From Lentisphaerota bacterium (GTDB taxonomy: Bacteria; Verrucomicrobiota; Lentisphaeria; Victivallales; Victivallaceae), in assembly GCA_015061615.1 (NCBI GenBank), contig SUWE01000001.1, forward strand, positions 62,001-126,000: DNA of 64,000 nucleotides, given 5' to 3'. The notes beneath the pieces were generated by a model. That model saw nothing but the letters and a program-made list of their open reading frames with translations. It searched no databases and was not told where the DNA came from. Positions within the stretch are counted from its first letter, which is position 1, and each line of letters begins with the position of its first letter. The position numbers were made by a program, and so were the translations under genes. Positions 1-64,000 of this stretch are shown here, in pieces.

Positions 1-1070
1 GTCAGTGACGGAACTATCGAATATTATGACGGAAAATCTTGGGTTGAGGGTGATAAACTTACCGTGTCAGACAATGGAACATATAAATTCCGTGTCACTG
101 ATGCGGCAGGTAATGTCACTGAAAAGTCAGTCACGGTCGATATGATCGACAAAGTTGCGCCGACTCTTGAGATTTCTGGTAACGCAACTGCGCCTACCAA
201 TCAGGATGTAGTTTTGACTGCAACCGCCAGTGATGGAACTATCGAATACTTTGCAAACGGCATATGGAATATTGGCAATTCTATTACCGTCACAGAAAAC
301 GGCACTTATCAATTCCGTGTAACTGATGCGGCAGGCAACATTACCGAGAAATCAGTCACCGTTGATATGATAGATAAAGTTGCCCCGATACTTGAGATTT
401 CAGGTAACGCAACTGCTCCGACCAATAAAGATGTTGTATTGACCGCGACCGCCAGTGACGGTACAGTGGAATACTTTGCCAACGGCAAGTGGAATAAGGG
501 TAACACTATCACCGCCAGCGAAAATGGAACATTCAATTTCCGTGTTACCGATGCAGCGGGCAATGTTGCCGAGAAATCTGTTGTCGTTAACATGATCGAC
601 AAAGTTGCGCCGACTTTGGAAATCAACGGCAATATCGATACTCCGACTAATAAAGATGTTGTATTGACTGCAACTGTCAGTGACGGTACAGTGGAATACT
701 TTAACGGAAAAGATTGGGTTGAAGGTAATTCTATCACCGCAACAGAAAACGGCACTTACCAGTTCCGTGTTACCGATGCGGCGGGTAATGTCACAGAGAA
801 ATCTGTCACGGTCGATATGATCGACAAAGTCGCTCCGATACTTGAGATTTCAGGTAACGCAACTGCGCCGACCAATCAGGAGGTGGTGTTGACTGCAACC
901 GCCAGTGACGGTACGGTTGAATACTTTGCAAACGGCAAATGGAATATAGGCAGTTCGTTGACCGCCACCGACAATGGCACTTATCAATTCCGTGTAACTG
1001 ATGCGGCAGGAAATGTTACCGAAAAATCGGTCATTGTCGATATGATCGACAAAGTCGCTCCCAGTAAGCC
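1..1070 (+). repeat. Tandem coding repeats of about 225 nt encoding Ig-like domains
   Basis: Repeated 'GTTGCGCCGACTCTTGAGATTTC...GTCAGTGACGG...' units in frame, at least 4-5 copies. Confidence 0.85.
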
Positions 1071-2181
1071 TGTTGCTTCTGCAGATGTGACTTCTGAAAC
1101 AAAAGATCCAGTTACCGTCAGTGCCGCATTCAGTAACGATTCCGCTGTAAAACAGTACAGCTTGGATAATAAAACCTGGTATAATTACACTTCTGGTGTG
1201 GTTATGGAAAGCAACGGAACGGTATATTTCAGGGGTATTGATGCCGCCGGAAACGTTTCTCAAGTTGCGGTTTACGAAGTGAATAACATTATTGCGGCTC
1301 CGGATGTCATTGACGGCGACCTTGACGGTAACGGCTTGGCGGATGTGATTTTGCGCCACACCAAGCAGGGATATTCTGGCGCATGGTTGACTACAGGAGA
1401 TAAAAAGATTATCAAGTGGGGAAGTCTCTCTGATATCAAGTCTGGAACTGAAATCCTCGGAACTGGTAAACTTGTCGGCTCTGCCGATGATGGGCAGGAT
1501 ATTTTCTTTGCTGACAGCAAAACTGTCGGAGCATGGAATGTCGTTGACGGTAAAGTCACTGGTTACAAGAGCATTATGAGTGTCAATGCGACTACTAATG
1601 TTATCGGTCTTGGAGACTTTAACGGAGACGGAGCAACCGATCTTCTGCTCCGCTCAACTTCAGGTGACCTCGGATTCTATGGAACCGATGGCACTGGCTG
1701 GGAATACCTCATCGGTCTTGGTAAAGAGTGGAGTGTTGCCGCTATCGGCGACCTCAACGGTGACGGGCTTGCTGATACCATTGTCCGCCATGATGCTGGC
1801 TTTGCTGGAACTTTCCTAACTCAAACTGATGGAACTGTCAAATGGGCTAACCTTGACACTTTGAAAAGTGATATGACCATTGTCGGAACAGGTGATTTCA
1901 ACGGCGATGGTGTCGATGATGTCCTCTTGCAGAAAGATGACGGCTGGGTCGGAGCTTGGCTCGTTGAAGACGGCAGAGTTGACAGCTTCATTGGTCTTTG
2001 CACCAATAAGAACACCATCGAACAGATCGCGGACTTCAACGGCGACGGAATCGACGATCTGCGTGTCCGTGACGGCAACGCAATCGGTGTCCTTTATGTC
2101 AATGGCGAAGACAATACCACATGGCAATACTTCCAGAGCGTCGGAACTGAATGGGATACCTCATTTTCAGCTCTTGCATAA
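1..2181 (+). CDS. Large repeat-rich surface protein (5'-truncated by window): tandem bacterial Ig-like domains followed by VCBS/FG-GAP repeats
   Basis: Frame 1 is open from base 1 (VSDGTIEYYDGKSWVEG...). About 75-aa repeats 'DKVAPTLEISGNATAPTNQDVVLTATASDGTVEYF', then 'DFNGDGATDLLL/DLNGDGLADTIV/DFNGDGVDDVLL' FG-GAP-type motifs; ends EWDTSFSALA. Confidence 0.9.
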   Translation, partial: VSDGTIEYYDGKSWVEGDKLTVSDNGTYKFRVTDAAGNVTEKSVTVDMIDKVAPTLEISGNATAPTNQDVVLTATASDGTIEYFANGIWNIGNSITVTENGTYQFRVTDAAGNITEKSVTVDMIDKVAPILEISGNATAPTNKDVVLTATASDGTVEYFANGKWNKGNTITASENGTFNFRVTDAAGNVAEKSVVVNMIDKVAPTLEINGNIDTPTNKDVVLTATVSDGTVEYFNGKDWVEGNSITATENGTYQFRVTDAAGNVTEKSVTVDMIDKVAPILEISGNATAPTNQEVVLTATASDGTVEYFANGKWNIGSSLTATDNGTYQFRVTDAAGNVTEKSVIVDMIDKVAPSKPVASADVTSETKDPVTVSAAFSNDSAVKQYSLDNKTWYNYTSGVVMESNGTVYFRGIDAAGNVSQVAVYEVNNIIAAPDVIDGDLDGNGLADVILRHTKQGYSGAWLTTGDKKIIKWGSLSDIKSGTEILGTGKLVGSADDGQDIFFADSKTVGAWNVVDGKVTGYKSIMSVNATTNVIGLGDFNGDGATDLLLRSTSGDLGFYGTDGTGWEYLIGLGKEWSVAAIGDLNGDGLADTIVRHDAGFAGTFLTQTDGTVKWANLDTLKSDMTIVGTGDFNGDGVDDVLLQKDDGWVGAWLVEDGRVDSFIGLCTNKNTIEQIADFNGDGIDDLRVRDGNAIGVLYVNGEDNTTWQYFQSVGTEWDTSFSALA

Positions 2182-2191
2182 AATAAATGGG

Positions 2192-2237
2192 GCTGAACGC
2201 AAAACATCAGGTTTTGCGCTCAGCCCCATTTTTTTCA
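2192..2237 (+). terminator. Rho-independent terminator after the first VCBS protein
   Basis: GGGGCTGAaCGCAAAACatcagGTTTTGCGcTCAGCCCC followed by ATTTTTTT. Confidence 0.85.
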
Positions 2238-2245
2238 GTTAAAAA

Positions 2246-3784
2246 TTATTCAAGATCACCCTTGCGGTAGTTTATTGATTCAAAAATATGTTCGTCTCCG
2301 ATATTTGCCGCTCCGGCAAGGTCGGCAATGGTACGCGCCACTTTCAATATTCTTGTGTACGCCCGCGGACTCAACTTGAAACGGTTGATCGCATCTTTCA
2401 GCAGTTTTTCCCCGGATGCTGGCAGTTCGCAAAACTCCTGCAATGCTTTCGGGGTCAGCTGGCTGTTGCAGTAAAATCCGTATTTTGCATAACGCTCCTG
2501 CTGGATTTCTCTTGCCCTGCACACCCTTGCGCGCATGACTGCACTTGATTCACCATCCGGAGCTTTCAGCAGCTCCGCTTCGCTCAGCTGGCGTACCGGA
2601 ACCCGCAGGTCGATCCTGTCCAGAAGCGGACCGGAAAGTTTTTTCAGATATCTTCTTTTTTCTTCGGCTTTGCATTGACAGCCCAGTTCTATTTCTCCTC
2701 TGCCGCAAGGGCAGGGATTCATCGCGGCACAAAGCATGAACCGTGCCGGAAAGCGGCAGCTGCCGGAGGCTCTGGAAACTGTCACGATCCCGTCTTCCAA
2801 CGGTTGCCGCATTACTTCAAGAACATTTCTTTTGAATTCTGGCAGTTCATCCAGAAAAAGCACTCCGTTGTGTGCCATGCTTATTTCTCCCGGACGCGGA
2901 TCCCTGCCGCCGCCGATCAATCCGGCATCGGAGATCGTATGGTGCGGGGAGCGGAAAGGACGGGTGTTCATCAATGGCGTTTCGGATGAAAGCAATCCAA
3001 GAACGCTGTAAATTCTGCTTGTTTCAAGAGTTTCTTCCAAAGTCATCGGCGGCAGAATGCCCGGCAGACGCATGGCAAGCATTGATTTGCCTGTTCCCGG
3101 AGGACCGACAAGCAGAGAGTTGTGGCTTCCCGCGGCGGCTATTTCCAGCGCCCGTCTTGCGGCAAGCTGACCTTTAACTTCGTCAAAATCACAGTTCCTG
3201 CCGACATTTTCCAAATCACCCAATGCCGCTTTCACCGGAGTTCCATGCCCGCGGTTGACCAGTTCCACCGCCTGGATCAGGGAACTTACAGCAAATACCG
3301 GGATTTTGCCATTAGCGGCAAGCGCCGCTTCTCTGGCGTTCACTTCCGGAACCAGCAGCGCGGAAATCTTCTTTTCTTCCGCCAGTTTTGCGGCAATCGG
3401 CAAAGCTCCTTTTACCGGACGGACGGAGCCGTCGAGTCCCAATTCTCCCAATACGGCGATTCTTCCGAGGCGTTCGGTATCGACACTGCCGCTTGCGCCG
3501 AGCAATCCCAATGCGATACCGAGGTCGAATGCTGCACCTTCTTTACGCAAGTCAGCCGGAGCAAGGTTTACTACTGTAAAACCTTTGGGAGGCATGAAAC
3601 TTGAACTTACGAATGCCGAATAGATACGGTCGCGGCTCTCTTTGACAGCCGCATCCGGCAGTCCGACGATGGAAATTGAGCTTTCTTTGACCGATATCGT
3701 GCTTACTCCTGTCAGATTCACTTCGATTTCAATCGGATAGGCATCGACACCGATAACTGTTGCTGAATAAAGTTTTGCGACCAT
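2246..3784 (-). CDS. comM: YifB/ComM family Mg-chelatase-like AAA ATPase
   Basis: 512 aa with N-terminal Lon-like domain 'VGLPDAAVKESRDRI', Walker A GPPGTGKS, 'SPHHTISDAGLIGGG', 'NPCPCGRG'. Confidence 0.93.
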   Translation of the reverse strand: MVAKLYSATVIGVDAYPIEIEVNLTGVSTISVKESSISIVGLPDAAVKESRDRIYSAFVSSSFMPPKGFTVVNLAPADLRKEGAAFDLGIALGLLGASGSVDTERLGRIAVLGELGLDGSVRPVKGALPIAAKLAEEKKISALLVPEVNAREAALAANGKIPVFAVSSLIQAVELVNRGHGTPVKAALGDLENVGRNCDFDEVKGQLAARRALEIAAAGSHNSLLVGPPGTGKSMLAMRLPGILPPMTLEETLETSRIYSVLGLLSSETPLMNTRPFRSPHHTISDAGLIGGGRDPRPGEISMAHNGVLFLDELPEFKRNVLEVMRQPLEDGIVTVSRASGSCRFPARFMLCAAMNPCPCGRGEIELGCQCKAEEKRRYLKKLSGPLLDRIDLRVPVRQLSEAELLKAPDGESSAVMRARVCRAREIQQERYAKYGFYCNSQLTPKALQEFCELPASGEKLLKDAINRFKLSPRAYTRILKVARTIADLAGAANIGDEHIFESINYRKGDLE

Positions 3785-3790
3785 TCTGAA

Positions 3791-4804
3791 TTATTTTCCT
3801 TGCGTGATAAAAGGGAGGATTGAAACTTTTTTCAAATCATTGAGTTCCGGCAGCGGGGCAGTTCCCTGCCGCCAATCGTCCGTATCGGTCGTTATTCCGT
3901 AAAACTCAACTCTTTTGATCATATCATTGACATTGGTAGTGTCTGCTTTTACCGGATTTTCTTTTGCCAGTATCACCGTTTGTGACTCCGGGAAAAATGC
4001 CAATGCTTTCCGGTGGGGTATCCGTATCTGGTCGAGATAAAAATGGGAGAGAAAGAGCGTTGCTCCGGGATCGTTCACCTTTTCTCCTTCTGCAATTTCT
4101 TCCGGTGCGGCGGTTGAGTCAAAGATGACTCCGTTTTCATCTGTCCGGGTAAATTTCGGATATCCTGACAACACCTGAACTCTGCGTCTCTGCCAGTGGC
4201 GGCGGATATATTCCGCATTACGTTCCAAAGTTTTTTTCAGAAAACGCTCCGGAGCTTTTACTCCGGCATTTTCAAAGAGTTCCAAAAGCTGTGAATCATT
4301 GAGTATTGCCCGGAACTCAGTTAAAATGTGGAAACGTATTTTTTGCGGGACAAGCGGTACCAGAAAACGGGGAATACGGCAGATCGAGTCAACATCCACC
4401 AGTGAAAAAAGTTTGTTTTCCGGTGAATAGAGCAGATTTCCAAGGTGAAAATCTTTATGTATGAATCCGGCGTTAAGCATATTTTTCAACAATCCGGTCA
4501 GGGCGGTGAAAAATTCTCTGCCGGGCAGAGTTGTTTTGAGCAGTTTTTCAAGCGGAACACCTTTGAATTCCCGTGTCGCCAGATAATTGCCGGATTCCAA
4601 CTTTGTGAAAAAAAGCGGTTCAGTTACAGGAATGCCGGCTTTCTGCAAATCCTTTGCACAGGCAAACTCTCCGGCAAAAGAGTGATTTTTTCTGCGGTCA
4701 AGTTTTATGAAAATATCTCCGCTTTTGCGTACTTCGCGGATTTTGCCACTTTTGACGACGGTTGCTGAATTGAATATTTCTTCAAGATTTTCCGGAATGT
4801 TCAT
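3791..4804 (-). CDS. Lipopolysaccharide kinase (Kdo/WaaP) family protein
   Basis: 'GFIHKDFHLGNLLY...FSLVDVDSICR' catalytic motif typical of WaaP/KdkA-like kinases. Confidence 0.75.
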   Translation of the reverse strand: MNIPENLEEIFNSATVVKSGKIREVRKSGDIFIKLDRRKNHSFAGEFACAKDLQKAGIPVTEPLFFTKLESGNYLATREFKGVPLEKLLKTTLPGREFFTALTGLLKNMLNAGFIHKDFHLGNLLYSPENKLFSLVDVDSICRIPRFLVPLVPQKIRFHILTEFRAILNDSQLLELFENAGVKAPERFLKKTLERNAEYIRRHWQRRRVQVLSGYPKFTRTDENGVIFDSTAAPEEIAEGEKVNDPGATLFLSHFYLDQIRIPHRKALAFFPESQTVILAKENPVKADTTNVNDMIKRVEFYGITTDTDDWRQGTAPLPELNDLKKVSILPFITQGK

Positions 4805-5370
4805 TTTATCACTCCGATAAGAAATATTGTACTGCCGAAGCGGCGGAACTGCATTTTATCCGGAAAGTTCGCGGAAATAAATTCTCCTGCCGCTCCGGGA
4901 GTGTCGGGGATTTCCCAAATAAGTGTGGCTCCCTGCTGCATCGAAGTAAACTCCTGATTTTCCGCAAGAGAATGGAAAAATTCCGCCGATTTTGCATAGG
5001 GCGGATCGGCAAATATCAAATCCGCTTTTCCCTGAATATGATGTTTGTAGCGGCTGAAATCACGCAGATCAAATTCCGATATGACCATATCTGCCTTGAC
5101 TCCGGCGGCGGATACTCTGCGGCAGTTTTCTTTTATGCACTCAATGTGCAGCGGATTATTTTCCACCATAAAGACCCATTTCGCACCGCGGCTGGCTGCC
5201 TCAAGTGCCAAAGCTCCGGAACCTGAACACAAGTCGATCACACCTTTGCCTTCAAAACTCCCGAGACTGTCAAACAGCGCTTTTCTTGCCCTGATGGCGG
5301 TCGGACGCACCGCACTGCCCGGAAGATCGGTCAGCAGCAGATTGCGTGCCATGCCTGAGATGATATTCAT
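4801..5370 (-). CDS. rsmD: 16S rRNA (guanine(966)-N(2))-methyltransferase RsmD
   Basis: 'VRPTAIRARKALFDSLG', 'DLCSGSGALALEAASRGA', 'ADLIFADPPYAKS'. Confidence 0.9.
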   Translation of the reverse strand: MNIISGMARNLLLTDLPGSAVRPTAIRARKALFDSLGSFEGKGVIDLCSGSGALALEAASRGAKWVFMVENNPLHIECIKENCRRVSAAGVKADMVISEFDLRDFSRYKHHIQGKADLIFADPPYAKSAEFFHSLAENQEFTSMQQGATLIWEIPDTPGAAGEFISANFPDKMQFRRFGSTIFLIGVIK

Positions 5371-5405
5371 TCGTGAAATCCTTCTGTTACTCTGTTCCTC
5401 AGGTT

Positions 5406-5472
5406 AAAATAGCATCAGAATGCAGATATTTCAAAGAACTTTCTTTGAAATAACGCAAAATGATGATATTTT
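5406..5472. promoter_or_regulatory. Divergent sigma70-like promoters for rsmD (-) and prmA (+)
   Basis: Minus: TTGAAA (5429-5434) N17 TATTTT (5406-5411). Plus: TTGAAA (5445-5450) N16 TATTTT (5467-5472). Confidence 0.6.
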
Positions 5473-5539
5473 ATATGCAAGGCACGCTTGTTCAAACTTT
5501 TTTGTCAGTTGCCGATGCAGTAAAAATGGAGAGTTTTTT

Positions 5540-6418
5540 ATGACAGATGATTTGCTTTTTGCTATTGATTTGGCTGATCCCAGCGGCGAGTTTGAACCTG
5601 CTTCTGAGTTGCTCAATGCTCTTGAAATGGAGTTCAGCAGTTTTTTTGACCGTGAGAACTGCACCGTCCGGCACACCGTTTACGCGTTGACAGAAGAAGA
5701 AGCTCAGGAAAATAAAGTACGCCTGACTGACGCTCTTGTCCAATGGAAAGAGTTCGGTGTGGAACTGGAAATGGGCGATATTTTCACCATTGCCAAATCC
5801 GATTGGAGCGAAGCATGGAAAAAATATTTCAAGCCGGTGGAAATTTCTGATAAACTGCTTATCCGGCCTTCATGGCTTGACGATGCTCCCAAAGCGGGAC
5901 AGAAAGTTTTGCAGATCAATCCCGGAATGAGTTTCGGTACCGGTCAGCATGCCACTACAAACTATTGCCTCAAATGTATCGACCGTTTTGCCGGAAGTGC
6001 AAAATCTCTGCTTGATGCCGGATGCGGTTCCGGTATCCTTGCCATTGCCGGAGCTTTGCTTGATTACGGTCCGATTGATGCTTTCGACTTCGATCCGGAA
6101 GCTGTTGCTGTCGCTGCGGAAAATGCGGAACTCAATCAGGTGAAAGATTTGATCAATCTTGAAGTCGGCAATGCCGCAGACTGGCAGGGCAGGGCGGAGA
6201 AGTATGATCTTGTCTGTGCCAACATTCTCGGTCATCTGCTGATTGCGTTCCGTTTCAATATCGTCAGCTGGGTGGCGCCAGGCGGAACTCTTGTGCTTTC
6301 CGGCATACTTGATCGTGATTTTGACAAAGTTTGCGCCGCATTTTCTGAAGCCGGAATGGTGGAAATTGAACGCTTCAAAGATAAGGACTGGACAAGCGGA
6401 ATATTCCGTTTTGCTTGA
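5540..6418 (+). CDS. prmA: Ribosomal protein L11 methyltransferase
   Basis: 'LQINPGMSFGTGQHATTNYCL', 'LLDAGCGSGILAIAGALLDYGPIDAFDFDPEAV', 'ANILGHLLI'. ATG at 5540 preferred over the longer ORF. Confidence 0.92.
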   Translation: MTDDLLFAIDLADPSGEFEPASELLNALEMEFSSFFDRENCTVRHTVYALTEEEAQENKVRLTDALVQWKEFGVELEMGDIFTIAKSDWSEAWKKYFKPVEISDKLLIRPSWLDDAPKAGQKVLQINPGMSFGTGQHATTNYCLKCIDRFAGSAKSLLDAGCGSGILAIAGALLDYGPIDAFDFDPEAVAVAAENAELNQVKDLINLEVGNAADWQGRAEKYDLVCANILGHLLIAFRFNIVSWVAPGGTLVLSGILDRDFDKVCAAFSEAGMVEIERFKDKDWTSGIFRFA

Positions 6419-6457
6419 GCATACGGACGTTTCAACGAAAAAATATCCGGCGGGGAT

Positions 6458-6486
6458 TTGAAAAACTGTATCCGGTAGATTATATT
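6458..6486 (+). promoter_or_regulatory. Sigma70-like promoter for the glycogen cluster
   Basis: TTGAAA (6458-6463) N17 TATATT (6481-6486). Confidence 0.5.
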
Positions 6487-6537
6487 ATATCATATTATAA
6501 TGTAAATATATTACAGTTTTTTCGTGAGGTGATTGAA

Positions 6538-6822
6538 ATGAAAGAGGTAAAACCTGCCCGCCGCAGGATGGTCGGTCTTGAGTACCGGGATGTTGTCGGC
6601 AGGAGTGTCGCTGTTGCCGGTTCATTTTCCGACTGGTCTCCCCGGACAATGAAAGATAAAGACAATTCCGGTGTTTACCGCTGCCGTCTGCTTCTTGAGC
6701 CGGGGGAGTATCAATACAAGTTTCTTGTCGATGGTCAGTGGAGAACTGATTCAAGTAATCCGGATTTTGTTCCCAATGAATATGGTTCGCTGAACAGTGT
6801 GCTTGTTGTGGTAAAACGTTAA
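6538..6822 (+). CDS. Standalone CBM48 / AMPK-beta-like glycogen-binding domain protein
   Basis: 'VAVAGSFSDWSPRTMKDKDNSGVYRCRLLLEPGEYQYKFLVDGQWRTDSSNPDFVPNEYGSLNSVLVV' is a typical CBM48 isoamylase-N motif. Confidence 0.88.
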   Translation: MKEVKPARRRMVGLEYRDVVGRSVAVAGSFSDWSPRTMKDKDNSGVYRCRLLLEPGEYQYKFLVDGQWRTDSSNPDFVPNEYGSLNSVLVVVKR

Positions 6823-6842
6823 AGAGAAAGATTTGATCAATT

Positions 6843-9389
6843 ATGGAACTTCAGCTTTACAATGTCGCTCCCCGGATCCCGGCGGAATTGTCGTTTCTTG
6901 AAAAACTTGCCGGAAATATCTGGTGGTGCTGGCACCATCCGGCGATTGAACTGTTTATGCGGATAGACCCGAACTTGTGGCGGGAAGTCGGCGGAAATGC
7001 GAAAATGTTTCTGCGTACTGTTTCCAGCAAACGGTTGGAAGAACTTGCGCATGATGCTTCTTTTCTGCGTAATCTCAAAGCTGTTCAGGGTGAATTTGAA
7101 CGGCAGATGAGTAATGTGTTTACTCCGGATAAGAGAAATGTTGCTTACTTTTCCCTTGAATACGGTATACATGAGAGTATTCCGATCTTTTCCGGCGGAC
7201 TCGGCGTGCTTGCCGGAGACCACCTTAAAGCTGCCAGCGATATGAATCTGCCACTGGTTGCGGTTGGTCTGCTTTACCGTCAGGGATATTTCCGTCAGGT
7301 GCTTGACCGTACCGGATTGCAGACGGAACATTATCCGGTTTCAGAAATACATGATCTGCCGCTTGAAAGAGGCTGTAATCCTGCCGGAGAACCGGTCACG
7401 ATTTCCATGCGTCTTGCCGACAGAGTGCTTTATTTTGCGGTGTGGGTGCTTTGGGTGGGAAATGTGCCGCTTGTTCTGCTTGATACTGAACTGCCGCAAA
7501 ATCCGCCTGATTTGCGTGAAGTCACCTGGCGGTTGTACGGCGGGGACAAACAAATGCGTCTGCATCAGGAACTTTTGCTCGGAATCGGCGGAGTCAAAGC
7601 GCTTCTTGCTCTCGGGTATGACCCGGAAGTCTGTCATATGAATGAAGGTCATGCCGGATTCCTTTCTCTTGCCCGGCTGGAGCATCTTGTGCAGGATTTG
7701 AATTATGATCCCAATGTTGCCCTGGAAGTTGTCTGGCGTTCAAATATCTTTACTACCCACACTCCGGTTCCGGCAGGAAATGAAGTTTTTGATATCAATC
7801 TTGTCCGTCCTTATCTTGCCCCGTTTGCGGCATCGGCGAAATTTGATCTGGAACGGATCATCCGCTGGGGAGTCCCCATTTGCGATCGCGGTCATGCTTC
7901 AGAGATGTCGATGACCGTTTTCGGATTGCGTATGGCTGCAAATTACAGCAACGGAGTCAGCCGTCTGCATGGAGAAGTTGCCCGGAATATGTGGAAACAC
8001 CTCTGGCCGGAACGTTCCGAAGCAGAGATCCCCATTGGTCATATCACCAACGGTGTGCATATTTCATCGTGGATATCATCACGGCACAACCGGCTTTTTG
8101 AACGGTATCTTTCTTCTAAATTCCTGAATAATCCGGATATGGTACAGCTTGTTTCCGATCTGGCAGGTATTCCGGATGATGAATTGTGGACTGTTCACGA
8201 GCTTTGCCGTCAGAATCTTGTCCGTTACGCCCGCCGTCTTGTCCAGCATAACTTCCGCTACATGATCGATGGTTCAATCGGTGTGGATAAGCGGCGTCCG
8301 GTGCTTCAGCCGGATGTTCTCACCATCGGTTTTGCCCGGCGTTTTGCGACTTACAAGCGCGGTACGCTTCTGCTCCGCGATCAGAACCGTCTGCTTGCGC
8401 TTCTCAAAGATAAGAATCACCCGGTCCAGTTTATTTTTGCCGGCAAAGCGCATCCGGCGGACAACGGCGGTAAACAGCTTATCCGTCAGCTTATCGAGTT
8501 TGCCCAGCGGGAAAATGTTCAGGATAAACTGCTTTTTCTGGAAAACTATGATATCGGTATGGCGCGTCATCTGGTGCAAGGCGTCGATGTCTGGCTCAAT
8601 ACTCCCCGCCGCCCGCAGGAAGCCAGCGGAACTTCCGGTATGAAAGCGGCTATCAACGGAGTTATCAACTGCAGTATACTTGACGGCTGGTGGGCGGAGG
8701 CCTATGACGGCGAAAACGGCTGGGCGATCGAAGGCAATGATTATTACACCGCTGACGAAGACCGGGATAATTTTGAAAGTCAGCAGCTTTTCAACCTTTT
8801 GGAAAATGAGATCATTCCCTGCTTCTACGAGCGTCAGGGCGGTGATCTTCCCCGGCGTTGGATTGCCCGTATGAAAGCATCTATTGCCACCGGACTCGGA
8901 TTCTTTTCCAGTGCCCGCATGGTCGGTGATTACAACCGCAAATTTTACCAGCCTGCATCTGAGGCTTTCCGGACTCTTACCGCAAACGGTGCCGCCGAAG
9001 CAAAGAAACTTGTCGATGATAAAAAACGGCTGGTCGAAAATTTTGAAACCGGCAAACTTTCTATCAGTAATCCGATCGTGCAGTGTCCATTGAACAATCT
9101 TCACATCGGCGATAAAATTCCGGTTACAGTTGAGGTCAATCTGGGGAATCTCCGTCCGGATGAAGTCGAAGTTGATGCCTACACCGGCAGTGCCAATGCC
9201 CACAATGAGATCGTGGACAGTACCTCTACTGAATTGAAACTCATTGAGGAGCGCGGCAACGGTGTTTATCTTTACGGCGGAGATATCGAGTGCTGTATCG
9301 CCGGCAGATTCGGACTTACCGCCCGTATCAAAGCCGCCGGTAAAGCGTGGGATAACAGCGTTCCGGGATTTATGTGCTGGCCGGAATGA
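6843..9389 (+). CDS. glgP: Alpha-glucan (glycogen/maltodextrin) phosphorylase
   Basis: DUF3417 N-terminus, 'AYFSLEYGIHESIPIFSGGLGVLAGDHLKAASD', 'NTPRRPQEASGTSGMKAAINGV'. Confidence 0.95.
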   Translation: MELQLYNVAPRIPAELSFLEKLAGNIWWCWHHPAIELFMRIDPNLWREVGGNAKMFLRTVSSKRLEELAHDASFLRNLKAVQGEFERQMSNVFTPDKRNVAYFSLEYGIHESIPIFSGGLGVLAGDHLKAASDMNLPLVAVGLLYRQGYFRQVLDRTGLQTEHYPVSEIHDLPLERGCNPAGEPVTISMRLADRVLYFAVWVLWVGNVPLVLLDTELPQNPPDLREVTWRLYGGDKQMRLHQELLLGIGGVKALLALGYDPEVCHMNEGHAGFLSLARLEHLVQDLNYDPNVALEVVWRSNIFTTHTPVPAGNEVFDINLVRPYLAPFAASAKFDLERIIRWGVPICDRGHASEMSMTVFGLRMAANYSNGVSRLHGEVARNMWKHLWPERSEAEIPIGHITNGVHISSWISSRHNRLFERYLSSKFLNNPDMVQLVSDLAGIPDDELWTVHELCRQNLVRYARRLVQHNFRYMIDGSIGVDKRRPVLQPDVLTIGFARRFATYKRGTLLLRDQNRLLALLKDKNHPVQFIFAGKAHPADNGGKQLIRQLIEFAQRENVQDKLLFLENYDIGMARHLVQGVDVWLNTPRRPQEASGTSGMKAAINGVINCSILDGWWAEAYDGENGWAIEGNDYYTADEDRDNFESQQLFNLLENEIIPCFYERQGGDLPRRWIARMKASIATGLGFFSSARMVGDYNRKFYQPASEAFRTLTANGAAEAKKLVDDKKRLVENFETGKLSISNPIVQCPLNNLHIGDKIPVTVEVNLGNLRPDEVEVDAYTGSANAHNEIVDSTSTELKLIEERGNGVYLYGGDIECCIAGRFGLTARIKAAGKAWDNSVPGFMCWPE

Positions 9390-9423
9390 AAAAATATCAG
9401 AGAACAGGTGCGGAGGTTTTGAA

Positions 9424-10941
9424 ATGCGGAAAATAAAGAAAGCCAATCCCCGAATCCTTATGGTGACTCCGGAGATAACTTCGCTCCCTGCCGGGATGAG
9501 TGTAATGGGCGGATACCTCCGGGCTAAAGCCGGAGGTCTTGCCGATGTTTCGGCGGCGCTTGTCGGTGAACTTTACCGTCTGGGGGCTGATGTGCATGTG
9601 GCACTTCCCCATTACCGCAAAATGTTTCATATAGATGTCGGCAAGCTGATCAACGATGAATTGCGTCTTTATATGAGCAATCTGCACAACAGCCGCATCC
9701 ATCTGGCTGAAGATCGTATTTTTTACTACCGTGATTCCGTTTACAGCGGCTATGACAATGATACCTTTTTGCAGAGTCTTGCTTTTCAGCGTGAGGTCAT
9801 CAACAATATCATTCCGTCGGTCAAGCCGGATTTGATCCATTGCAACGACTGGATGACCGGATTGATTCCGGCGGCGGCGCGCAGGATGGGAATACCATGT
9901 CTTTTTACTGTTCACAATATCCACACTCAGAAACGGACTCTGGCGCAGATCGAAGATCGCGGAATCGATGCGGCTCCTTTCTGGCAGAATCTTTATTACG
10001 ACCGTCCTCCATTCAACTATGAGGAAAGCCGGGATAATAATTGTGTTGATTTTCTTACCAGCGGAATTTTTGCCGCACATTTTATCAACACCGTAAGTCC
10101 CACGTTTCTCAAAGAGATTGTCGATGGTCAGCATTACTTTGTTCCGGAAAATATCCGGCGTGAAATATCCGGAAAATATTATGCCGGCTGTGCCGCAGGC
10201 ATTCTCAATTCTCCCGATACAAGCAATGATCCGCGCAGTGATGAGTTCCTTGAAGTTAAATATGACAGTTCAAGCTGTATGTCGGCAAAAAAGGTCAATA
10301 AGATTGCCTTTCAGCTCCGCACCGGTTTGAAGTGTGACCAGTCCGCTCCGCTCTTTTTCTGGCCGCACCGTCTTGATCCGGTTCAGAAAGGTTGTCAACT
10401 GCTTTCTGATCTTGTTTATGAAGTAATTCACCGCTATTGGGACAGCGGCTTGCAGATTGCCATTGTTGCCAACGGTTCCTATCAGCAGATTTTCCGGGAT
10501 ATTGTTGCGCATCACAACTTCTATGAGCGGGTCATGGTGTGTGATTTCGATGAATCTTTGTCGCATTTGGGATTTGCCGCGTCTGATTTCATGTTGATGC
10601 CTTCACGTTTTGAGCCATGCGGATTGCCGCAGATGGCATGTCAGTATTATGGTTCCCTGCCGGTTGTTCATGATACCGGCGGTTTGCACGATACTGTTGA
10701 ACACCTTTCAGAAGACGGCAAAAGCGGTAACGGATTTGTTTTCCGCGACTACGATCACGGCGGATTGCTTTGGGGTATCGACGAGGCAATGCGTTTTTAC
10801 CGGCAGGATGAAAAGTATAAAGAAACGGTCATTGCCCGAGTCATGGATGATGCGCGTTACCGCTTCAATCTCAGTGTGACTGCGGGGAAATACATTGATA
10901 TTTACGAATCAATGCTTGAGCGTCCTTTGGTGCAGAATTGA
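9424..10941 (+). CDS. glgA: Glycogen/starch synthase (GT5)
   Basis: 'VTPEITSL...AKAGGLADVSAALVGELYRLGADVHVALPHYRK', 'HCNDWMTGLIP', 'MPSRFEPCGLPQMACQYYGSLPVVHDTGGLHDTV'. Confidence 0.9.
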   Translation: MRKIKKANPRILMVTPEITSLPAGMSVMGGYLRAKAGGLADVSAALVGELYRLGADVHVALPHYRKMFHIDVGKLINDELRLYMSNLHNSRIHLAEDRIFYYRDSVYSGYDNDTFLQSLAFQREVINNIIPSVKPDLIHCNDWMTGLIPAAARRMGIPCLFTVHNIHTQKRTLAQIEDRGIDAAPFWQNLYYDRPPFNYEESRDNNCVDFLTSGIFAAHFINTVSPTFLKEIVDGQHYFVPENIRREISGKYYAGCAAGILNSPDTSNDPRSDEFLEVKYDSSSCMSAKKVNKIAFQLRTGLKCDQSAPLFFWPHRLDPVQKGCQLLSDLVYEVIHRYWDSGLQIAIVANGSYQQIFRDIVAHHNFYERVMVCDFDESLSHLGFAASDFMLMPSRFEPCGLPQMACQYYGSLPVVHDTGGLHDTVEHLSEDGKSGNGFVFRDYDHGGLLWGIDEAMRFYRQDEKYKETVIARVMDDARYRFNLSVTAGKYIDIYESMLERPLVQN

Positions 10942-10949
10942 GCTGTCAA

Positions 10950-12944
10950 ATGAAATTTTCTGAAAGAAAAAATCTTCCGGTGAAATTGTCGGATGATGCC
11001 TTTCTTGCTCCTTATTCAGAAATACTGGAATGCCGCCGCAAAGCTGCGGAGAAACGTTTCCGCCAACTCAGCGGAAAAAAGAGGAGTTTGCTTCCTGCAG
11101 CGGCAGACCATAAATTTTTCGGATTGCACCTTGAGAAAAATCAGTGGGTTTTCCGCGAGTATGCTCCTTATGCACTGAGTATTGTTCTTACCGGAGATTT
11201 TTCCCAATGGCAGATTGATAAGAAATATCAGCTTGAATCTGTCGGAAACGGTATCTGGGAAGGCCGGTTCTCCCGTGAAATTTTTTCTGACGGCATGCAT
11301 TACAAAATGTTCGTTACCTATCCCGGCGGATGCGGTCTGAGGATTCCGGCTTATGCCCGTTATGTTGTGCAGGACAGTGGTACTAAAGAATTTTCCGCGG
11401 TTGTCCGGGTTGAAAAAAAGTTTGTTTTCAAGCATCCGGTTCCGCCTCCGTCAGCTCCTCTGATTTACGAATCCCACATCGGTATGGCTCAGGAAGAAGG
11501 CAAGGTAGGTTCTTATCAGGAATACCGGGAAAAAATCCTGCCGGTGATTGCGGAAAAGGGGTATAATACCATTCAGCTGATGGCGATCATGGAACATCCT
11601 TATTACGGCAGCTTCGGTTATCATGTCGCCAATTTTTATGCGGTATCCAGCCGCTTCGGGACTCCGGAGGATTTCAAATCGCTGGTCGATGAGGCGCATC
11701 GTCTCGGATTGCGGGTGATTATCGACCTTGTACACTCACATTCTGTGAAAAATGTTTCAGAAGGTCTGGCGGAAATTGACGGCAGCCGTTCCACATATTT
11801 TCATGACGGTGCCCGCGGGGAGCATACCGCATGGGATTCACTTTGTTTCAATTACGGTGACGAACATGTTTTGCGCTTTTTACTTTCCAACTGCCGTTAT
11901 TTTCTTGAAGAGTTCAACATAGATGGTTTCCGTTTTGACGGTGTCACCAGTATGCTTTACCTGCATCACGGCTTGAACCGGTGTTTTACAAGTTACGATG
12001 ATTATTTCAACAGTGAGATTGATGATGATGCCGTCACTTACCTGACACTTGCCAACAAACTTATCCATGAAGTGCGTCCGGATGCACTGACGGTTGCTGA
12101 AGATGTCAGCGGTATGCCGGGATTGGCTTCTGCTGAAGGTATCGGCTTTGATTACCGTATGGCGATGGGCGTTACCGATTTCTGGTTCAAACTGCTTGAT
12201 ATTCCCGATGAGAAGTGGAACATGTTTCAGCTTTACGGCGAACTGCTCAACCGCAGAAAAGATGAAAAAAGCATAAGTTATGTCGAGTGTCATGATCAGG
12301 CTATCGTCGGCGGACAGAGTGCCTTGTTTCGCATGGCGGGGGCAGATATTTATTACGGAATGCACAAAAACTCCGGCAATATGAGGATCGACCGGGCTGT
12401 TGCTCTGCATAAATTGATGCGTTTGATAACTGCCGCCACCGCAGGGAACGGTTATCTCAACTTTATGGGCAATGAATTCGGACACCCTGAATGGATAGAC
12501 TTGCCGCGTGAAGGCAACAACTGGAGTTATCATCACGCCAGAAGACAATGGAGTCTTGAACGTGATCCGGATCTGCGTTTCGGCGGATTGTCTGCATTTG
12601 ACCGGCAAATTACGGCAATCGCAGGTGAAAAAGGATTTTATGACCGTCCGGTGCAGACTTTGCGGATCGACGACACTGCGAAGGTGATTGCCTTTGAAAG
12701 AGACAATTACTGGTTCTTTTTCAATTTCCATTGGCAAAATGCCTATTGCGATTATGAGTTTGAAGTCCTGCGCGGCAGTTACAGCACTGTATTGGACAGT
12801 GATGAACTTTGTTTCGGTGGATTTGACCGCCGGACAGCAGAGCAGGAATATTTTACGATGGAAAGGGAAGCGGGGGAGGTCATCAGTCTTTATCTTCCGC
12901 CGCGTACTGTACTGGTTTTGCAGAGAAAGCATGAACTTTTATGA
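10950..12944 (+). CDS. glgB: 1,4-alpha-glucan branching enzyme (eukaryote-like GH13_8 type)
   Basis: 'YESHIGMAQEEGKVGSYQEYREKILPVI', 'DGFRFDGVTSMLYLHHGL', 'VAEDVSGMPG', 'NFMGNEFGHPEWIDLPREGNNWSYHHARRQWSL'. ATG at 10950 preferred to TTG at 10938. Confidence 0.93.
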   Translation: MKFSERKNLPVKLSDDAFLAPYSEILECRRKAAEKRFRQLSGKKRSLLPAAADHKFFGLHLEKNQWVFREYAPYALSIVLTGDFSQWQIDKKYQLESVGNGIWEGRFSREIFSDGMHYKMFVTYPGGCGLRIPAYARYVVQDSGTKEFSAVVRVEKKFVFKHPVPPPSAPLIYESHIGMAQEEGKVGSYQEYREKILPVIAEKGYNTIQLMAIMEHPYYGSFGYHVANFYAVSSRFGTPEDFKSLVDEAHRLGLRVIIDLVHSHSVKNVSEGLAEIDGSRSTYFHDGARGEHTAWDSLCFNYGDEHVLRFLLSNCRYFLEEFNIDGFRFDGVTSMLYLHHGLNRCFTSYDDYFNSEIDDDAVTYLTLANKLIHEVRPDALTVAEDVSGMPGLASAEGIGFDYRMAMGVTDFWFKLLDIPDEKWNMFQLYGELLNRRKDEKSISYVECHDQAIVGGQSALFRMAGADIYYGMHKNSGNMRIDRAVALHKLMRLITAATAGNGYLNFMGNEFGHPEWIDLPREGNNWSYHHARRQWSLERDPDLRFGGLSAFDRQITAIAGEKGFYDRPVQTLRIDDTAKVIAFERDNYWFFFNFHWQNAYCDYEFEVLRGSYSTVLDSDELCFGGFDRRTAEQEYFTMEREAGEVISLYLPPRTVLVLQRKHELL

Positions 12945-13828
12945 AAGATATTACGATACGTTTGCTGGAAAAATCTGAACAGCATCTGGTATTGCCGCTG
13001 TTGGGAGCAGCATTCCCCGATTATTGGGAACAGCTTGCGTTGAAACAGGGGAAAATGCCTTATGAAGAAATATCCTTTGCCGCATTTGACGGCAATACCG
13101 TTGCCGGTCACTGCGGGGTGATTCCTTACTGTATATGGTGTGACGGTGCAGTTGTTCCGATGGCGGGAATTGCTTCTGTTGCCGTTGCTCCGGAGTACCG
13201 CAAGCAGGGAATTGCCCGTGAATTGTGCCGCTTTGCCGCACAATGGGCAAAAGAAGAAAAATTTGTTTCACTGCCGCTTTATACCGCTTTTTGCCGTGTG
13301 TATGAAAGTGCCGGATGGCAAGTTAGAGACACCCCATCAGCGAAAATTATCGTATCCGGAAAAAAGACTGCCGCGCTCAGTTGGGAACGGGGGATATTTC
13401 TTTCTGACAGAGAGAAGGAAAATATTATCCGTCTTTACAATGATTCTCCGGAATTTTCCGGCAAGGTTCTGCGCGATGATTCCGGCAGACTGCACAGTTG
13501 GGAACGGATTTTTGCCGAACCGGAGTTCCGCTTTGCAGTTGTTCCGAAAATGTATGCTGTGAAAGCCGGTGATACGATCATCGAAATTGCTTTTGACCGT
13601 CAGGCCACATCTGTTGCTGACCGGAAACGGCTTTTTTATCAGCTCGGTGTGCAGAAACTTTATCTGCCTGAAACGGAACAGATTCAGGAACTTTTGGAAG
13701 GCGTGGAGCTTGAAGATATCACTTCTGATGAAGTTCTGCACGGTGAAAAAGTGATGATTCTTGATATCGGCGGGCATGATTTTCAAAATTCAAACCGGGT
13801 ATTTTTCCCGGTGACGGATAAATTCTGA
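12941..13828 (+). CDS. GNAT family N-acetyltransferase
   Basis: 'MAGIASVAVAPEYRKQGIARELCRFAAQWAKEE'; ATGA overlap with glgB stop. Confidence 0.75.
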   Translation: MKDITIRLLEKSEQHLVLPLLGAAFPDYWEQLALKQGKMPYEEISFAAFDGNTVAGHCGVIPYCIWCDGAVVPMAGIASVAVAPEYRKQGIARELCRFAAQWAKEEKFVSLPLYTAFCRVYESAGWQVRDTPSAKIIVSGKKTAALSWERGIFLSDREKENIIRLYNDSPEFSGKVLRDDSGRLHSWERIFAEPEFRFAVVPKMYAVKAGDTIIEIAFDRQATSVADRKRLFYQLGVQKLYLPETEQIQELLEGVELEDITSDEVLHGEKVMILDIGGHDFQNSNRVFFPVTDKF

Positions 13829-13854
13829 TAAAATACAACACGGGGAAGGTTATT

Positions 13855-15222
13855 ATGGCGGATATATATACAGCTGCAAGGGTGGATTTTTCTCAGGTGA
13901 CAGGTAAACTCAAGCATGAACTTCATGCTTCAAACAGCGCTCCGGCTCTTTGTTACAGATATCACTTTCAGTTTGATGATGAATACCGGAAAATGAATTT
14001 TTATTCCGCCCGGAATCATGATTGGGCATTATGGGATGCCGGACAGCGTATCGTTGATACACACTTTATTTTTCCGTTGGAGCATCTTGATCCGGAGAAT
14101 CCTGAGAATTACTTTTTCCGTGCCACGGATGCGATCATCAAACTTGCCCGTGATTGCAATATGCGGGTTTTCTACCGTCTGGGAACCAGCATCGAGCATA
14201 CCACTCATGAAAAAAATCCGGATGCTCACTTCAATACCCTTGTTCCCCGTGACTTTTCCCGTTATGCCGAAATCCTCGCCGGAATAGTCCGCCATTACAC
14301 CCGCGGCTGGGCAGGTGGCTTTGAGTATAAAGATATGGAGTATTGGGAAATCTGGAATGAACCGGAATTAGGGCAAATGTGGGCGGGCAGTGAAGATGAG
14401 TTTGTGGAACTGTTTGTGACCGTACTGAAGCGGCTGAAAAGTGAATTTCCGGAATTGAAATTCGGCGGACCGGCATCCGCATGGTTCAATCTGCCTTTCA
14501 CTGAAAAAATCCTTGTCCGGTGCAAAGAAGAAAATATTGCTCCTGATTTCATCTCATGGCACTATTACGGCAGCAGTGTGAAAACTCTCGTTCAGCAGCC
14601 TGTGGATATGCGTAACTTTTTGGATGAACGCGGTTTTACACAGACGGAAATCTGTATAAATGAATGGCATTATCTGCTGTCGTGGGATGGTGTCCACCTG
14701 TCATCCACTGCCGAAATGCGTAAACGGGCAATGGATGGTCCATGCGGACTTCACGGAATCGACTCCGGCTGTTTCAATCTGGCGGTACTTGCCGCATGGC
14801 ACGATACACCGCTTGACTCCGCATTTTATTACGGAGCCGGTCTGGGCGGCACTTGGGGATGGCGTGATGCAAACTGTAAAGAAAGTAAAAACTCTTTCTC
14901 GATGAAGATGATGGGGCGCCTTCTTTATGAGGCGGATGAACGGGTGAATACCGAAAATCTTCAACAGCGGCAAAGCGTTTATATTCTTGCTGCCAAAGCC
15001 AGGAACGGCGATGGCGCAAGGATGATCGTTTCTGATTATCGGGGAACAGCTGAAATGATCGAACTCGAAGTTTCCGGCATGGAAAATGCCAAAGAGGTTT
15101 CGGCAACGATCATGGATGACAAGTTCGATTGCGTTCCTGCCAAAGTGATCTGGAACGGGAGCAAACTTACTCTGGTTAAAAACTGTTCAGGTTCTGCTGC
15201 ATTTTATGTGACAATGCGCTGA
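13855..15222 (+). CDS. GH39-like glycoside hydrolase (beta-xylosidase family fold)
   Basis: 'YWEIWNEPELGQMWAGSEDEFVELF', 'PDFISWHYYGSS', 'ICINEWHYLLSWDG'. Confidence 0.7.
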   Translation: MADIYTAARVDFSQVTGKLKHELHASNSAPALCYRYHFQFDDEYRKMNFYSARNHDWALWDAGQRIVDTHFIFPLEHLDPENPENYFFRATDAIIKLARDCNMRVFYRLGTSIEHTTHEKNPDAHFNTLVPRDFSRYAEILAGIVRHYTRGWAGGFEYKDMEYWEIWNEPELGQMWAGSEDEFVELFVTVLKRLKSEFPELKFGGPASAWFNLPFTEKILVRCKEENIAPDFISWHYYGSSVKTLVQQPVDMRNFLDERGFTQTEICINEWHYLLSWDGVHLSSTAEMRKRAMDGPCGLHGIDSGCFNLAVLAAWHDTPLDSAFYYGAGLGGTWGWRDANCKESKNSFSMKMMGRLLYEADERVNTENLQQRQSVYILAAKARNGDGARMIVSDYRGTAEMIELEVSGMENAKEVSATIMDDKFDCVPAKVIWNGSKLTLVKNCSGSAAFYVTMR

Positions 15223-15228
15223 TTGGTT

Positions 15229-15546
15229 TCAGTCGGCGATATGAAACAATTTGCAAAGCAGGTCGCACTGTTCAACAATGTCACTGCTGTTTGCGGTAAA
15301 GCATCTGCCGCGCTTTCTTGTGTAAGAATCGTTATCCTTGATTTTTTCACAAATGGCATCAAAATATTCTTTTTCTTTGCCTTCGCAGAAAAAATCGACG
15401 ATGCGGTCTTCGCATGCTCCAACTCTGATTTTTCTGTTGCTTGAGTCTTTCCAGAACAGGATCTCACCAATTCTGATACCTTCGGTCAAACCTTTTTCAC
15501 GCAACCGTTTTTTTGCTTTTTCAACAGCTTCTTCCCTCGGACTCAT
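15229..15546 (-). CDS. Hypothetical protein, 105 aa
   Basis: ORF with its own start and no competing longer frame; no recognised domain. Confidence 0.55.
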   Translation of the reverse strand: MSPREEAVEKAKKRLREKGLTEGIRIGEILFWKDSSNRKIRVGACEDRIVDFFCEGKEKEYFDAICEKIKDNDSYTRKRGRCFTANSSDIVEQCDLLCKLFHIAD

Positions 15547-15561
15547 TGCATACTCCTTTTT

Positions 15562-16347
15562 TTATTCTTCCGCTTTTGTTTGCGGAACAGTCATATCAAT
15601 TTTTATACCGCCGAATCTGGCTGAACGGAAGGTCAGCAGATCGAGGATCGCCGCAGGACGGGCGAGGAATTCCCTTATGTACCGTCTGACTCTCCAACGC
15701 CATGCAGTTATATCTTCTGCAGCAAAGCCGCAGACATCCAAACCTTTTATCTTCGCGAGAAAAATCGCTCTTTCACAGTGGAACGGCTGTGAAACAACAA
15801 TGAATTTCTGCTGACCGAAAATTTGTTTTGCTCTTATGATCGAATCCAGTGTGCTGAATCCGGCATAATCGCAGTAGATATCGCTGTCTGGTACTCCGCA
15901 GGCAATGAGTGCCTGCCGCATTGCTTCCGGTTCATTGTAGCCTTTGCGGCCGTTATCGCCGGAAAGAAGGAGTTTTTTCACTTTTCCGCTTTTATAAATC
16001 TTTGCCGCGGCGTCTATGCGTGTAAAAAAATAGTAATTTGCCCGTTTGTGAACTGTCGGGGAACAGCCAAGCACCAATGCCGCATGACACTCTGGAATAT
16101 TCTCTGTTGAAAAATGTACCCGGTCTGACTGCGCCATTATCAGCAGATTTGATAAAGCAAAGAAAAGTACTCCCGAGATAAAAATAATAGAAACAGTTAC
16201 CGCAATTTTCTTTTTTCTGCTCCACTTCGTTTTGATTTTCTTTTTGCAGGGCAGGGGATGACAGTGTTTCGCAAGTTTACGGATCGACTCTCTGATCGTG
16301 GAGAAAAAAGTTTTTATCTTATCGGGTATTTTCATGTGACACATCAT
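15562..16347 (-). CDS. SanA/YdcF-like DUF218 membrane protein
   Basis: N-terminal TM segment, 'ALVLGCSPTVHKRANYYFFTRIDAAAKIYKSGKVKKLLLSGDNGRKGYNEPEAM', 'VVSQPFHCERAIFLAK'. Confidence 0.85.
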   Translation of the reverse strand: MMCHMKIPDKIKTFFSTIRESIRKLAKHCHPLPCKKKIKTKWSRKKKIAVTVSIIFISGVLFFALSNLLIMAQSDRVHFSTENIPECHAALVLGCSPTVHKRANYYFFTRIDAAAKIYKSGKVKKLLLSGDNGRKGYNEPEAMRQALIACGVPDSDIYCDYAGFSTLDSIIRAKQIFGQQKFIVVSQPFHCERAIFLAKIKGLDVCGFAAEDITAWRWRVRRYIREFLARPAAILDLLTFRSARFGGIKIDMTVPQTKAEE

Positions 16348-16378
16348 CCTTTCAAACCCTTAATGTAGCACCGGGATA

Positions 16379-16424
16379 AAAAAAAATCCACTGAACTTTT
16401 GACAGTTCAGCAGATTTTTTTTTC
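16379..16424 (-). terminator. Rho-independent terminator downstream of glutamine synthetase
   Basis: CTGAACttttgacaGTTCAG flanked by A and T tracts. Confidence 0.65.
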
Positions 16425-16434
16425 AGGAATTTTT

Positions 16435-17931
16435 TCAGCAGTGGAAATATTTTTCCACCAGCTCAAGGATCTTTGACTGATCGTTGCCGATATCCTGACG
16501 CAGGGTGCGGTCATCGAACTTGCGCAAAGTTGCGATCAAGCCGTCGATCATTGCCGGAGCAAAGATGCCTTCCTTTTCATAGAAAGCACGCTGAGCTTCC
16601 AGACAGTCGGCAGATGCCGCACAGCTGTCGGGCAGGACGTTGAGCGAATCGAGGATCGCTTTGTTTTCGTCTTTGTGGATATTGACGTTGACATAGGTCT
16701 TTTCTGCAACAGTCAGAGCATCGGGATTTTCAAAACCGCAGCGGCAGGCAACTGCCAAACCGGCAAGCAGCAGGAAGATATCCGCGGAGCCGTCAGGGGA
16801 ACGCATTTCCACGGTCTGTTTCTGGGTGGTGTCGTAGGATGAGGATTTTTCTCCCGGATTTGCCTGAATGCAGAGATCTTTTTTGCTGGTCCAGCCGAGC
16901 GGAACGCGGACAAGCACTGAACGGTTGCGGTCACCCCAGCAGATATTGGTCGGCGCTTCCTGATGAGGAACGAGACGGAAATAGCTGGTCGGATTGGTGT
17001 TGCCGAAAGCAGTGATACTGGGAGCCAGAGTCATCAGACCGGCGATGGCACGTTTCGCATCATCGGAAAGTTCTCCGTTTTTGAGCATCTGATTGATTCC
17101 GTCTTTGACTACGCGGAAATGTATGTGCATACCGGAACCGGCTTTGCCGACAGTGATTTTGGGAGCAAAGGTGACATCCAAACCTTCCTGATAAGCAAGG
17201 TTGCGGATGATCCATTTGGCAATCAGCAGCTGTTCCGCAGCTTCTTCGGCGTTGACCGGGAGAAACTCGATTTCGTTCTGTTCGTAGATTTTTCCGTCGA
17301 GGGTGAAGTTGCCGACTTCAGAGTGTCCGTATTTGATCTGACCGCCGGTACGGGCAATGTAGTTCATGCAAAGCTGACGGAATTCTCCGAATTTTGCATA
17401 GGGGGCGGATTCATGATAACCTTTCTGATCGACTGCGGGATAGCACTCATCATCAGGAGCGATAACGTAGTATTCCAATTCACCCATTGCCTGAAATTCC
17501 ATACCGGTGGATTTGCGGAATGCTTCGCACGCCTTGTGCAGGGTGTATTCCGGAGAACTGGAAAGCGGTTCGCCGTCTTTGTTGAAGAAGGAGCAGAGGA
17601 AGTTCACCGTCGGCAGTTCACTGAAAGGGTCCATATAAGCAGTGCGGAAACGGGGAACCACATAGAGGTCGCTGTTGTTAGCTTCGATGAAGGGGAAGAG
17701 ACTGGAGCCGTCAACACGTTCACCGCAGGAAAGGATCTCTTCCAGATAAGCGGCATCGTTGATAACAAAGTTGAGGGTTTTGATTCTTCCGTCACCGGCG
17801 GGATACTGGAAGTTGATATGACGGATCCCATCGGCGATGATGAAATCAATGATATCTTTTTTGGTGAAATCTTTCGGCAGTTTGCCGATACGGTTTGCCA
17901 GTTCATGACTGGTATAGTTGAGTTTATCCAT
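16435..17931 (-). CDS. glnA: Glutamine synthetase
   Basis: 'MGELEYYVI', 'GKAGSGMHIHFRVVK', 'NPTSYFRLVPHQEAPTNICWGDRNRSVLVRVP', 'QTVEMRSPDGSADIFLLLAGL'. Internal ATG at 17931 preferred. Confidence 0.9.
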   Translation of the reverse strand: MDKLNYTSHELANRIGKLPKDFTKKDIIDFIIADGIRHINFQYPAGDGRIKTLNFVINDAAYLEEILSCGERVDGSSLFPFIEANNSDLYVVPRFRTAYMDPFSELPTVNFLCSFFNKDGEPLSSSPEYTLHKACEAFRKSTGMEFQAMGELEYYVIAPDDECYPAVDQKGYHESAPYAKFGEFRQLCMNYIARTGGQIKYGHSEVGNFTLDGKIYEQNEIEFLPVNAEEAAEQLLIAKWIIRNLAYQEGLDVTFAPKITVGKAGSGMHIHFRVVKDGINQMLKNGELSDDAKRAIAGLMTLAPSITAFGNTNPTSYFRLVPHQEAPTNICWGDRNRSVLVRVPLGWTSKKDLCIQANPGEKSSSYDTTQKQTVEMRSPDGSADIFLLLAGLAVACRCGFENPDALTVAEKTYVNVNIHKDENKAILDSLNVLPDSCAASADCLEAQRAFYEKEGIFAPAMIDGLIATLRKFDDRTLRQDIGNDQSKILELVEKYFHC

Positions 17932-17964
17932 TGTTATCTTTCCTTTATGTAGATATTGGAACAA

Positions 17965-19236
17965 TTATTTCATATTTCCGATCCAGCTTGCCAGATCAGT
18001 TTCTTCCATACGGCGGGGAACATCTTCAAATTCGACTTTGATGACAGTTGCCAGCGGATCGGGGGCGAGGGCGGGCAGACCGGTGATGACCAGTTTGCCG
18101 TTTTCCGCATCCCATGAGAAGGGGAGTTCTTCGCCGGAAACGAGCATACTGACCCGTTTGACCGGGGTCGCAATCCGGACAGCGGTTGCAACGTTGCCGG
18201 GCCAGCGGAAAATGCACCAGTAACCGATATTGCCTTTGCGTGTCCACGGACCCTGCAAATTGAGATCGACCACACCCGGCTGGGTGGAACCGATCAATTC
18301 ACAGCTCTGGGAATTGCGGATCGCTTCATCGTTGCGGCTGAGCCAGTTGCCGACCGCTTGCAGACGTTCAAGTTCCTCGTTCCGGATATGCCCGTGCGGA
18401 TCAGGACCGATGTTGAGCAGATAGTTGCCGCCGAGCTGTGCCGCCTGTACGAGATGCTGGAGCAGCTGTTCAGAACTTTTCCAGTTGGGATTGAAACGGG
18501 TGTAACCCCATGCGCAGGAGTCACCGATGCACATACAGCTTTCGGTCATGCGCTGTTTACCGGCGCGGACGACCTGTTCGGGAGTTTCAATATCTTCATC
18601 TTTGCCGGAGCGGTCATTGATGATGATCTGCGGCTGAAGTTCGCGGACCATGGCGTTGAGTTCTTCGGCGTTCCAGAATTTTGCCCAGCCGTCGCGTTTG
18701 AGCTGAAGTTTTGCATCCCAGCCGCCGTCATATTCCAGAATGTCGATCTGACCGTAATTGGTCATCAGTTCGCGCACCTGAGTGAAAATCTGCGCGATAA
18801 GGGCATCTTTTGATTCGGGATATTTTTCCGGTTCAAAGTAACCGGGGAATCTCCAGTCGAGCAGAGAGTAATACAGACCGACTTTGAGTCCGGCTTCTCT
18901 GGCGGCATCGACATATTCACGGACGATATCACGTTTACAGCCGTGTTTCACACTTGTGTAATCAGAGCATTTGCTGTCAAAAAGACAGAATCCCTCATGG
19001 TGTCTGGTGGTCAGAACCATATATTTTGCTCCGGCGGCTTTGGCAGTTTCCACCCACTCTTTTGCACAACCGGGATCGGGATTGAACTGATCGGCAAGTT
19101 TTGCATATTCCGCAGCCGGGATACGTTCTGAATACATTGTCCACTCTCCGCGACCGAGCAGTGAGTAGAGGCCGAAGTGGACATAGATACCGAATCTTGC
19201 CTCATTGAACCATTTCATTTTTTCTTCGTAAGTCAT
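17965..19236 (-). CDS. Alpha-L-fucosidase (GH29)
   Basis: 'WFNEARFGIYVHFGLYSLLGRGEWTMY', 'YMVLTTRHHEGFCLFDSKCSDYTSV', 'YLLNIGPDPHGHI'. Confidence 0.9.
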   Translation of the reverse strand: MTYEEKMKWFNEARFGIYVHFGLYSLLGRGEWTMYSERIPAAEYAKLADQFNPDPGCAKEWVETAKAAGAKYMVLTTRHHEGFCLFDSKCSDYTSVKHGCKRDIVREYVDAAREAGLKVGLYYSLLDWRFPGYFEPEKYPESKDALIAQIFTQVRELMTNYGQIDILEYDGGWDAKLQLKRDGWAKFWNAEELNAMVRELQPQIIINDRSGKDEDIETPEQVVRAGKQRMTESCMCIGDSCAWGYTRFNPNWKSSEQLLQHLVQAAQLGGNYLLNIGPDPHGHIRNEELERLQAVGNWLSRNDEAIRNSQSCELIGSTQPGVVDLNLQGPWTRKGNIGYWCIFRWPGNVATAVRIATPVKRVSMLVSGEELPFSWDAENGKLVITGLPALAPDPLATVIKVEFEDVPRRMEETDLASWIGNMK

Positions 19237-19257
19237 TTTTTATCCTTTCATTTAAGG

Positions 19258-21261
19258 TTAATCTATCAAATTTTTTCCAACCGGCAGAGTGTTGTCCAAC
19301 GCCGCCCGGAATGGCGGAATTGCGATACCGGAAGTTGCTTTCAAGCCGAACCCACGCGGATTTTCTGCCCACGCATACCATACGGCGAAAGGTTCACTCA
19401 CCGCGTTCGAGGTCAATTTTATGGTATCGTCAGATACAAATTCAGCTGTCGCTTCAAATGCTTCAAAATCTTTTCCGGCAATGACAAACGCTTCCGCAGA
19501 AGAATTTTTGTCCAGCTTCTGATCGAACTTGAGAATAAGAGCATTGCCTTCAGCTTTGATCGACAACAGCTCCGGAATTTTTACAGCGCTGCCGTTCAAT
19601 CTTGCATATTCATAATCCGCGATCCTTTCGGCAACTTCTTTTTTGTTGCGCGGATGGATATCGGATACATCTCCGGTGCCGATGGTGTTTATCAATGTAC
19701 TGCCGGTCGTTTTTGCCGCCATAGACTGTGCTTCGCGGAGCAGCGGCCAGGTGCCGAACGGGGCAAAACGGTGAACCGGCTGGAAATCCGGCAGCTGGAT
19801 AATATAAAAATGCAATTTGCTGTCAAGAAAATTTCTCCGCCAGTCCGCAATCAGCAGTTCCATAAGCTCCTGATAAATTCCTGCGGTGCAGATGGCATTG
19901 GCTTCTCCCTGATACCAGAGCGCTCCGGCAAGGGCTGTTCCTTCGATGGGACGCAGCATGGAGTCGAAAAATCCGTACAGACTGTTGCAGCCGCCCTGAC
20001 CGAAGTTGTGCATGCAGGTCATGCCTTCGGTTCCGGCATCGAAAGTTTCTTTGAATTTCCATTTGCCGGTGATTCCGATTTTTATGGAACCGTCTTCAGA
20101 CTCCAGATACATATCTTCGGCAGGTCCGGTCAAACCGCCGTCAGCGCAGATCGAATAAAGTGACAATACCCGTATGGCAATGGTGTTTTCACCGTCACGC
20201 AGAATATTTTCAGGAACTTCGTAAACTCTTGGTGTGTTCCAAAATTCCATTGTGTAGGCATCGCCGGTGGAACCGATTTCAATACCGTTGACAAAGGTGC
20301 GGTCGAATTTGTCGACCGCTCCCAGATGAAGGGTGAAATGGTGGCTTGAAGCGCCAGATGGAAGTTTGATATTACGCCGGAAATAGAAGATCCCCGCATG
20401 GTTATGTCCCGCCTGAGTCCAGCTGTCGGGAATAAGCATCGTATCCCAATCGGAGTCATCGAATTTTTCAGTGCAGAATCCTGCTTCGATGCCGCCGTCG
20501 GCGGGTTCTTCCGGGAAAATATCTCTTATTGCACGGTCAAGTTTTCCTGATGGCGGAAATGTTTCACAATCAAGGTCAAGAGAACAGACTTTTTCATTGT
20601 AACGGGCGGTTTCTTCAGCATAAGCGGAACTGTTCAAAAGAGAGTATTCGCTGATAAACGACTCAATATTGACTCCGCCGTATGTCGCTCCGATGATACC
20701 GATGGGGATCCCGGTCTTTTTGGCAAGGGCAGCTGCAAAAAATCCGCCGATCGCAGAAAATTTGCTCAAACTTTCTCTGCTTGCGGTCTGCCATGAACCC
20801 TCCGGAGATGACACCTGACCGTAATAGGTATGCACCGGAATCGGGAAAAATTTGACAAGATGAAGAACTGATTCATCCAACGCTCCGGCATCGGGAATCG
20901 CATTTTCCATGGACAGTTCCATATTGGACTGCCCTCCGGCGATGTAGACATTGCCGAACGAGATATCTTCAAAGACAACTTTTTCTCCGGCGGCGGCAAC
21001 CGTCAGCTGCAATCCGTATGCCGGTTTCATCGGGGGGATTCTGAATGTAAATTCTCCGAGAAGATTGGAGAAAATCGCCAGACGGCAGTCGCCCACGGTC
21101 AGTTCCACTTTTACTGCGGGGAGTGTTTTTCCGCGCAGAACAGCAGTCTTGCCGTGCTGGAACACCGCATGGTCACCATAAAATCCGGCTATTTCAAGCC
21201 GGGATATTGTTCCGGAGTTTTCTTCCGGAAGATTATTGTCTATGTCTCTTAACGTAAGCAT
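19258..21261 (-). CDS. Sialate O-acetylesterase-like SGNH hydrolase
   Basis: 'DHAVFQHGK', 'VYIAGGQSNMELSM', 'IGIIGATYGGVNIESFIS', 'GALWYQGEANA', jelly-roll insert 'FYFRRNIKLP'. Confidence 0.88.
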   Translation of the reverse strand: MLTLRDIDNNLPEENSGTISRLEIAGFYGDHAVFQHGKTAVLRGKTLPAVKVELTVGDCRLAIFSNLLGEFTFRIPPMKPAYGLQLTVAAAGEKVVFEDISFGNVYIAGGQSNMELSMENAIPDAGALDESVLHLVKFFPIPVHTYYGQVSSPEGSWQTASRESLSKFSAIGGFFAAALAKKTGIPIGIIGATYGGVNIESFISEYSLLNSSAYAEETARYNEKVCSLDLDCETFPPSGKLDRAIRDIFPEEPADGGIEAGFCTEKFDDSDWDTMLIPDSWTQAGHNHAGIFYFRRNIKLPSGASSHHFTLHLGAVDKFDRTFVNGIEIGSTGDAYTMEFWNTPRVYEVPENILRDGENTIAIRVLSLYSICADGGLTGPAEDMYLESEDGSIKIGITGKWKFKETFDAGTEGMTCMHNFGQGGCNSLYGFFDSMLRPIEGTALAGALWYQGEANAICTAGIYQELMELLIADWRRNFLDSKLHFYIIQLPDFQPVHRFAPFGTWPLLREAQSMAAKTTGSTLINTIGTGDVSDIHPRNKKEVAERIADYEYARLNGSAVKIPELLSIKAEGNALILKFDQKLDKNSSAEAFVIAGKDFEAFEATAEFVSDDTIKLTSNAVSEPFAVWYAWAENPRGFGLKATSGIAIPPFRAALDNTLPVGKNLID

Positions 21262-21333
21262 TTCTTAATATAACTCCAAAGTTGCTTTCATACAAATGTT
21301 TTTCCTGCTTTATATGTAAAAATCAATGAAAAA

Positions 21334-22350
21334 TCACACCTGACACAGCAGTTGTGTTTTCAACCTTCTTTGAAATGGACTTTTATCGCCTGCCGCAGTC
21401 CGGCGGATGAACTCCTCCACTCCGGCCCGGAACAGTTCCATCGGCTGATGGAGCATGTGCAATCCTGCTGTCGGCGGCATGGAGTTGCTCTGGATGAAAA
21501 CAAGTATTTCATAATCTTTGCCCAATACGAGATTGTGTTTTGAAGCAAAAAGTATAACTCCGGTAAGCAGTTTTTCATGAGGAAGGAATATTTTGCGGGG
21601 AAATCCTGACGTTTTGTAAAGTTTTTCAAGCCGGGTGTCCAGTTCACCGGTTCCATCTTCATCGTGTTTTACTATCCAGCCGGCGGGGATAGTTGCCCCG
21701 CACTTGAAACATCCTTCGTAAAAAGCCATCAGCCGGTCTGTAAGATATGGGGATTTTTCGTTGGGAACGGGAGTTATTACAGCAATTTGCTTATCACCTT
21801 TCTGCATGACAGCTTCCAATCCTTCTGCGATACTTGTCCAGTAATCGGTGCAAATGCTGTCAAAATCTCCGTAACTGCGGTTGATCAAAAGCTGGGGGAT
21901 CCCCCTTTGGCGGAGCAGGTGCATCAGCATGATTTGCGACTCTGCCGGCAGTACCCAGATCACTGCCTGCCCCGGAGTGAAAAAATGTTCGGAGTTGCGG
22001 GATATGAACTGCTGGTTTATCCAGCGAACTGGAATATCCGGTGTGTTGAGATTGCAGAGTATCCCTGAAAATGGATAATAGTTGGCATTTGCCGCATACT
22101 CGCTGATGACGATTATCTCTTTGAGTGTTGAACCGTAAGGTCCCGGACGTACAAATGTTCCGCTGCCTCTGGATGCTTGCAGAAATCCGGCATTGCACAG
22201 CTTTTTCAACACTCTCTGTACTATTATTCTGGAACAGTTGAATTGCTGCATCAGTTTGAATTGCGAAGGAATTTGCGAAAAGGGGGCAAACTCTCCGGAA
22301 TTTATCTTGCTGAGCAGATATTGTTCCAAACTTGCAGTTTTGGTTTTCAT
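21334..22350 (-). CDS. GntR-family wHTH transcriptional regulator with LacI-like ligand domain
   Basis: 'LSKINSGEFAPFSQIPSQFKLMQQFNCSRIIVQRVLKKLCNAGFLQASRGSGTFV' plus C-terminal periplasmic-binding-like domain. Confidence 0.82.
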   Translation of the reverse strand: MKTKTASLEQYLLSKINSGEFAPFSQIPSQFKLMQQFNCSRIIVQRVLKKLCNAGFLQASRGSGTFVRPGPYGSTLKEIIVISEYAANANYYPFSGILCNLNTPDIPVRWINQQFISRNSEHFFTPGQAVIWVLPAESQIMLMHLLRQRGIPQLLINRSYGDFDSICTDYWTSIAEGLEAVMQKGDKQIAVITPVPNEKSPYLTDRLMAFYEGCFKCGATIPAGWIVKHDEDGTGELDTRLEKLYKTSGFPRKIFLPHEKLLTGVILFASKHNLVLGKDYEILVFIQSNSMPPTAGLHMLHQPMELFRAGVEEFIRRTAAGDKSPFQRRLKTQLLCQV

Positions 22351-22494
22351 ATCGGTCCTCTTTTAATCTGCACCTGATACAATGTAGCTCAATATATCAA
22401 CTATTTCAAGCGGCTTTTTTATCTAATGCAAAACAAAAAAGTGTTTTTATAAGTCATTATATCAAGTTTTTTCATGGATATTTGCTCTGTCAGG

Positions 22495-22551
22495 TTGACA
22501 AATGCTGAAAATGTTGGTATACTTATATGCGTGGTACATCATATTTGTACC
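22495..22551 (+). promoter_or_regulatory. Promoter plus inverted-repeat operator upstream of Gfo/Idh/MocA operon
   Basis: TTGACA (22495-22500) N17 TATACT (22518-22523), followed by GGTAC-N9-GTACC (22533-22551). Confidence 0.65.
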
Positions 22552-22595
22552 TCAATTTATAAATTCACCTTAAACAAATCAAAGGACGTGTTATT

Positions 22596-23762
22596 ATGGC
22601 TGGAAAAGTCAAATTCGGTATCATCGGTATCGGCAACATGGGCACTGGACATGCCGAGATGATGGAGGATATTAAAAATGTGGAACTGGTCGCGGTTTGT
22701 GATATCAAGCCGAAAGCTTTTGACCATTTGCCGGAAAAAATAAGAGAGAAGGTCGTTTGCTATACCGAAACAGAAAAATTTTTCAAGCATGAAGGTCTTG
22801 AAGCTGTTCTGATCGCTGTTCCCCATTATTTTCATGTCGATCTGGCGATCGCCGCTATGGAAAACGGCAAGCACTTTATCGTTGAAAAACCCATTTCTGT
22901 TCACAAAGCCGAAGCTCAGCGCCTGATTGACGAGGCGGCGAAATATCCGCATCTTGTCCGCAGTGCCATGTTCAATCAGCGCACTCTGCCTGCCCACCGC
23001 AAGCTCAAAGCGATGATTGACAACGGCGAACTTGGAAAAATCAACCGTGTCAACTGGATCATCACTGACTGGTTCCGTACCCAGCGTTATTATGACTCCG
23101 GCGACTGGCGTGCCACCTGGGCAGGTGAGGGCGGTGGAGTTCTGCTCAATCAGTGTCCCCACCAGCTTGACCTGATGCAGTGGCTTTTCGGTATGCCCGT
23201 TCTGGTCAGTGCCCAGGCAAAGATCGGTAAATATCATGATATCGAAGTCGAAGATGAGGTCAATGCTTACCTTGAATACGCCGATGGCTGTGTCGGCAAC
23301 TTTATCACCAGTACCGGTGAAGCTCCGGGAACGAACCGTTTGGAAATCACTGCCGAACGCGGCAGAGTCATCCTTGAAAACGGAACGATCAATTTCCTGC
23401 GCAATGAGATCGAAACCAGTGTGCAGATCAGAGAAGCCACGGTCGGCTTCAAAAAGCCTGATACATGGGATTGCACCGTTTCCATTCCGCACGAGCCGCG
23501 TCCGCAACATGCTGTTATCGTGGAAAATGTTGCCAATGCCATTTTGAACGGTGAAAAACTTATCGCTCCGGTCGAAGAAGGTATCCGCGGTCTTGAGCTG
23601 GGCAATGCCATGCTGATGAGCGGATTGACCAAAACTCCGGTTGAGTTGCCGCTTGATGCTGCCAAATATGCAGAAATGCTCGCCGGACTTGCCGCAAATT
23701 CCCGTTTCGGCAAAAAAGAGGTCAAAGAAGCCGGTAAAACCGATATGAGTACAACTTACTGA
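22596..23762 (+). CDS. Gfo/Idh/MocA family oxidoreductase
   Basis: 'KFGIIGIGNMGTGHAEMM', 'HFIVEKPISVHKAEAQRLIDEA'. Confidence 0.92.
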   Translation: MAGKVKFGIIGIGNMGTGHAEMMEDIKNVELVAVCDIKPKAFDHLPEKIREKVVCYTETEKFFKHEGLEAVLIAVPHYFHVDLAIAAMENGKHFIVEKPISVHKAEAQRLIDEAAKYPHLVRSAMFNQRTLPAHRKLKAMIDNGELGKINRVNWIITDWFRTQRYYDSGDWRATWAGEGGGVLLNQCPHQLDLMQWLFGMPVLVSAQAKIGKYHDIEVEDEVNAYLEYADGCVGNFITSTGEAPGTNRLEITAERGRVILENGTINFLRNEIETSVQIREATVGFKKPDTWDCTVSIPHEPRPQHAVIVENVANAILNGEKLIAPVEEGIRGLELGNAMLMSGLTKTPVELPLDAAKYAEMLAGLAANSRFGKKEVKEAGKTDMSTTY

Positions 23763-23784
23763 TAAAATACGAAGGGAATAGATT

Positions 23785-24702
23785 ATGTTTCTTACAGGAT
23801 TTGCAGACGAAGCCGGCAGAGATTTTGCCGTTCAGATCAAAGCTACCAAAGAACTGGGCTGGAAATTTATAGAGGCGCGCAATATCAACGGAAAAAATCT
23901 TGCCACTCTGACCGATGAAGAATTTGACAAAGTTTGCGAACAGCTTGATGAATCAGGCATTTCCATCAACTGCTTTGGCAGTGGAGTCGCAAACTGGGCG
24001 AAAGATGCCCGTAAAGAAGAAGATTTTCAGGCTTCTCTTGATGAGCTTAATGCGGCGATTCCCCGTATGCAGAAATTGGGTATCAAACTTATCCGCGGAA
24101 TGAGTTTTGTTTCTCCTCCGAAAGACGGCGCCTGCCCGGATTCACCGGAAATCGAAGCGCAAATCTTCAAAAAAGTGCGCCGTCTGGTGGAAATTTGCGC
24201 CGATAACGGCATTGTTTACGGACACGAAAACTGCATGAATTACGGCGGACTTTCCTACAAACACACCCTCCGTCTGCTGGAAAATGTCAACCATGAAAAT
24301 CTGAAACTGATTTACGATACCGGAAACCCCTGTTTCAACTACCGCTGGATCGGTGAGCCGCCCTATGCGCTGCAGAGTTCATGGGAGTTTTACAGCAAGG
24401 TCAAAGAGCATATCGTCTATGTTCACATCAAAGACGGTATCGCGGTGCCGGGAGATGACTGCATGGTTCGTCCGCCCTGCAAATTCACCTACGCCGGTTT
24501 CGGCAACGGCGACGTGCGGGCGATCGTCAGCGATCTTCTGGCTTCCGGTTACGATGGCGGATTTTCCATGGAACCGCATCTGGCAGTTGTGTTCCATGAG
24601 GCAGACGGCGTTATGAGCGAAGCCGATGTGATGTACCGCAATTATGTTACTTACGGTCAGAAGTTTGAAGAATTGCTCCGCGACTGCGGATGGAAATTCT
24701 GA
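23785..24702 (+). CDS. Sugar phosphate isomerase/epimerase (xylose isomerase-like TIM barrel)
   Basis: 'FADEAGRDFAVQIKATKELGWKFIEARNINGKNLATLTDEEFDKVCEQLDESGI', 'YGHENCMNYGG', 'HIKDG'. Confidence 0.88.
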   Translation: MFLTGFADEAGRDFAVQIKATKELGWKFIEARNINGKNLATLTDEEFDKVCEQLDESGISINCFGSGVANWAKDARKEEDFQASLDELNAAIPRMQKLGIKLIRGMSFVSPPKDGACPDSPEIEAQIFKKVRRLVEICADNGIVYGHENCMNYGGLSYKHTLRLLENVNHENLKLIYDTGNPCFNYRWIGEPPYALQSSWEFYSKVKEHIVYVHIKDGIAVPGDDCMVRPPCKFTYAGFGNGDVRAIVSDLLASGYDGGFSMEPHLAVVFHEADGVMSEADVMYRNYVTYGQKFEELLRDCGWKF

Positions 24703-24722
24703 TACAGCAAAGGATTGTTTTT

Positions 24723-27700
24723 ATGAAACGTTTTTTGAGTTTTCTTCTGCTTTGTGCAGTGCTGCCGCTGCCGGCTGAGGTGATGCTTGCTCCAGGAGCT
24801 TCCGAAACTGACGGAATTATGAAATTTCAGAATGAGGAAAGTTTCGCACAGGAACGCAACAGTAACAAGTTCAGCGTTGAAAAGGGACTTACGATAAGTG
24901 CCGCTGTCCGTTTGCGCAAGCGTCCGCCGATTGCCGGCAGCGGTTTTGATGAAAACAAAAAAATCGTTTTTCAACATGATATCATTGCCGGAAAAGGTAA
25001 CACATTTGTATTTGGCAGACGGAGTGACTCCTGGGTCGATCAGATGTATATCAACTTTTTTAACGGCAATAAGTGGTGTGTGCCGCTGACCAAAGCGGCA
25101 GCCACACCTCCTTATAATCAGTGGGCGATTTGGGCGGTCACTCTTGAACCTCAATTCCGCAGGGAAGAGGGGCGCAAATTCACGACAGTAACGTTGTTTA
25201 TCAACGGTGAGCCGCAGTACCGTGCCGAAGTTGACGGTCATCCGGCATCCTGCAATGAGCCGGTACGCTGGGCGCAGGGAGTCGGCATCAACGGTAAAAA
25301 ATGGGGATTCAACGGCAATCTGGCTGAGGTGAAAATCTTTGACCGGGTACTTTCCGATGATGAAATACTTGTCCTTGCCCAGAAATCCAAACTGGTGAAA
25401 GTCGATGCTCAGGGATTTACTCCGGTTTCACCGGAACTGGAAAAACTTCTTGCCGGTTACTCCGGTAAAGGTGGTTCCGGAAGTTTGTGGGTTTGCAAAA
25501 GACTGGAAAAAGCCGCAAGAAACGGTTTCGACCAGCAGGCTCTGATCAGAGCAGTTAGAAAACTTGATGCGGCTTTGAAAAGTAAGAATATGAATGATTT
25601 TATCCGGCTTTTCAATCAGACAGGAACTTTCCTGAAATTGATAAAACATGATGATACTCTTACCTTGATCGCAACCGGCAAAGGGGCAGGGGCATTCCCG
25701 CTTCTGGGTATGCTGGAGCTGCCGGGAAATGGCAGAAAAACCGCCAGAGAGGTTTTCGGCAAACAGAGTATCGCATGGTCTCTTGCCGGTGTCAAAGGTA
25801 AAGATAAGTGGCGGATGAATTCTTACGCTCCGTGGAGTTGCCGTGAAACAGGAAACAACTCCTTTGAAGTCGTTTGGAAGCAGGATAAACTTACCGTTGC
25901 GTCCAATTTGACTGTAGAAAACCGCCGGGTCACTTTTGACTTTGCCGCAGATAACAAAGACAAGACATTGAGATTGGAGAATTTGAATTTTCCCGTAATC
26001 CGTCTGCATGAAAAATCCGGTGACGGCAAAAGCAAACTGGTGCATCCCTCCCAGACCGGTGTGCTTTATGATGATCCGGTCCGCAGTACTCTGCCTTCTG
26101 CGTGCTGGTATCCCAGCGGCAGATTGAATATGCAGTTTGCGGCATATTATGATCTTTACAGCGGTATTTATGTTTCACCGGAAGATCCTGAGGCAAAAAT
26201 CAAAGAGTACACTGTCCGCAGCCGCGGCGGTGATCTGGAAATGAACTGGAGCAACCCGGTTGCATTTGCCAGAGACAAATCCGGCGGCAATTCCATTGCC
26301 CGTATGCCCCGCGCCGCTGTTGAAACGTTTGAAGGCGACTGGTTCGATTCCGCAATGGTTTACAAAAAATTTGTGGAAAAATCCGCCCGTTGGAACCGTC
26401 CCCGCTTCCGTCCCACACCGAAATGGTTTGAGGAAAATCTGCTTTGGTTCTGCCATTGGACATTCAAAGAGGCGGATATGAAAGCCATGCCTTCAATAAT
26501 GAAAAAATTGCGTGATTATTTTGAAGTTCCCTTCGGAGTTCACTGGTATCGCTGGAACGACGGCGGCAAAAGCGGCTTCCCTCACAGTTTTGCTAAAGTT
26601 GGTGTGGATAAACTCAATGCCGAAATGATAAAAATGGGTGTTTTTACCAAATCATACATCGACAACCGTCTTTGGTCTGAATTGGATGGTCCCCACCGTA
26701 AAGTGGATTTTGAATTTCAGAAATACGGCAAAAAATATGCTGTTGTCAATGCAGATAAGAGTATGAATTATGAGCGTTACAGCAAGGCCTGCCGTGATGT
26801 TGTCATGTGTGCCGGAGTTCCGGCGTGGCATGATAAAATGACCTCAGTCACTGATCGTGTCGCTGGATACGGTTTTGCGGCGATCTATCACGATCAGGTG
26901 AGTGCTTCCCGTCCCTTTGCCTGTTTTGATCCTGATCACGGTCATGATTTGAATGATCCTGCGGCATGGGGGGATGGTTACTGGAAAATGTTTGAAAAAA
27001 TTGCCAAACTTCAGGCAAAATATCCTGAACTGGCGCATGATACGGAAGATGCCTCAGAGGCACATTTACCTTTCTTTGACGGATTCCTCACCTGGCGCTG
27101 GACAGATCAGAATCAGATTCCGCTTTTTGCCGCTGTTTATGCGGGCAAGACCCAGTTTACCGGCAGACACTTTGACAATACCAGTTCCGGTGATGAAGCA
27201 GGTTTTATTGCAAAAGTTGCGCTGCAGCTGGTTCAGGGAGAACAGATCGGCTGGTTTACTTACGGTATGCTGATGAAGTCGCAACAGCGGATAGTTTTTG
27301 CCAAACAGATGGTGCATTTGCGCAAACTGCTTTTGAGTTATTTCAATGGCGGAACTATGCTGAAACCGTTCAGTTTTGATCCGGCTCCGCCGATGCAGAC
27401 GTCAAGCTGGGGAATCGCCGCGCCCAAGCCGCATCCGGTAACTCTGCCTGAAATCGTTCACAGCCGTTTCCGCAGAGCTTCTGACGGAGCAGAAATGGCG
27501 GTATTTATCAACACCGCCAACCGTCCTTCCAAAGCCGGAGTCGTTTACACTGACAGTTGGAGATCCTGCAAAATGGATGGCTCTGTTTCCGCGTGGGAAT
27601 CGAGTAAAAAGATTTTTAGCAACCGTGAAATAAAACTTGCTCCTTATGGGGTTGAGGTCTGGACGACCGCTTCTGATGCCGAGGCACGCAAAATTGCTGA

Positions 27701-28163
27701 AGGTTTGAAGAAAATCGCCGGATTCAAGGCGGGCAATCTTCTTTCCCTGTTCGGAACTCTTGCTCCGCACAGTGGTGACAGTGCCGGATTGAATTTTGAC
27801 GATGCTTCCGGAAACGGTGTCAAAGGCGAAAAAGAGATGCTTACGATCACCGGCAACGGCAAAAGCACCTTGCAGTATAAGGTGAAGATGTCGCTGAAAA
27901 AAGGTAAAACTTACATGCTCAAAGCCAGGATCCGTAAAGATAAAGGCAGTCAGGGATATATGGCTGTTGCCAATTATTCAGAAAAAAGAAAGCTGAAATT
28001 TTACGGAAGTGCAGGAGCTTCTGCTCCTGCTGACGGCAACTGGCATGAAATCGCAATCAAAATCACTCCCGATGGAGAATTGTATAATTGCGGGTTGTTT
28101 ATCTACAATCAAAAATCAACCGGCAGTATATCTGTGGATAAAATCTCTCTTAAAGAGCTTTGA
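24723..28163 (+). CDS. Secreted multidomain glycosidase-like protein (LamG-like N-terminus, DUF6259-like catalytic region)
   Basis: Signal peptide MKRFLSFLLLCAVLPLPAEV; LamG/concanavalin-like 'NLAEVKIFDRVLSDDEI'; 'VHWYRWNDGG', 'YHDQVSASRPFACFDPDHGHDLNDPAAWGDGYWKMF'. Confidence 0.72.
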   Translation: MKRFLSFLLLCAVLPLPAEVMLAPGASETDGIMKFQNEESFAQERNSNKFSVEKGLTISAAVRLRKRPPIAGSGFDENKKIVFQHDIIAGKGNTFVFGRRSDSWVDQMYINFFNGNKWCVPLTKAAATPPYNQWAIWAVTLEPQFRREEGRKFTTVTLFINGEPQYRAEVDGHPASCNEPVRWAQGVGINGKKWGFNGNLAEVKIFDRVLSDDEILVLAQKSKLVKVDAQGFTPVSPELEKLLAGYSGKGGSGSLWVCKRLEKAARNGFDQQALIRAVRKLDAALKSKNMNDFIRLFNQTGTFLKLIKHDDTLTLIATGKGAGAFPLLGMLELPGNGRKTAREVFGKQSIAWSLAGVKGKDKWRMNSYAPWSCRETGNNSFEVVWKQDKLTVASNLTVENRRVTFDFAADNKDKTLRLENLNFPVIRLHEKSGDGKSKLVHPSQTGVLYDDPVRSTLPSACWYPSGRLNMQFAAYYDLYSGIYVSPEDPEAKIKEYTVRSRGGDLEMNWSNPVAFARDKSGGNSIARMPRAAVETFEGDWFDSAMVYKKFVEKSARWNRPRFRPTPKWFEENLLWFCHWTFKEADMKAMPSIMKKLRDYFEVPFGVHWYRWNDGGKSGFPHSFAKVGVDKLNAEMIKMGVFTKSYIDNRLWSELDGPHRKVDFEFQKYGKKYAVVNADKSMNYERYSKACRDVVMCAGVPAWHDKMTSVTDRVAGYGFAAIYHDQVSASRPFACFDPDHGHDLNDPAAWGDGYWKMFEKIAKLQAKYPELAHDTEDASEAHLPFFDGFLTWRWTDQNQIPLFAAVYAGKTQFTGRHFDNTSSGDEAGFIAKVALQLVQGEQIGWFTYGMLMKSQQRIVFAKQMVHLRKLLLSYFNGGTMLKPFSFDPAPPMQTSSWGIAAPKPHPVTLPEIVHSRFRRASDGAEMAVFINTANRPSKAGVVYTDSWRSCKMDGSVSAWESSKKIFSNREIKLAPYGVEVWTTASDAEARKIAEGLKKIAGFKAGNLLSLFGTLAPHSGDSAGLNFDDASGNGVKGEKEMLTITGNGKSTLQYKVKMSLKKGKTYMLKARIRKDKGSQGYMAVANYSEKRKLKFYGSAGASAPADGNWHEIAIKITPDGELYNCGLFIYNQKSTGSISVDKISLKEL

Positions 28164-28192
28164 TAACCCCTAACCAAAAAGGAAAAAGAAAA

Positions 28193-29410
28193 ATGAAATT
28201 CTTCGCCACACTTGCAGCCGTATTCGGCTGCGCACTGATGCTCCTCGGAGCGCCGAAATTCATGACTTTGGAATCCGGAAAATACAAAATCATTTTCCGT
28301 GAAATGCCGCATCGCTGGAGTATCGTCCAATTTTTCTGCGATGGAGTGGAACTTGGAACTCCGACCGGATTTTACAGCAATGTTATGTCTCCTGCCAGCG
28401 GCAAATATATCGGTGCCGGTCATACTGAAGGCGGTTTGGAACAGTTCCTTGAAGGTTCTGTTTCTGTCGACGGCGGTGAAGCGGTTCCGGTTGCCGAAGG
28501 TGTCTATAAAGGCGAAAAAGTGGTATTCAAGAAAACCTCCACGCTTGCCAATATCAAACTTTCCTGTACTTACACTCTTACTCCGGAAGGTTTGCGTGCC
28601 GACAAGCAGTTTACCGCTCTCAAAGATCAGCCTGTACACCAGTTCTATATGTGGCAGTTCTGCTGGAATAAAAAGACCACTGATTATCTTTTTATCCGCA
28701 AAAGCGGCAATGTTGTAAAAGGCAAATTCATCAACGACAACAAAATGCGTGTCTACGGCGAACCCGAAGCGTACTTCTTCAGCCAGTATCTTCCCGAAGG
28801 CAAATATGCTACGGTGAACTTCTTCCCTGAATTCGGTAAATTTACCGGTAAAAACCTGCTCTGGGATGTCGGCAAAGCCTATCACAAATACTATTTCTGG
28901 GTCGATCTGCCCAAAGTTGTCAAAGCCGGTTACACCTCTCCCGTGTACAGTATGATTGCCAAAGCGTTTCCGGCTGAAGATCTTGCAGACTGGGAAAATA
29001 AGGCGAAAGCCGAAGCTGCCGCGCTGCTCAAGCAGTATCCTTTTGCTCCGACCAAAGTTGAAACTGCTGAAGGTTTGACTGTTGAATCCTCTGATAAGTT
29101 CAACTGTGTGAAATCAAGTTTGCCTGTGGAAATGGGCAGTTCTTACAATATTGAATTTGAAATCTGCAAAACTGAAGGGATCAGCAGCAAGGTTTCCGAT
29201 CACTATGTGCTGGTAGGTTATTATGACAAGGCAAGAAAATTCCATATTCTTGCCCAGCTCGCCGATAAGATCAAAGGTGACGGTGAGTATCATACTGTTA
29301 AAGGCGGTTTCAAAACTCCTGCAGAGAAAAATGTCATTTACCTTTATATGTATAACTCCCGTTCCAAAGGAACAGTCACTGTTCGCAATCTTAAACTGGA
29401 AAAGTTTTGA
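28193..29410 (+). CDS. Secreted protein of unknown function, C-terminal carbohydrate-binding-like region
   Basis: Signal peptide MKFFATLAAVFGCALMLLGAP; its last ~100 aa ('VLVGYYDKARKF...KNVIYLYMYNSRSKGTVTVRNLKLEKF') resemble the C-terminus of the upstream protein ('ISVDKISLKEL'). Confidence 0.65.
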   Translation: MKFFATLAAVFGCALMLLGAPKFMTLESGKYKIIFREMPHRWSIVQFFCDGVELGTPTGFYSNVMSPASGKYIGAGHTEGGLEQFLEGSVSVDGGEAVPVAEGVYKGEKVVFKKTSTLANIKLSCTYTLTPEGLRADKQFTALKDQPVHQFYMWQFCWNKKTTDYLFIRKSGNVVKGKFINDNKMRVYGEPEAYFFSQYLPEGKYATVNFFPEFGKFTGKNLLWDVGKAYHKYYFWVDLPKVVKAGYTSPVYSMIAKAFPAEDLADWENKAKAEAAALLKQYPFAPTKVETAEGLTVESSDKFNCVKSSLPVEMGSSYNIEFEICKTEGISSKVSDHYVLVGYYDKARKFHILAQLADKIKGDGEYHTVKGGFKTPAEKNVIYLYMYNSRSKGTVTVRNLKLEKF

Positions 29411-29436
29411 AAATTCCAATAGAAAGGAAATGAAAA

Positions 29437-30246
29437 ATGAAAAATTTCCGCCATGGCGGAGTAAAGCAGTGCTTTACTCTTATAGAGCTTCTTGTTGTGA
29501 TTGCAATCATCGCCATTCTTGCTTCTATCCTGCTTCCAGCTCTCAACAGTGCCAGAGAGCGTGGACGCAGTGCCAGCTGTATCAACAATCTCAAACAGAT
29601 CGGCAGTGCTTCTGCGATGTACTCTGACACCAATGATGGGTTTATCGCGGGATTCCACTTGTTCTCCGGAGCAAACCAGAAGACCCGCTGGGTCGGCAGA
29701 TTGTATGCGTATGCAGGAAACAACCCGTTTATATGGATTTGTTCTTCCTCGCCGCAGATAGATCATCCCCGTTTCGGTGGATTGAAAGTCGGAACATCTT
29801 ATGCCGATGCCGAGGGCGCACTTGTACGCGTACAGGGATATGGTATAAATGTATACAGTCACTCTGTCGTTTCTGCTTCGGGCGGTTATGATGAGGAAAA
29901 AATAAAAAAGACAAGCAAGGCTTTTTTCTGGACCAATCATAAGGTTGGCAAGATGAAAAATCCAAGTACTCTGCTTTACTCTGGTGATACAGTTGCCAAT
30001 AAAGTCTCAGGAGAAGCGGATTTCTCCCCAGGGCTTGGAATTGGAATTCAGACATCAGGAATGTATTTTTCAATTTATATCTGGCCATCAACAGCAGGAC
30101 CGAGTCTCCGTCCTGTTCACGGAGGAGAAAAAATGATCAATGTCCTTATGACTGACGGTCATGTGGAAACTGTCAGTAAAGATGTTGCCAAAACATGGAT
30201 AAAAGAAGGTACTGATCTTCACAAACAGCATTTTACAGTTCAGTAA
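29437..30246 (+). CDS. Type II secretion/type IV pilin-like pseudopilin (prepilin N-methylation motif, H-X9-DG-like C-terminus)
   Basis: '[45 protein letters not shown]', '[20 protein letters not shown]'. Confidence 0.92.
29447..29480. repeat. Overlapping palindrome and hairpin at the 5' end of pseudopilin 1
   Basis: TCCGCCATGGCGGA (29447-29460, perfect palindrome) overlapping GAGTAAAGC-AGT-GCTTTACTC (29459-29479). Confidence 0.8.
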
Positions 30247-30263
30247 AAGTATTGATTTATTCA

Positions 30264-30305
30264 TGGTCTGCTGCAAATTTCTGCCGCAGACCTTGTTTTT
30301 TGTTT
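30264..30305 (+). terminator. Rho-independent terminator after pseudopilin 1 operon
   Basis: GGTCTGC...GCAGACC followed by TTGTTTTTTGTTTTT. Confidence 0.75.
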
Positions 30306-30380
30306 TTGTTTCATTTTTTGTGAAAAAATCAAACCTGCGGCGGCGTGCAACGCTCGCCGCAACTCTTACGGCGTAATAGA

Positions 30381-30422
30381 CCGCCGCAAAACATCAGGTT
30401 TTGCGCTCAGCCCCAGTTTTTT
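30381..30422 (+). repeat. Partial copy of the 2192-2232 terminator upstream of the AIDA-like adhesin
   Basis: CGCAAAACATCAGGTTTTGCGCTCAGCCCCA is identical to the 3' part of the terminator after the first VCBS gene and is followed by a T tract; the 5' outer arm (GGGGCTGA) is absent. Confidence 0.8.
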
Positions 30423-30543
30423 TTATTTGAATAACAGGCGGCACACCGACTTAATCCGTAATTGTCCGTATCTGTCCGTTAAAAGCGCCGCAAACTCAAC
30501 GCCTGCAAGCCGCTGAAAACACACAAAAAACAAAAAAATCACA

Positions 30544-30589
30544 TTTTTCAATCATAAGCGTTTGAAAAATATAAAACTTATGATAAATT
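30544..30589 (+). promoter_or_regulatory. Putative promoter with interleaved inverted repeats upstream of the AIDA-like adhesin
   Basis: TTTTTCAA(30544-30551)/TTGAAAAA(30562-30569) and ATCATAAG(30551-30558)/CTTATGAT(30577-30584); TTGAAA (30562-30567) N16 TAAATT (30584-30589). Confidence 0.5.
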
Positions 30590-30639
30590 AACCCCACAAA
30601 TATATTTTTTACAACATTTTTCATAAAGGAACAGTTTTT

Positions 30640-33279
30640 ATGGCAGAGTATTATATCTTTTCAGGCATGGTCAGCAGCGGGTTGACACTATCAAATGATT
30701 ATATGTACATCTACTCGAGTGGAACGGCGAACTACACCACCGTTAATTCTGGCGGCTACATAAACATCTACTCAAATGGAGAGGCCAATAAAACTATCGT
30801 TAATTATGCTGGCTCAATGCACATCAAGTTGGGTGGAAAAGCAAACGATACCACTGTTTACGGAAGCGGTAAAATATACATATCCTCTGGTGGTACGGCA
30901 AATCGTACTGGCATTAGCGGGGGCATGATGTGCATCTACTCGGGCGGCACAGCGAACAGCACTACTGTTAATTCCTATGGCAGCATGTACCTATCCTCTG
31001 GCGGTACGGCAAACAGTACTACTATAAATCACGGCAGAATGTATATCTCTTCTGGTGGAATAGCAAACAAAACTATCGTTAATTATGCTGGCTCAATGAA
31101 CATCAACTGGGGTGGAATAGCAAACAACACCACTGTTTATAGCGGAGGCTGGATGCACATCTATTCTGGCACGGCGAACAGTACGACCGTTTATAGTGGA
31201 GGCAGAAAGCACATCGGTCCAGGCGGAACGGCGAACAGCACTACTGTTAATTCAAGCGGTTACATGCACATCTCCTCGGGCGGAACAGCGAATAACACTA
31301 AAGTTGATTATGCTGGCTCCATGGACATATACTCCAGCGGTACAGCGAACAACACCACTGTTAATTCAGGGGGTGAAATGCTCATCTACTCGGGCGGCTC
31401 AGCAAAGACATTGACTTTATCTGCAGGTGGATATCTCGGCGGATTTTCTTTTAAAAAAGATAAATATTTCGATAATGTTTCCAACGGTTCTGCTATTATT
31501 GATGAAAATGTGTATATTCTTGGTTCGAGAATGGATATTTTAGCAGGCGGAACGGCGAACAATACGACAGTTAATTCAAATGGTTACATGCACATATTCG
31601 CTGGGGGAACAGCAACTGACATTGTTGCTAAATCCGGGGCACGCTTTGGTATAACCGTAGCATCTGACACCTACATTCAGGGAACATACAACGGTTCTGC
31701 TTTTGAGATGAAAAATGCGTATATATCTGGTTTCACCATTCATGGTGGCGAAATGGCCATCTCATCGGGAGGAACGGCGAACAATACAACTAACAACGGT
31801 GCTATGTACATCTTCTCAGGGGGAACAGCAAACAACACCACTGTTAATGCAGGGGGCTACATATACATCTCCTCTGACGGGACAGCCAGCAATACTACAA
31901 TATACGCGGGGGGAAGTGCCGATGTATCCATTTCTGGAACATTAAAAAACACAAGAATAAATTCTAAAATAAAAGTCTATGGAACAGCCAGCAATACTGT
32001 TGTTGAAGAGCAAGGGGAATTATTCATCTATAGTCCTGGAATCCATAAACGAAGCCTGTGGATCGGTGAATTTGCATATGTCTACGCTGACCCTGGTTCA
32101 GTAATTGATTTCACTGTTTCAGAATGGACAACATCAGCTGGTTTTATGATCAACAACCTCTCTCGGATAAGTGGATCGCCAACTTATACAATTACCGTAA
32201 AAGATTATCAGAAGTCTGGAACATACAAACTCGCTCAGGGTGCAAGCAATTTCACCGGCACGATCACCATCGGCAACGGAACCGTCGATTACGGCTCGAT
32301 CACTGTCAACGGCGCAGACTTCGTTTACAACGGCACGACCTATTCACTGGATAACGTCAGCGGTAACCTGACTCTGACTGTATCCGGAGGAAAATCCGCC
32401 GCAGTTGACGGCGACCTTGATGGCAACGGTTATGCTGATACGATTCTGGTTCACACCAAGCAGGGGTATTCCGGAGCGTGGCTTACAACAGGAGATGCTT
32501 CGGTTATCAAGTGGGGAAGTCTTTCAAATGTCAACGCGGGAACGGAAATTCTCGGCACCGGCCGACTTTACGGAAGTGAAAATGACGGTCAGGATATCTT
32601 CTTTGCCGACAGCAAATCCGTCGGCGCCTGGAATGTCGTTGGCGGCAAAGTTACCGGATACAAGTCAGTTATGAGTATAAACTCCACCACCAACGTCCTC
32701 GGACTCGGTGACTTCAACGGTGACGGTGCAACGGATATCCTCCTGCGCTCGACTAATGGCGATTTGGGATACTACAACACTGACGGAACCGGGTTCACTT
32801 ATCTCAAAGGTCTGGGTAAGGAGTGGACTGTTGCGGCAATCGGCGACCTCAACGGCGACGGCTTGGATGATACCGTCCTCCGTCACGATGCCGGATTTGC
32901 CGGAACGTTCCTTACCCAATCCAACAACACCGTCAAATGGGCGAATTTGGACACTCTTTCCAACGATATGACTATCGTTGGAACGGGTGACTTCAACGGT
33001 GACGGCGTTGATGACGTTCTCCTTCAGAACAAATCCAACGGCTGGGTCGGAGCTTGGCTCGTTGAAGACGGCAGAGTTGACAGCTTCATTGGTCTTTGCA
33101 CCAATAAGAATACCATTGAACAGATCGCAGATTTCAACGGTGACGGGATCGACGACCTCCGCGTCCGTGCCGGAGCCGATATCGGCGTTCTCTACGTCAA
33201 CGGTGAAGATGACACCACATGGCAATACTTCAAGAGTGTCGGAACTGAGTGGGACACCTCCTTTTCCGCCCTTGCGTAA
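30640..33279 (+). CDS. Giant adhesin-like protein: AIDA-I/autotransporter-passenger-type repeats plus VCBS/FG-GAP C-terminal module
   Basis: Repeats 'SGGTANNTTVNSGGYMHIYSGG'; C-terminal ~290 aa nearly identical to that of the CDS ending at 2181; no obvious signal peptide (MAEYYIFSGMVSSG). Confidence 0.88.
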   Translation: MAEYYIFSGMVSSGLTLSNDYMYIYSSGTANYTTVNSGGYINIYSNGEANKTIVNYAGSMHIKLGGKANDTTVYGSGKIYISSGGTANRTGISGGMMCIYSGGTANSTTVNSYGSMYLSSGGTANSTTINHGRMYISSGGIANKTIVNYAGSMNINWGGIANNTTVYSGGWMHIYSGTANSTTVYSGGRKHIGPGGTANSTTVNSSGYMHISSGGTANNTKVDYAGSMDIYSSGTANNTTVNSGGEMLIYSGGSAKTLTLSAGGYLGGFSFKKDKYFDNVSNGSAIIDENVYILGSRMDILAGGTANNTTVNSNGYMHIFAGGTATDIVAKSGARFGITVASDTYIQGTYNGSAFEMKNAYISGFTIHGGEMAISSGGTANNTTNNGAMYIFSGGTANNTTVNAGGYIYISSDGTASNTTIYAGGSADVSISGTLKNTRINSKIKVYGTASNTVVEEQGELFIYSPGIHKRSLWIGEFAYVYADPGSVIDFTVSEWTTSAGFMINNLSRISGSPTYTITVKDYQKSGTYKLAQGASNFTGTITIGNGTVDYGSITVNGADFVYNGTTYSLDNVSGNLTLTVSGGKSAAVDGDLDGNGYADTILVHTKQGYSGAWLTTGDASVIKWGSLSNVNAGTEILGTGRLYGSENDGQDIFFADSKSVGAWNVVGGKVTGYKSVMSINSTTNVLGLGDFNGDGATDILLRSTNGDLGYYNTDGTGFTYLKGLGKEWTVAAIGDLNGDGLDDTVLRHDAGFAGTFLTQSNNTVKWANLDTLSNDMTIVGTGDFNGDGVDDVLLQNKSNGWVGAWLVEDGRVDSFIGLCTNKNTIEQIADFNGDGIDDLRVRAGADIGVLYVNGEDDTTWQYFKSVGTEWDTSFSALA

Positions 33280-33295
33280 TTCTTTATAAAAGCAA

Positions 33296-33337
33296 ACGTG
33301 CCGTACTCCGGTTTTCAGAGTGCGGCACGTTTTGTAT
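33296..33337 (+). terminator. Rho-independent terminator after AIDA-like adhesin (possibly shared with the converging - strand gene)
   Basis: ACGTGCCGTACTCcggttttcaGAGTGCGGCACGT TTTGT. Confidence 0.75.
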
Positions 33338-33347
33338 ATTGCGTAAA

Positions 33348-34415
33348 TTATTTCACAATATAGGCTTTTCCGCCGTTGCGGGCAGATTTGTGGATCGCAA
33401 AGCAGGCGCGCAGGTTGCGCAGTCCGTCTTCAGCATTCAGCGGTTTGCCGTCGATGATCGACTGAGCGTGAAGCTGGATGATCTGCTGGTAGATGTTGGG
33501 GAACTTACGCGGATGCAGAGGTTTGATTCCTTCGCTGTTTTCCATTTCCAGACGGATGGCGTAAGGCTCATCTTTGTAACCGGAAAGCTGGAACATTGTT
33601 CCATAACCGCGCAGAACTGCGGCATCACCGTAAATCTCATAGCCGAGGTTGGAAAGGGTTCCGACCAGACCGCCGCGGTTTTCGCAGAACGCAACTTTGA
33701 AAGAACCGGTCTGTCCGTTTTCAAGAGTAAAGCGGATATATGCGCCATCTTCAGCTTTGATATTCATGGTTTTCGGCAGATAAACCGCCTGAACCTGTTT
33801 GATCTTGCTGTCAAACATGAACTCCGCCATGTAGATACAGTGTGACGCAACGTCTCCGATTGGACCGCCCATTTCATCAACGTTGTTGCAGCGCCATGAT
33901 GCTGCTTCCGCAGGATCCGCACCAAAGAGAAACTCCATGTGGAAGCAGCTGTCACCGATATTGCCCAGTTTGCCGTTTGCAACATATTTGCGGGCAAGCT
34001 GGTTAAAGGCATTGTAGACCATCATGTGGTCAACTGTCAGACTCAGATGTTTTTTCGCCGCAACTTTGACCATTTCCGCTCCGTCGGCAACGCTGGTAGC
34101 CAACGGCTTCTCACTCATGACGTGTTTGCCGGCATTCATCGCTTTGATCGCGATAGGGGCATGACTCATGTTGTTGGTGGCGATATATACGGCATCGATT
34201 TCCGGATCCTCGAAAATTTCATCCATATCCTTGTACCACTTCAGATTGAGTGCTTTGGCAGCAGATTCGCGGGCAGGGTTCATATCGGTGGCACCGACCA
34301 GTTCCGCATTGGGCAGACCGTTGAAGCGGGTAAGGTCGCAGCCGAAACCTTCTTTGGCGATACGGTTTTCCGCGATTCCGCCGAAACCGATGATAGCATA
34401 TTTGACTTTTTTCAT
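33348..34415 (-). CDS. Gfo/Idh/MocA family oxidoreductase
   Basis: 'YAIIGFGGIAENRIAKEGF', 'GKHVMSEKPLATSVADGAEMV'. Confidence 0.92.
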   Translation of the reverse strand: MKKVKYAIIGFGGIAENRIAKEGFGCDLTRFNGLPNAELVGATDMNPARESAAKALNLKWYKDMDEIFEDPEIDAVYIATNNMSHAPIAIKAMNAGKHVMSEKPLATSVADGAEMVKVAAKKHLSLTVDHMMVYNAFNQLARKYVANGKLGNIGDSCFHMEFLFGADPAEAASWRCNNVDEMGGPIGDVASHCIYMAEFMFDSKIKQVQAVYLPKTMNIKAEDGAYIRFTLENGQTGSFKVAFCENRGGLVGTLSNLGYEIYGDAAVLRGYGTMFQLSGYKDEPYAIRLEMENSEGIKPLHPRKFPNIYQQIIQLHAQSIIDGKPLNAEDGLRNLRACFAIHKSARNGGKAYIVK

Positions 34416-34438
34416 TTTCTGTACCTTTGTAATGTTGA

Positions 34439-35710
34439 TTATTTCATGTAGGCATCAGCAACTTTCTTGAACGCATCAATCATTGCCTGAGTGTGTGCTT
34501 CAGTGTAGACCGGATGGGTGAAGAAGCTGATTGTGCGGTCGGTCATCCAGTTCGCCATTTTGCAGTTGAACTTGGAATAGTCGATCTGGCGGGCTTTGGG
34601 ATCGTTGAAGGGATACTTCGCAGTTCCGAAACCGTTGCGGTCAGTATAAGCCTGTTCCTTGTACATTTCCGGCCAGAGAACACTGTAAACAGGAACACCT
34701 TCAGCGGCAACAGCTTTGATGAAGTCGGCAGTGGAAACGGTGAGTTTATCAGTGTCAAGCACAAACGGTGCCCACCAGAAGGAGTTCTGACGTTCTTCGG
34801 TATCGACCGGGCAGTATTTGATCAGCGGATGATCTTTGAGCTGGGCGATCAGCATTTTTCCGTTGCGGATACGGGCAGGCAGGTTCCAAGTGTCGAAACG
34901 TTCAAGTTCGCACAGACCGATCTGGCTCTGCATTTCCGTCATGCGGAAGTTGAAACCGACGCGGCGGTGGATATACAGCTGTTTACCTTCCATTTCCAGC
35001 AAATTGAGTTTGGCTTTGACATCGTAGCCATGGTCGCGGAAGGAGCGGCATTCCCATGCAAGATCATCGTCATTGGTGACGACCATACCGCCTTCACCGC
35101 CGGTGGTGAAGTGTTTGCTCTGGCAGAAGCTGAAGCATCCGACATTACCGATGGTACCGGCTTTTTTGCCTTTGTAGACACCGCCGAAGCACTGGGCACA
35201 GTCTTCCACAACATAGAGATTGTGTTTCTTGGCGATTGCCATGATCGGATCCATATCCGCAACCATTCCGTAGAGATGGACAACGACGATCGCTTTGGTG
35301 CGTTCGGTGATAGCTTCTTCGATTTTGGTCGGATCGATCAGGTGGTCAGTGCCGACATCGACGAATACGGGGAGGGCACCTGCCTGAAGCGCGCAGAAAC
35401 TTGAGGCAATAAAGCTGTAAGAAGTACAGATCACTTCATCACCGGGACCGACTCCGAGACTGGCAAGCGCGGTGTGCAGCGCACAAGTTCCGTTGGCAAC
35501 GCTGATAGCATTGGCAACGCCGAGCCACTGAGCCCATTTTTTCTCAAATTCCATACCGACTTTACCGGTCCAGTAGTTGACTTTGCCGGATTTGAGGATG
35601 TCGGTGATTTTGTCATAGACGGCGGGGTTGAACTGCGGCCATGCGGGGAAAGCATCGTTGTAAACTTTGCTTCCACCGTTGATTGCCAACTCTTTAACAT
35701 CGATTGCCAT
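34439..35710 (-). CDS. DegT/DnrJ/EryC1/StrS family aminotransferase
   Basis: 'GTCALHTALASLGVGPGDEVICTSYSFIASSFCALQAGALPVFVDV', 'VEDCAQCFGGVYKGKKAGTIGNVGCFSFCQSKHFTTGGEGGMVVTND'. Confidence 0.93.
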   Translation of the reverse strand: MAIDVKELAINGGSKVYNDAFPAWPQFNPAVYDKITDILKSGKVNYWTGKVGMEFEKKWAQWLGVANAISVANGTCALHTALASLGVGPGDEVICTSYSFIASSFCALQAGALPVFVDVGTDHLIDPTKIEEAITERTKAIVVVHLYGMVADMDPIMAIAKKHNLYVVEDCAQCFGGVYKGKKAGTIGNVGCFSFCQSKHFTTGGEGGMVVTNDDDLAWECRSFRDHGYDVKAKLNLLEMEGKQLYIHRRVGFNFRMTEMQSQIGLCELERFDTWNLPARIRNGKMLIAQLKDHPLIKYCPVDTEERQNSFWWAPFVLDTDKLTVSTADFIKAVAAEGVPVYSVLWPEMYKEQAYTDRNGFGTAKYPFNDPKARQIDYSKFNCKMANWMTDRTISFFTHPVYTEAHTQAMIDAFKKVADAYMK

Positions 35711-35756
35711 TTTTTTTCTCCTTTGTTATGGGTTGATCGGCAAGATTGATATATTT

Positions 35757-36794
35757 CTACTGAACCGGTATAAAACGGTATGACAACTTTTTGTTTTCCG
35801 GAGTTATTCCCCGGAGTGTATCCAATAACAGATTAACTGCCATTGCGGCATATTCTTCGATATCCTGACGGAATAAAACCATTTTGTCCGAAGGGTATTT
35901 TTCTTCAAGTTCACTGTGAATGATCGTTGCTATCCGTGGCAGGTAGGAAATTTCAGGCAGCTGGGAACTTATCAATTCTGCAAGCAGCCCGCTTACGATC
36001 GTATCATCATCGCTTACGATTCCATCCGGACGTTCTTCTTCCGGCAGAGCAAGGAGTTTTCCGGCAATTTCCACTCCTCCGGAATATGAGTTGCCCACAA
36101 GTGCCGGTAATTCGCAGGATGAACGCAGAGCCAGCTGATCCTGTGAGGCACAAAGCTGGATGAGTTTGCTGCATCCTGAGTTTTTCAGCGTATTTACTGC
36201 ATCATTTATAAAACGTTTGACTTCGATCACCACACTTAAAGGCATAGTTTCATGGTCATCGTCTCCGATAAAACAGCAGGCGGTGGAATACTTTTCCAGA
36301 AACTTTTGTCCTTCTGCGGAAAATGGACACAAGGTGATTATTCCGTCACAGCGGTGTTCCGAAACTGCCTGCTCCAAACCGGGAAACTCAGCAAGGGAAG
36401 GGCAGGGGGATAAATACGGATCGGTTGTTTGGAAAAAAGTCAGACAGCGGCAATTTTGCTCATTAAGCAATTTTTGGATGAAACCGGTCAATGTGGCAGA
36501 GTAGGCACTGCCGGCAAGGTTGCGGACGGCAACGGCTACTGTTCTGCCGGTCAAACGTCCTGCATGGGGATCGGCAACAAAAATTCCGACCTTGTCCCGG
36601 ACTTCCAGAACTCCGAGACCGCACAGAGAATCGACTGCTGCGGCTATCGTCTGACTGCCGAAACCGAATTCAGCGCGCAACTGTGCATAGGCAGGCAAAC
36701 GGTCACCTTGAGACAAACCGTTGTCATGTATATAGGTTATAAGCGCATTTCTGGCGCTTTCCACCCGGCGCGGCAATTCCTCTGTCGATTTCAT
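35757..36794 (-). CDS. GntR-family wHTH regulator with LacI-like sensor domain
   Basis: 'ALITYIHDNGLSQGDRLPAYAQLRAEFGFGSQTIAAAVDSLCGLGVLEVRDKVGIFV' plus LacI-type C-terminal region. Confidence 0.82.
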   Translation of the reverse strand: MKSTEELPRRVESARNALITYIHDNGLSQGDRLPAYAQLRAEFGFGSQTIAAAVDSLCGLGVLEVRDKVGIFVADPHAGRLTGRTVAVAVRNLAGSAYSATLTGFIQKLLNEQNCRCLTFFQTTDPYLSPCPSLAEFPGLEQAVSEHRCDGIITLCPFSAEGQKFLEKYSTACCFIGDDDHETMPLSVVIEVKRFINDAVNTLKNSGCSKLIQLCASQDQLALRSSCELPALVGNSYSGGVEIAGKLLALPEEERPDGIVSDDDTIVSGLLAELISSQLPEISYLPRIATIIHSELEEKYPSDKMVLFRQDIEEYAAMAVNLLLDTLRGITPENKKLSYRFIPVQ

Positions 36795-36829
36795 AATTTC
36801 CTGTGAAAACAGTTTTTTTACACTGTAAT

Positions 36830-36849
36830 GTATACTGTTTTTAGTATAC
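36830..36849. promoter_or_regulatory. Putative operator of the adjacent GntR-type regulator
   Basis: GTATAC-N8-GTATAC within a longer imperfect inverted repeat, immediately upstream of the regulator start. Confidence 0.55.
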
Positions 36850-36961
36850 TACCTATTAATATAGCTTGTATTCAGACGATTGTCAACACTTTTTGCAAGA
36901 AAAATGATTAAAATCTTTATTTTAACCGCAGATCGTTTCATTGTCAGGAGAAATGAACAAA

Positions 36962-37020
36962 CCGTCCGGACAGACTGACTTGTGTGGGGGGGGATCGATC
37001 GTGTCTGCCCGGACGGTCCC
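36962..37020. repeat. Long GC-rich inverted repeat in a divergent intergenic region
   Basis: ACCGTCCGGACAGAC ... GTCTGCCCGGACGGT arms (14/15 complementary; the odd pair is a G-U wobble in - strand RNA) around a loop with a G8 run and ATCGATCG. Confidence 0.7.
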
Positions 37021-37068
37021 TGTTCACTTCTTAATATAGTATAATTTTAATAAAAATCAAGTGAGTTA

Positions 37069-37114
37069 TTTAATAAAATTAAGAATTTTTCAAAAATAAC
37101 TTAATTTTATTAAA
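37069..37114. repeat. AT-rich 15-bp perfect inverted repeat
   Basis: TTTAATAAAATTAAG (37069-37083)/CTTAATTTTATTAAA (37100-37114). Confidence 0.7.
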
Positions 37115-37186
37115 AAATGCGGATGCTTGACTTTTTTATCAATCGGCAGTAGATTATGTGAAAAACGTATTGGAGAGTGTTTTTTT

Positions 37187-37855
37187 ATGGAAAACAACGA
37201 TTTTTTGAAAATATATTTTGCCGGTGATCTTTTTGATGCCAAAGATCTCGGCGGCAATCTGATGCTGGCTGAGGCAATCGAAGAAATTTCCAATGGCAGA
37301 TATAAGGTCAGTTTGCCGCAGGATGGTGAATGCGAAGTTAAAGAGCGTACAGCACAGAGCATCCGGGATCAGGATTTCCGTATGCTGCTGGAAAGTGACG
37401 TGCTGGTGGCAAATTTTGATGGAACCGATCTTGATTCCGGAACTGTCGTGGAATTTTGTTTTGCCAAAATGATGGATATTCCAACTGTATTGCTGAGAAC
37501 AGATTTCCGTGACAGCGGTGATTCAACTTTGCCGGATACGACGCCGTGGAATCTGATGGCATCGCATTTCCCCAGAACTTCGATACTTCACCTTAACGCG
37601 ATGGTACTGTATCACGAATGCAGAAAAATTGAAAATGTTCCGGAAAGATTGTCTTTGTATTACCGTTCGATTGCCGGAGAGGTCGTTACTGAGTTGGATA
37701 AAGTGACTTCGCAGCGGAGCTGGCTTGAAAAAGATAAACTTTACAGTGTACTCTGTAATACTGTAAAGAGTATCGGCGGCGGAGACAGAGCGATTTTTTC
37801 AGAAGAAGAAATGCTTGATACCGTCCGCCGCAAAAACTCATCCGGACTTTATTGA
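37187..37855 (+). CDS. Nucleoside 2-deoxyribosyltransferase-like protein
   Basis: 'LKIYFAGDLFDAKDLGGNLMLAEAIEEI', 'IRDQDFRMLLESDVLVANFDGTDLDSGTVVEFCFAKMMDIPTVLLRTDFR'. Confidence 0.82.
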   Translation: MENNDFLKIYFAGDLFDAKDLGGNLMLAEAIEEISNGRYKVSLPQDGECEVKERTAQSIRDQDFRMLLESDVLVANFDGTDLDSGTVVEFCFAKMMDIPTVLLRTDFRDSGDSTLPDTTPWNLMASHFPRTSILHLNAMVLYHECRKIENVPERLSLYYRSIAGEVVTELDKVTSQRSWLEKDKLYSVLCNTVKSIGGGDRAIFSEEEMLDTVRRKNSSGLY

Positions 37856-38017
37856 GGCAATTCTAAAACTCCTCAAAAATTCTTGGAAATCATCGCTGCG
37901 ATCTCAAAGCGGAGCGTTTTCGGTGGTTATTTATTCAACAGCCACGCTCAAACTGCCGCTTTGATCTCATCAACGCTGATTTTTCAATCTCTTTTTGAAT
38001 CAGTTTTGAAATTGCCT

Positions 38018-38653
38018 CTATTGAGAAATAATTTCCACCGGCGGCAGACCTTTGAAGGTTCGGAGTTCTCCGCCCCGTTCAAGTTGATAGTGGTCGAGCC
38101 ACATGGATTCTTTTTCCGCTGCCAGCTGCCGTTCCCCTATCAGATGCAGCTTTTCCTGTAAGCGCAGTATCGCCAGCGTCTTGTTGCGGAGTTGAGACCG
38201 CTCCTCACTGGCGCTTGCTTCAACGCCGCTGGGCAGATGGACGACTCTTACTGCTGAATCTGTTGTGTTGACATGCTGACCGCCGTTCCCGGAGGCGCGG
38301 CAGCTTTCTATTTTCAAGTCTTTCAACTTGAAATCAGCATTTTCTCTGGTGTCAAAGTCGAAAAAAGAAACTTTGACAAACCAGTTTTTTCGCTGCCATC
38401 CGGGGCGGATGGTACTTTGCCATATCCATTTGACAGTTCCTTCCCAATGTCGCCGGAACTGTTCAACTCCTTTTCCTCCGACGGTAAAACGCATGGAGGA
38501 TATATTTTTATTTTTTGCAGGGAACTGAGTCAGATTTTGACATTCAATTCCGGATGCCAAAGCATCATCGCAGATGATCTTTGCCAGAAGTCCGACAAAT
38601 TTTTTGCACTCTTCCGGTCCCTGACCAGCACTTATTTGTAAAATTACCGGCAT
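38018..38653 (-). CDS. prfH: Peptide chain release factor homolog PrfH (RF-H)
   Basis: 'LQISAGQGPEECKKFVGLLAKII', 'IESCRASGNGGQHVNTTDSAVRVVHLPSGVEASASEERSQLRNKTLAILRL' (GGQ motif); adjacent to rtcB. Confidence 0.9.
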   Translation of the reverse strand: MPVILQISAGQGPEECKKFVGLLAKIICDDALASGIECQNLTQFPAKNKNISSMRFTVGGKGVEQFRRHWEGTVKWIWQSTIRPGWQRKNWFVKVSFFDFDTRENADFKLKDLKIESCRASGNGGQHVNTTDSAVRVVHLPSGVEASASEERSQLRNKTLAILRLQEKLHLIGERQLAAEKESMWLDHYQLERGGELRTFKGLPPVEIISQ

Positions 38654-38663
38654 AAATTATCCC

Positions 38664-39767
38664 TCAAGGTTTGATGTTGACAACCGGACGAAGTACCGCG
38701 ATAACTTTTGCAAGTTTGAAATCCTGCAAATCATTTATAACGGTTGTGATATCTTTGTACGCTTCCGGAGCTTCCTCGTAAAGCAGATTTTTATCAGGAC
38801 AGATGACTGTTGTTCCAAGTTTTGTTTTCAACAGAGAATCCATGCTGTCATGCTTTGCCCGAACTCTGTCTCTGGTGCTTTGTCGGTTCCATTTTCTTCC
38901 GGCACCGTGGGCGATAGAATGGATGTTTTCCACTCCGTCGCCAACCGGAGCAACAAGATAACTGCAGCTGCCTCTTGAACCGGCAACGATAACTGCTTGT
39001 GCTGATTCGACATTGCTTGCTCCTTTGCGGTGAATGAAAGTGTTTTTTCCGTAAGGAGTGATGCTGTTGTGGACGGCATCAATGAGCATTTCAGCATCAC
39101 ATGCCGCCATTTTGCAGAGGGCTTTGCCGATGATACGGCGGTTGAAAGCTGCCCAGCGGATAAGTTCTGTGTGTTTTTCAAGATAATTTCTGCCGTCGGT
39201 GCTGTTGCATACGACACCATCATCACCGTGTTTTGCAGCAAAATCTCTCCACAGAAATTCGCCGTAACCTCTGGAACCGGAGTGGATCAGCAAAAGAATG
39301 CGGTTTTTACAGATATCCTTCTGCCTGCAAAACTCCTCATCCAAGATTTTATCAATGGTGAGAAATTCGGCAAAATGATTTCCATGCCCAAGGGTGCCGA
39401 GAAAATTTTCAGGATCGGCAACCGTTCCACTCTCACTTGAAGCGATTTCCCAAGCTGCATGTTTGAGTGTTTTTTCAACCTCTGTTCCAAGTTTCCGGAA
39501 AAGTTTATCTTGCTTGAACTTGTGTTCATTAACTCCGGTGTTGAACAAGGTCATTCCGCAGCCGATATCATTGCCGATAAGTGCCGGATAAATGATATTT
39601 TCTGATAAAAAAGCAGCCCCTACCGGGACGCCCCTGCCGGGATGCAGGTCGGGGAACGCCGCCCCCTGTATGATTCCGGGAAAATCTATTACCCGGTTGA
39701 ATTGTTCTGCGGCAGGACCTTCGAGCCAGGTTTTCTGACCGCAGTAAATAGTGGATTTTTTATCCAT
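38664..39767 (-). CDS. rtcB: RtcB-family RNA-splicing ligase, PrfH-associated paralog
   Basis: 'FPDLHPGRGVPVGAAFLSENIIYPALIGNDIGCGMTLF', 'LGTLGHGNHFAEF', 'HSGSRGYGEFLW', 'SIAHGAGRKWNR'. Confidence 0.92.
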   Translation of the reverse strand: MDKKSTIYCGQKTWLEGPAAEQFNRVIDFPGIIQGAAFPDLHPGRGVPVGAAFLSENIIYPALIGNDIGCGMTLFNTGVNEHKFKQDKLFRKLGTEVEKTLKHAAWEIASSESGTVADPENFLGTLGHGNHFAEFLTIDKILDEEFCRQKDICKNRILLLIHSGSRGYGEFLWRDFAAKHGDDGVVCNSTDGRNYLEKHTELIRWAAFNRRIIGKALCKMAACDAEMLIDAVHNSITPYGKNTFIHRKGASNVESAQAVIVAGSRGSCSYLVAPVGDGVENIHSIAHGAGRKWNRQSTRDRVRAKHDSMDSLLKTKLGTTVICPDKNLLYEEAPEAYKDITTVINDLQDFKLAKVIAVLRPVVNIKP

Positions 39768-39813
39768 AAACTGTGTTCTCCATTGTTTTACAGATAATAT
39801 AGCATTGAGAGTA

Positions 39814-39828
39814 TGACATATTCTGTCA
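39814..39828. promoter_or_regulatory. Inverted repeat TGACA-N5-TGTCA upstream of rtcB
   Basis: TGACAtattcTGTCA located just upstream of a TATATT -10-like element on the - strand. Confidence 0.4.
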
Positions 39829-39896
39829 CTGCAAAGCGTATATTTCCGAAAAACAAAAATTTATTGTTCTTCTGAGGTCAGGAAAATCACAGTTGT

Positions 39897-39926
39897 AAAA
39901 AAGCTCCGGTTTCCCGGAGCTTTTTC
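39897..39926 (-). terminator. Rho-independent terminator of fabG
   Basis: AAAAAGCTCCGG-TTTC-CCGGAGCTTTTT. Confidence 0.85.
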
Positions 39927-39945
39927 AAATCAGCGATAACTGATA

Positions 39946-40692
39946 TTACATCAGCATACCGCCGTCAACGTTGATAACCTGACCGGTTACATAGTCTGAA
40001 TCCGGTGAGCAGAGGAAACAGACAACGTTTGCAACATCTTCGGGTTTGCCGCCGCGTTTCGCGGGGATGATCGTCAGGAACGCATCACGCGCCGCCTGCG
40101 GAAGCTGGGCGGTCATATCGGTTTCGATATAACCGGGGGCAACGGCGTTGACCTGAATGTTGCGGGCTCCAAATTCTTTTGCAGTTGTTTTTGCCAGAGC
40201 GATCACACCGGCTTTGCTGGCTGAGTAGTTTGCCTGACCGACATTACCCATTCTGCCGACGACAGAGGCAATGTTGACGATTTTGCCTGCACGGGCTTTC
40301 ATCATCGGACGGACTGCGGCTTTTGTGAAGTTGAAAGTACCTTTGAGGTTGACTGCAATAACGGCATCCCACTGATCTTCGGTCATCTTCAGCATCAGAG
40401 TATCTTTGGTGATACCGGCATTGTTGACCAGAATATCGAGTTTGCCGAAATCATTGACGACAGCGGCGACGGTAGCTTCAGCTTCTTCAAATTTAGCAAC
40501 ATTGGCGGCGTAGGCTCTTGCTTCGATTCCGGCAGCGGTGAATTCATCAACGGTCTGCTGGGCGGTTTCGAGCAGGATATCGACGATAGCCAGTTTTGCT
40601 CCTTCTGCGGCGAGACGGGCGCAGATTGCTTTGCCGATACCACGGGCGCCGCCGGTGACGATGGCGACTTTACCTTCAAGTTTTTTACACAT
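39946..40692 (-). CDS. fabG: 3-oxoacyl-[acyl-carrier-protein] reductase
   Basis: 'GKVAIVTGGARGIGKAICARLAAEGAKL', 'NNAGITKDTLMLKMTEDQWDAVIAVNLKGTFN', 'NIASVVGRMGNVGQANYSASKAGVIALAKTTAKE'. Confidence 0.95.
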   Translation of the reverse strand: MCKKLEGKVAIVTGGARGIGKAICARLAAEGAKLAIVDILLETAQQTVDEFTAAGIEARAYAANVAKFEEAEATVAAVVNDFGKLDILVNNAGITKDTLMLKMTEDQWDAVIAVNLKGTFNFTKAAVRPMMKARAGKIVNIASVVGRMGNVGQANYSASKAGVIALAKTTAKEFGARNIQVNAVAPGYIETDMTAQLPQAARDAFLTIIPAKRGGKPEDVANVVCFLCSPDSDYVTGQVINVDGGMLM

Positions 40693-40763
40693 AGCTCATT
40701 ACTCCTTATTTTTGCGTTGGCGTTAATACTATTTATATAATGTAACACACAAATGGTGTTTTT

Positions 40764-41234
40764 TCAAATGTTCAACAGCTTGCGGTTCTGCCGCATTGCT
40801 TCATAAAGCGTTATACTGACGGCATTGGCGAGGTTCAAACTCCTGCTGTGTTCTCCCGGCATCGGGATAAGCCGCATATCATTCTGATATTTTTCATAAA
40901 ATTCTTCCGGTAATCCTGACGATTCCCTGCCGAATACAAGGTAATCACCTATGGAGTATTCAGTATCGAAGAAACTTTTTTCTCCGTGGGTGGATATGAA
41001 AAACATCCGTTGCGGATTTTCTGCTGCCAGAAAATCTTCCCAGCTGGCATGGATCGCCGGAGAAAGGTACTGCCAGTAATCCAAACCGGCACGCTTGAGA
41101 AATTTGTCTTCAAGAGAAAATCCCAAAGGTTCAATAAGGTGGAGTTTGCAGTTCGTGGAAACCGCAAGCCTGCCGATCGTTCCGGTATTCTGCGGGATTT
41201 CCGGCTGAAAAAGAACAATATTAAACGATACCAT
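40764..41234 (-). CDS. trmL: tRNA (cytidine(34)-2'-O)-methyltransferase TrmL
   Basis: 'IVLFQPEIPQNTGTIGRLAVSTNCKLHLIEPLGF', 'YLVFGRESSGLPEE', 'IPMPGEHSRSLNLANAVSITLYEAMRQ'. Confidence 0.93.
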   Translation of the reverse strand: MVSFNIVLFQPEIPQNTGTIGRLAVSTNCKLHLIEPLGFSLEDKFLKRAGLDYWQYLSPAIHASWEDFLAAENPQRMFFISTHGEKSFFDTEYSIGDYLVFGRESSGLPEEFYEKYQNDMRLIPMPGEHSRSLNLANAVSITLYEAMRQNRKLLNI

Positions 41235-41236
41235 AC

Positions 41237-42571
41237 TTATTTCACCTTACGCATCTTTGCCATGAAAAGCGCGTCGCAGTCACCGTCAACACTGTCGATA
41301 CGGAGCATGCCGGGGACGATCTTTCCTGTCAGCGGATGCTCAAACGGATCAAGTTTATATTCGTTGTGCCGGGCAAGAAATTCTTTTACGACTGCGGAAT
41401 TTTCCATATCAAAAAGAGAACATGTTGCATAGACCATCACTCCACCGATACGGATGGATGCGGCGTAATTTTCCATGATTTGAGATTGAGTGGCACTTAA
41501 TTCTTTCAGATCTTCCGGAGAAAGTTTCCACTGCGCTCCCGGATTACGGCGCCAAACTCCGGAACAGCTGCACGGAGCATCGAGCAGAACACCGTCAAAA
41601 AGATGCTTGCCTTTCCACACTCCGCCGTTATGTGCCTTTGCTGTGATATTGGGGAATCCGGCACGACGGGCGCGCAAACGCAGATCGTTGAGTTTTTCTT
41701 CCCTTATGTCACCTGCCTGAACACTCCCTTTGCGCATCATCAGCTGGGCAAGATGGAGTGTTTTTCCTCCGGCTCCTGCGCAGGGGTCGAGCCAGCGTTC
41801 ACCCGGTTTGGGAGCGGCAGTGATACTGACGCACTGACTGGCAAGATCCTGTATTTCAAATTTTCCGGCTTTGAAACTTTCAAGAGAGTAAAGATTGACT
41901 TTTGAGCGCACTCTTACTGCATTGGGGAGTACCGGATGAAATTCCGCTTCCGCATCAACACAACGCAGTTCATTTATGACCTCCTGCGGATCATTGCACT
42001 GGAGCCTTATCCAAACAGGAGGACGGGAGGCGAGCATCTGAAGATAAGATGACTTATCAAGATCAGCCGGCAGCAGTTCATCAATCCATTGCGGAATAAG
42101 CATGCTGTCAGTCAGGCGCACAGTGCAGTTGAAATATCCTGCCATCTGGTTGGCTCTTGCGCACGGATTGTTCAATGCCCGCGGCAGAGCCGGGAGGTTG
42201 GCGGCAGAAACAATGGCAGAGGCATTCTTCAAATCTCCGGAAATGAAACAGGCGGACATCAGTAATGCGGAAAGTTCCTTTGCCGTCATTTTTACTGAAC
42301 CGGATTCAAGTTCATTACGCCGCTCTGAAGGGAGGTATTCTCTGAGGAATCCCCAGTAGCGCAATGCGGAATAGACTGTTTCTGAAATGAAGGCGCGGTC
42401 ACGGGAACCGCAGCGGCGGTTTTCCCGGAAATAAGCAGCAAGGATCCTGTCGGCAGGCATTTTTCTGCCGAATCCTGTACTCAATACCCGCCGTGCGGCG
42501 TCATTGAGCAGATTCAGTTGTGCCCTGAATTTTTCAGGTGCAAGAAGTTTTTTTTCTCTGATATCTTTCAT
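41237..42571 (-). CDS. RsmB/NOL1/NOP2/Sun-type 16S rRNA cytosine-C5 methyltransferase
   Basis: 'WLDPCAGAGGKTLHLAQLM', 'VLLDAPCSCSGVWRRNPGAQWKLSPEDLKELSATQSQIMENYAA'. Confidence 0.88.
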   Translation of the reverse strand: MKDIREKKLLAPEKFRAQLNLLNDAARRVLSTGFGRKMPADRILAAYFRENRRCGSRDRAFISETVYSALRYWGFLREYLPSERRNELESGSVKMTAKELSALLMSACFISGDLKNASAIVSAANLPALPRALNNPCARANQMAGYFNCTVRLTDSMLIPQWIDELLPADLDKSSYLQMLASRPPVWIRLQCNDPQEVINELRCVDAEAEFHPVLPNAVRVRSKVNLYSLESFKAGKFEIQDLASQCVSITAAPKPGERWLDPCAGAGGKTLHLAQLMMRKGSVQAGDIREEKLNDLRLRARRAGFPNITAKAHNGGVWKGKHLFDGVLLDAPCSCSGVWRRNPGAQWKLSPEDLKELSATQSQIMENYAASIRIGGVMVYATCSLFDMENSAVVKEFLARHNEYKLDPFEHPLTGKIVPGMLRIDSVDGDCDALFMAKMRKVK

Positions 42572-42640
42572 AATGGTACATAATATACAGCGTAAATGGA
42601 TATTTGTCCACAAAAAAACAATAAAATTTTGTCTGAATAC

Positions 42641-42669
42641 TTGAAAAAATACCCAAGAGATGATATTGT
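42641..42669 (+). promoter_or_regulatory. Sigma70-like promoter upstream of the SSS transporter
   Basis: TTGAAA (42641-42646) N17 TATTGT (42664-42669), leaving a leader of about 105 nt. Confidence 0.5.
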
Positions 42670-42782
42670 AAAGAAAACTTTAATATTTTTTACCCGGAAT
42701 CTCTTTCCGGCAGGGGTGGGGGATTGCGTTCAGATATTTTTTCATAACAACAGTTAACTAAAAAAGAAAGGAAACAAAAGTT

Positions 42783-44891
42783 ATGATGTCATTGTTTGGT
42801 GCCGCTCTGCGGCAGGTCGAGGTCAACACAGCCGGTATGCAGACACTGGACTGGGTGATCGTGATCGGTATGATCGTTTTGCTTACCGGTATTCTGCTTT
42901 ACTGTAACAAGTACATGAACAGTGCAGCAGACTTTCTGGCGGCAAACCGTTGTGCCGGTCGTTATGTGATGAGTATTTCTGAGGGTATTGCCGGATTTGG
43001 ACTTATCAGTGCTGTTGCGCTCTGGGAAGCGTTCTTGAAAAACGGTTTTGCCGCAACCTGGTGGGGCTTTTTGCAGTCACCGTTTGCGTTGATCCTTGCG
43101 CTTGTTGCGTGGGTGACCTACCGTATGCGTGAAACCCGCTGCTTTACGCTTGCTCAGTTCTATGAAATGCGTTACAGCCGTAAATTCCGTCTCGGTGCCG
43201 GTATGATCACATTCCTGAGCGGTGTGGTGAACTACGGTATCTTCCCGATGGTTTCCGTTAAGTTCCTTATGGCTTTCTGTAAACTTCCCGATAAAGCCAT
43301 GTGGCTCGGAATCAACTGGGATATCTATGGTATTCTGCTTGCGTTCTGTATCGGTTTGGGTGTGTTCTTTGCCGCATTCGGCGGTCAGATCGCTATCATG
43401 GTTACCGACTTTTTGCAGGGCGTTATCTGTAATATCTCTTTTGTTATCTTTATTTTCTTCATCTTCAAACTCGGTGACTGGGACGTTTCCGGCGGTTTGG
43501 TCGGCTGGGATCAGATTTCTGAAGCTCTTTGCAAAGAAGACGGTTTGTCGCATGTCGACCCCTTCAATACTCACAAACTTTCCGACTTCAATATCTGGTA
43601 CTACCTTATCGGTTTTGCTTCACTGCTGTACAGCCGCGGCGGCTGGCAGGGTTCTGCCGGTTATGCTGCTGCTGCGAAAAACCCGCACGAGCGTAAAATG
43701 GCAGGTGTTATGGGTACCTGGCGCGGTATCGCTCAGGCGCTTATCCTGATGCTCTTCCCCTTGGCTGTTATCGCCATTATGAGCGACAAACTTCCTGAAT
43801 TTGAATCAGTTCGCGTGCTGGTCCATCAGAAACTTGCGTTGGTTTCCAATGCTACTCAGCGCGGTCAGGATATGGTTCCGGTTGCACTTTCTCTGGTGAT
43901 GCCGACCGGTCTGCTCGGACTTTTTGTCGCAGTCATGTTTGCCGCGATGCTTTCAACTGACGATACCTACATGCACAGCTGGGGCTCCATCCTTGTTCAG
44001 GATATCATCCTGCCCTTCAAAAAGAAACCCTTTACCCCGAAACAGCACATCTGGGCGCTCCGTTTTGCGATCTTGTTTGTCGGTCTTTTCGGCTGGTTCT
44101 TCAGCTACTTCTGGAGTCAGGAAACTCCGGTATACCTCTTCTTCAGTTTGACAGGTGCTATCGTTTCAGGTGCCGGTCCTGCGATCATCGGCGGACTTTA
44201 CTGGAAACGCGGCGGTACTGTCGCTGCCTGGGTCAGCTATATCTGGGGTGCTTCACTTGCTGTTCTCGGTATCGTTGTTCAGCAGTGCTGGCCCAGCGGT
44301 CTTGCCCAGTGGCTGCTTGAACATACCGGCTGGCAGTGGGTTGCCAATAACATGAACTCCTTCCCTGTTCACGGACAGTACATCAGTTTCATCAACATGG
44401 TCACATGTTCAGCGCTTTATATTGGTATCTCACTGATCGAACACAAGATGGGCAATCCCGACTTCAATCTGGATAAAATGCTCCATCGCGGTAAATATGA
44501 CACCAATAACGAACACGTTGAACAGAGCAATGTCAGCACAATCGAGAAAATCTTCGGTATCACTCCGGAGTTTACTCTCGGCGATAAACTCATCTATGCG
44601 TCAACCATTCTCTGGACGATCATCTGGTTTACTGTGTTCATCGTCTTCACAGTTCTCCACTTTGCCAATGTCCTGACTGTTGAACACTGGTTGACTCTGT
44701 GGCATGTCAAGATCTACGTCTCACTGATTCTTGGTGTCGGTTGTACCATCTGGTTCCTTATCGGCGGTATCGTCGACGTTGTCGGACTCTTCAAGGCGCT
44801 TGCCAATGCTGTTGCTGATGATTCAGATAACGGTATGGTTGTCCGTGAAGATGACGATACCATTGCCGAAGCAGAAGGCGAAAAAGCATAA
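42783..44891 (+). CDS. Sodium:solute symporter (SSS) family protein
   Basis: Polytopic membrane protein; 'RCAGRYVMSISEGIAGFGLISAVALWEAF', 'MLSTDDTYMHSWGSILVQDI'. Confidence 0.9.
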   Translation: MMSLFGAALRQVEVNTAGMQTLDWVIVIGMIVLLTGILLYCNKYMNSAADFLAANRCAGRYVMSISEGIAGFGLISAVALWEAFLKNGFAATWWGFLQSPFALILALVAWVTYRMRETRCFTLAQFYEMRYSRKFRLGAGMITFLSGVVNYGIFPMVSVKFLMAFCKLPDKAMWLGINWDIYGILLAFCIGLGVFFAAFGGQIAIMVTDFLQGVICNISFVIFIFFIFKLGDWDVSGGLVGWDQISEALCKEDGLSHVDPFNTHKLSDFNIWYYLIGFASLLYSRGGWQGSAGYAAAAKNPHERKMAGVMGTWRGIAQALILMLFPLAVIAIMSDKLPEFESVRVLVHQKLALVSNATQRGQDMVPVALSLVMPTGLLGLFVAVMFAAMLSTDDTYMHSWGSILVQDIILPFKKKPFTPKQHIWALRFAILFVGLFGWFFSYFWSQETPVYLFFSLTGAIVSGAGPAIIGGLYWKRGGTVAAWVSYIWGASLAVLGIVVQQCWPSGLAQWLLEHTGWQWVANNMNSFPVHGQYISFINMVTCSALYIGISLIEHKMGNPDFNLDKMLHRGKYDTNNEHVEQSNVSTIEKIFGITPEFTLGDKLIYASTILWTIIWFTVFIVFTVLHFANVLTVEHWLTLWHVKIYVSLILGVGCTIWFLIGGIVDVVGLFKALANAVADDSDNGMVVREDDDTIAEAEGEKA

Positions 44892-44909
44892 AACTGATGC
44901 TTTTTACAG

Positions 44910-44938
44910 GCGGCGGGAAAAATCCCGCCGCTTTTTTT
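44910..44938 (+). terminator. Rho-independent terminator of the SSS transporter
   Basis: GCGGCGGGaaaaatCCCGCCGC TTTTTTT. Confidence 0.9.
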
Positions 44939-44949
44939 GTATTCAGGTA

Positions 44950-44978
44950 TTGATTTAACACCGTTAATGTGGTACATT
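44950..44978 (+). promoter_or_regulatory. Promoter of DUF1846 gene
   Basis: TTGATT (44950-44955) N17 TACATT (44973-44978), GTGG immediately before the -10. Confidence 0.5.
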
Positions 44979-45007
44979 AATAGAAATGTAAATTCAAGGT
45001 GTTAATT

Positions 45008-46531
45008 ATGTTGAAAATCGGCTTTGACAGTGAAAAGTATTTGGCAGAACAGTCTGCCGCCATTCTTGAGCGGGCGGGCAAATTCGGTGACAAACTCTAT
45101 CTGGAGTTCGGCGGCAAACTTATCTGTGACTTTCATGCGGCGCGTGTTTTGCCCGGATTTGATCCCGATGCAAAAATAAAACTCCTCCAGCGTCTTAAAG
45201 ATAAGGTGGATATCGTTATCTGTATTTATGCAGGGGCGATCGAAGAGAAAAAAATGCGTGCCGATTTCGGACTTTCATACGATGCAGATACCATGCGTAC
45301 CATTGACGATTTGCGGTATTGGGGATTGGATGTCAAAGCCGTTGTTGTCACCCGTTACCGCGATCAGCCATCTGTGAAATCTTTTATAAAACGTCTTTCG
45401 CGCCGCGGAATCAAGGTGTATACCCACCGTCCTATCGAAGGATATCCCACTGATGTGGAAACTATCGTCAGCGAGCGCGGCTATGGTGCAAATGCCTATA
45501 TCGAAACAGATCGTCCCATCGTTGTGGTCACTGGACCAGGACCGAATTCGGGTAAAATGGGAACCTGTCTTTCTCAGGTGTATCACGATTTCCAGCGCGG
45601 AATAAAAGCAGGATATGCCAAGTTTGAGACATTCCCCGTCTGGAGTCTCCCTTTGAAGCATCCGGTGAATGTTGCTTATGAAGCGGCGACTGCCGATTTG
45701 GGTGATATCAATATGGTCGATCCCTTTCATCTTGAGGCGAGGGGGGAACTGGCGGTGAATTATAACCGCGATATTGAAATATTCCCAGTCGTCCGCCGGA
45801 TTTGTGCCAGAATAATGGAGCCGGAACAACTTTATGTTTCTCCGACTGATATGGGAGTCAACCGCATCGGTTTTGCGATTACCGATGATGCCGCAACTCA
45901 GGAGGCGGCGAAACAGGAGATAATCCGCCGTCACTTCCGGGCGATGCGCAACTATGCCGAAGGTGAAGTCGATGCCTGTGTCCCTGAAAGAATAAAACTT
46001 CTTATGGATGAGCAGGGGATCTCTGAGATGGACCGCAAAGTCGTTGCTCCTGCCCGTGCTGCTGCTGCTGCTGCGATGAAAAAACCTTCCAAATATGGAC
46101 ATGACAATATTTTCTGCGGAGCGGCGATCGAACTGCACGATGGAACGATCATTGTCGGAAAAAATACTCCGCTTCTTCATGCTGCATCAAGCTGTATTAT
46201 CAATGCGATCAAGCATTTGGCGGGACTTCCGGCTGATTTGCATTTGCTTTCTCCGCAAATCATTGAGTCTGTCGGCAGATTGAAACATGATATTTTTGCT
46301 GAAAAACAGATTTCTCTGGCATTGAGTGAAACACTTACTGCGCTGAGTGTCAGCACGCCGTCCAATCCGGCGGCGGCATTGGCGCTTTCGCAGTTGGAAA
46401 AACTGCGTGGCTGTGAAATGCACATAAGTCATATTCCTCCTGCCGGAGACGAAACAGGTTTGCGTAAACTCGGTATCAATCTGACCAGTGAACCTGTGTT
46501 TACCAGCCGTAATCTTTTTATGGAACAATAA
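45008..46531 (+). CDS. DUF1846 domain-containing protein
   Basis: 'IGFDSEKYLAEQSAAILERAGKFGDKLYLEFGGKLICDFHAARVLPGFDPDAKIKLL', 'VVVTGPGPNSGKMGTCLSQVYHDF'. Confidence 0.9.
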   Translation: MLKIGFDSEKYLAEQSAAILERAGKFGDKLYLEFGGKLICDFHAARVLPGFDPDAKIKLLQRLKDKVDIVICIYAGAIEEKKMRADFGLSYDADTMRTIDDLRYWGLDVKAVVVTRYRDQPSVKSFIKRLSRRGIKVYTHRPIEGYPTDVETIVSERGYGANAYIETDRPIVVVTGPGPNSGKMGTCLSQVYHDFQRGIKAGYAKFETFPVWSLPLKHPVNVAYEAATADLGDINMVDPFHLEARGELAVNYNRDIEIFPVVRRICARIMEPEQLYVSPTDMGVNRIGFAITDDAATQEAAKQEIIRRHFRAMRNYAEGEVDACVPERIKLLMDEQGISEMDRKVVAPARAAAAAAMKKPSKYGHDNIFCGAAIELHDGTIIVGKNTPLLHAASSCIINAIKHLAGLPADLHLLSPQIIESVGRLKHDIFAEKQISLALSETLTALSVSTPSNPAAALALSQLEKLRGCEMHISHIPPAGDETGLRKLGINLTSEPVFTSRNLFMEQ

Positions 46532-46553
46532 TTTATATACAAAGGGTGTAAGA

Positions 46554-47582
46554 ATGAGTAAAATAAGAGTTGCCGTTTTCGGTGCTTCAGGTTATGCAGG
46601 TGAGGAGTTGCTCCGTCTGCTTTTGCGTCATGGACAGACAGAGATTGCTGCCATTACGTCCAGAAAAAATGCAGGTGAGCCGGTTTCAACAGTTTTCCCC
46701 CGTTTTACCGGTTTGCCGCTCAGCTTTATTGCTCCGGATGAAGCGATGAAAAATTGTGATTTTGATGCTGCTATTCTGGCGTTGCCTCATGGACTTGCCA
46801 CTGAGTTCGCCGTTCCGCTTTTGGAAAAAGGGGTGAAAGTTTTTGACATTTCCGCCGACTTCCGTTTGAAGAGTACAGCCAAATATAAAGAGTATTACAA
46901 GGCGGATCATCCTGCGCCGCAGCTGCTTGATAAAGCCGTCTACGGTCAGCCGGAACTTTATCGTGAAGAACTTAAAAAAGCTGATCTTGTGGCATGTGCC
47001 GGATGTTATCCGACAAGCAGCATACTGCCGACAGCTCCGCTTTTGAAGGCGGGTATCGTTTCTCCTGAAGGAATTGTAGTTGCCAGCTGTTCCGGTTGCA
47101 CCGGAGCCGGACGTAAAGTTGATCTTCCTTATATTTTCCCGGAATGCAATGAGAGTATCAAGGCTTACGCTCCTGTCGGTCACCGTCATTTGCCCGAAAT
47201 CGAGCAGGAAATGGCTTTCGCCGCAGGTGTTGACGAGGTGAAAATCAATTTTATTCCCCACCTTGCTCCGATGAATCGCGGTATCAATTCCACGATTCTG
47301 ATGAATGCGATGCCCGGATGTACGCTTGAAAAGGTCGGTGAAGTTCTTGAAGCGGCGTATGGAAAAGAACAGTTTGTCCGTGTTCTGCCTGCCAAACGCT
47401 GTGCAGATACCAAATATGTATTCATGACCAACTGCTGTGAAATCGGTTATTTCTTTGATGAACACACGAATAAAGTCATCCTTACCAGCTGTATTGACAA
47501 CCTTACCAAAGGTGCTGCCGGTCAGGCGATACAGTGTATGAATATCCGTTTCGGATTGGATGAGGCTGCCGGATTGCTCTGA
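46554..47582 (+). CDS. argC: N-acetyl-gamma-glutamyl-phosphate reductase
   Basis: 'VAVFGASGYAGEELLRLLLRHG', 'ACAGCYPTSSIL', 'GCTGAGRKV', 'PVGHRHLPEIEQEM'. Confidence 0.94.
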   Translation: MSKIRVAVFGASGYAGEELLRLLLRHGQTEIAAITSRKNAGEPVSTVFPRFTGLPLSFIAPDEAMKNCDFDAAILALPHGLATEFAVPLLEKGVKVFDISADFRLKSTAKYKEYYKADHPAPQLLDKAVYGQPELYREELKKADLVACAGCYPTSSILPTAPLLKAGIVSPEGIVVASCSGCTGAGRKVDLPYIFPECNESIKAYAPVGHRHLPEIEQEMAFAAGVDEVKINFIPHLAPMNRGINSTILMNAMPGCTLEKVGEVLEAAYGKEQFVRVLPAKRCADTKYVFMTNCCEIGYFFDEHTNKVILTSCIDNLTKGAAGQAIQCMNIRFGLDEAAGLL

Positions 47583-47998
47583 TGACAGATATCCGCTTTA
47601 TCAACGATTTCCCCGGTGATATGCTTGCGCGTATCGCCGGGCTTTATATTTCTGCGAAATGGATCGGGGAGGGGGATGATATTTCCTTTCTGCTGCCTGC
47701 TTTGCAAGGCTCTTTTCTTGTTGTCGGCGCATTTGACGATCATGGCAGGATCATCGGGATCGCCCGTGCGCTTTCTGACGGCTGTTCCGATGCGTATATC
47801 CAGGATGTTGTTGTTTCGCCGGATAACCGTGGTGAAGGTGTCGGGCGGAAACTTGTCGAAGCCCTCGTTGCCGGATTACAGGAAAAGGGGGTCGATTGGA
47901 TTGCCCTTGTCGGTGAACCCGGTACCGAAGAGTTTTATCAGAAACTTGGCTGGGAGAAAAAATCCGGTTTTACTATGTGGCAGTTCAATAAACTGTGA
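47582..47998 (+). CDS. GNAT family N-acetyltransferase
   Basis: 'AYIQDVVVSPDNRGEGVGRKLVEALVAGL'; start overlaps argC stop (TGATG). Confidence 0.85.
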   Translation: MTDIRFINDFPGDMLARIAGLYISAKWIGEGDDISFLLPALQGSFLVVGAFDDHGRIIGIARALSDGCSDAYIQDVVVSPDNRGEGVGRKLVEALVAGLQEKGVDWIALVGEPGTEEFYQKLGWEKKSGFTMWQFNKL

Positions 47999-48017
47999 AA
48001 TTTTTTCTCATTGTCAT

Positions 48018-48046
48018 TTGACAAGTGAAAAAAGTTGAATTATAGT
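48018..48046 (+). promoter_or_regulatory. Strong sigma70-like promoter for a putative ncRNA/leader
   Basis: TTGACA (48018-48023) N17 TATAGT (48041-48046). Confidence 0.7.
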
Positions 48047-48052
48047 ATTAAC

Positions 48053-48155
48053 GGTTCAAGATCGGGGGGACCGGACGTCTGTACGTTAATTCTCCTCTAC
48101 ATAATTACTCCTCGCAGGCGTATGGGGTTTCCGGTCTTGAACTTTTGTTGTTTTA
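48053..48155 (+). ncRNA. Putative compact structured RNA (sRNA or attenuator) ending in a terminator-like stem
   Basis: 12-bp closing stem GTTCAAGATCGG (48054-48065)/CCGGTCTTGAAC (48131-48142), inner stem ACGTCTG/CAGGCGT (48075-48081/48115-48121), about 33-nt loop with two AATT(A)CTCCTC repeats, 3' U-rich tail TTTTGTTGTTTT, strong promoter directly upstream. Confidence 0.55.
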
Positions 48156-48166
48156 CAGGAGATAAA

Positions 48167-49165
48167 ATGGATAATAAAAAATCTTTGGTTCTGATTGATG
48201 CTTACAGTCAGATATATCGTGCGTTTTATGCAATCAGAATGTTGACAAACTCCCGCGGAGAACCGGTCAATGCGGCGTTTGTATTTACCAAATTTTTGCT
48301 TCAACTGGAAAAAAATCATCCATCTGCTTACGGGGCAATGCTTTTTGATTGCGGAAAAGTTCCTTTCCGCCTGGAGCTTAATCCGGAGTATAAAGCCAAC
48401 CGTCCCCCGATGCCGGATTCTTTGAAACAGCAGATCCCGCTGATCAAAGAAATCGCCGGTGCTTTCGGTTGGGAACAGCTTCAATGTGAAGGGTTTGAAG
48501 CAGATGATCTTATCGGCGGTATGGCGCTGAAATATCAGGATTTTTCCGTCGAAATCGTCAGCAGTGATAAAGATTTATCCCAGTTGATAGATGAACGGAT
48601 ATCCATGCTTATTCCCGGAAGTTCCGGCGGATTTGAAGTTCGTGATGCAGCCGCAGTCAAGGCAAAATTCGGAGTTGCTCCGGATATGATGATAGATTAT
48701 CTGGCGCTTTTAGGTGATGCTTCAGATAATATTCCGGGTGTGCCGGGCATAGGTCCCAAACGGGCTGTCGAAATACTCGATATTCTCGGAGCTGCAAGTT
48801 CGTGGCTTGATGATCCTGCCCGGATCGAAGCTGTCGGAACGGTTGCAAAAAAACTTCTTCCGGAACTGGATACCATCCGCCGGAACCGGGAGTTGATCCG
48901 GTTGCGTACAACTTTGCCGGAGTCTTTTGATAAGGCATTGCCGCCTGTACGCAGGGCACCGGATTGGAAAAGAATCACCGGAATCTGTCAGGATAATCAA
49001 TTCAAAAGCATTTTGAAAGAGCTTCCGCCGATAGAGGAGAATGTTTTGGCTCAGCCGGTTTCACAGGAAGAGTTTTGTGATGATCTTTTTGCTTTTGCCG
49101 CGGCTCAAAATAGTGTAAAAACGTCCGTTAAAGAGCCTGAAGAGATTCAAGGAGAGCTTTTTTGA
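48167..49165 (+). CDS. Standalone 5'-3' exonuclease (Pol I-type PIN/H3TH domain)
   Basis: 'LVLIDAYSQIYRAFYAIRMLTNSRGEPVNAAFVFTKFLL', 'CEGFEADDLIGGMA', 'SSDKDLSQLID', 'LLGDASDNIPGVPGIGPKRAVEIL'. No polymerase domain. Confidence 0.9.
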   Translation: MDNKKSLVLIDAYSQIYRAFYAIRMLTNSRGEPVNAAFVFTKFLLQLEKNHPSAYGAMLFDCGKVPFRLELNPEYKANRPPMPDSLKQQIPLIKEIAGAFGWEQLQCEGFEADDLIGGMALKYQDFSVEIVSSDKDLSQLIDERISMLIPGSSGGFEVRDAAAVKAKFGVAPDMMIDYLALLGDASDNIPGVPGIGPKRAVEILDILGAASSWLDDPARIEAVGTVAKKLLPELDTIRRNRELIRLRTTLPESFDKALPPVRRAPDWKRITGICQDNQFKSILKELPPIEENVLAQPVSQEEFCDDLFAFAAAQNSVKTSVKEPEEIQGELF

Positions 49166-49176
49166 ATCAGATAATA

Positions 49177-49205
49177 TTGAAAAATCAGTGATTGTGTGGT
49201 ATATT
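49177..49205 (+). promoter_or_regulatory. Promoter of aminotransferase gene
   Basis: TTGAAA (49177-49182) N17 TATATT (49200-49205), GTGG immediately before the -10. Confidence 0.55.
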
Positions 49206-49264
49206 ATACGCAATAAACTGTGTTTTTTATTTTGAACAGACACTTTCAGGAGAATTGAACGATT

Positions 49265-50539
49265 ATGGTTAATCCGGTGACAGAATTAACTAATGCCGAA
49301 TTGACGGCACTTAAAGTTGAGTTGGAAGCTGAATATTCTGAATACGCTTCCCGCAATCTTGCGCTGAACATGGCGCGCGGTAAACCCGCAGGTAAACTGC
49401 TTGATCACAATACAGATGTTTTGAAAACTCTGGATAATCCTTTTGCCGAAGATGGAACAGATGCCCGTAACTATGGTATTCTTGAAGGTTTGCCGGAAAT
49501 GCGCCGCTTTTTCGGTGAAGTACTGAACCTTGATCCGGAACGGATCATCGTCGGCGGTAACTCAAGTCTGACCCTTATGTACGACTCCATTGCCCGTCTG
49601 ATGATGTTCGGCACTTGCGGTAATCCGGCATGGAGAACTCTGCCCAAATTGAAGTTCCTCTGTCCAAGCCCCGGTTATGACCGTCACTTTGCCATTACTC
49701 AGGAGTTCGGCATTGAAATGATTGCTGTTCCCATGACTGAAAACGGTCCGGATATGGATGTTGTTGAGGAGCTTGCCGCCAATGACGAAGCTGTCAAAGG
49801 TATCTGGTGTGTCCCGCTTTACAGTAATCCGCAGGGTGTCTGTTACAGTGATGAAACCGTTGCCCGTTTGGGAAAAATGAAAACTGCTGCAAAAGATTTC
49901 AAGATTTTCTGGGATAACGCTTACGGTGTTCACCATATTTATGAGGAAGTCAAACTTGCCGATATTTTTGCCGCCTGTGAAGCCGGAGGCAATCCTGACC
50001 GCGCTTATTACTTCTTCTCCACCAGCAAAATCACATTCCCCGGAGCCGGTGTTGCTATGATGGCAGCATCTTTTGCTGAGCGCAAAGAGATATTGAAACG
50101 CATGGGTATTCAGACTATCGGCAGTGATAAGCTCAATCAGCTGCGCACTCTGCGTACTTTGAAAGATGCTCCGACTTTGAAAAAACATATGGCGGAACTT
50201 GCCGATATCCTCCGTCCCAAGTTTGATATCGTTCTCAACACTCTTGAAAGTGAATTAAGCGAAGGCAAGTATGCAAGCTGGATAACTCCCCGCGGCGGTT
50301 ACTTCGTTTCTCTGGATACGCTTGACGGTTGTGCGAAAAAGACTTTGGAACTGGCAAAAAATGCCGGTGTTACCATGACCGGTGCCGGTGCGACGTTCCC
50401 CTATAAAAACGATCCCCGTGACCGCAATATCCGCATCGCTCCGACTTATCCGACTGATGAGGAATTGCAGACCGCGATGAAGCTTTTCTGTGTGTGTGTA
50501 AAACTCGCCGCTGTAAAAAAGCTTTGCGGTGAATTTTGA
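49265..50539 (+). CDS. Class I/II aminotransferase (PF12897-like aspartate aminotransferase)
   Basis: 'ASRNLALNMARGKPAGKLLD', 'NYGILEGLPEMRRFFGEVL', 'FSTSKITFPGAGVAMMAAS'. Confidence 0.88.
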   Translation: MVNPVTELTNAELTALKVELEAEYSEYASRNLALNMARGKPAGKLLDHNTDVLKTLDNPFAEDGTDARNYGILEGLPEMRRFFGEVLNLDPERIIVGGNSSLTLMYDSIARLMMFGTCGNPAWRTLPKLKFLCPSPGYDRHFAITQEFGIEMIAVPMTENGPDMDVVEELAANDEAVKGIWCVPLYSNPQGVCYSDETVARLGKMKTAAKDFKIFWDNAYGVHHIYEEVKLADIFAACEAGGNPDRAYYFFSTSKITFPGAGVAMMAASFAERKEILKRMGIQTIGSDKLNQLRTLRTLKDAPTLKKHMAELADILRPKFDIVLNTLESELSEGKYASWITPRGGYFVSLDTLDGCAKKTLELAKNAGVTMTGAGATFPYKNDPRDRNIRIAPTYPTDEELQTAMKLFCVCVKLAAVKKLCGEF

Positions 50540-50562
50540 ACTGTAATAAATGAGGTGCGGCA

Positions 50563-51111
50563 ATGATATTTCCGACAGTTGAAAATGCTCTGCTTGTTGC
50601 GGTTGATTTGCAGACTAAACTTATGCCGGCGATGAGTGAAAGCGAGTCGATCATCCGCCGCGCCGGAATCATGGTGCAGGGAGCTGTTGAACTCGGTGTG
50701 GATATCGTTGTTTCAGAACAGTATCCCAAAGGATTGGGCAACACAGTTCCGGAAATATCTGCCTGGCTTCCTGGCAGTGCGCCGGTGATCGAAAAAAATT
50801 GTTTTTCAGTTTTCGGTTCTCCTGAGTTCAATACATTTTTGAGCAGTAAAAAACGCGAGGTTTTGATTTTTACCGGGGTTGAAATGCATGTCTGCATGTT
50901 GCAGAGCGTGCTTGATGCTTTGTCTGCGGGGTACGAAGTTATTGTCGTTGCCGATGCTGTCGGCAGCAGAAAAAATTCTGACCGCGATCTGGCTTTGGAA
51001 ATGGCAAGAAGTGCAGGTGCCGCTGTGTTGAGCAGTGAATCTGTACTTTTCATGCTTATGAGAGACTCCGGAAATCCGCACTTCAAGGCGATATCCAAAC
51101 TTATAAAGTAA
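50563..51111 (+). CDS. Isochorismatase/nicotinamidase family hydrolase
   Basis: 'ALLVAVDLQTKLMPAM', 'VVSEQYPKGLG', 'VLIFTGVEMHVCMLQSVLDALSAGYEVIVVADAVGSR'. Confidence 0.9.
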   Translation: MIFPTVENALLVAVDLQTKLMPAMSESESIIRRAGIMVQGAVELGVDIVVSEQYPKGLGNTVPEISAWLPGSAPVIEKNCFSVFGSPEFNTFLSSKKREVLIFTGVEMHVCMLQSVLDALSAGYEVIVVADAVGSRKNSDRDLALEMARSAGAAVLSSESVLFMLMRDSGNPHFKAISKLIK

Positions 51112-51128
51112 CAGAGGATCACATCGTT

Positions 51129-51983
51129 ATGGCTATATTCAGCAGAGGAAAATATTCAACTTTGAAAAGCTCCGGACCGCGCAAGATGATCATTCCAGAC
51201 GGTTCCTGGGTCAAGTGCAAAAAGTGCAGTCAGACGCTTTATACAGAGCGTTTACAGGATAATCTGCAAGTCTGCTGGTGTTGCGGTTATCACATGCCGA
51301 TGCCGGTGCGTGAACGTATCCGTCAACTGACAGATGAAAACAGCTTCCGTGAATCCGATGCAAATCTTGAGTCGGTAGATCCACTGAAATTTGTTGACTC
51401 CAAGAGTTATGCTGTACGTTTGGAAGAAAGTAAAAAGAAATCCGGAATGAACGAGGCTGTCTGCTGCGGCAGAGCGGCATTGAACAATATCCCGTTTTCA
51501 CTCGGAGTTATGAATTTTGACTTTATGGGAGCTTCAATGGGATCGGTCGTCGGTGAACGGATCACCCGGATGATCGAAAATGCCACTGCTAACGAAGAAA
51601 CAGCCGTTCTCGTTACCGCATCCGGTGGCGCGCGTATGCAGGAAGGTATCCTGAGTTTGATGCAGATGGCAAAGACCAGCGGTGCTTTAGCGCGTCACCG
51701 TGAAAAACGTCTCGGGTATATTGTCATAATGACCAATCCTACTTACGGCGGTGTTTCTGCAAGTTTTGCCACTCTCGGTGATGTCATTCTTTCTGAGCCC
51801 GGAGCTATGGTCGGCTTTGCCGGCCCCCGCGTTGTTCAGGAAACGACCAAGTCCGTTTTGCCCGAAGGATTCCAGACTGCGGAGTTCCTTTTGGCGCACG
51901 GATTGATTGATCGCGTGGTAGAACGCAAAAATTTACGAAAAGAATTATCTTTTTTACTTGACATTTTCAAGAAGAAGATATAA
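51129..51983 (+). CDS. accD: Acetyl-CoA carboxylase carboxyltransferase subunit beta
   Basis: CxxC zinc finger 'VKCKKCSQTLYTERLQDNLQVCWCCGYHM', 'TASGGARMQEGILSLMQMAKTSGAL', 'EPGAMVGFAGPRVVQ'. Confidence 0.95.
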   Translation: MAIFSRGKYSTLKSSGPRKMIIPDGSWVKCKKCSQTLYTERLQDNLQVCWCCGYHMPMPVRERIRQLTDENSFRESDANLESVDPLKFVDSKSYAVRLEESKKKSGMNEAVCCGRAALNNIPFSLGVMNFDFMGASMGSVVGERITRMIENATANEETAVLVTASGGARMQEGILSLMQMAKTSGALARHREKRLGYIVIMTNPTYGGVSASFATLGDVILSEPGAMVGFAGPRVVQETTKSVLPEGFQTAEFLLAHGLIDRVVERKNLRKELSFLLDIFKKKI

Positions 51984-51999
51984 ATTATATAATGTCGCA

Positions 52000-52108
52000 A
52001 GACGGACCTCGTGTGTTGTCTGAAGCGCCAACCGGGTCAGGTGGGGAACCAAGCAGCCCTACGCGATTTCTGACAGGCCATGAGTCATCTGTCTGCGGCG
52101 TTTTTTTT
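52000..52108 (+). ncRNA. ffs: Signal recognition particle RNA, small bacterial type (4.5S)
   Basis: Apical motif GGGTCAGGTGGGGAACCAAGCAGCCC with GGAA tetraloop; complementary ends AGACGGA/TCTGTCT; TATAAT at 51988-51993; T8 tract immediately 3'. Confidence 0.9.
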
Positions 52109-52144
52109 CTGTAATTTATCTCTAAATTGAAGGGATTTTCCGTT

Positions 52145-52876
52145 ATGTGCGCTTTGAGAATCGACGGTCGTGCCTGTGACGAATTGCGTCCGCTTGTTTT
52201 GGAAACTGATTATCTTTCCCATCCATTGTCATCTGTTTTTATTTCCTGCGGTAAAACGAGGGTACTCACTGCGGTTTCCTGCGAAGAAAAAGTTCCCTCA
52301 TGGATGAAAAATCAGAAAGTTCCCGGCGGTTGGGTTACCTGTGAATACGGTATGCTCCCTTCTGCAACAACTGAACGCTGTCGCCGCGAGGCATCTGCCG
52401 GCAAACAGGGCGGCAGAACAGTGGAAATCCAGCGCCTTATCGGCCGCTCTTTGCGGATGGCTGTTGATTTGGAAAATCTCGGTGAAAGAACCCTTTATCT
52501 TGATTGTGATGTTGTCGATGCCGATGGCGGCACTCGTTGTGCAAGTATTTCCGGAGCGGCATTGGCGCTGGCAATCGGCTGCAAACGGCTTTTCCCTGCC
52601 GCTGAAAATCCTTTCAAAGAACTTGTTGCCGCTGTCAGTGTGGGGATCATCGACGGAGTGCCGATGCTTGATCTTTGTTATGAAGAAGATTCGCGTGCGG
52701 AAGTTGATATGAATGTTATTATGACTGCTTCAGGCAAACTTGTCGAAGTGCAGGGAACCGCTGAAGGCGCACCTTTTTCCCGCGCTCAGCTTAATGAATT
52801 GATTGATTTGGCTGAACATGGCTTGAAACAGATTTTTGTCCGTCAGCAGGAAATTCTGGAGAAGATCAATGGGTGA
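52145..52876 (+). CDS. rph: Ribonuclease PH
   Basis: 'RIDGRACDELRPLVLETDYLSHPLSSVFISCGKTRVLTAVSCEEKVPSWMK', 'EYGMLPSATTERCRREA', 'GRTVEIQRLIGRSLRMAVDL', 'EVQGTAEGAPFSRAQL'. Confidence 0.95.
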   Translation: MCALRIDGRACDELRPLVLETDYLSHPLSSVFISCGKTRVLTAVSCEEKVPSWMKNQKVPGGWVTCEYGMLPSATTERCRREASAGKQGGRTVEIQRLIGRSLRMAVDLENLGERTLYLDCDVVDADGGTRCASISGAALALAIGCKRLFPAAENPFKELVAAVSVGIIDGVPMLDLCYEEDSRAEVDMNVIMTASGKLVEVQGTAEGAPFSRAQLNELIDLAEHGLKQIFVRQQEILEKING

Positions 52877-54800
52877 ATATCAGGTCATCGCACGCAAATG
52901 GCGTCCGCAGTGTTTTGCTGACGTTGTCGGTCAGGAACATGTGGTAAGGACTTTGCGTAATGCAATAAGCAGCGGCAGAATTGCCCACGCGTATTTGTTT
53001 GTCGGACCCCGCGGAATCGGCAAAACCACACTTGCACGAATTTTTGCCAAAGCATTGAATTGTGAAAACCCGGTCAATGGTGAACCTTGCTGCAAGTGTG
53101 CCAGCTGTTTGGAACTTGCGGCGGAACGCAGTCTTGATGTTCTTGAAATCGACGCCGCCAGCCGTAACTCCACTGTTGATATGCGTGAATTGGCGGAAAA
53201 TGCTTTGACCCGTCCTGCAAACGGCAAGTATAAAATCTATATTATAGACGAAGTCCACATGCTCAGCAAACAGGCTTGGAACGTTTTGCTTAAAACAGTC
53301 GAAGAACCGCCTGCGCATGTAAAGTTTATTTTTGCGACGACCGAAGTTCATCAGGTTTTGCCGACGATTATTTCCCGTTGTCAGCGTTTCGACCTTATGC
53401 CGATACCGACCAGACTTATTGCAGGGCGATTGCAGCTTATTGCCGATACGGAAAAGGTGAGTATCAATCCTGCGGCTGTCAATGCCATTGCCCGCGCCGC
53501 AGAGGGCGGTATGCGTGATGCCCAGTCGCTTCTTGATCAGATGATTGCATTTTTTGCTGCCGGTGACGGGGCGCAAATTACTGAAGAACAGGTGTTGTCT
53601 CTTTTCGGTTTGACCGATAAAGCGGATATGGATGCGATTTTGAAAGCGGTTCTGCTGAATAATCCGGCAGAGGTCGTCACCCGCATTGCCGATCTTGCAA
53701 AACGGGGAAAGAATCTTGAAACTCTGTTTGATGATTTGTTGCGTGCCTTGCGTGCAGTTCAGCTTTGTACGATAATGGCGGATCCGTCTGCGCTTTTGGA
53801 TGAGTCCCCGGAAACATTGGATAGTTACCGTAAACTGTCTCAGCTTGCTCCGCGTGATACGATCCAGATATTGCTTGAAAATGTTGCTCCTGTCGGCAGG
53901 ATATTGCATGATGCTCTGAATAAGCAGGTTTATCTGGAAACATTGCTTTTGAAAGCGATGCGTGAGGCGCACGCAGTCCGTATCGGGGATATCCTTGCCC
54001 GTCTGAATCAGCTCCGCACAGCCGGAGAGTTGAAATTTCTTGAGCAGCTGCCGGTAGTGGAAAAGAATATCCATGTTTCTGTTGCTCCTGCGCAGGTTGC
54101 TGTTTCACAGAGTGAGGAAAAGGCAGCAGAAGTTTCTTCAGAAGTTCCGGCGGCGGAAACCTCAGTAGAGACTCCAGAAGAGCCGGCGGCTGTTGAACCG
54201 GTTGCTGTTGAACCGGTTGCTGTTGAACCGGTTGCGGAAAAGAAAGTGGAAGTTCCAACTGACGTTCCTGAAACAGAAACAGCTGTCGAAATTCCGACAG
54301 AACCGGTCGTCGCGGAACCGGCAGTGGAAACAAATGTTGCTGAAACGATTACGGAAATTCCGCCGGTTGCAGAGACGGAAACAGAATCATCTTCTGAAGT
54401 TACAGATGATGAGCCTGTTGAAGAAATCGAACCGGTTGAGGAAGAATCTGGCATTTGTGTATCAGAGAGTATTGATGATGAGAGTGTTGAGGAAGAATCT
54501 GAGGAAGATGATTTCTCCGAAGTCAGTGATGACAGTGTGCTTCCGGCAATGGAACTTATGCCCCCGCCGGAAGATATGAGCGACGATATTGATGAAGAAA
54601 CTGTTGTTGTTTTTGATCAGCCTTCTTCATATCAATATTCCCGAAGGGAGGATCCGAAAGACTCTCTTACACCGGACAGATTGCAAAAAAGTATTGCCAA
54701 TGATGACCCGCAGGCGCTTCACGATGTGGTGAAAAATAATCCAGTGGTAGAAGAAACGCTTGATTTGTTCAGTGGAATGGTGATCGATATCCATCGCTGA
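52869..54800 (+). CDS. dnaX: DNA polymerase III subunit gamma/tau
   Basis: 'IARKWRPQCFADVVGQEHVVRTLRNAISSGRIAHAYLFVGPRGIGKTTLARIFAKALNC', 'YIIDEVHMLSKQAWNVLLKTVEEPP'; Glu/Val/Pro-rich acidic C-terminal region. Confidence 0.94.
   Translation: MGEYQVIARKWRPQCFADVVGQEHVVRTLRNAISSGRIAHAYLFVGPRGIGKTTLARIFAKALNCENPVNGEPCCKCASCLELAAERSLDVLEIDAASRNSTVDMRELAENALTRPANGKYKIYIIDEVHMLSKQAWNVLLKTVEEPPAHVKFIFATTEVHQVLPTIISRCQRFDLMPIPTRLIAGRLQLIADTEKVSINPAAVNAIARAAEGGMRDAQSLLDQMIAFFAAGDGAQITEEQVLSLFGLTDKADMDAILKAVLLNNPAEVVTRIADLAKRGKNLETLFDDLLRALRAVQLCTIMADPSALLDESPETLDSYRKLSQLAPRDTIQILLENVAPVGRILHDALNKQVYLETLLLKAMREAHAVRIGDILARLNQLRTAGELKFLEQLPVVEKNIHVSVAPAQVAVSQSEEKAAEVSSEVPAAETSVETPEEPAAVEPVAVEPVAVEPVAEKKVEVPTDVPETETAVEIPTEPVVAEPAVETNVAETITEIPPVAETETESSSEVTDDEPVEEIEPVEEESGICVSESIDDESVEEESEEDDFSEVSDDSVLPAMELMPPPEDMSDDIDEETVVVFDQPSSYQYSRREDPKDSLTPDRLQKSIANDDPQALHDVVKNNPVVEETLDLFSGMVIDIHR
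54193..54237 (+). repeat. 15-bp tandem repeat (about 3x GTTGAACCGGTTGCT) in dnaX linker
   Basis: Encodes VEPVAVEPVAVEPVA. Confidence 0.8.
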
Positions 54801-54910
54801 TAAGAATATTTTTCCAGTAAAAAAAGGATAAGGAGAGGTGATTTCAAAAGTTTTTGAGAACTCTTGAAATTGTCTCAAGGTATATAATCAATCCATAACC
54901 GGAAGGATTT

Positions 54911-54990
54911 TTTGCAAAATCTGCCGGAACTTTCAGGTCGGGGGATGTGAAAGCAAGGTGTTGTTTCACCGCAGGTGAATTTTGCAGAAA
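54911..54990 (+). promoter_or_regulatory. Candidate cis-regulatory leader RNA upstream of pseudopilin 2
   Basis: Three-way-junction-like pairing TGCAAAAT(54913-54920)/ATTTTGCA(54979-54986), CTGC/GCAG, CTTTCA/TGAAAG, GGTG/CACC; mutually exclusive hairpin TTCACC-GCA-GGTGAA (54965-54979) followed by TTTT. Confidence 0.4.
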
Positions 54991-55010
54991 AATAAAGGAG
55001 ATGTTTTTTT

Positions 55011-55694
55011 ATGAGTAGTAACAAAAGACTCCACCATGGTGGAGTAAAGCTTACCAGCTTTACTCTTATTGAACTCCTCGTTGTTATCGCGATAATCGCG
55101 ATTCTTGCCGCAATTCTGCTCCCTGCTTTGAACAGCGCCAGAGAACGGGGCAGAGCGGCGTCCTGTACCGCTAATTTGAAAGAACTCGGCAGAAGTTGCG
55201 ATATGTATGCCGATGATTATGATGACTGGTATCCTCATTGCGGCTATACCAGCAGCGATAGTACGGATAACTTTTTTACTCTGGAACCTATGGTAAAATA
55301 TTTTGGTGACCCAGCCAAAGATCCTTCTATTGTCCTTTGTCCCACAGGTGACCGTTATGGTCTGGGCAGATCAAAACAGGTCAGTACCAATTACAGTTAT
55401 ACATTCAACAATTATCTGGTTTGTCTCGGGCGGCTGTCAGGTTCCTCCTCTGATCTTACTGTCAAACGGTTGAAAGTTTCAAACCCCAGCGGCAGATTTC
55501 TTATGAGCGAAACAGGTTTTGACGGTTGGCGCAAAGCAATGGATAAAGGTTACGCCATTTTTAATGATAAAGATTATATTTCATTCCGTCACAACAAGAG
55601 AGCCGGAGTCGTTTTTGTGGATGGTCATGTCGAACTTCTTTCAAATGACGATTTCCCGTCTGTAAGCAAAGATACTGAAAATTTCTGGAAATAA
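55011..55694 (+). CDS. Type II secretion/type IV pilin-like pseudopilin
   Basis: '[60 protein letters not shown]', C-terminal '[19 protein letters not shown]'. Confidence 0.92.
55028..55066. repeat. Overlapping palindrome and hairpin at the 5' end of pseudopilin 2
   Basis: ACTCCACCATGGTGGAGT (55028-55045, perfect 18-bp palindrome) overlapping GAGTAAAGCT-TACC-AGCTTTACTC (55042-55065). Confidence 0.8.
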
Positions 55695-55708
55695 TGGAGT
55701 AATAAATT

Positions 55709-56263
55709 ATGAAAAAATTCTATCTCACACTTGTCGCCCTTTTTTCACTGAATCTTTGCGGAGCAGAAAACCTGCTGACTGCCGCAGGTGCGTCTTATAC
55801 CGTGTTCCCCGGTGATTGGAATAAAAATCTTGTTAATGATAAGAATCTCGGTAAGATGATCGACCCTGATTTTGATCGTGCCAATGAAAAACGCAAAGGT
55901 CTGCTTGCTGATGGTGTGACTGCTCAGCGTGCAGTGTGTTACAACTATCACTGGACGGCCAAAGATCAGCGTTTTGTAACAATAGTTGCTGATCTTGGCA
56001 AAGAGTATGCTGTTGATAGCGTGCGTATTGTCGCATTCCGCAACAATGAGGCTTACCAGCCCGGAAATTTTGAGGTCGCCGTCAGCAGTGACAACATTGA
56101 ATTCAAAGAACTGGCAAAGGGGGATGACTGGGTTACCAAAGCCCGCTATGAACGTATTGCTGATGTTGCCGCATCCAGTGCAAAATGCCGTTATGTCCGC
56201 ATCAAAGTGTGGACTTGCGGTTCCTGGATAAATATTTCCGAAATCGGAGTTTTCGGAAAATGA
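55709..56263 (+). CDS. Secreted F5/8 type C (discoidin, CBM32-like) domain protein
   Basis: Signal peptide MKKFYLTLVALFSLNLCGAE; 'RFVTIVADLGKEYAVDSVRIVAFRNNEAYQPGNFEVAVSSDN...CRYVRIKVWTCGSWINISEIGVFGK'. Confidence 0.85.
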   Translation: MKKFYLTLVALFSLNLCGAENLLTAAGASYTVFPGDWNKNLVNDKNLGKMIDPDFDRANEKRKGLLADGVTAQRAVCYNYHWTAKDQRFVTIVADLGKEYAVDSVRIVAFRNNEAYQPGNFEVAVSSDNIEFKELAKGDDWVTKARYERIADVAASSAKCRYVRIKVWTCGSWINISEIGVFGK

Positions 56264-58299
56264 AAAAAATTTTTATTCTGATTGTTTCTGCCGTCGTTGT
56301 TTTGCTCAATGCGGCAGATTTTTCATTGAAAGACGGTCAGAAAAAAGCATTCCGCTTTGATGCTCCTGAAGGGAAAAATGCAATTTTGTTTTTTCATGCC
56401 CGTATAAAATTGCCGCATCCTGCTGAAAGTTGGGGTAAAAATGTTCTTGAAGTAAAACTTAACGGAAAAACGCTTGTTGCTCCGCTCAATAAAAGCGAAT
56501 ACCTTTTTGATCCTCAAACAGTTCCTTATGGTAAATACAAAGTCTGTGATAGCGGCAGACTTTTTCTCAAAGGGGATTCGGATTGGGAAGTTTTTAATGC
56601 CGGCAAAGGTGAACTTTACAGTAATATCCAGCTTTTGAATCAGACGAACAAATCTGAATTGTCCAATGTTTTTTACAGCTTTGCTTTCAAACTTGACGGT
56701 TTGAAAGAAAAAGGGAATGTCGTTACATTCAAGCTGGCTATGCCGCAGGAACTTGCAGCATATTCTGCTGAAATTTCGGCTGTTGCGGTTAAAGGATTTG
56801 ATAATCTGATAACATTTAACCGCGATTGGATGCAGTCGGTTTATCCGTGGAGTTTTCCGTCTTCTTTTGAACTTGGCGGAGTTGAAAAAGCTGTTGCCCG
56901 TAATGAACATGGATTTGCAACATTTTCCGTCTATGCTTTTACTCCGCAGAAATTCCAGCTGCCTTCTCTGCCGTCGGAATTCCAGATTTACCGTTTGGAT
57001 AACTCCAATATCCCTGCAAAACTCAAAGAAGCTGAGCTGCGTCACATTCCCAATATCGGTAAACCTTATGTCCCTGAGTTGCTTACGCCGCTTGCATCGG
57101 GCAGCAGTGTTGATCTTCCGGCAGGAACAACGACTTTTGCAGTCAGGTTGCGCAAAAATGTTGCCGGTGAATTTCCGGCAGGAACTCTGCCGGTGAAATT
57201 CAAAGTGCTGGATATATTTCTTCCTGAGGCATCCAAGTTGCCTGTTGAGAATACCATGTATATCATGGCAAGCGGAACAGATTCGCAAAATATTTATCCT
57301 GAATTTTTGGATTATGGAATGAGTATGATGCTTCTTTCCCCATGGACAGCTCCGATTCCGTTGAATATCAAACAAGGTAAACTTACTGCCGATTTTTCAA
57401 AATTTGATGCTATCGTAAAAAAATATCAAAGTCATGGATTGAGTTGCAAAACTCTCTTTTTCGGTACCTCTGAGCCGATTATCCGCAATATCGCCAAACT
57501 TACAGGAGAAACGGAAGATAGTGAAATATTTCAAAAGCGTTTCAAAGAGTTTGTTGAATTGTTTTTCAATCATGCCGATGAACTTGGTTTGATGGTGTAC
57601 CTTTCTCTTTATGATGAAGCAAACTTTCAGAAAAATGTCTGGGGCAAAACAAAACTTTTGACCCGTATTGCAACAAGTGTTCCAAACTCCCGTATGTGGT
57701 CAACTGTTACAGAGCTTGCTTCTGCGGCGTACTATTATGATGCTCTCGGTTACCGCAAGGGCAGAGATATGTGTATAACTCATCCTTTTCAACTCTATGA
57801 GCGTAAAGATGATGAAATCGCCAACGGTGTGTTGTGTCCCGATCAGAAAGTAGGCAATCTGCGTAATCGCTTTGCAGGAGAATATGAAAGTATCACCTCA
57901 TATCCGGCGTCAAACAACCGTTATGCTTACGGAATCCGCTCTTATCAGGGAAAAATCAAATATATGATGGGATTTACTTTCTGGTGGGGCAATATGTATA
58001 AAGGCAAGGATAATGTGAAACCGACAAAATGTTACTATGTCTGTTACCCGTTCCATGAAAAAGTCACAGGTGTCCGTTACAGCAGTGTCGGTTGGGAAGC
58101 TATCCGGTGCGGTATTGACGATATGCGTTACATTGTTTATGCTCATGAGCTGTTGAAGAAAAAATATGGTGATGAAGAAGCGCGTTCAAAGTTGAATGGG
58201 ATTTTTAATTTGCCGCGTTACAGTTCTGCTGATTTTTCACCGGACCACTTTAATAAAATCAGACAGCAGTTGACTGATATTATTTTGGAGTACAAATGA
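56260..58299 (+). CDS. Secreted glycosidase-like protein (DUF4091/GH123-like architecture)
   Basis: Signal peptide MKKIFILIVSAVVVLLNAADF; 'LMVYLSLYDEANF', 'YMMGFTFWWGNMYKGKDNVKPTKCYYVCYPFHEKVTGVRYSSVGWEAIRCGIDDMRYIVYAHEL'; ATGA overlap with previous gene. Confidence 0.72.
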   Translation: MKKIFILIVSAVVVLLNAADFSLKDGQKKAFRFDAPEGKNAILFFHARIKLPHPAESWGKNVLEVKLNGKTLVAPLNKSEYLFDPQTVPYGKYKVCDSGRLFLKGDSDWEVFNAGKGELYSNIQLLNQTNKSELSNVFYSFAFKLDGLKEKGNVVTFKLAMPQELAAYSAEISAVAVKGFDNLITFNRDWMQSVYPWSFPSSFELGGVEKAVARNEHGFATFSVYAFTPQKFQLPSLPSEFQIYRLDNSNIPAKLKEAELRHIPNIGKPYVPELLTPLASGSSVDLPAGTTTFAVRLRKNVAGEFPAGTLPVKFKVLDIFLPEASKLPVENTMYIMASGTDSQNIYPEFLDYGMSMMLLSPWTAPIPLNIKQGKLTADFSKFDAIVKKYQSHGLSCKTLFFGTSEPIIRNIAKLTGETEDSEIFQKRFKEFVELFFNHADELGLMVYLSLYDEANFQKNVWGKTKLLTRIATSVPNSRMWSTVTELASAAYYYDALGYRKGRDMCITHPFQLYERKDDEIANGVLCPDQKVGNLRNRFAGEYESITSYPASNNRYAYGIRSYQGKIKYMMGFTFWWGNMYKGKDNVKPTKCYYVCYPFHEKVTGVRYSSVGWEAIRCGIDDMRYIVYAHELLKKKYGDEEARSKLNGIFNLPRYSSADFSPDHFNKIRQQLTDIILEYK

Positions 58300-60983
58300 A
58301 AAATTTTTCTGTTTATATCATAACTGTGGTAACACTTTTGAATTGTGCCGCAGGAGTCGTTGTATCGGAAAACAAGTCGGAAAAAACCGGTAACCGTATG
58401 CTGATATTGAAAAATCCGCTGCTTTCAGTTGCAATCGACTGTGACCGCGGCGGAATGCTTCACAGTTTTATACCTGTAAACTCCGGGCATGATGAAGTTT
58501 ATATAAGTTCCGATAACAAAGGCGGCGCCTGTGAACACCTTCTTGCCGGCAGCAATCAAAATCGGGAAATTTCTTTTTCTCCATACAAGACTGATATTTT
58601 GATGAATACTCCGGAAAAAGCCATCATTCGCTGTTCATATCGACTTAAATCCGGTGAGTTGAAAGATGTGGAATTTCAGAAATTTTATACAATGACCGGA
58701 GATTCTGCCTCTCTTGCTGTTGAGTGGAAAATCATAAATCATACAGAACGGCAAATCGGCATATCTCCGTGGATCCGCAATATCGTCACCGGCTACGATC
58801 AGGATAATATTACCGCTGGCAAAGCACCATTGGACAGTGATTCATCGGTCATGCTTGAGTGCGGAGCGTTCCGGAAAGTTGCATCTGCTGCTGACGGATT
58901 TTTTGAGCCTGCAAGAAACTGGTTTGCCAGAGTTCCTAAAAAGGTTGAAAAGGGGAAAAATATTGTCAATTTTATCTTTGACTACAACGAAGTATTTCAG
59001 TTTTATACGGTGCATTTCAAGCACATGCACACAATGGAACTGCTTTTCCGTTTTATAGACCTTGCTCCGCAGGAAAGCTGGACAGGAAGATTTGCCATAG
59101 TTTCCGGAGCTTCTCTTTCTGATGTCCGTTTTGCAAGCACAGATATTGCTGCTGATCTGGTACGCAGAGAGGGAAAGTTATTCCTTTCTCTGACTGCTCC
59201 GCGCAATATCAAAGATGCTCAGGTATTGTTGCTTGACAACGCCGGTAAAACTGTCGGTACTGCAACAGTATCTGTTCCGGCATTGGAAGTTGCAGAAGTT
59301 TCTTTCCCTGATGCAGCCGGGGATATTTTTGAACTCAAAGTGATTTCAAACGGCAAAGATTTGATGCTCGATCGCCATTATGCCGGAAAGTTTGCTGAAA
59401 TGAAATCGACTCTCAAATCATTCCATGCTCCCCGGCGGCCTGAAAAATTTGAAAAAGTTCTTGAGCCGTGGAAAAAAGAGCTTCCCGGATTTGAAAATCC
59501 TGCTCCGCGTAAACTGGATGTGCAGTTGGTTGATTGTTCTGTGAAAAATTTGCAGGTGTGGGCAAACAGCAACATCGAGCGGATCATGGAAAAGGATCAT
59601 CCGTTATCAGATATTCCGGCGGAGAATCCCGTATACACCATCTGCGGAGCAAAAGCAGAGCGGGAAAGTTTTCAGATCGCATTGCGTAACAGCGGGAAAA
59701 AAGAGTTGAAAAATATCTCTGTTTCATTGAAATGCGAGGCTCTGAAAGATATTGAAATGACGTGGAATGTTTTGGAATATATCACTACAACACGTCCGTC
59801 ATTGGGAATGAGTGTTATTGGTCGCTGGCCCGAAGTTCTTGATACAGCACGTTCTTTTGCCATCGCTCCGGAGCAGACCCGTTCCGTATGGGCAGAGTTG
59901 AAAATTCCCCGCACAGCGGCAGCTGGAGTTTATGATGCGTCGGCAGAAATTTCTCAGGATAACAAAGTTGTTGCCGTGATTCCCTTGAAGATCCGCATTT
60001 TTGACTTTGAGTTGCCGAAAGTTCCCAGTTTGCGTACCGATACGGGGCGTTTTTATGGAAACTATCTCAAAATGGCTCAGCGTTACGGCTTCAAAGGAAC
60101 TCAGAAAGAACTTTTGGAGCAGCTCAATTTATCAATCCTTGAGCATCGCATGTCACCGCGTGGTTTGGTCGCAAGCCGTTATGATCTTCGAGCGTATGAA
60201 GCTGATCTGATACGGCACATTAAAGCCGGAGCCAATGTTTTTTCATTTCCCGGTACGAAAAATTGCAACTTGAAAACGCGCAAAGCGATCGAGGCGATCC
60301 ATGAAAAACACGGGATATCCCATTTGAGCTATACTTATGCATTTGATGAAATCCATTCTGAACAGATCCCTGTTGTGAATGAGTGGTGTAAAAAATGGAA
60401 GGAAGAGCATAAAATTCCGATATTGGTCGTTTATTACGGCGGTCCGGTCAAGCCGTTATACGGTTCAATCGACATTTGGTGCCGTGCGCTTCTCAAAGAA
60501 GATGCCGAACTTCTTGCTGACCGCAACGGAAAAGATGAAATATGGTATACCAATACCCCGCTTTATTCTGTGGAAAGAGCGCCTGTTGAGGAACGTGCGG
60601 TAATTTGGAAAATATTTTCTCTCGGTATGAAGGGCAGATTGCTGTGGAGTGTAGCTTCATGGACGAACAGTCCTTATATTCAGACATTCAGAAGCGGTCA
60701 GAATCTGCATGGTGTGTTATATTATCCGGCACCGGAAGGTATCCGTCCCGGAATCCGATTGAAGGTTATAGCTGATGCCGTGGATGATTTTGACTATCTT
60801 TGCATATTGAAAAGTGAAGCAGCCAGAGTAAAATCTTCCGGTAAGGCTGCGGAACTTGTCGCTGAAGCTGAAAAATTGCTGGATGATAAATTCTATCTCA
60901 ACAAGGAGTTGGCAGGTAATGAATATTTGCAGAAACGAAATCAGGCAGGGATATTGATTGAGAAATTAAGCAGGATAAAATAA
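58296..60983 (+). CDS. DUF4091 domain-containing glycosidase-like protein
   Basis: 'YTICGAKAERESFQIALRN...ISVSLK', 'SYTYAFDEIHSEQIPVVNEWCKKWKEEH', 'HGVLYYPAPEGIRPGIRLKVIADAVDDFDYLCIL'. Confidence 0.78.
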   Translation: MKNFSVYIITVVTLLNCAAGVVVSENKSEKTGNRMLILKNPLLSVAIDCDRGGMLHSFIPVNSGHDEVYISSDNKGGACEHLLAGSNQNREISFSPYKTDILMNTPEKAIIRCSYRLKSGELKDVEFQKFYTMTGDSASLAVEWKIINHTERQIGISPWIRNIVTGYDQDNITAGKAPLDSDSSVMLECGAFRKVASAADGFFEPARNWFARVPKKVEKGKNIVNFIFDYNEVFQFYTVHFKHMHTMELLFRFIDLAPQESWTGRFAIVSGASLSDVRFASTDIAADLVRREGKLFLSLTAPRNIKDAQVLLLDNAGKTVGTATVSVPALEVAEVSFPDAAGDIFELKVISNGKDLMLDRHYAGKFAEMKSTLKSFHAPRRPEKFEKVLEPWKKELPGFENPAPRKLDVQLVDCSVKNLQVWANSNIERIMEKDHPLSDIPAENPVYTICGAKAERESFQIALRNSGKKELKNISVSLKCEALKDIEMTWNVLEYITTTRPSLGMSVIGRWPEVLDTARSFAIAPEQTRSVWAELKIPRTAAAGVYDASAEISQDNKVVAVIPLKIRIFDFELPKVPSLRTDTGRFYGNYLKMAQRYGFKGTQKELLEQLNLSILEHRMSPRGLVASRYDLRAYEADLIRHIKAGANVFSFPGTKNCNLKTRKAIEAIHEKHGISHLSYTYAFDEIHSEQIPVVNEWCKKWKEEHKIPILVVYYGGPVKPLYGSIDIWCRALLKEDAELLADRNGKDEIWYTNTPLYSVERAPVEERAVIWKIFSLGMKGRLLWSVASWTNSPYIQTFRSGQNLHGVLYYPAPEGIRPGIRLKVIADAVDDFDYLCILKSEAARVKSSGKAAELVAEAEKLLDDKFYLNKELAGNEYLQKRNQAGILIEKLSRIK

Positions 60984-60995
60984 CCGGGGAGTTTT

Positions 60996-61877
60996 ATGAT
61001 GATAAGTTATGCTTTATCGACATGTGCATTCGGCGGTGTTATTGATGAAATGACTGCTGATGCTTTGCGAAAAGGTAAATTTCGTCAATTTGAATTGCTT
61101 TTTTCCACTGCTCCTGACGGAGAAGTTTTTTCAAAATTTCTCCAAGAAGCAAGGAAATTGGTGAATGAAGGAGTTATGACATTTTCAAGTAGCCACATGC
61201 CGTTTCAAAACGGTAATAACTGGGATGTTTCCTGCACTGATGAATATGTCCGCAAATACATTGTTGCCAATCACATCGACCTGCTGAGAAAGAATGCCGA
61301 TATCATCGGCAGAAATGTTGCTGTTCACGCCAGTGGAGAACCGCCGCTGGATGAGCATCCTGTGCGGATGGTGCAGATTTGCCGGACTCTCGAAGATTTG
61401 ATGCCGATTGCCGATGAGTTGGATTTGACTTTCAATATTGAATATCTGCCCCGTACCTGTCTGGGAAATTCTGTGGAAGAACTTCAAGCAATCGTTGCAA
61501 ATTTTGACAAAAAGCGTGTCGGTATCTGTTTGGATGTGAATCATACGATGGATCGCTATGCGGAGCTGCCTGATATGATAAATGTTCTTGCCGAACGGAT
61601 AAATACATTCCATATCAGTGATTATGACGGTGTCGATGAAACTCACTGGATACCGGGGCAGGGAATTATCAACTGGTCTGCTGTTTTGCAGGAAATCCGC
61701 AAAATCAATCACAATGTTCTGTTGATCCTTGAAACGGATATGCAGTTGAAACGCCTTGCCCGTAAGGTCGATCCGGTATTCGCACTGCGGCAGAATGAAC
61801 GGGCTGTCTGGTTTATGGAAAACTTTGACCGCTTGAGCGCCGAATCTGCCGCGTTTGTCATTCCCGGAAATAATTGA
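60996..61877 (+). CDS. Sugar phosphate isomerase/epimerase (TIM barrel)
   Basis: 'NIEYLPRTCLGNSVEELQAIVANFDKKRVGICLDVNHTMDRYAELPDMINVLAERINTFHISDYDGVDETHWIPGQGIINWSAVLQEI'. Confidence 0.88.
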   Translation: MMISYALSTCAFGGVIDEMTADALRKGKFRQFELLFSTAPDGEVFSKFLQEARKLVNEGVMTFSSSHMPFQNGNNWDVSCTDEYVRKYIVANHIDLLRKNADIIGRNVAVHASGEPPLDEHPVRMVQICRTLEDLMPIADELDLTFNIEYLPRTCLGNSVEELQAIVANFDKKRVGICLDVNHTMDRYAELPDMINVLAERINTFHISDYDGVDETHWIPGQGIINWSAVLQEIRKINHNVLLILETDMQLKRLARKVDPVFALRQNERAVWFMENFDRLSAESAAFVIPGNN

Positions 61878-61926
61878 ATATTCTGCCGCTTTTTTTTGAA
61901 AGTGTTGTTTTCTGAAAAAGCGGCTT

Positions 61927-62079
61927 TTATTTGCCACAGTTGATTTTGCTTTGAATGTACTTTACCGCATCTTTTAAGGTGAACTCCTGAAAGAATTTGG
62001 GCGTATCACTGTCGGGAATTTGGATTTTGAAGTGTTCTTCCAATCCCATGATGAATTCCGCATCTTCCAGTGCAGACTT
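61927..62079 (-). pseudogene. Acyl carrier protein C-terminal remnant (lacks start and phosphopantetheine DSL motif)
   Basis: Minus-strand translation KSALEDAEFIMGLEEHFKIQIPDSDTPKFFQEFTLKDAVKYIQSKINCGK*, in frame directly after the stop of the 62080-62865 gene. Confidence 0.7.
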
Positions 62080-62865
62080 TTATTTTTTTAGTAAAATACG
62101 TTTTTGCAAAAAACTTGCAGCTCTCCAAAGAATGAAGACTCCGATCAAAAGAAAAACTCCTGTAATGATAAAATCTAAAAGATCAGCCTGCTCCGATTTC
62201 AACATTCCCCATAACATGAAAGCCCCCAATGCACTCCAAAACGCGCCGAACAACAGCAAGAAAACAGCTGCCCCGACATGGTTTTGCTGCGTTTCTTTTT
62301 CAATTTCTTTTTTTGAATCATCTTCCAACAGAGGCAAGCAGGTATATTCTGCAAGCAGTTTGGCATCTCTCATAATCGCATCTTCCGAACCATGCCGCAA
62401 CAGAAGATATTGTTCACCTCTTGGAAAAAACAGCTTCAGAGTATAACTGACCCAGGAACCTTCGTTGTCACTCTCAACTGCTGCTGACACTTGCAAATGT
62501 TCTGCATTTACCAATGAAATAGCAGATGTAAAATCATCCTCGCCAGCTTTTCTTTTATTCTTGCCGAGGGGATAAAACATCCGTTGCCGAAGGTCAATAA
62601 ATGGATAACGACGACGGCAATTCCATAGCATTAATCCAGCCCCGACTAAAAAAAATACGGAACCTAAAATAATAGTGGGATAGAGAGATTCCCCTGATTC
62701 CCGTTTTTCTGCCAGCGGACCGAAGAAACACCCCAAGCCAATTATTGCAAAAACAGCATGAAAAAACAAAAGTTTTCTGGTAGGTTTCACTTTGATAAAT
62801 TCAGGCGTTACTTCCAAACGATATGACTCAAAGTTGGAACTTCCCATGTTAAATTTTTTTACCAT
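62080..62865 (-). CDS. Hypothetical membrane protein (about 4 TM segments)
   Basis: ORF with hydrophobic segments 'LLFFHAVFAIIGLGCFFGPLA', 'TIILGSVFFLVGAGLMLW', 'AAVFLLLFGAFWSALGAFMLWGML'. Confidence 0.65.
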   Translation of the reverse strand: MVKKFNMGSSNFESYRLEVTPEFIKVKPTRKLLFFHAVFAIIGLGCFFGPLAEKRESGESLYPTIILGSVFFLVGAGLMLWNCRRRYPFIDLRQRMFYPLGKNKRKAGEDDFTSAISLVNAEHLQVSAAVESDNEGSWVSYTLKLFFPRGEQYLLLRHGSEDAIMRDAKLLAEYTCLPLLEDDSKKEIEKETQQNHVGAAVFLLLFGAFWSALGAFMLWGMLKSEQADLLDFIITGVFLLIGVFILWRAASFLQKRILLKK

Positions 62866-62891
62866 ACCATCACCTTTTCAGTTAACAGCAG

Positions 62892-63068
62892 TTACCATTC
62901 TGAAAGTCTCCAGCAGAGGTACAAAACGCCTGCGATAAAAGCGATGGCAAGAATCAGGAACAATATCTTTACCCACTTCGGCACTTCCCGGTCAGCGCCG
63001 AGTTTGTTTGCCTGATCTCCGAACAGCATTGTAAAAAATTCAGCAATGATTTCAATAAGAATATCCAT
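62892..63068 (-). CDS. Small single-TM hypothetical protein, 58 aa
   Basis: MDILIEIIAEFFTMLFGDQANKLGADREVPKWVKILFLILAIAFIAGVLYLCWRLSEW; start overlaps upstream stop (TAATG). Confidence 0.6.
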   Translation of the reverse strand: MDILIEIIAEFFTMLFGDQANKLGADREVPKWVKILFLILAIAFIAGVLYLCWRLSEW

Positions 63069-63433
63069 TACCTATTTTCCTTTCTGCCACACAGCAATTT
63101 CACCCCGATTGTGAAAAAACTGCATATCCCGAACCAGTTCAACCATACAAGGCAAGTTGTAAGCAGCCACAAATCCCAGCCGAATCCGCCGCCCGGTCCC
63201 AGAATGGTCAGAGGCAGTCCTGTAATGACGAATCCTACGTATGCTTCACTCTGATCTGGCAGCAGCGAACCCCCCAGAAGAAACAGAGCGATCAATGCAG
63301 TGATCAAAGATTTCTTCAATACGGATTTCCGGTATCCGCGGAAATCTTTGATAAGCATCACAACGGATAAAATCACCCCGGCAACAGGGATAACAGTCAA
63401 TCCATAAAGCAGCAAGATTATATCCATAACCAT
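63068..63433 (-). CDS. Hypothetical membrane protein
   Basis: 121-aa ORF with several hydrophobic segments; coupled to the 58-aa ORF. Confidence 0.6.
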   Translation of the reverse strand: MVMDIILLLYGLTVIPVAGVILSVVMLIKDFRGYRKSVLKKSLITALIALFLLGGSLLPDQSEAYVGFVITGLPLTILGPGGGFGWDLWLLTTCLVWLNWFGICSFFTIGVKLLCGRKENR

Positions 63434-63626
63434 AAAACCACTCTCCTTTCGAGTTCAGTGCGTTAATATAATATACTGTCTGTCAAAGAATTTTCAAATT
63501 ACAGAATTTTTATTCTGCCGGAAAAAAGCTGTTTTGCAAATTTTAAGAAGGATTTTTCATTTTTCGCAGTTGTAAATAACTGCCGTGTATGATATATTAT
63601 TCCGCGGTTCTACGGAGAATATACCA

Positions 63627-64000
63627 ATGAAAAATAATGTATTGAAACACTGCAAACGCAAAAAATTCTTTTACCGCTTGTTCATGCGGAAATCTCCCCG
63701 TACAGGAGCAATGTTCGGTTTGGCGTGGATGAATATGGCAATAGCTTTTATTCCATTTTTTGCGCTTGCGTTGTTTCAAGTTATGGGAAGATGGAATGGA
63801 TTTTTGCCATTTTTTACAATCGCTTTTTCAGCTGTTCTTCTTTATCTCTATGGTATGATTTGTTGTGCATTGGGACTTGAGAGGATTTTTCACCAGACAT
63901 ACAAGGCAAAAAAACTTTGTAATTTTCTGGGTGGAGTTTGTGCCTGGATCCCGCCGTTGACAGGTGTTTTTTTAATTCCTGTTTTGATTCAGCGCAAGCG
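63627..64000 (+). CDS. Hypothetical membrane protein (3'-truncated by window)
   Basis: Open frame MKNNVLKHCKRKKFFYRLFMRKSPRTGAMFGLAWMNMAIAFIPFFALALFQVMGRWNG... to the window end. Confidence 0.55.
   Translation, partial: MKNNVLKHCKRKKFFYRLFMRKSPRTGAMFGLAWMNMAIAFIPFFALALFQVMGRWNGFLPFFTIAFSAVLLYLYGMICCALGLERIFHQTYKAKKLCNFLGGVCAWIPPLTGVFLIPVLIQRK

Follow-up and report, generated by a model that had tools for sequence, protein, structure and literature searches.

The comparisons presented here give good support to the reality and conservation of a compact RNA gene in the bacterial family Victivallaceae. Judging from its sequence features, it is quite probably a stand-alone small-RNA gene whose product masks translation-initiation regions in trans, and which probably turns off the translation of other genes. 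A preliminary description, made from a single stretch of DNA, had offered two readings, namely a trans-acting sRNA that directs a duplicated CU-rich loop at Shine-Dalgarno (SD) sequences, and an attenuator or translational regulator of the adjacent 5'-3' exonuclease (exo) gene. The former is supported by an ultraconserved loop, a covarying stem and an own promoter and terminator, and is further backed by stand-alone copies in several genera and by the finding that, in a related genome, sites complementary to the loop are enriched where translation starts.

Parts of the RNA gene in the window

The window, i.e. the whole stretch of 64,000 nucleotides of contig SUWE01000001.1 that was analysed, contains the parts given below. 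The promoter, stem, T-rich tail, AATT(A)CTCCTC repeats and SD of the preliminary description were all recovered in place, as were the two complementary words on which its exonuclease reading relied, TCTCCT (48091-48096) and AGGAGA (48157-48162).

48018..48046, + strand: sigma70-type promoter TTGACA-N17-TATAGT (-35 element TTGACA at 48018-48023, 17-nt spacer, TATAGT at 48041-48046)
48053..48154, + strand: predicted sRNA gene, with its start at about 48053 and its end at about 48149 in the T-tract (covariance-model match 48052-48149)
48054..48065, + strand: 5' arm of the P1 closing stem, GTTCAAGATCGG (sequence and covariation)
48131..48142, + strand: 3' arm of the P1 closing stem, CCGGTCTTGAAC (covarying; doubles as the terminator stem)
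48076..48081, + strand: 5' arm of the P2 upper stem, CGTCTG core (folding)
48115..48120, + strand: 3' arm of the P2 upper stem, CAGGCG core (folding)
48088..48097 and 48103..48113, + strand: loop repeats AATTCTCCTC and AATTACTCCTC, respectively (window letters)
48090..48113, + strand: ultraconserved loop core TTCTCCTCTACATAATTACTCCTC with two CTCCTC words, consensus TTCTCCTCTTCATAATTACTCCTC (homologue comparison)
48143..48154, + strand: T-rich tail of the intrinsic terminator (sequence; U-tract kept in homologues)
48157..48169, + strand: SD AGGAGA (48157-48162) and ATG (48167) of the exonuclease gene (neighbour)
48167..49165, + strand: 5'-3' exonuclease (exo) gene of the DNA-repair type, PF02739 and PF01367, the usual downstream neighbour of the RNA

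The predicted RNA of about 97 nt comprises one long imperfect hairpin with a large CU-rich loop and a U-tract, and in the letters of the window P1 spans 12 base pairs including one G-U. The single-sequence fold with flanks is unexceptional (z -1.2), and the promoter match alone is near chance, with 6 promoter-like sites in the region against 3.6 expected. It is the conservation across the family that marks the RNA gene as more than a chance arrangement, despite these unremarkable single-window statistics.

Conservation and phyletic distribution

A DNA search of 60 relatives recovered clear homologues, in which the stems diverge while most of the 17 family genomes with a match keep the loop TTCTCCTCTTCATAATTACTCCTC with no more than one change, and an exonuclease-anchored search brought in more members, whose CTCCTC words are spaced differently. 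A first covariance model, built from 25 sequences, matched 50 of the 78 family genomes, in 12 genera, at about E 1e-5 or better; a second model, applied with stricter filters, gave no match in about 330 genomes from the rest of the phylum. In line with this distribution, about 85,000 species genomes scanned for the exact sequence pattern yielded 47 matches, of which 43 belong to Lentisphaerota or Victivallaceae, among them the complete genome CP071032 and Victivallis vadensis DSM 14823, a cultured species; the other four lie inside open frames of about 160-1350 aa and are devoid of the hairpin. No occurrence was found in viral contigs. The RNA is usually present in a single copy per genome and is absent from some near-complete family genomes (G006, G009). 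Two copies are found 5.5 kb apart in G073 (L105, 199-290 and 5763-5854), and there are several extra copies in genus g24 (L100, L106, L107, L109, L110; G061, G062), two of which adjoin the same minus-strand gene, presumably one resembling a YgjP/SprT-type metallopeptidase.

Both the stem and the loop, on whose conservation in related genomes the preliminary description had made its proposal depend, are conserved. In a structural alignment of 52 rows, 92.5% of the P1 cells are paired, as against 67% when the 3' letters are shuffled, and controls in slid registers all fare far worse (at most 58% paired). The double-change cells in P1 number 152, compared with 44 +/- 6 in the shuffles, a count reached by none of 500 shuffles; they occur in all 11 P1 pairs of the alignment, and the covariation score is 0.79 as against 0.28 in the shuffles. 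Constrained folding of the homologues gives a median of 23 pairs and an apical loop of 26-46 nt. The core of this loop is nearly invariant over 24 nt and carries the CUCCUC word twice at a distance of about 10 nt, and most members have CAU in the stretch that intervenes; the spacing of the words varies in some. These conserved CU-rich words are accessible and complementary to the SD. Another part of the loop, UACGCAAUU, is also conserved, and anti-SD pairing gives no account of it.

A sigma70-type promoter matching at least 9 of 12 positions lies just upstream of the hairpin in 77% of the 52 homologues, as opposed to 6% of shuffled upstream regions, and 90% of these homologues have at least 6 T in the 8 positions after the hairpin. 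The conservation of promoter and U-tract indicates that in most members the predicted gene is an autonomous transcription unit. In four members of the genus of the window (G003, G018, G029 and G031; L046, L047, L048 and L050) the hairpin comes after the stop codon of the preceding gene and has no clear promoter, which suggests promoter loss in these forms, where the upstream operon may supply the transcript.

Exonuclease linkage and complementarity to translation starts

Upstream linkage to exo on the same strand is seen in 36 of the 43 species loci, the RNA usually lying 80-330 nt from that gene, and this linkage persists even though the genes preceding the RNA change between loci. In the other seven (G034, G066, G067, G070, G076, G086 and G087) it is not upstream of exo; the contig of G070 ends too near to judge the linkage, and at least five of the seven have enough downstream sequence. 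The separated loci come from members of about five genera, and in three of them (G066, G067, G076) the gene downstream of the RNA is on the other strand. Both copies in G073 are likewise away from exo, and a gene for 453 aa stands between the RNA and exo in G017 and in G033. The occurrence of stand-alone loci in about five genera implies that the RNA is separable from exo and is no obligatory leader of that gene. The special pairing of the loop with the exo SD proposed in the preliminary description was not borne out, the complementarity being average: the loop pairs with 22 exo starts at -11.9 kcal/mol as against -11.3 kcal/mol for other, sampled genes (p 0.15), and 39% of the sampled gene starts in the genome of the window pair with the loop at least as well as the start of exo does. 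On account of this average strength, the exo SD was rejected as a special target.

These observations bear on the reading of the RNA as a cis-acting leader or attenuator, in which the hairpin would end most transcripts before exo and a binder of the loop, whether mRNA, ribosome or protein, would tune read-through or translation. Its appeal lies in the same-strand position upstream of exo in most loci despite the changing preceding genes, in the lack of room for a second promoter between the terminator and the exo SD in the window, and in the four relatives whose hairpin trails a preceding stop codon and has no clear own promoter; moreover, action in trans gives no account of the strong linkage. 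We nevertheless regard it as unlikely, given the loci of about five genera in which the RNA is not beside exo and some neighbours are unrelated or on the reverse strand, the gene that intervenes before exo in two genomes, and the average complementarity to exo starts. In addition, no alternative antiterminator partner is visible, because the RNA begins at P1. Attenuation of exo or sequestration of its SD is thus not upheld as the main function, while the frequent linkage makes some cis effect possible. In the preferred reading of the RNA as a trans-acting sRNA, exo would be an old neighbour, maybe receiving read-through transcription, and would have no privileged place among the targets.

Complementarity to translation starts in general provides further evidence for action in trans. 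The analysis covered 1.6 Mb of the related complete genome G100, half of its sequence. The 1228 gene starts in it, which are our own SD-guided calls, a limitation common to the controls, form predicted duplexes with a mean of -12.6 kcal/mol as against -9.0 kcal/mol in gene interiors, and this mean is better than those of all 60 shuffled loops. When all positions on both strands are considered, translation starts, which make up 1.4% of the scanned sequence, account for 28% of the 25 best complementary sites and for 21% of the best 100; the corresponding values for shuffled loops are 7% and 6%, with maxima of 20% and 15%. With both CTCCTC words left unchanged during shuffling, about 10% of sites fall at starts (maxima 24% and 17%), and these lower values suggest that the whole loop, beyond its anti-SD words, fits the starts of this genome. 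A weak signal in the same direction comes from the 0.59 Mb part of the genome of the window, with 6% at starts against 2.8 +/- 2.0% in shuffles, or about 1.6 sd.

No conserved target emerged from the comparison of 90 orthologue pairs, across which pairing strength is uncorrelated (rho 0.06). The strongest single prediction is the Ni superoxide dismutase (PF09055) of G100 at -31 kcal/mol; it was rejected as a conserved target, since the pairing is strong in G100, G101 and G071, weak in g24, and the gene is lacking in the genus of the window. A superoxide reductase predicted as a target in the genome of the window (-18.7 kcal/mol) was set aside likewise, its strict SD-start pattern being found only in that copy and the one in G026. 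An antisense sponge or a single target with long complementarity was also discarded: searched with up to 3 mismatches in 60 genomes, the 24-nt loop matches essentially only the RNA itself, the one other match (G038, 3 mismatches) being in the same sense. Hydrophobic N-termini are more common among the top predicted targets (about 42% versus 24% overall, p 0.013), a trait dismissed as weak given that shuffled loops yield 29%, with a maximum of 44%.

Taken together, these features suggest the following course of action. RNA polymerase would start about 7 nt after TATAGT and produce a transcript that, from sequence and covariation, should be a single hairpin whose stem and U-tract also act as the terminator. 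The pairing of the 5' end in the long stem should stabilise the RNA, and the apical loop of 26-46 nt would be held unpaired, presenting its two CUCCUC words. This loop would then pair in trans with the SD and start codon regions of several mRNAs, blocking the binding of the 30S subunit. Such pairing would probably proceed either independently of a chaperone or with some chaperone other than those searched for, because Hfq was detected in none of the 78 family genomes, where the controls worked, and neither ProQ nor CsrA in any of a sample of 21, in searches that did detect both in positive control genomes. A more far-reaching and tentative proposal, to which we give rather less than even credence, is that the RNA serves as a global translation regulator of the whole family, with an apical loop complementary to the entire initiation region (SD, spacer and start codon) that could read many starts at once, in bacteria apparently devoid of Hfq and, where sampled, of ProQ and CsrA.

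Other readings and relationship to known RNAs

A second alternative holds that the loop, in place of pairing with mRNAs, is a decoy that mimics the anti-SD tail of 16S rRNA or titrates a protein that binds pyrimidine-rich RNA. The near-invariance of the 24-nt loop, including UACGCAAUU, exceeds the needs of generic anti-SD pairing and, together with the lack of a conserved mRNA target, speaks for such a role; the variable spacing of the CUCCUC words in some members, and the clustering of complementary sites at the starts of G100 beyond word-preserving shuffles, make it about as improbable as the leader. The classic titrated protein, CsrA, binds GGA and not CUCC. The RNA thus has neither mark of a CsrA-titrating RNA, since the conserved loop offers CUCC words in place of GGA and the 21 sampled genomes yielded no CsrA. 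Very little weight attaches to the reading as 6S RNA or another housekeeping RNA in diverged form. The long, imperfect, terminator-like hairpin and the usual single copy are in line with it, and the 6S model (RF00013) matches neither the window nor any of 41 family genomes; yet the RNA has about 97 nt as against the 187 positions of that model, its open region is apical and not central, it is missing from the near-complete G006 and G009, and its stretch matches no Rfam family even at E 10. Least credible of all is a plain terminator, which would not preserve a 24-nt loop, or a mini-ORF on the antisense strand. The complement of the loop (GAGGAG-TAATT-ATG-AAG-AGG) does resemble a ribosome-binding site, of the form GAGGAG-spacer-(ATG/GTG/TTG)-AAGAGGAG, with a start-like triplet that is ATG, GTG or TTG in most members (G026 being the exception), and it beats 99% of genomic ATGs; 15% of composition-preserving shuffles reach the same level, and it was therefore rejected as a designed site. 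The minus-strand mini-ORF was rejected in turn, given that the promoter and U-tract lie on the + strand, the copy in the window reads ATG TAG, and the codons that follow vary between members.

The preferred trans-acting sRNA has analogues in other lineages. Like the cyanobacterial sRNAs Yfr1 and Yfr10 (PMC2190773, PMC6778093), it is short, bears a terminator and has an ultraconserved unpaired word containing ACUCCUC; as in Yfr10, the CU word sits in a loop atop a stem (PMC6778093), and as in Yfr1, the gene neighbourhood is conserved (PMC2190773). Yfr1 differs in having 54-69 nt, two stem-loops with an unpaired stretch between them and one ACUCCUCACAC (PMC2190773), as against one hairpin of about 97 nt with two CUCCUC words in the Victivallaceae; here ACUCCUC is followed by GC or UAA rather than ACAC, and there is no CACAC tail. 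Yfr1 and Yfr10 also belong to a different phylum. The LhrC1-5 sRNAs of Listeria pair with SD regions and are independent of Hfq both in their stability and in their pairing with lapB (PMC4132741). They share with the RNA several redundant CU-rich sites per molecule and, in relatives such as G062 and G073, the multicopy state, and differ in that their words are UCCC and are spread over two loops and a linker, whereas UCUCCUC and ACUCCUC here share the one apical loop of a terminator hairpin. Comparable C-rich loop words, which bind the SD and so block initiation as is proposed for the RNA, characterize the UCCC-motif sRNAs RNAIII, RsaE, SprD and FsrA of low-GC Gram-positives (PMC4132741); they are of another lineage and have the idea in common with the RNA, not the sequence or structure. 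The Streptomyces sRNA s-SodF has a link to the regulation of sodN, which encodes a nickel superoxide dismutase (PMC3919588), and a Ni superoxide dismutase likewise heads the predicted targets in G100; s-SodF is, however, processed from the sodF 3'UTR, while the RNA has its own promoter and Ni superoxide dismutase is absent from the genome of the window.

A match to a known family, for which the preliminary description had recommended an Rfam search, did not appear at or above the gathering score in Rfam 15, Acido-Lenti-1 (RF01687) included, and the literature searched and Rfam yielded no described regulatory sRNA for Lentisphaerota or Victivallales. Given this, and the departures from the sequence and structure that define Yfr1, the RNA is filed, by analogy, as a new family of a known functional kind, the CU-rich anti-SD trans-acting sRNAs. 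It thus stands as a deeply conserved candidate sRNA, carried by a cultured species and with a covariance model at hand. If its proposed role is true, it would add a further lineage, beside cyanobacteria and Firmicutes, with CU-rich anti-SD loops, in a family with no detectable Hfq. As for other RNA genes in the vicinity, the sole Rfam match in the window is the bacterial small SRP RNA (RF00169, 52000-52097, + strand, 57.4 bits), and at locus L089 of G100 a tmRNA gene, identified by its Rfam match, is situated about 1.2 kb away from the RNA.
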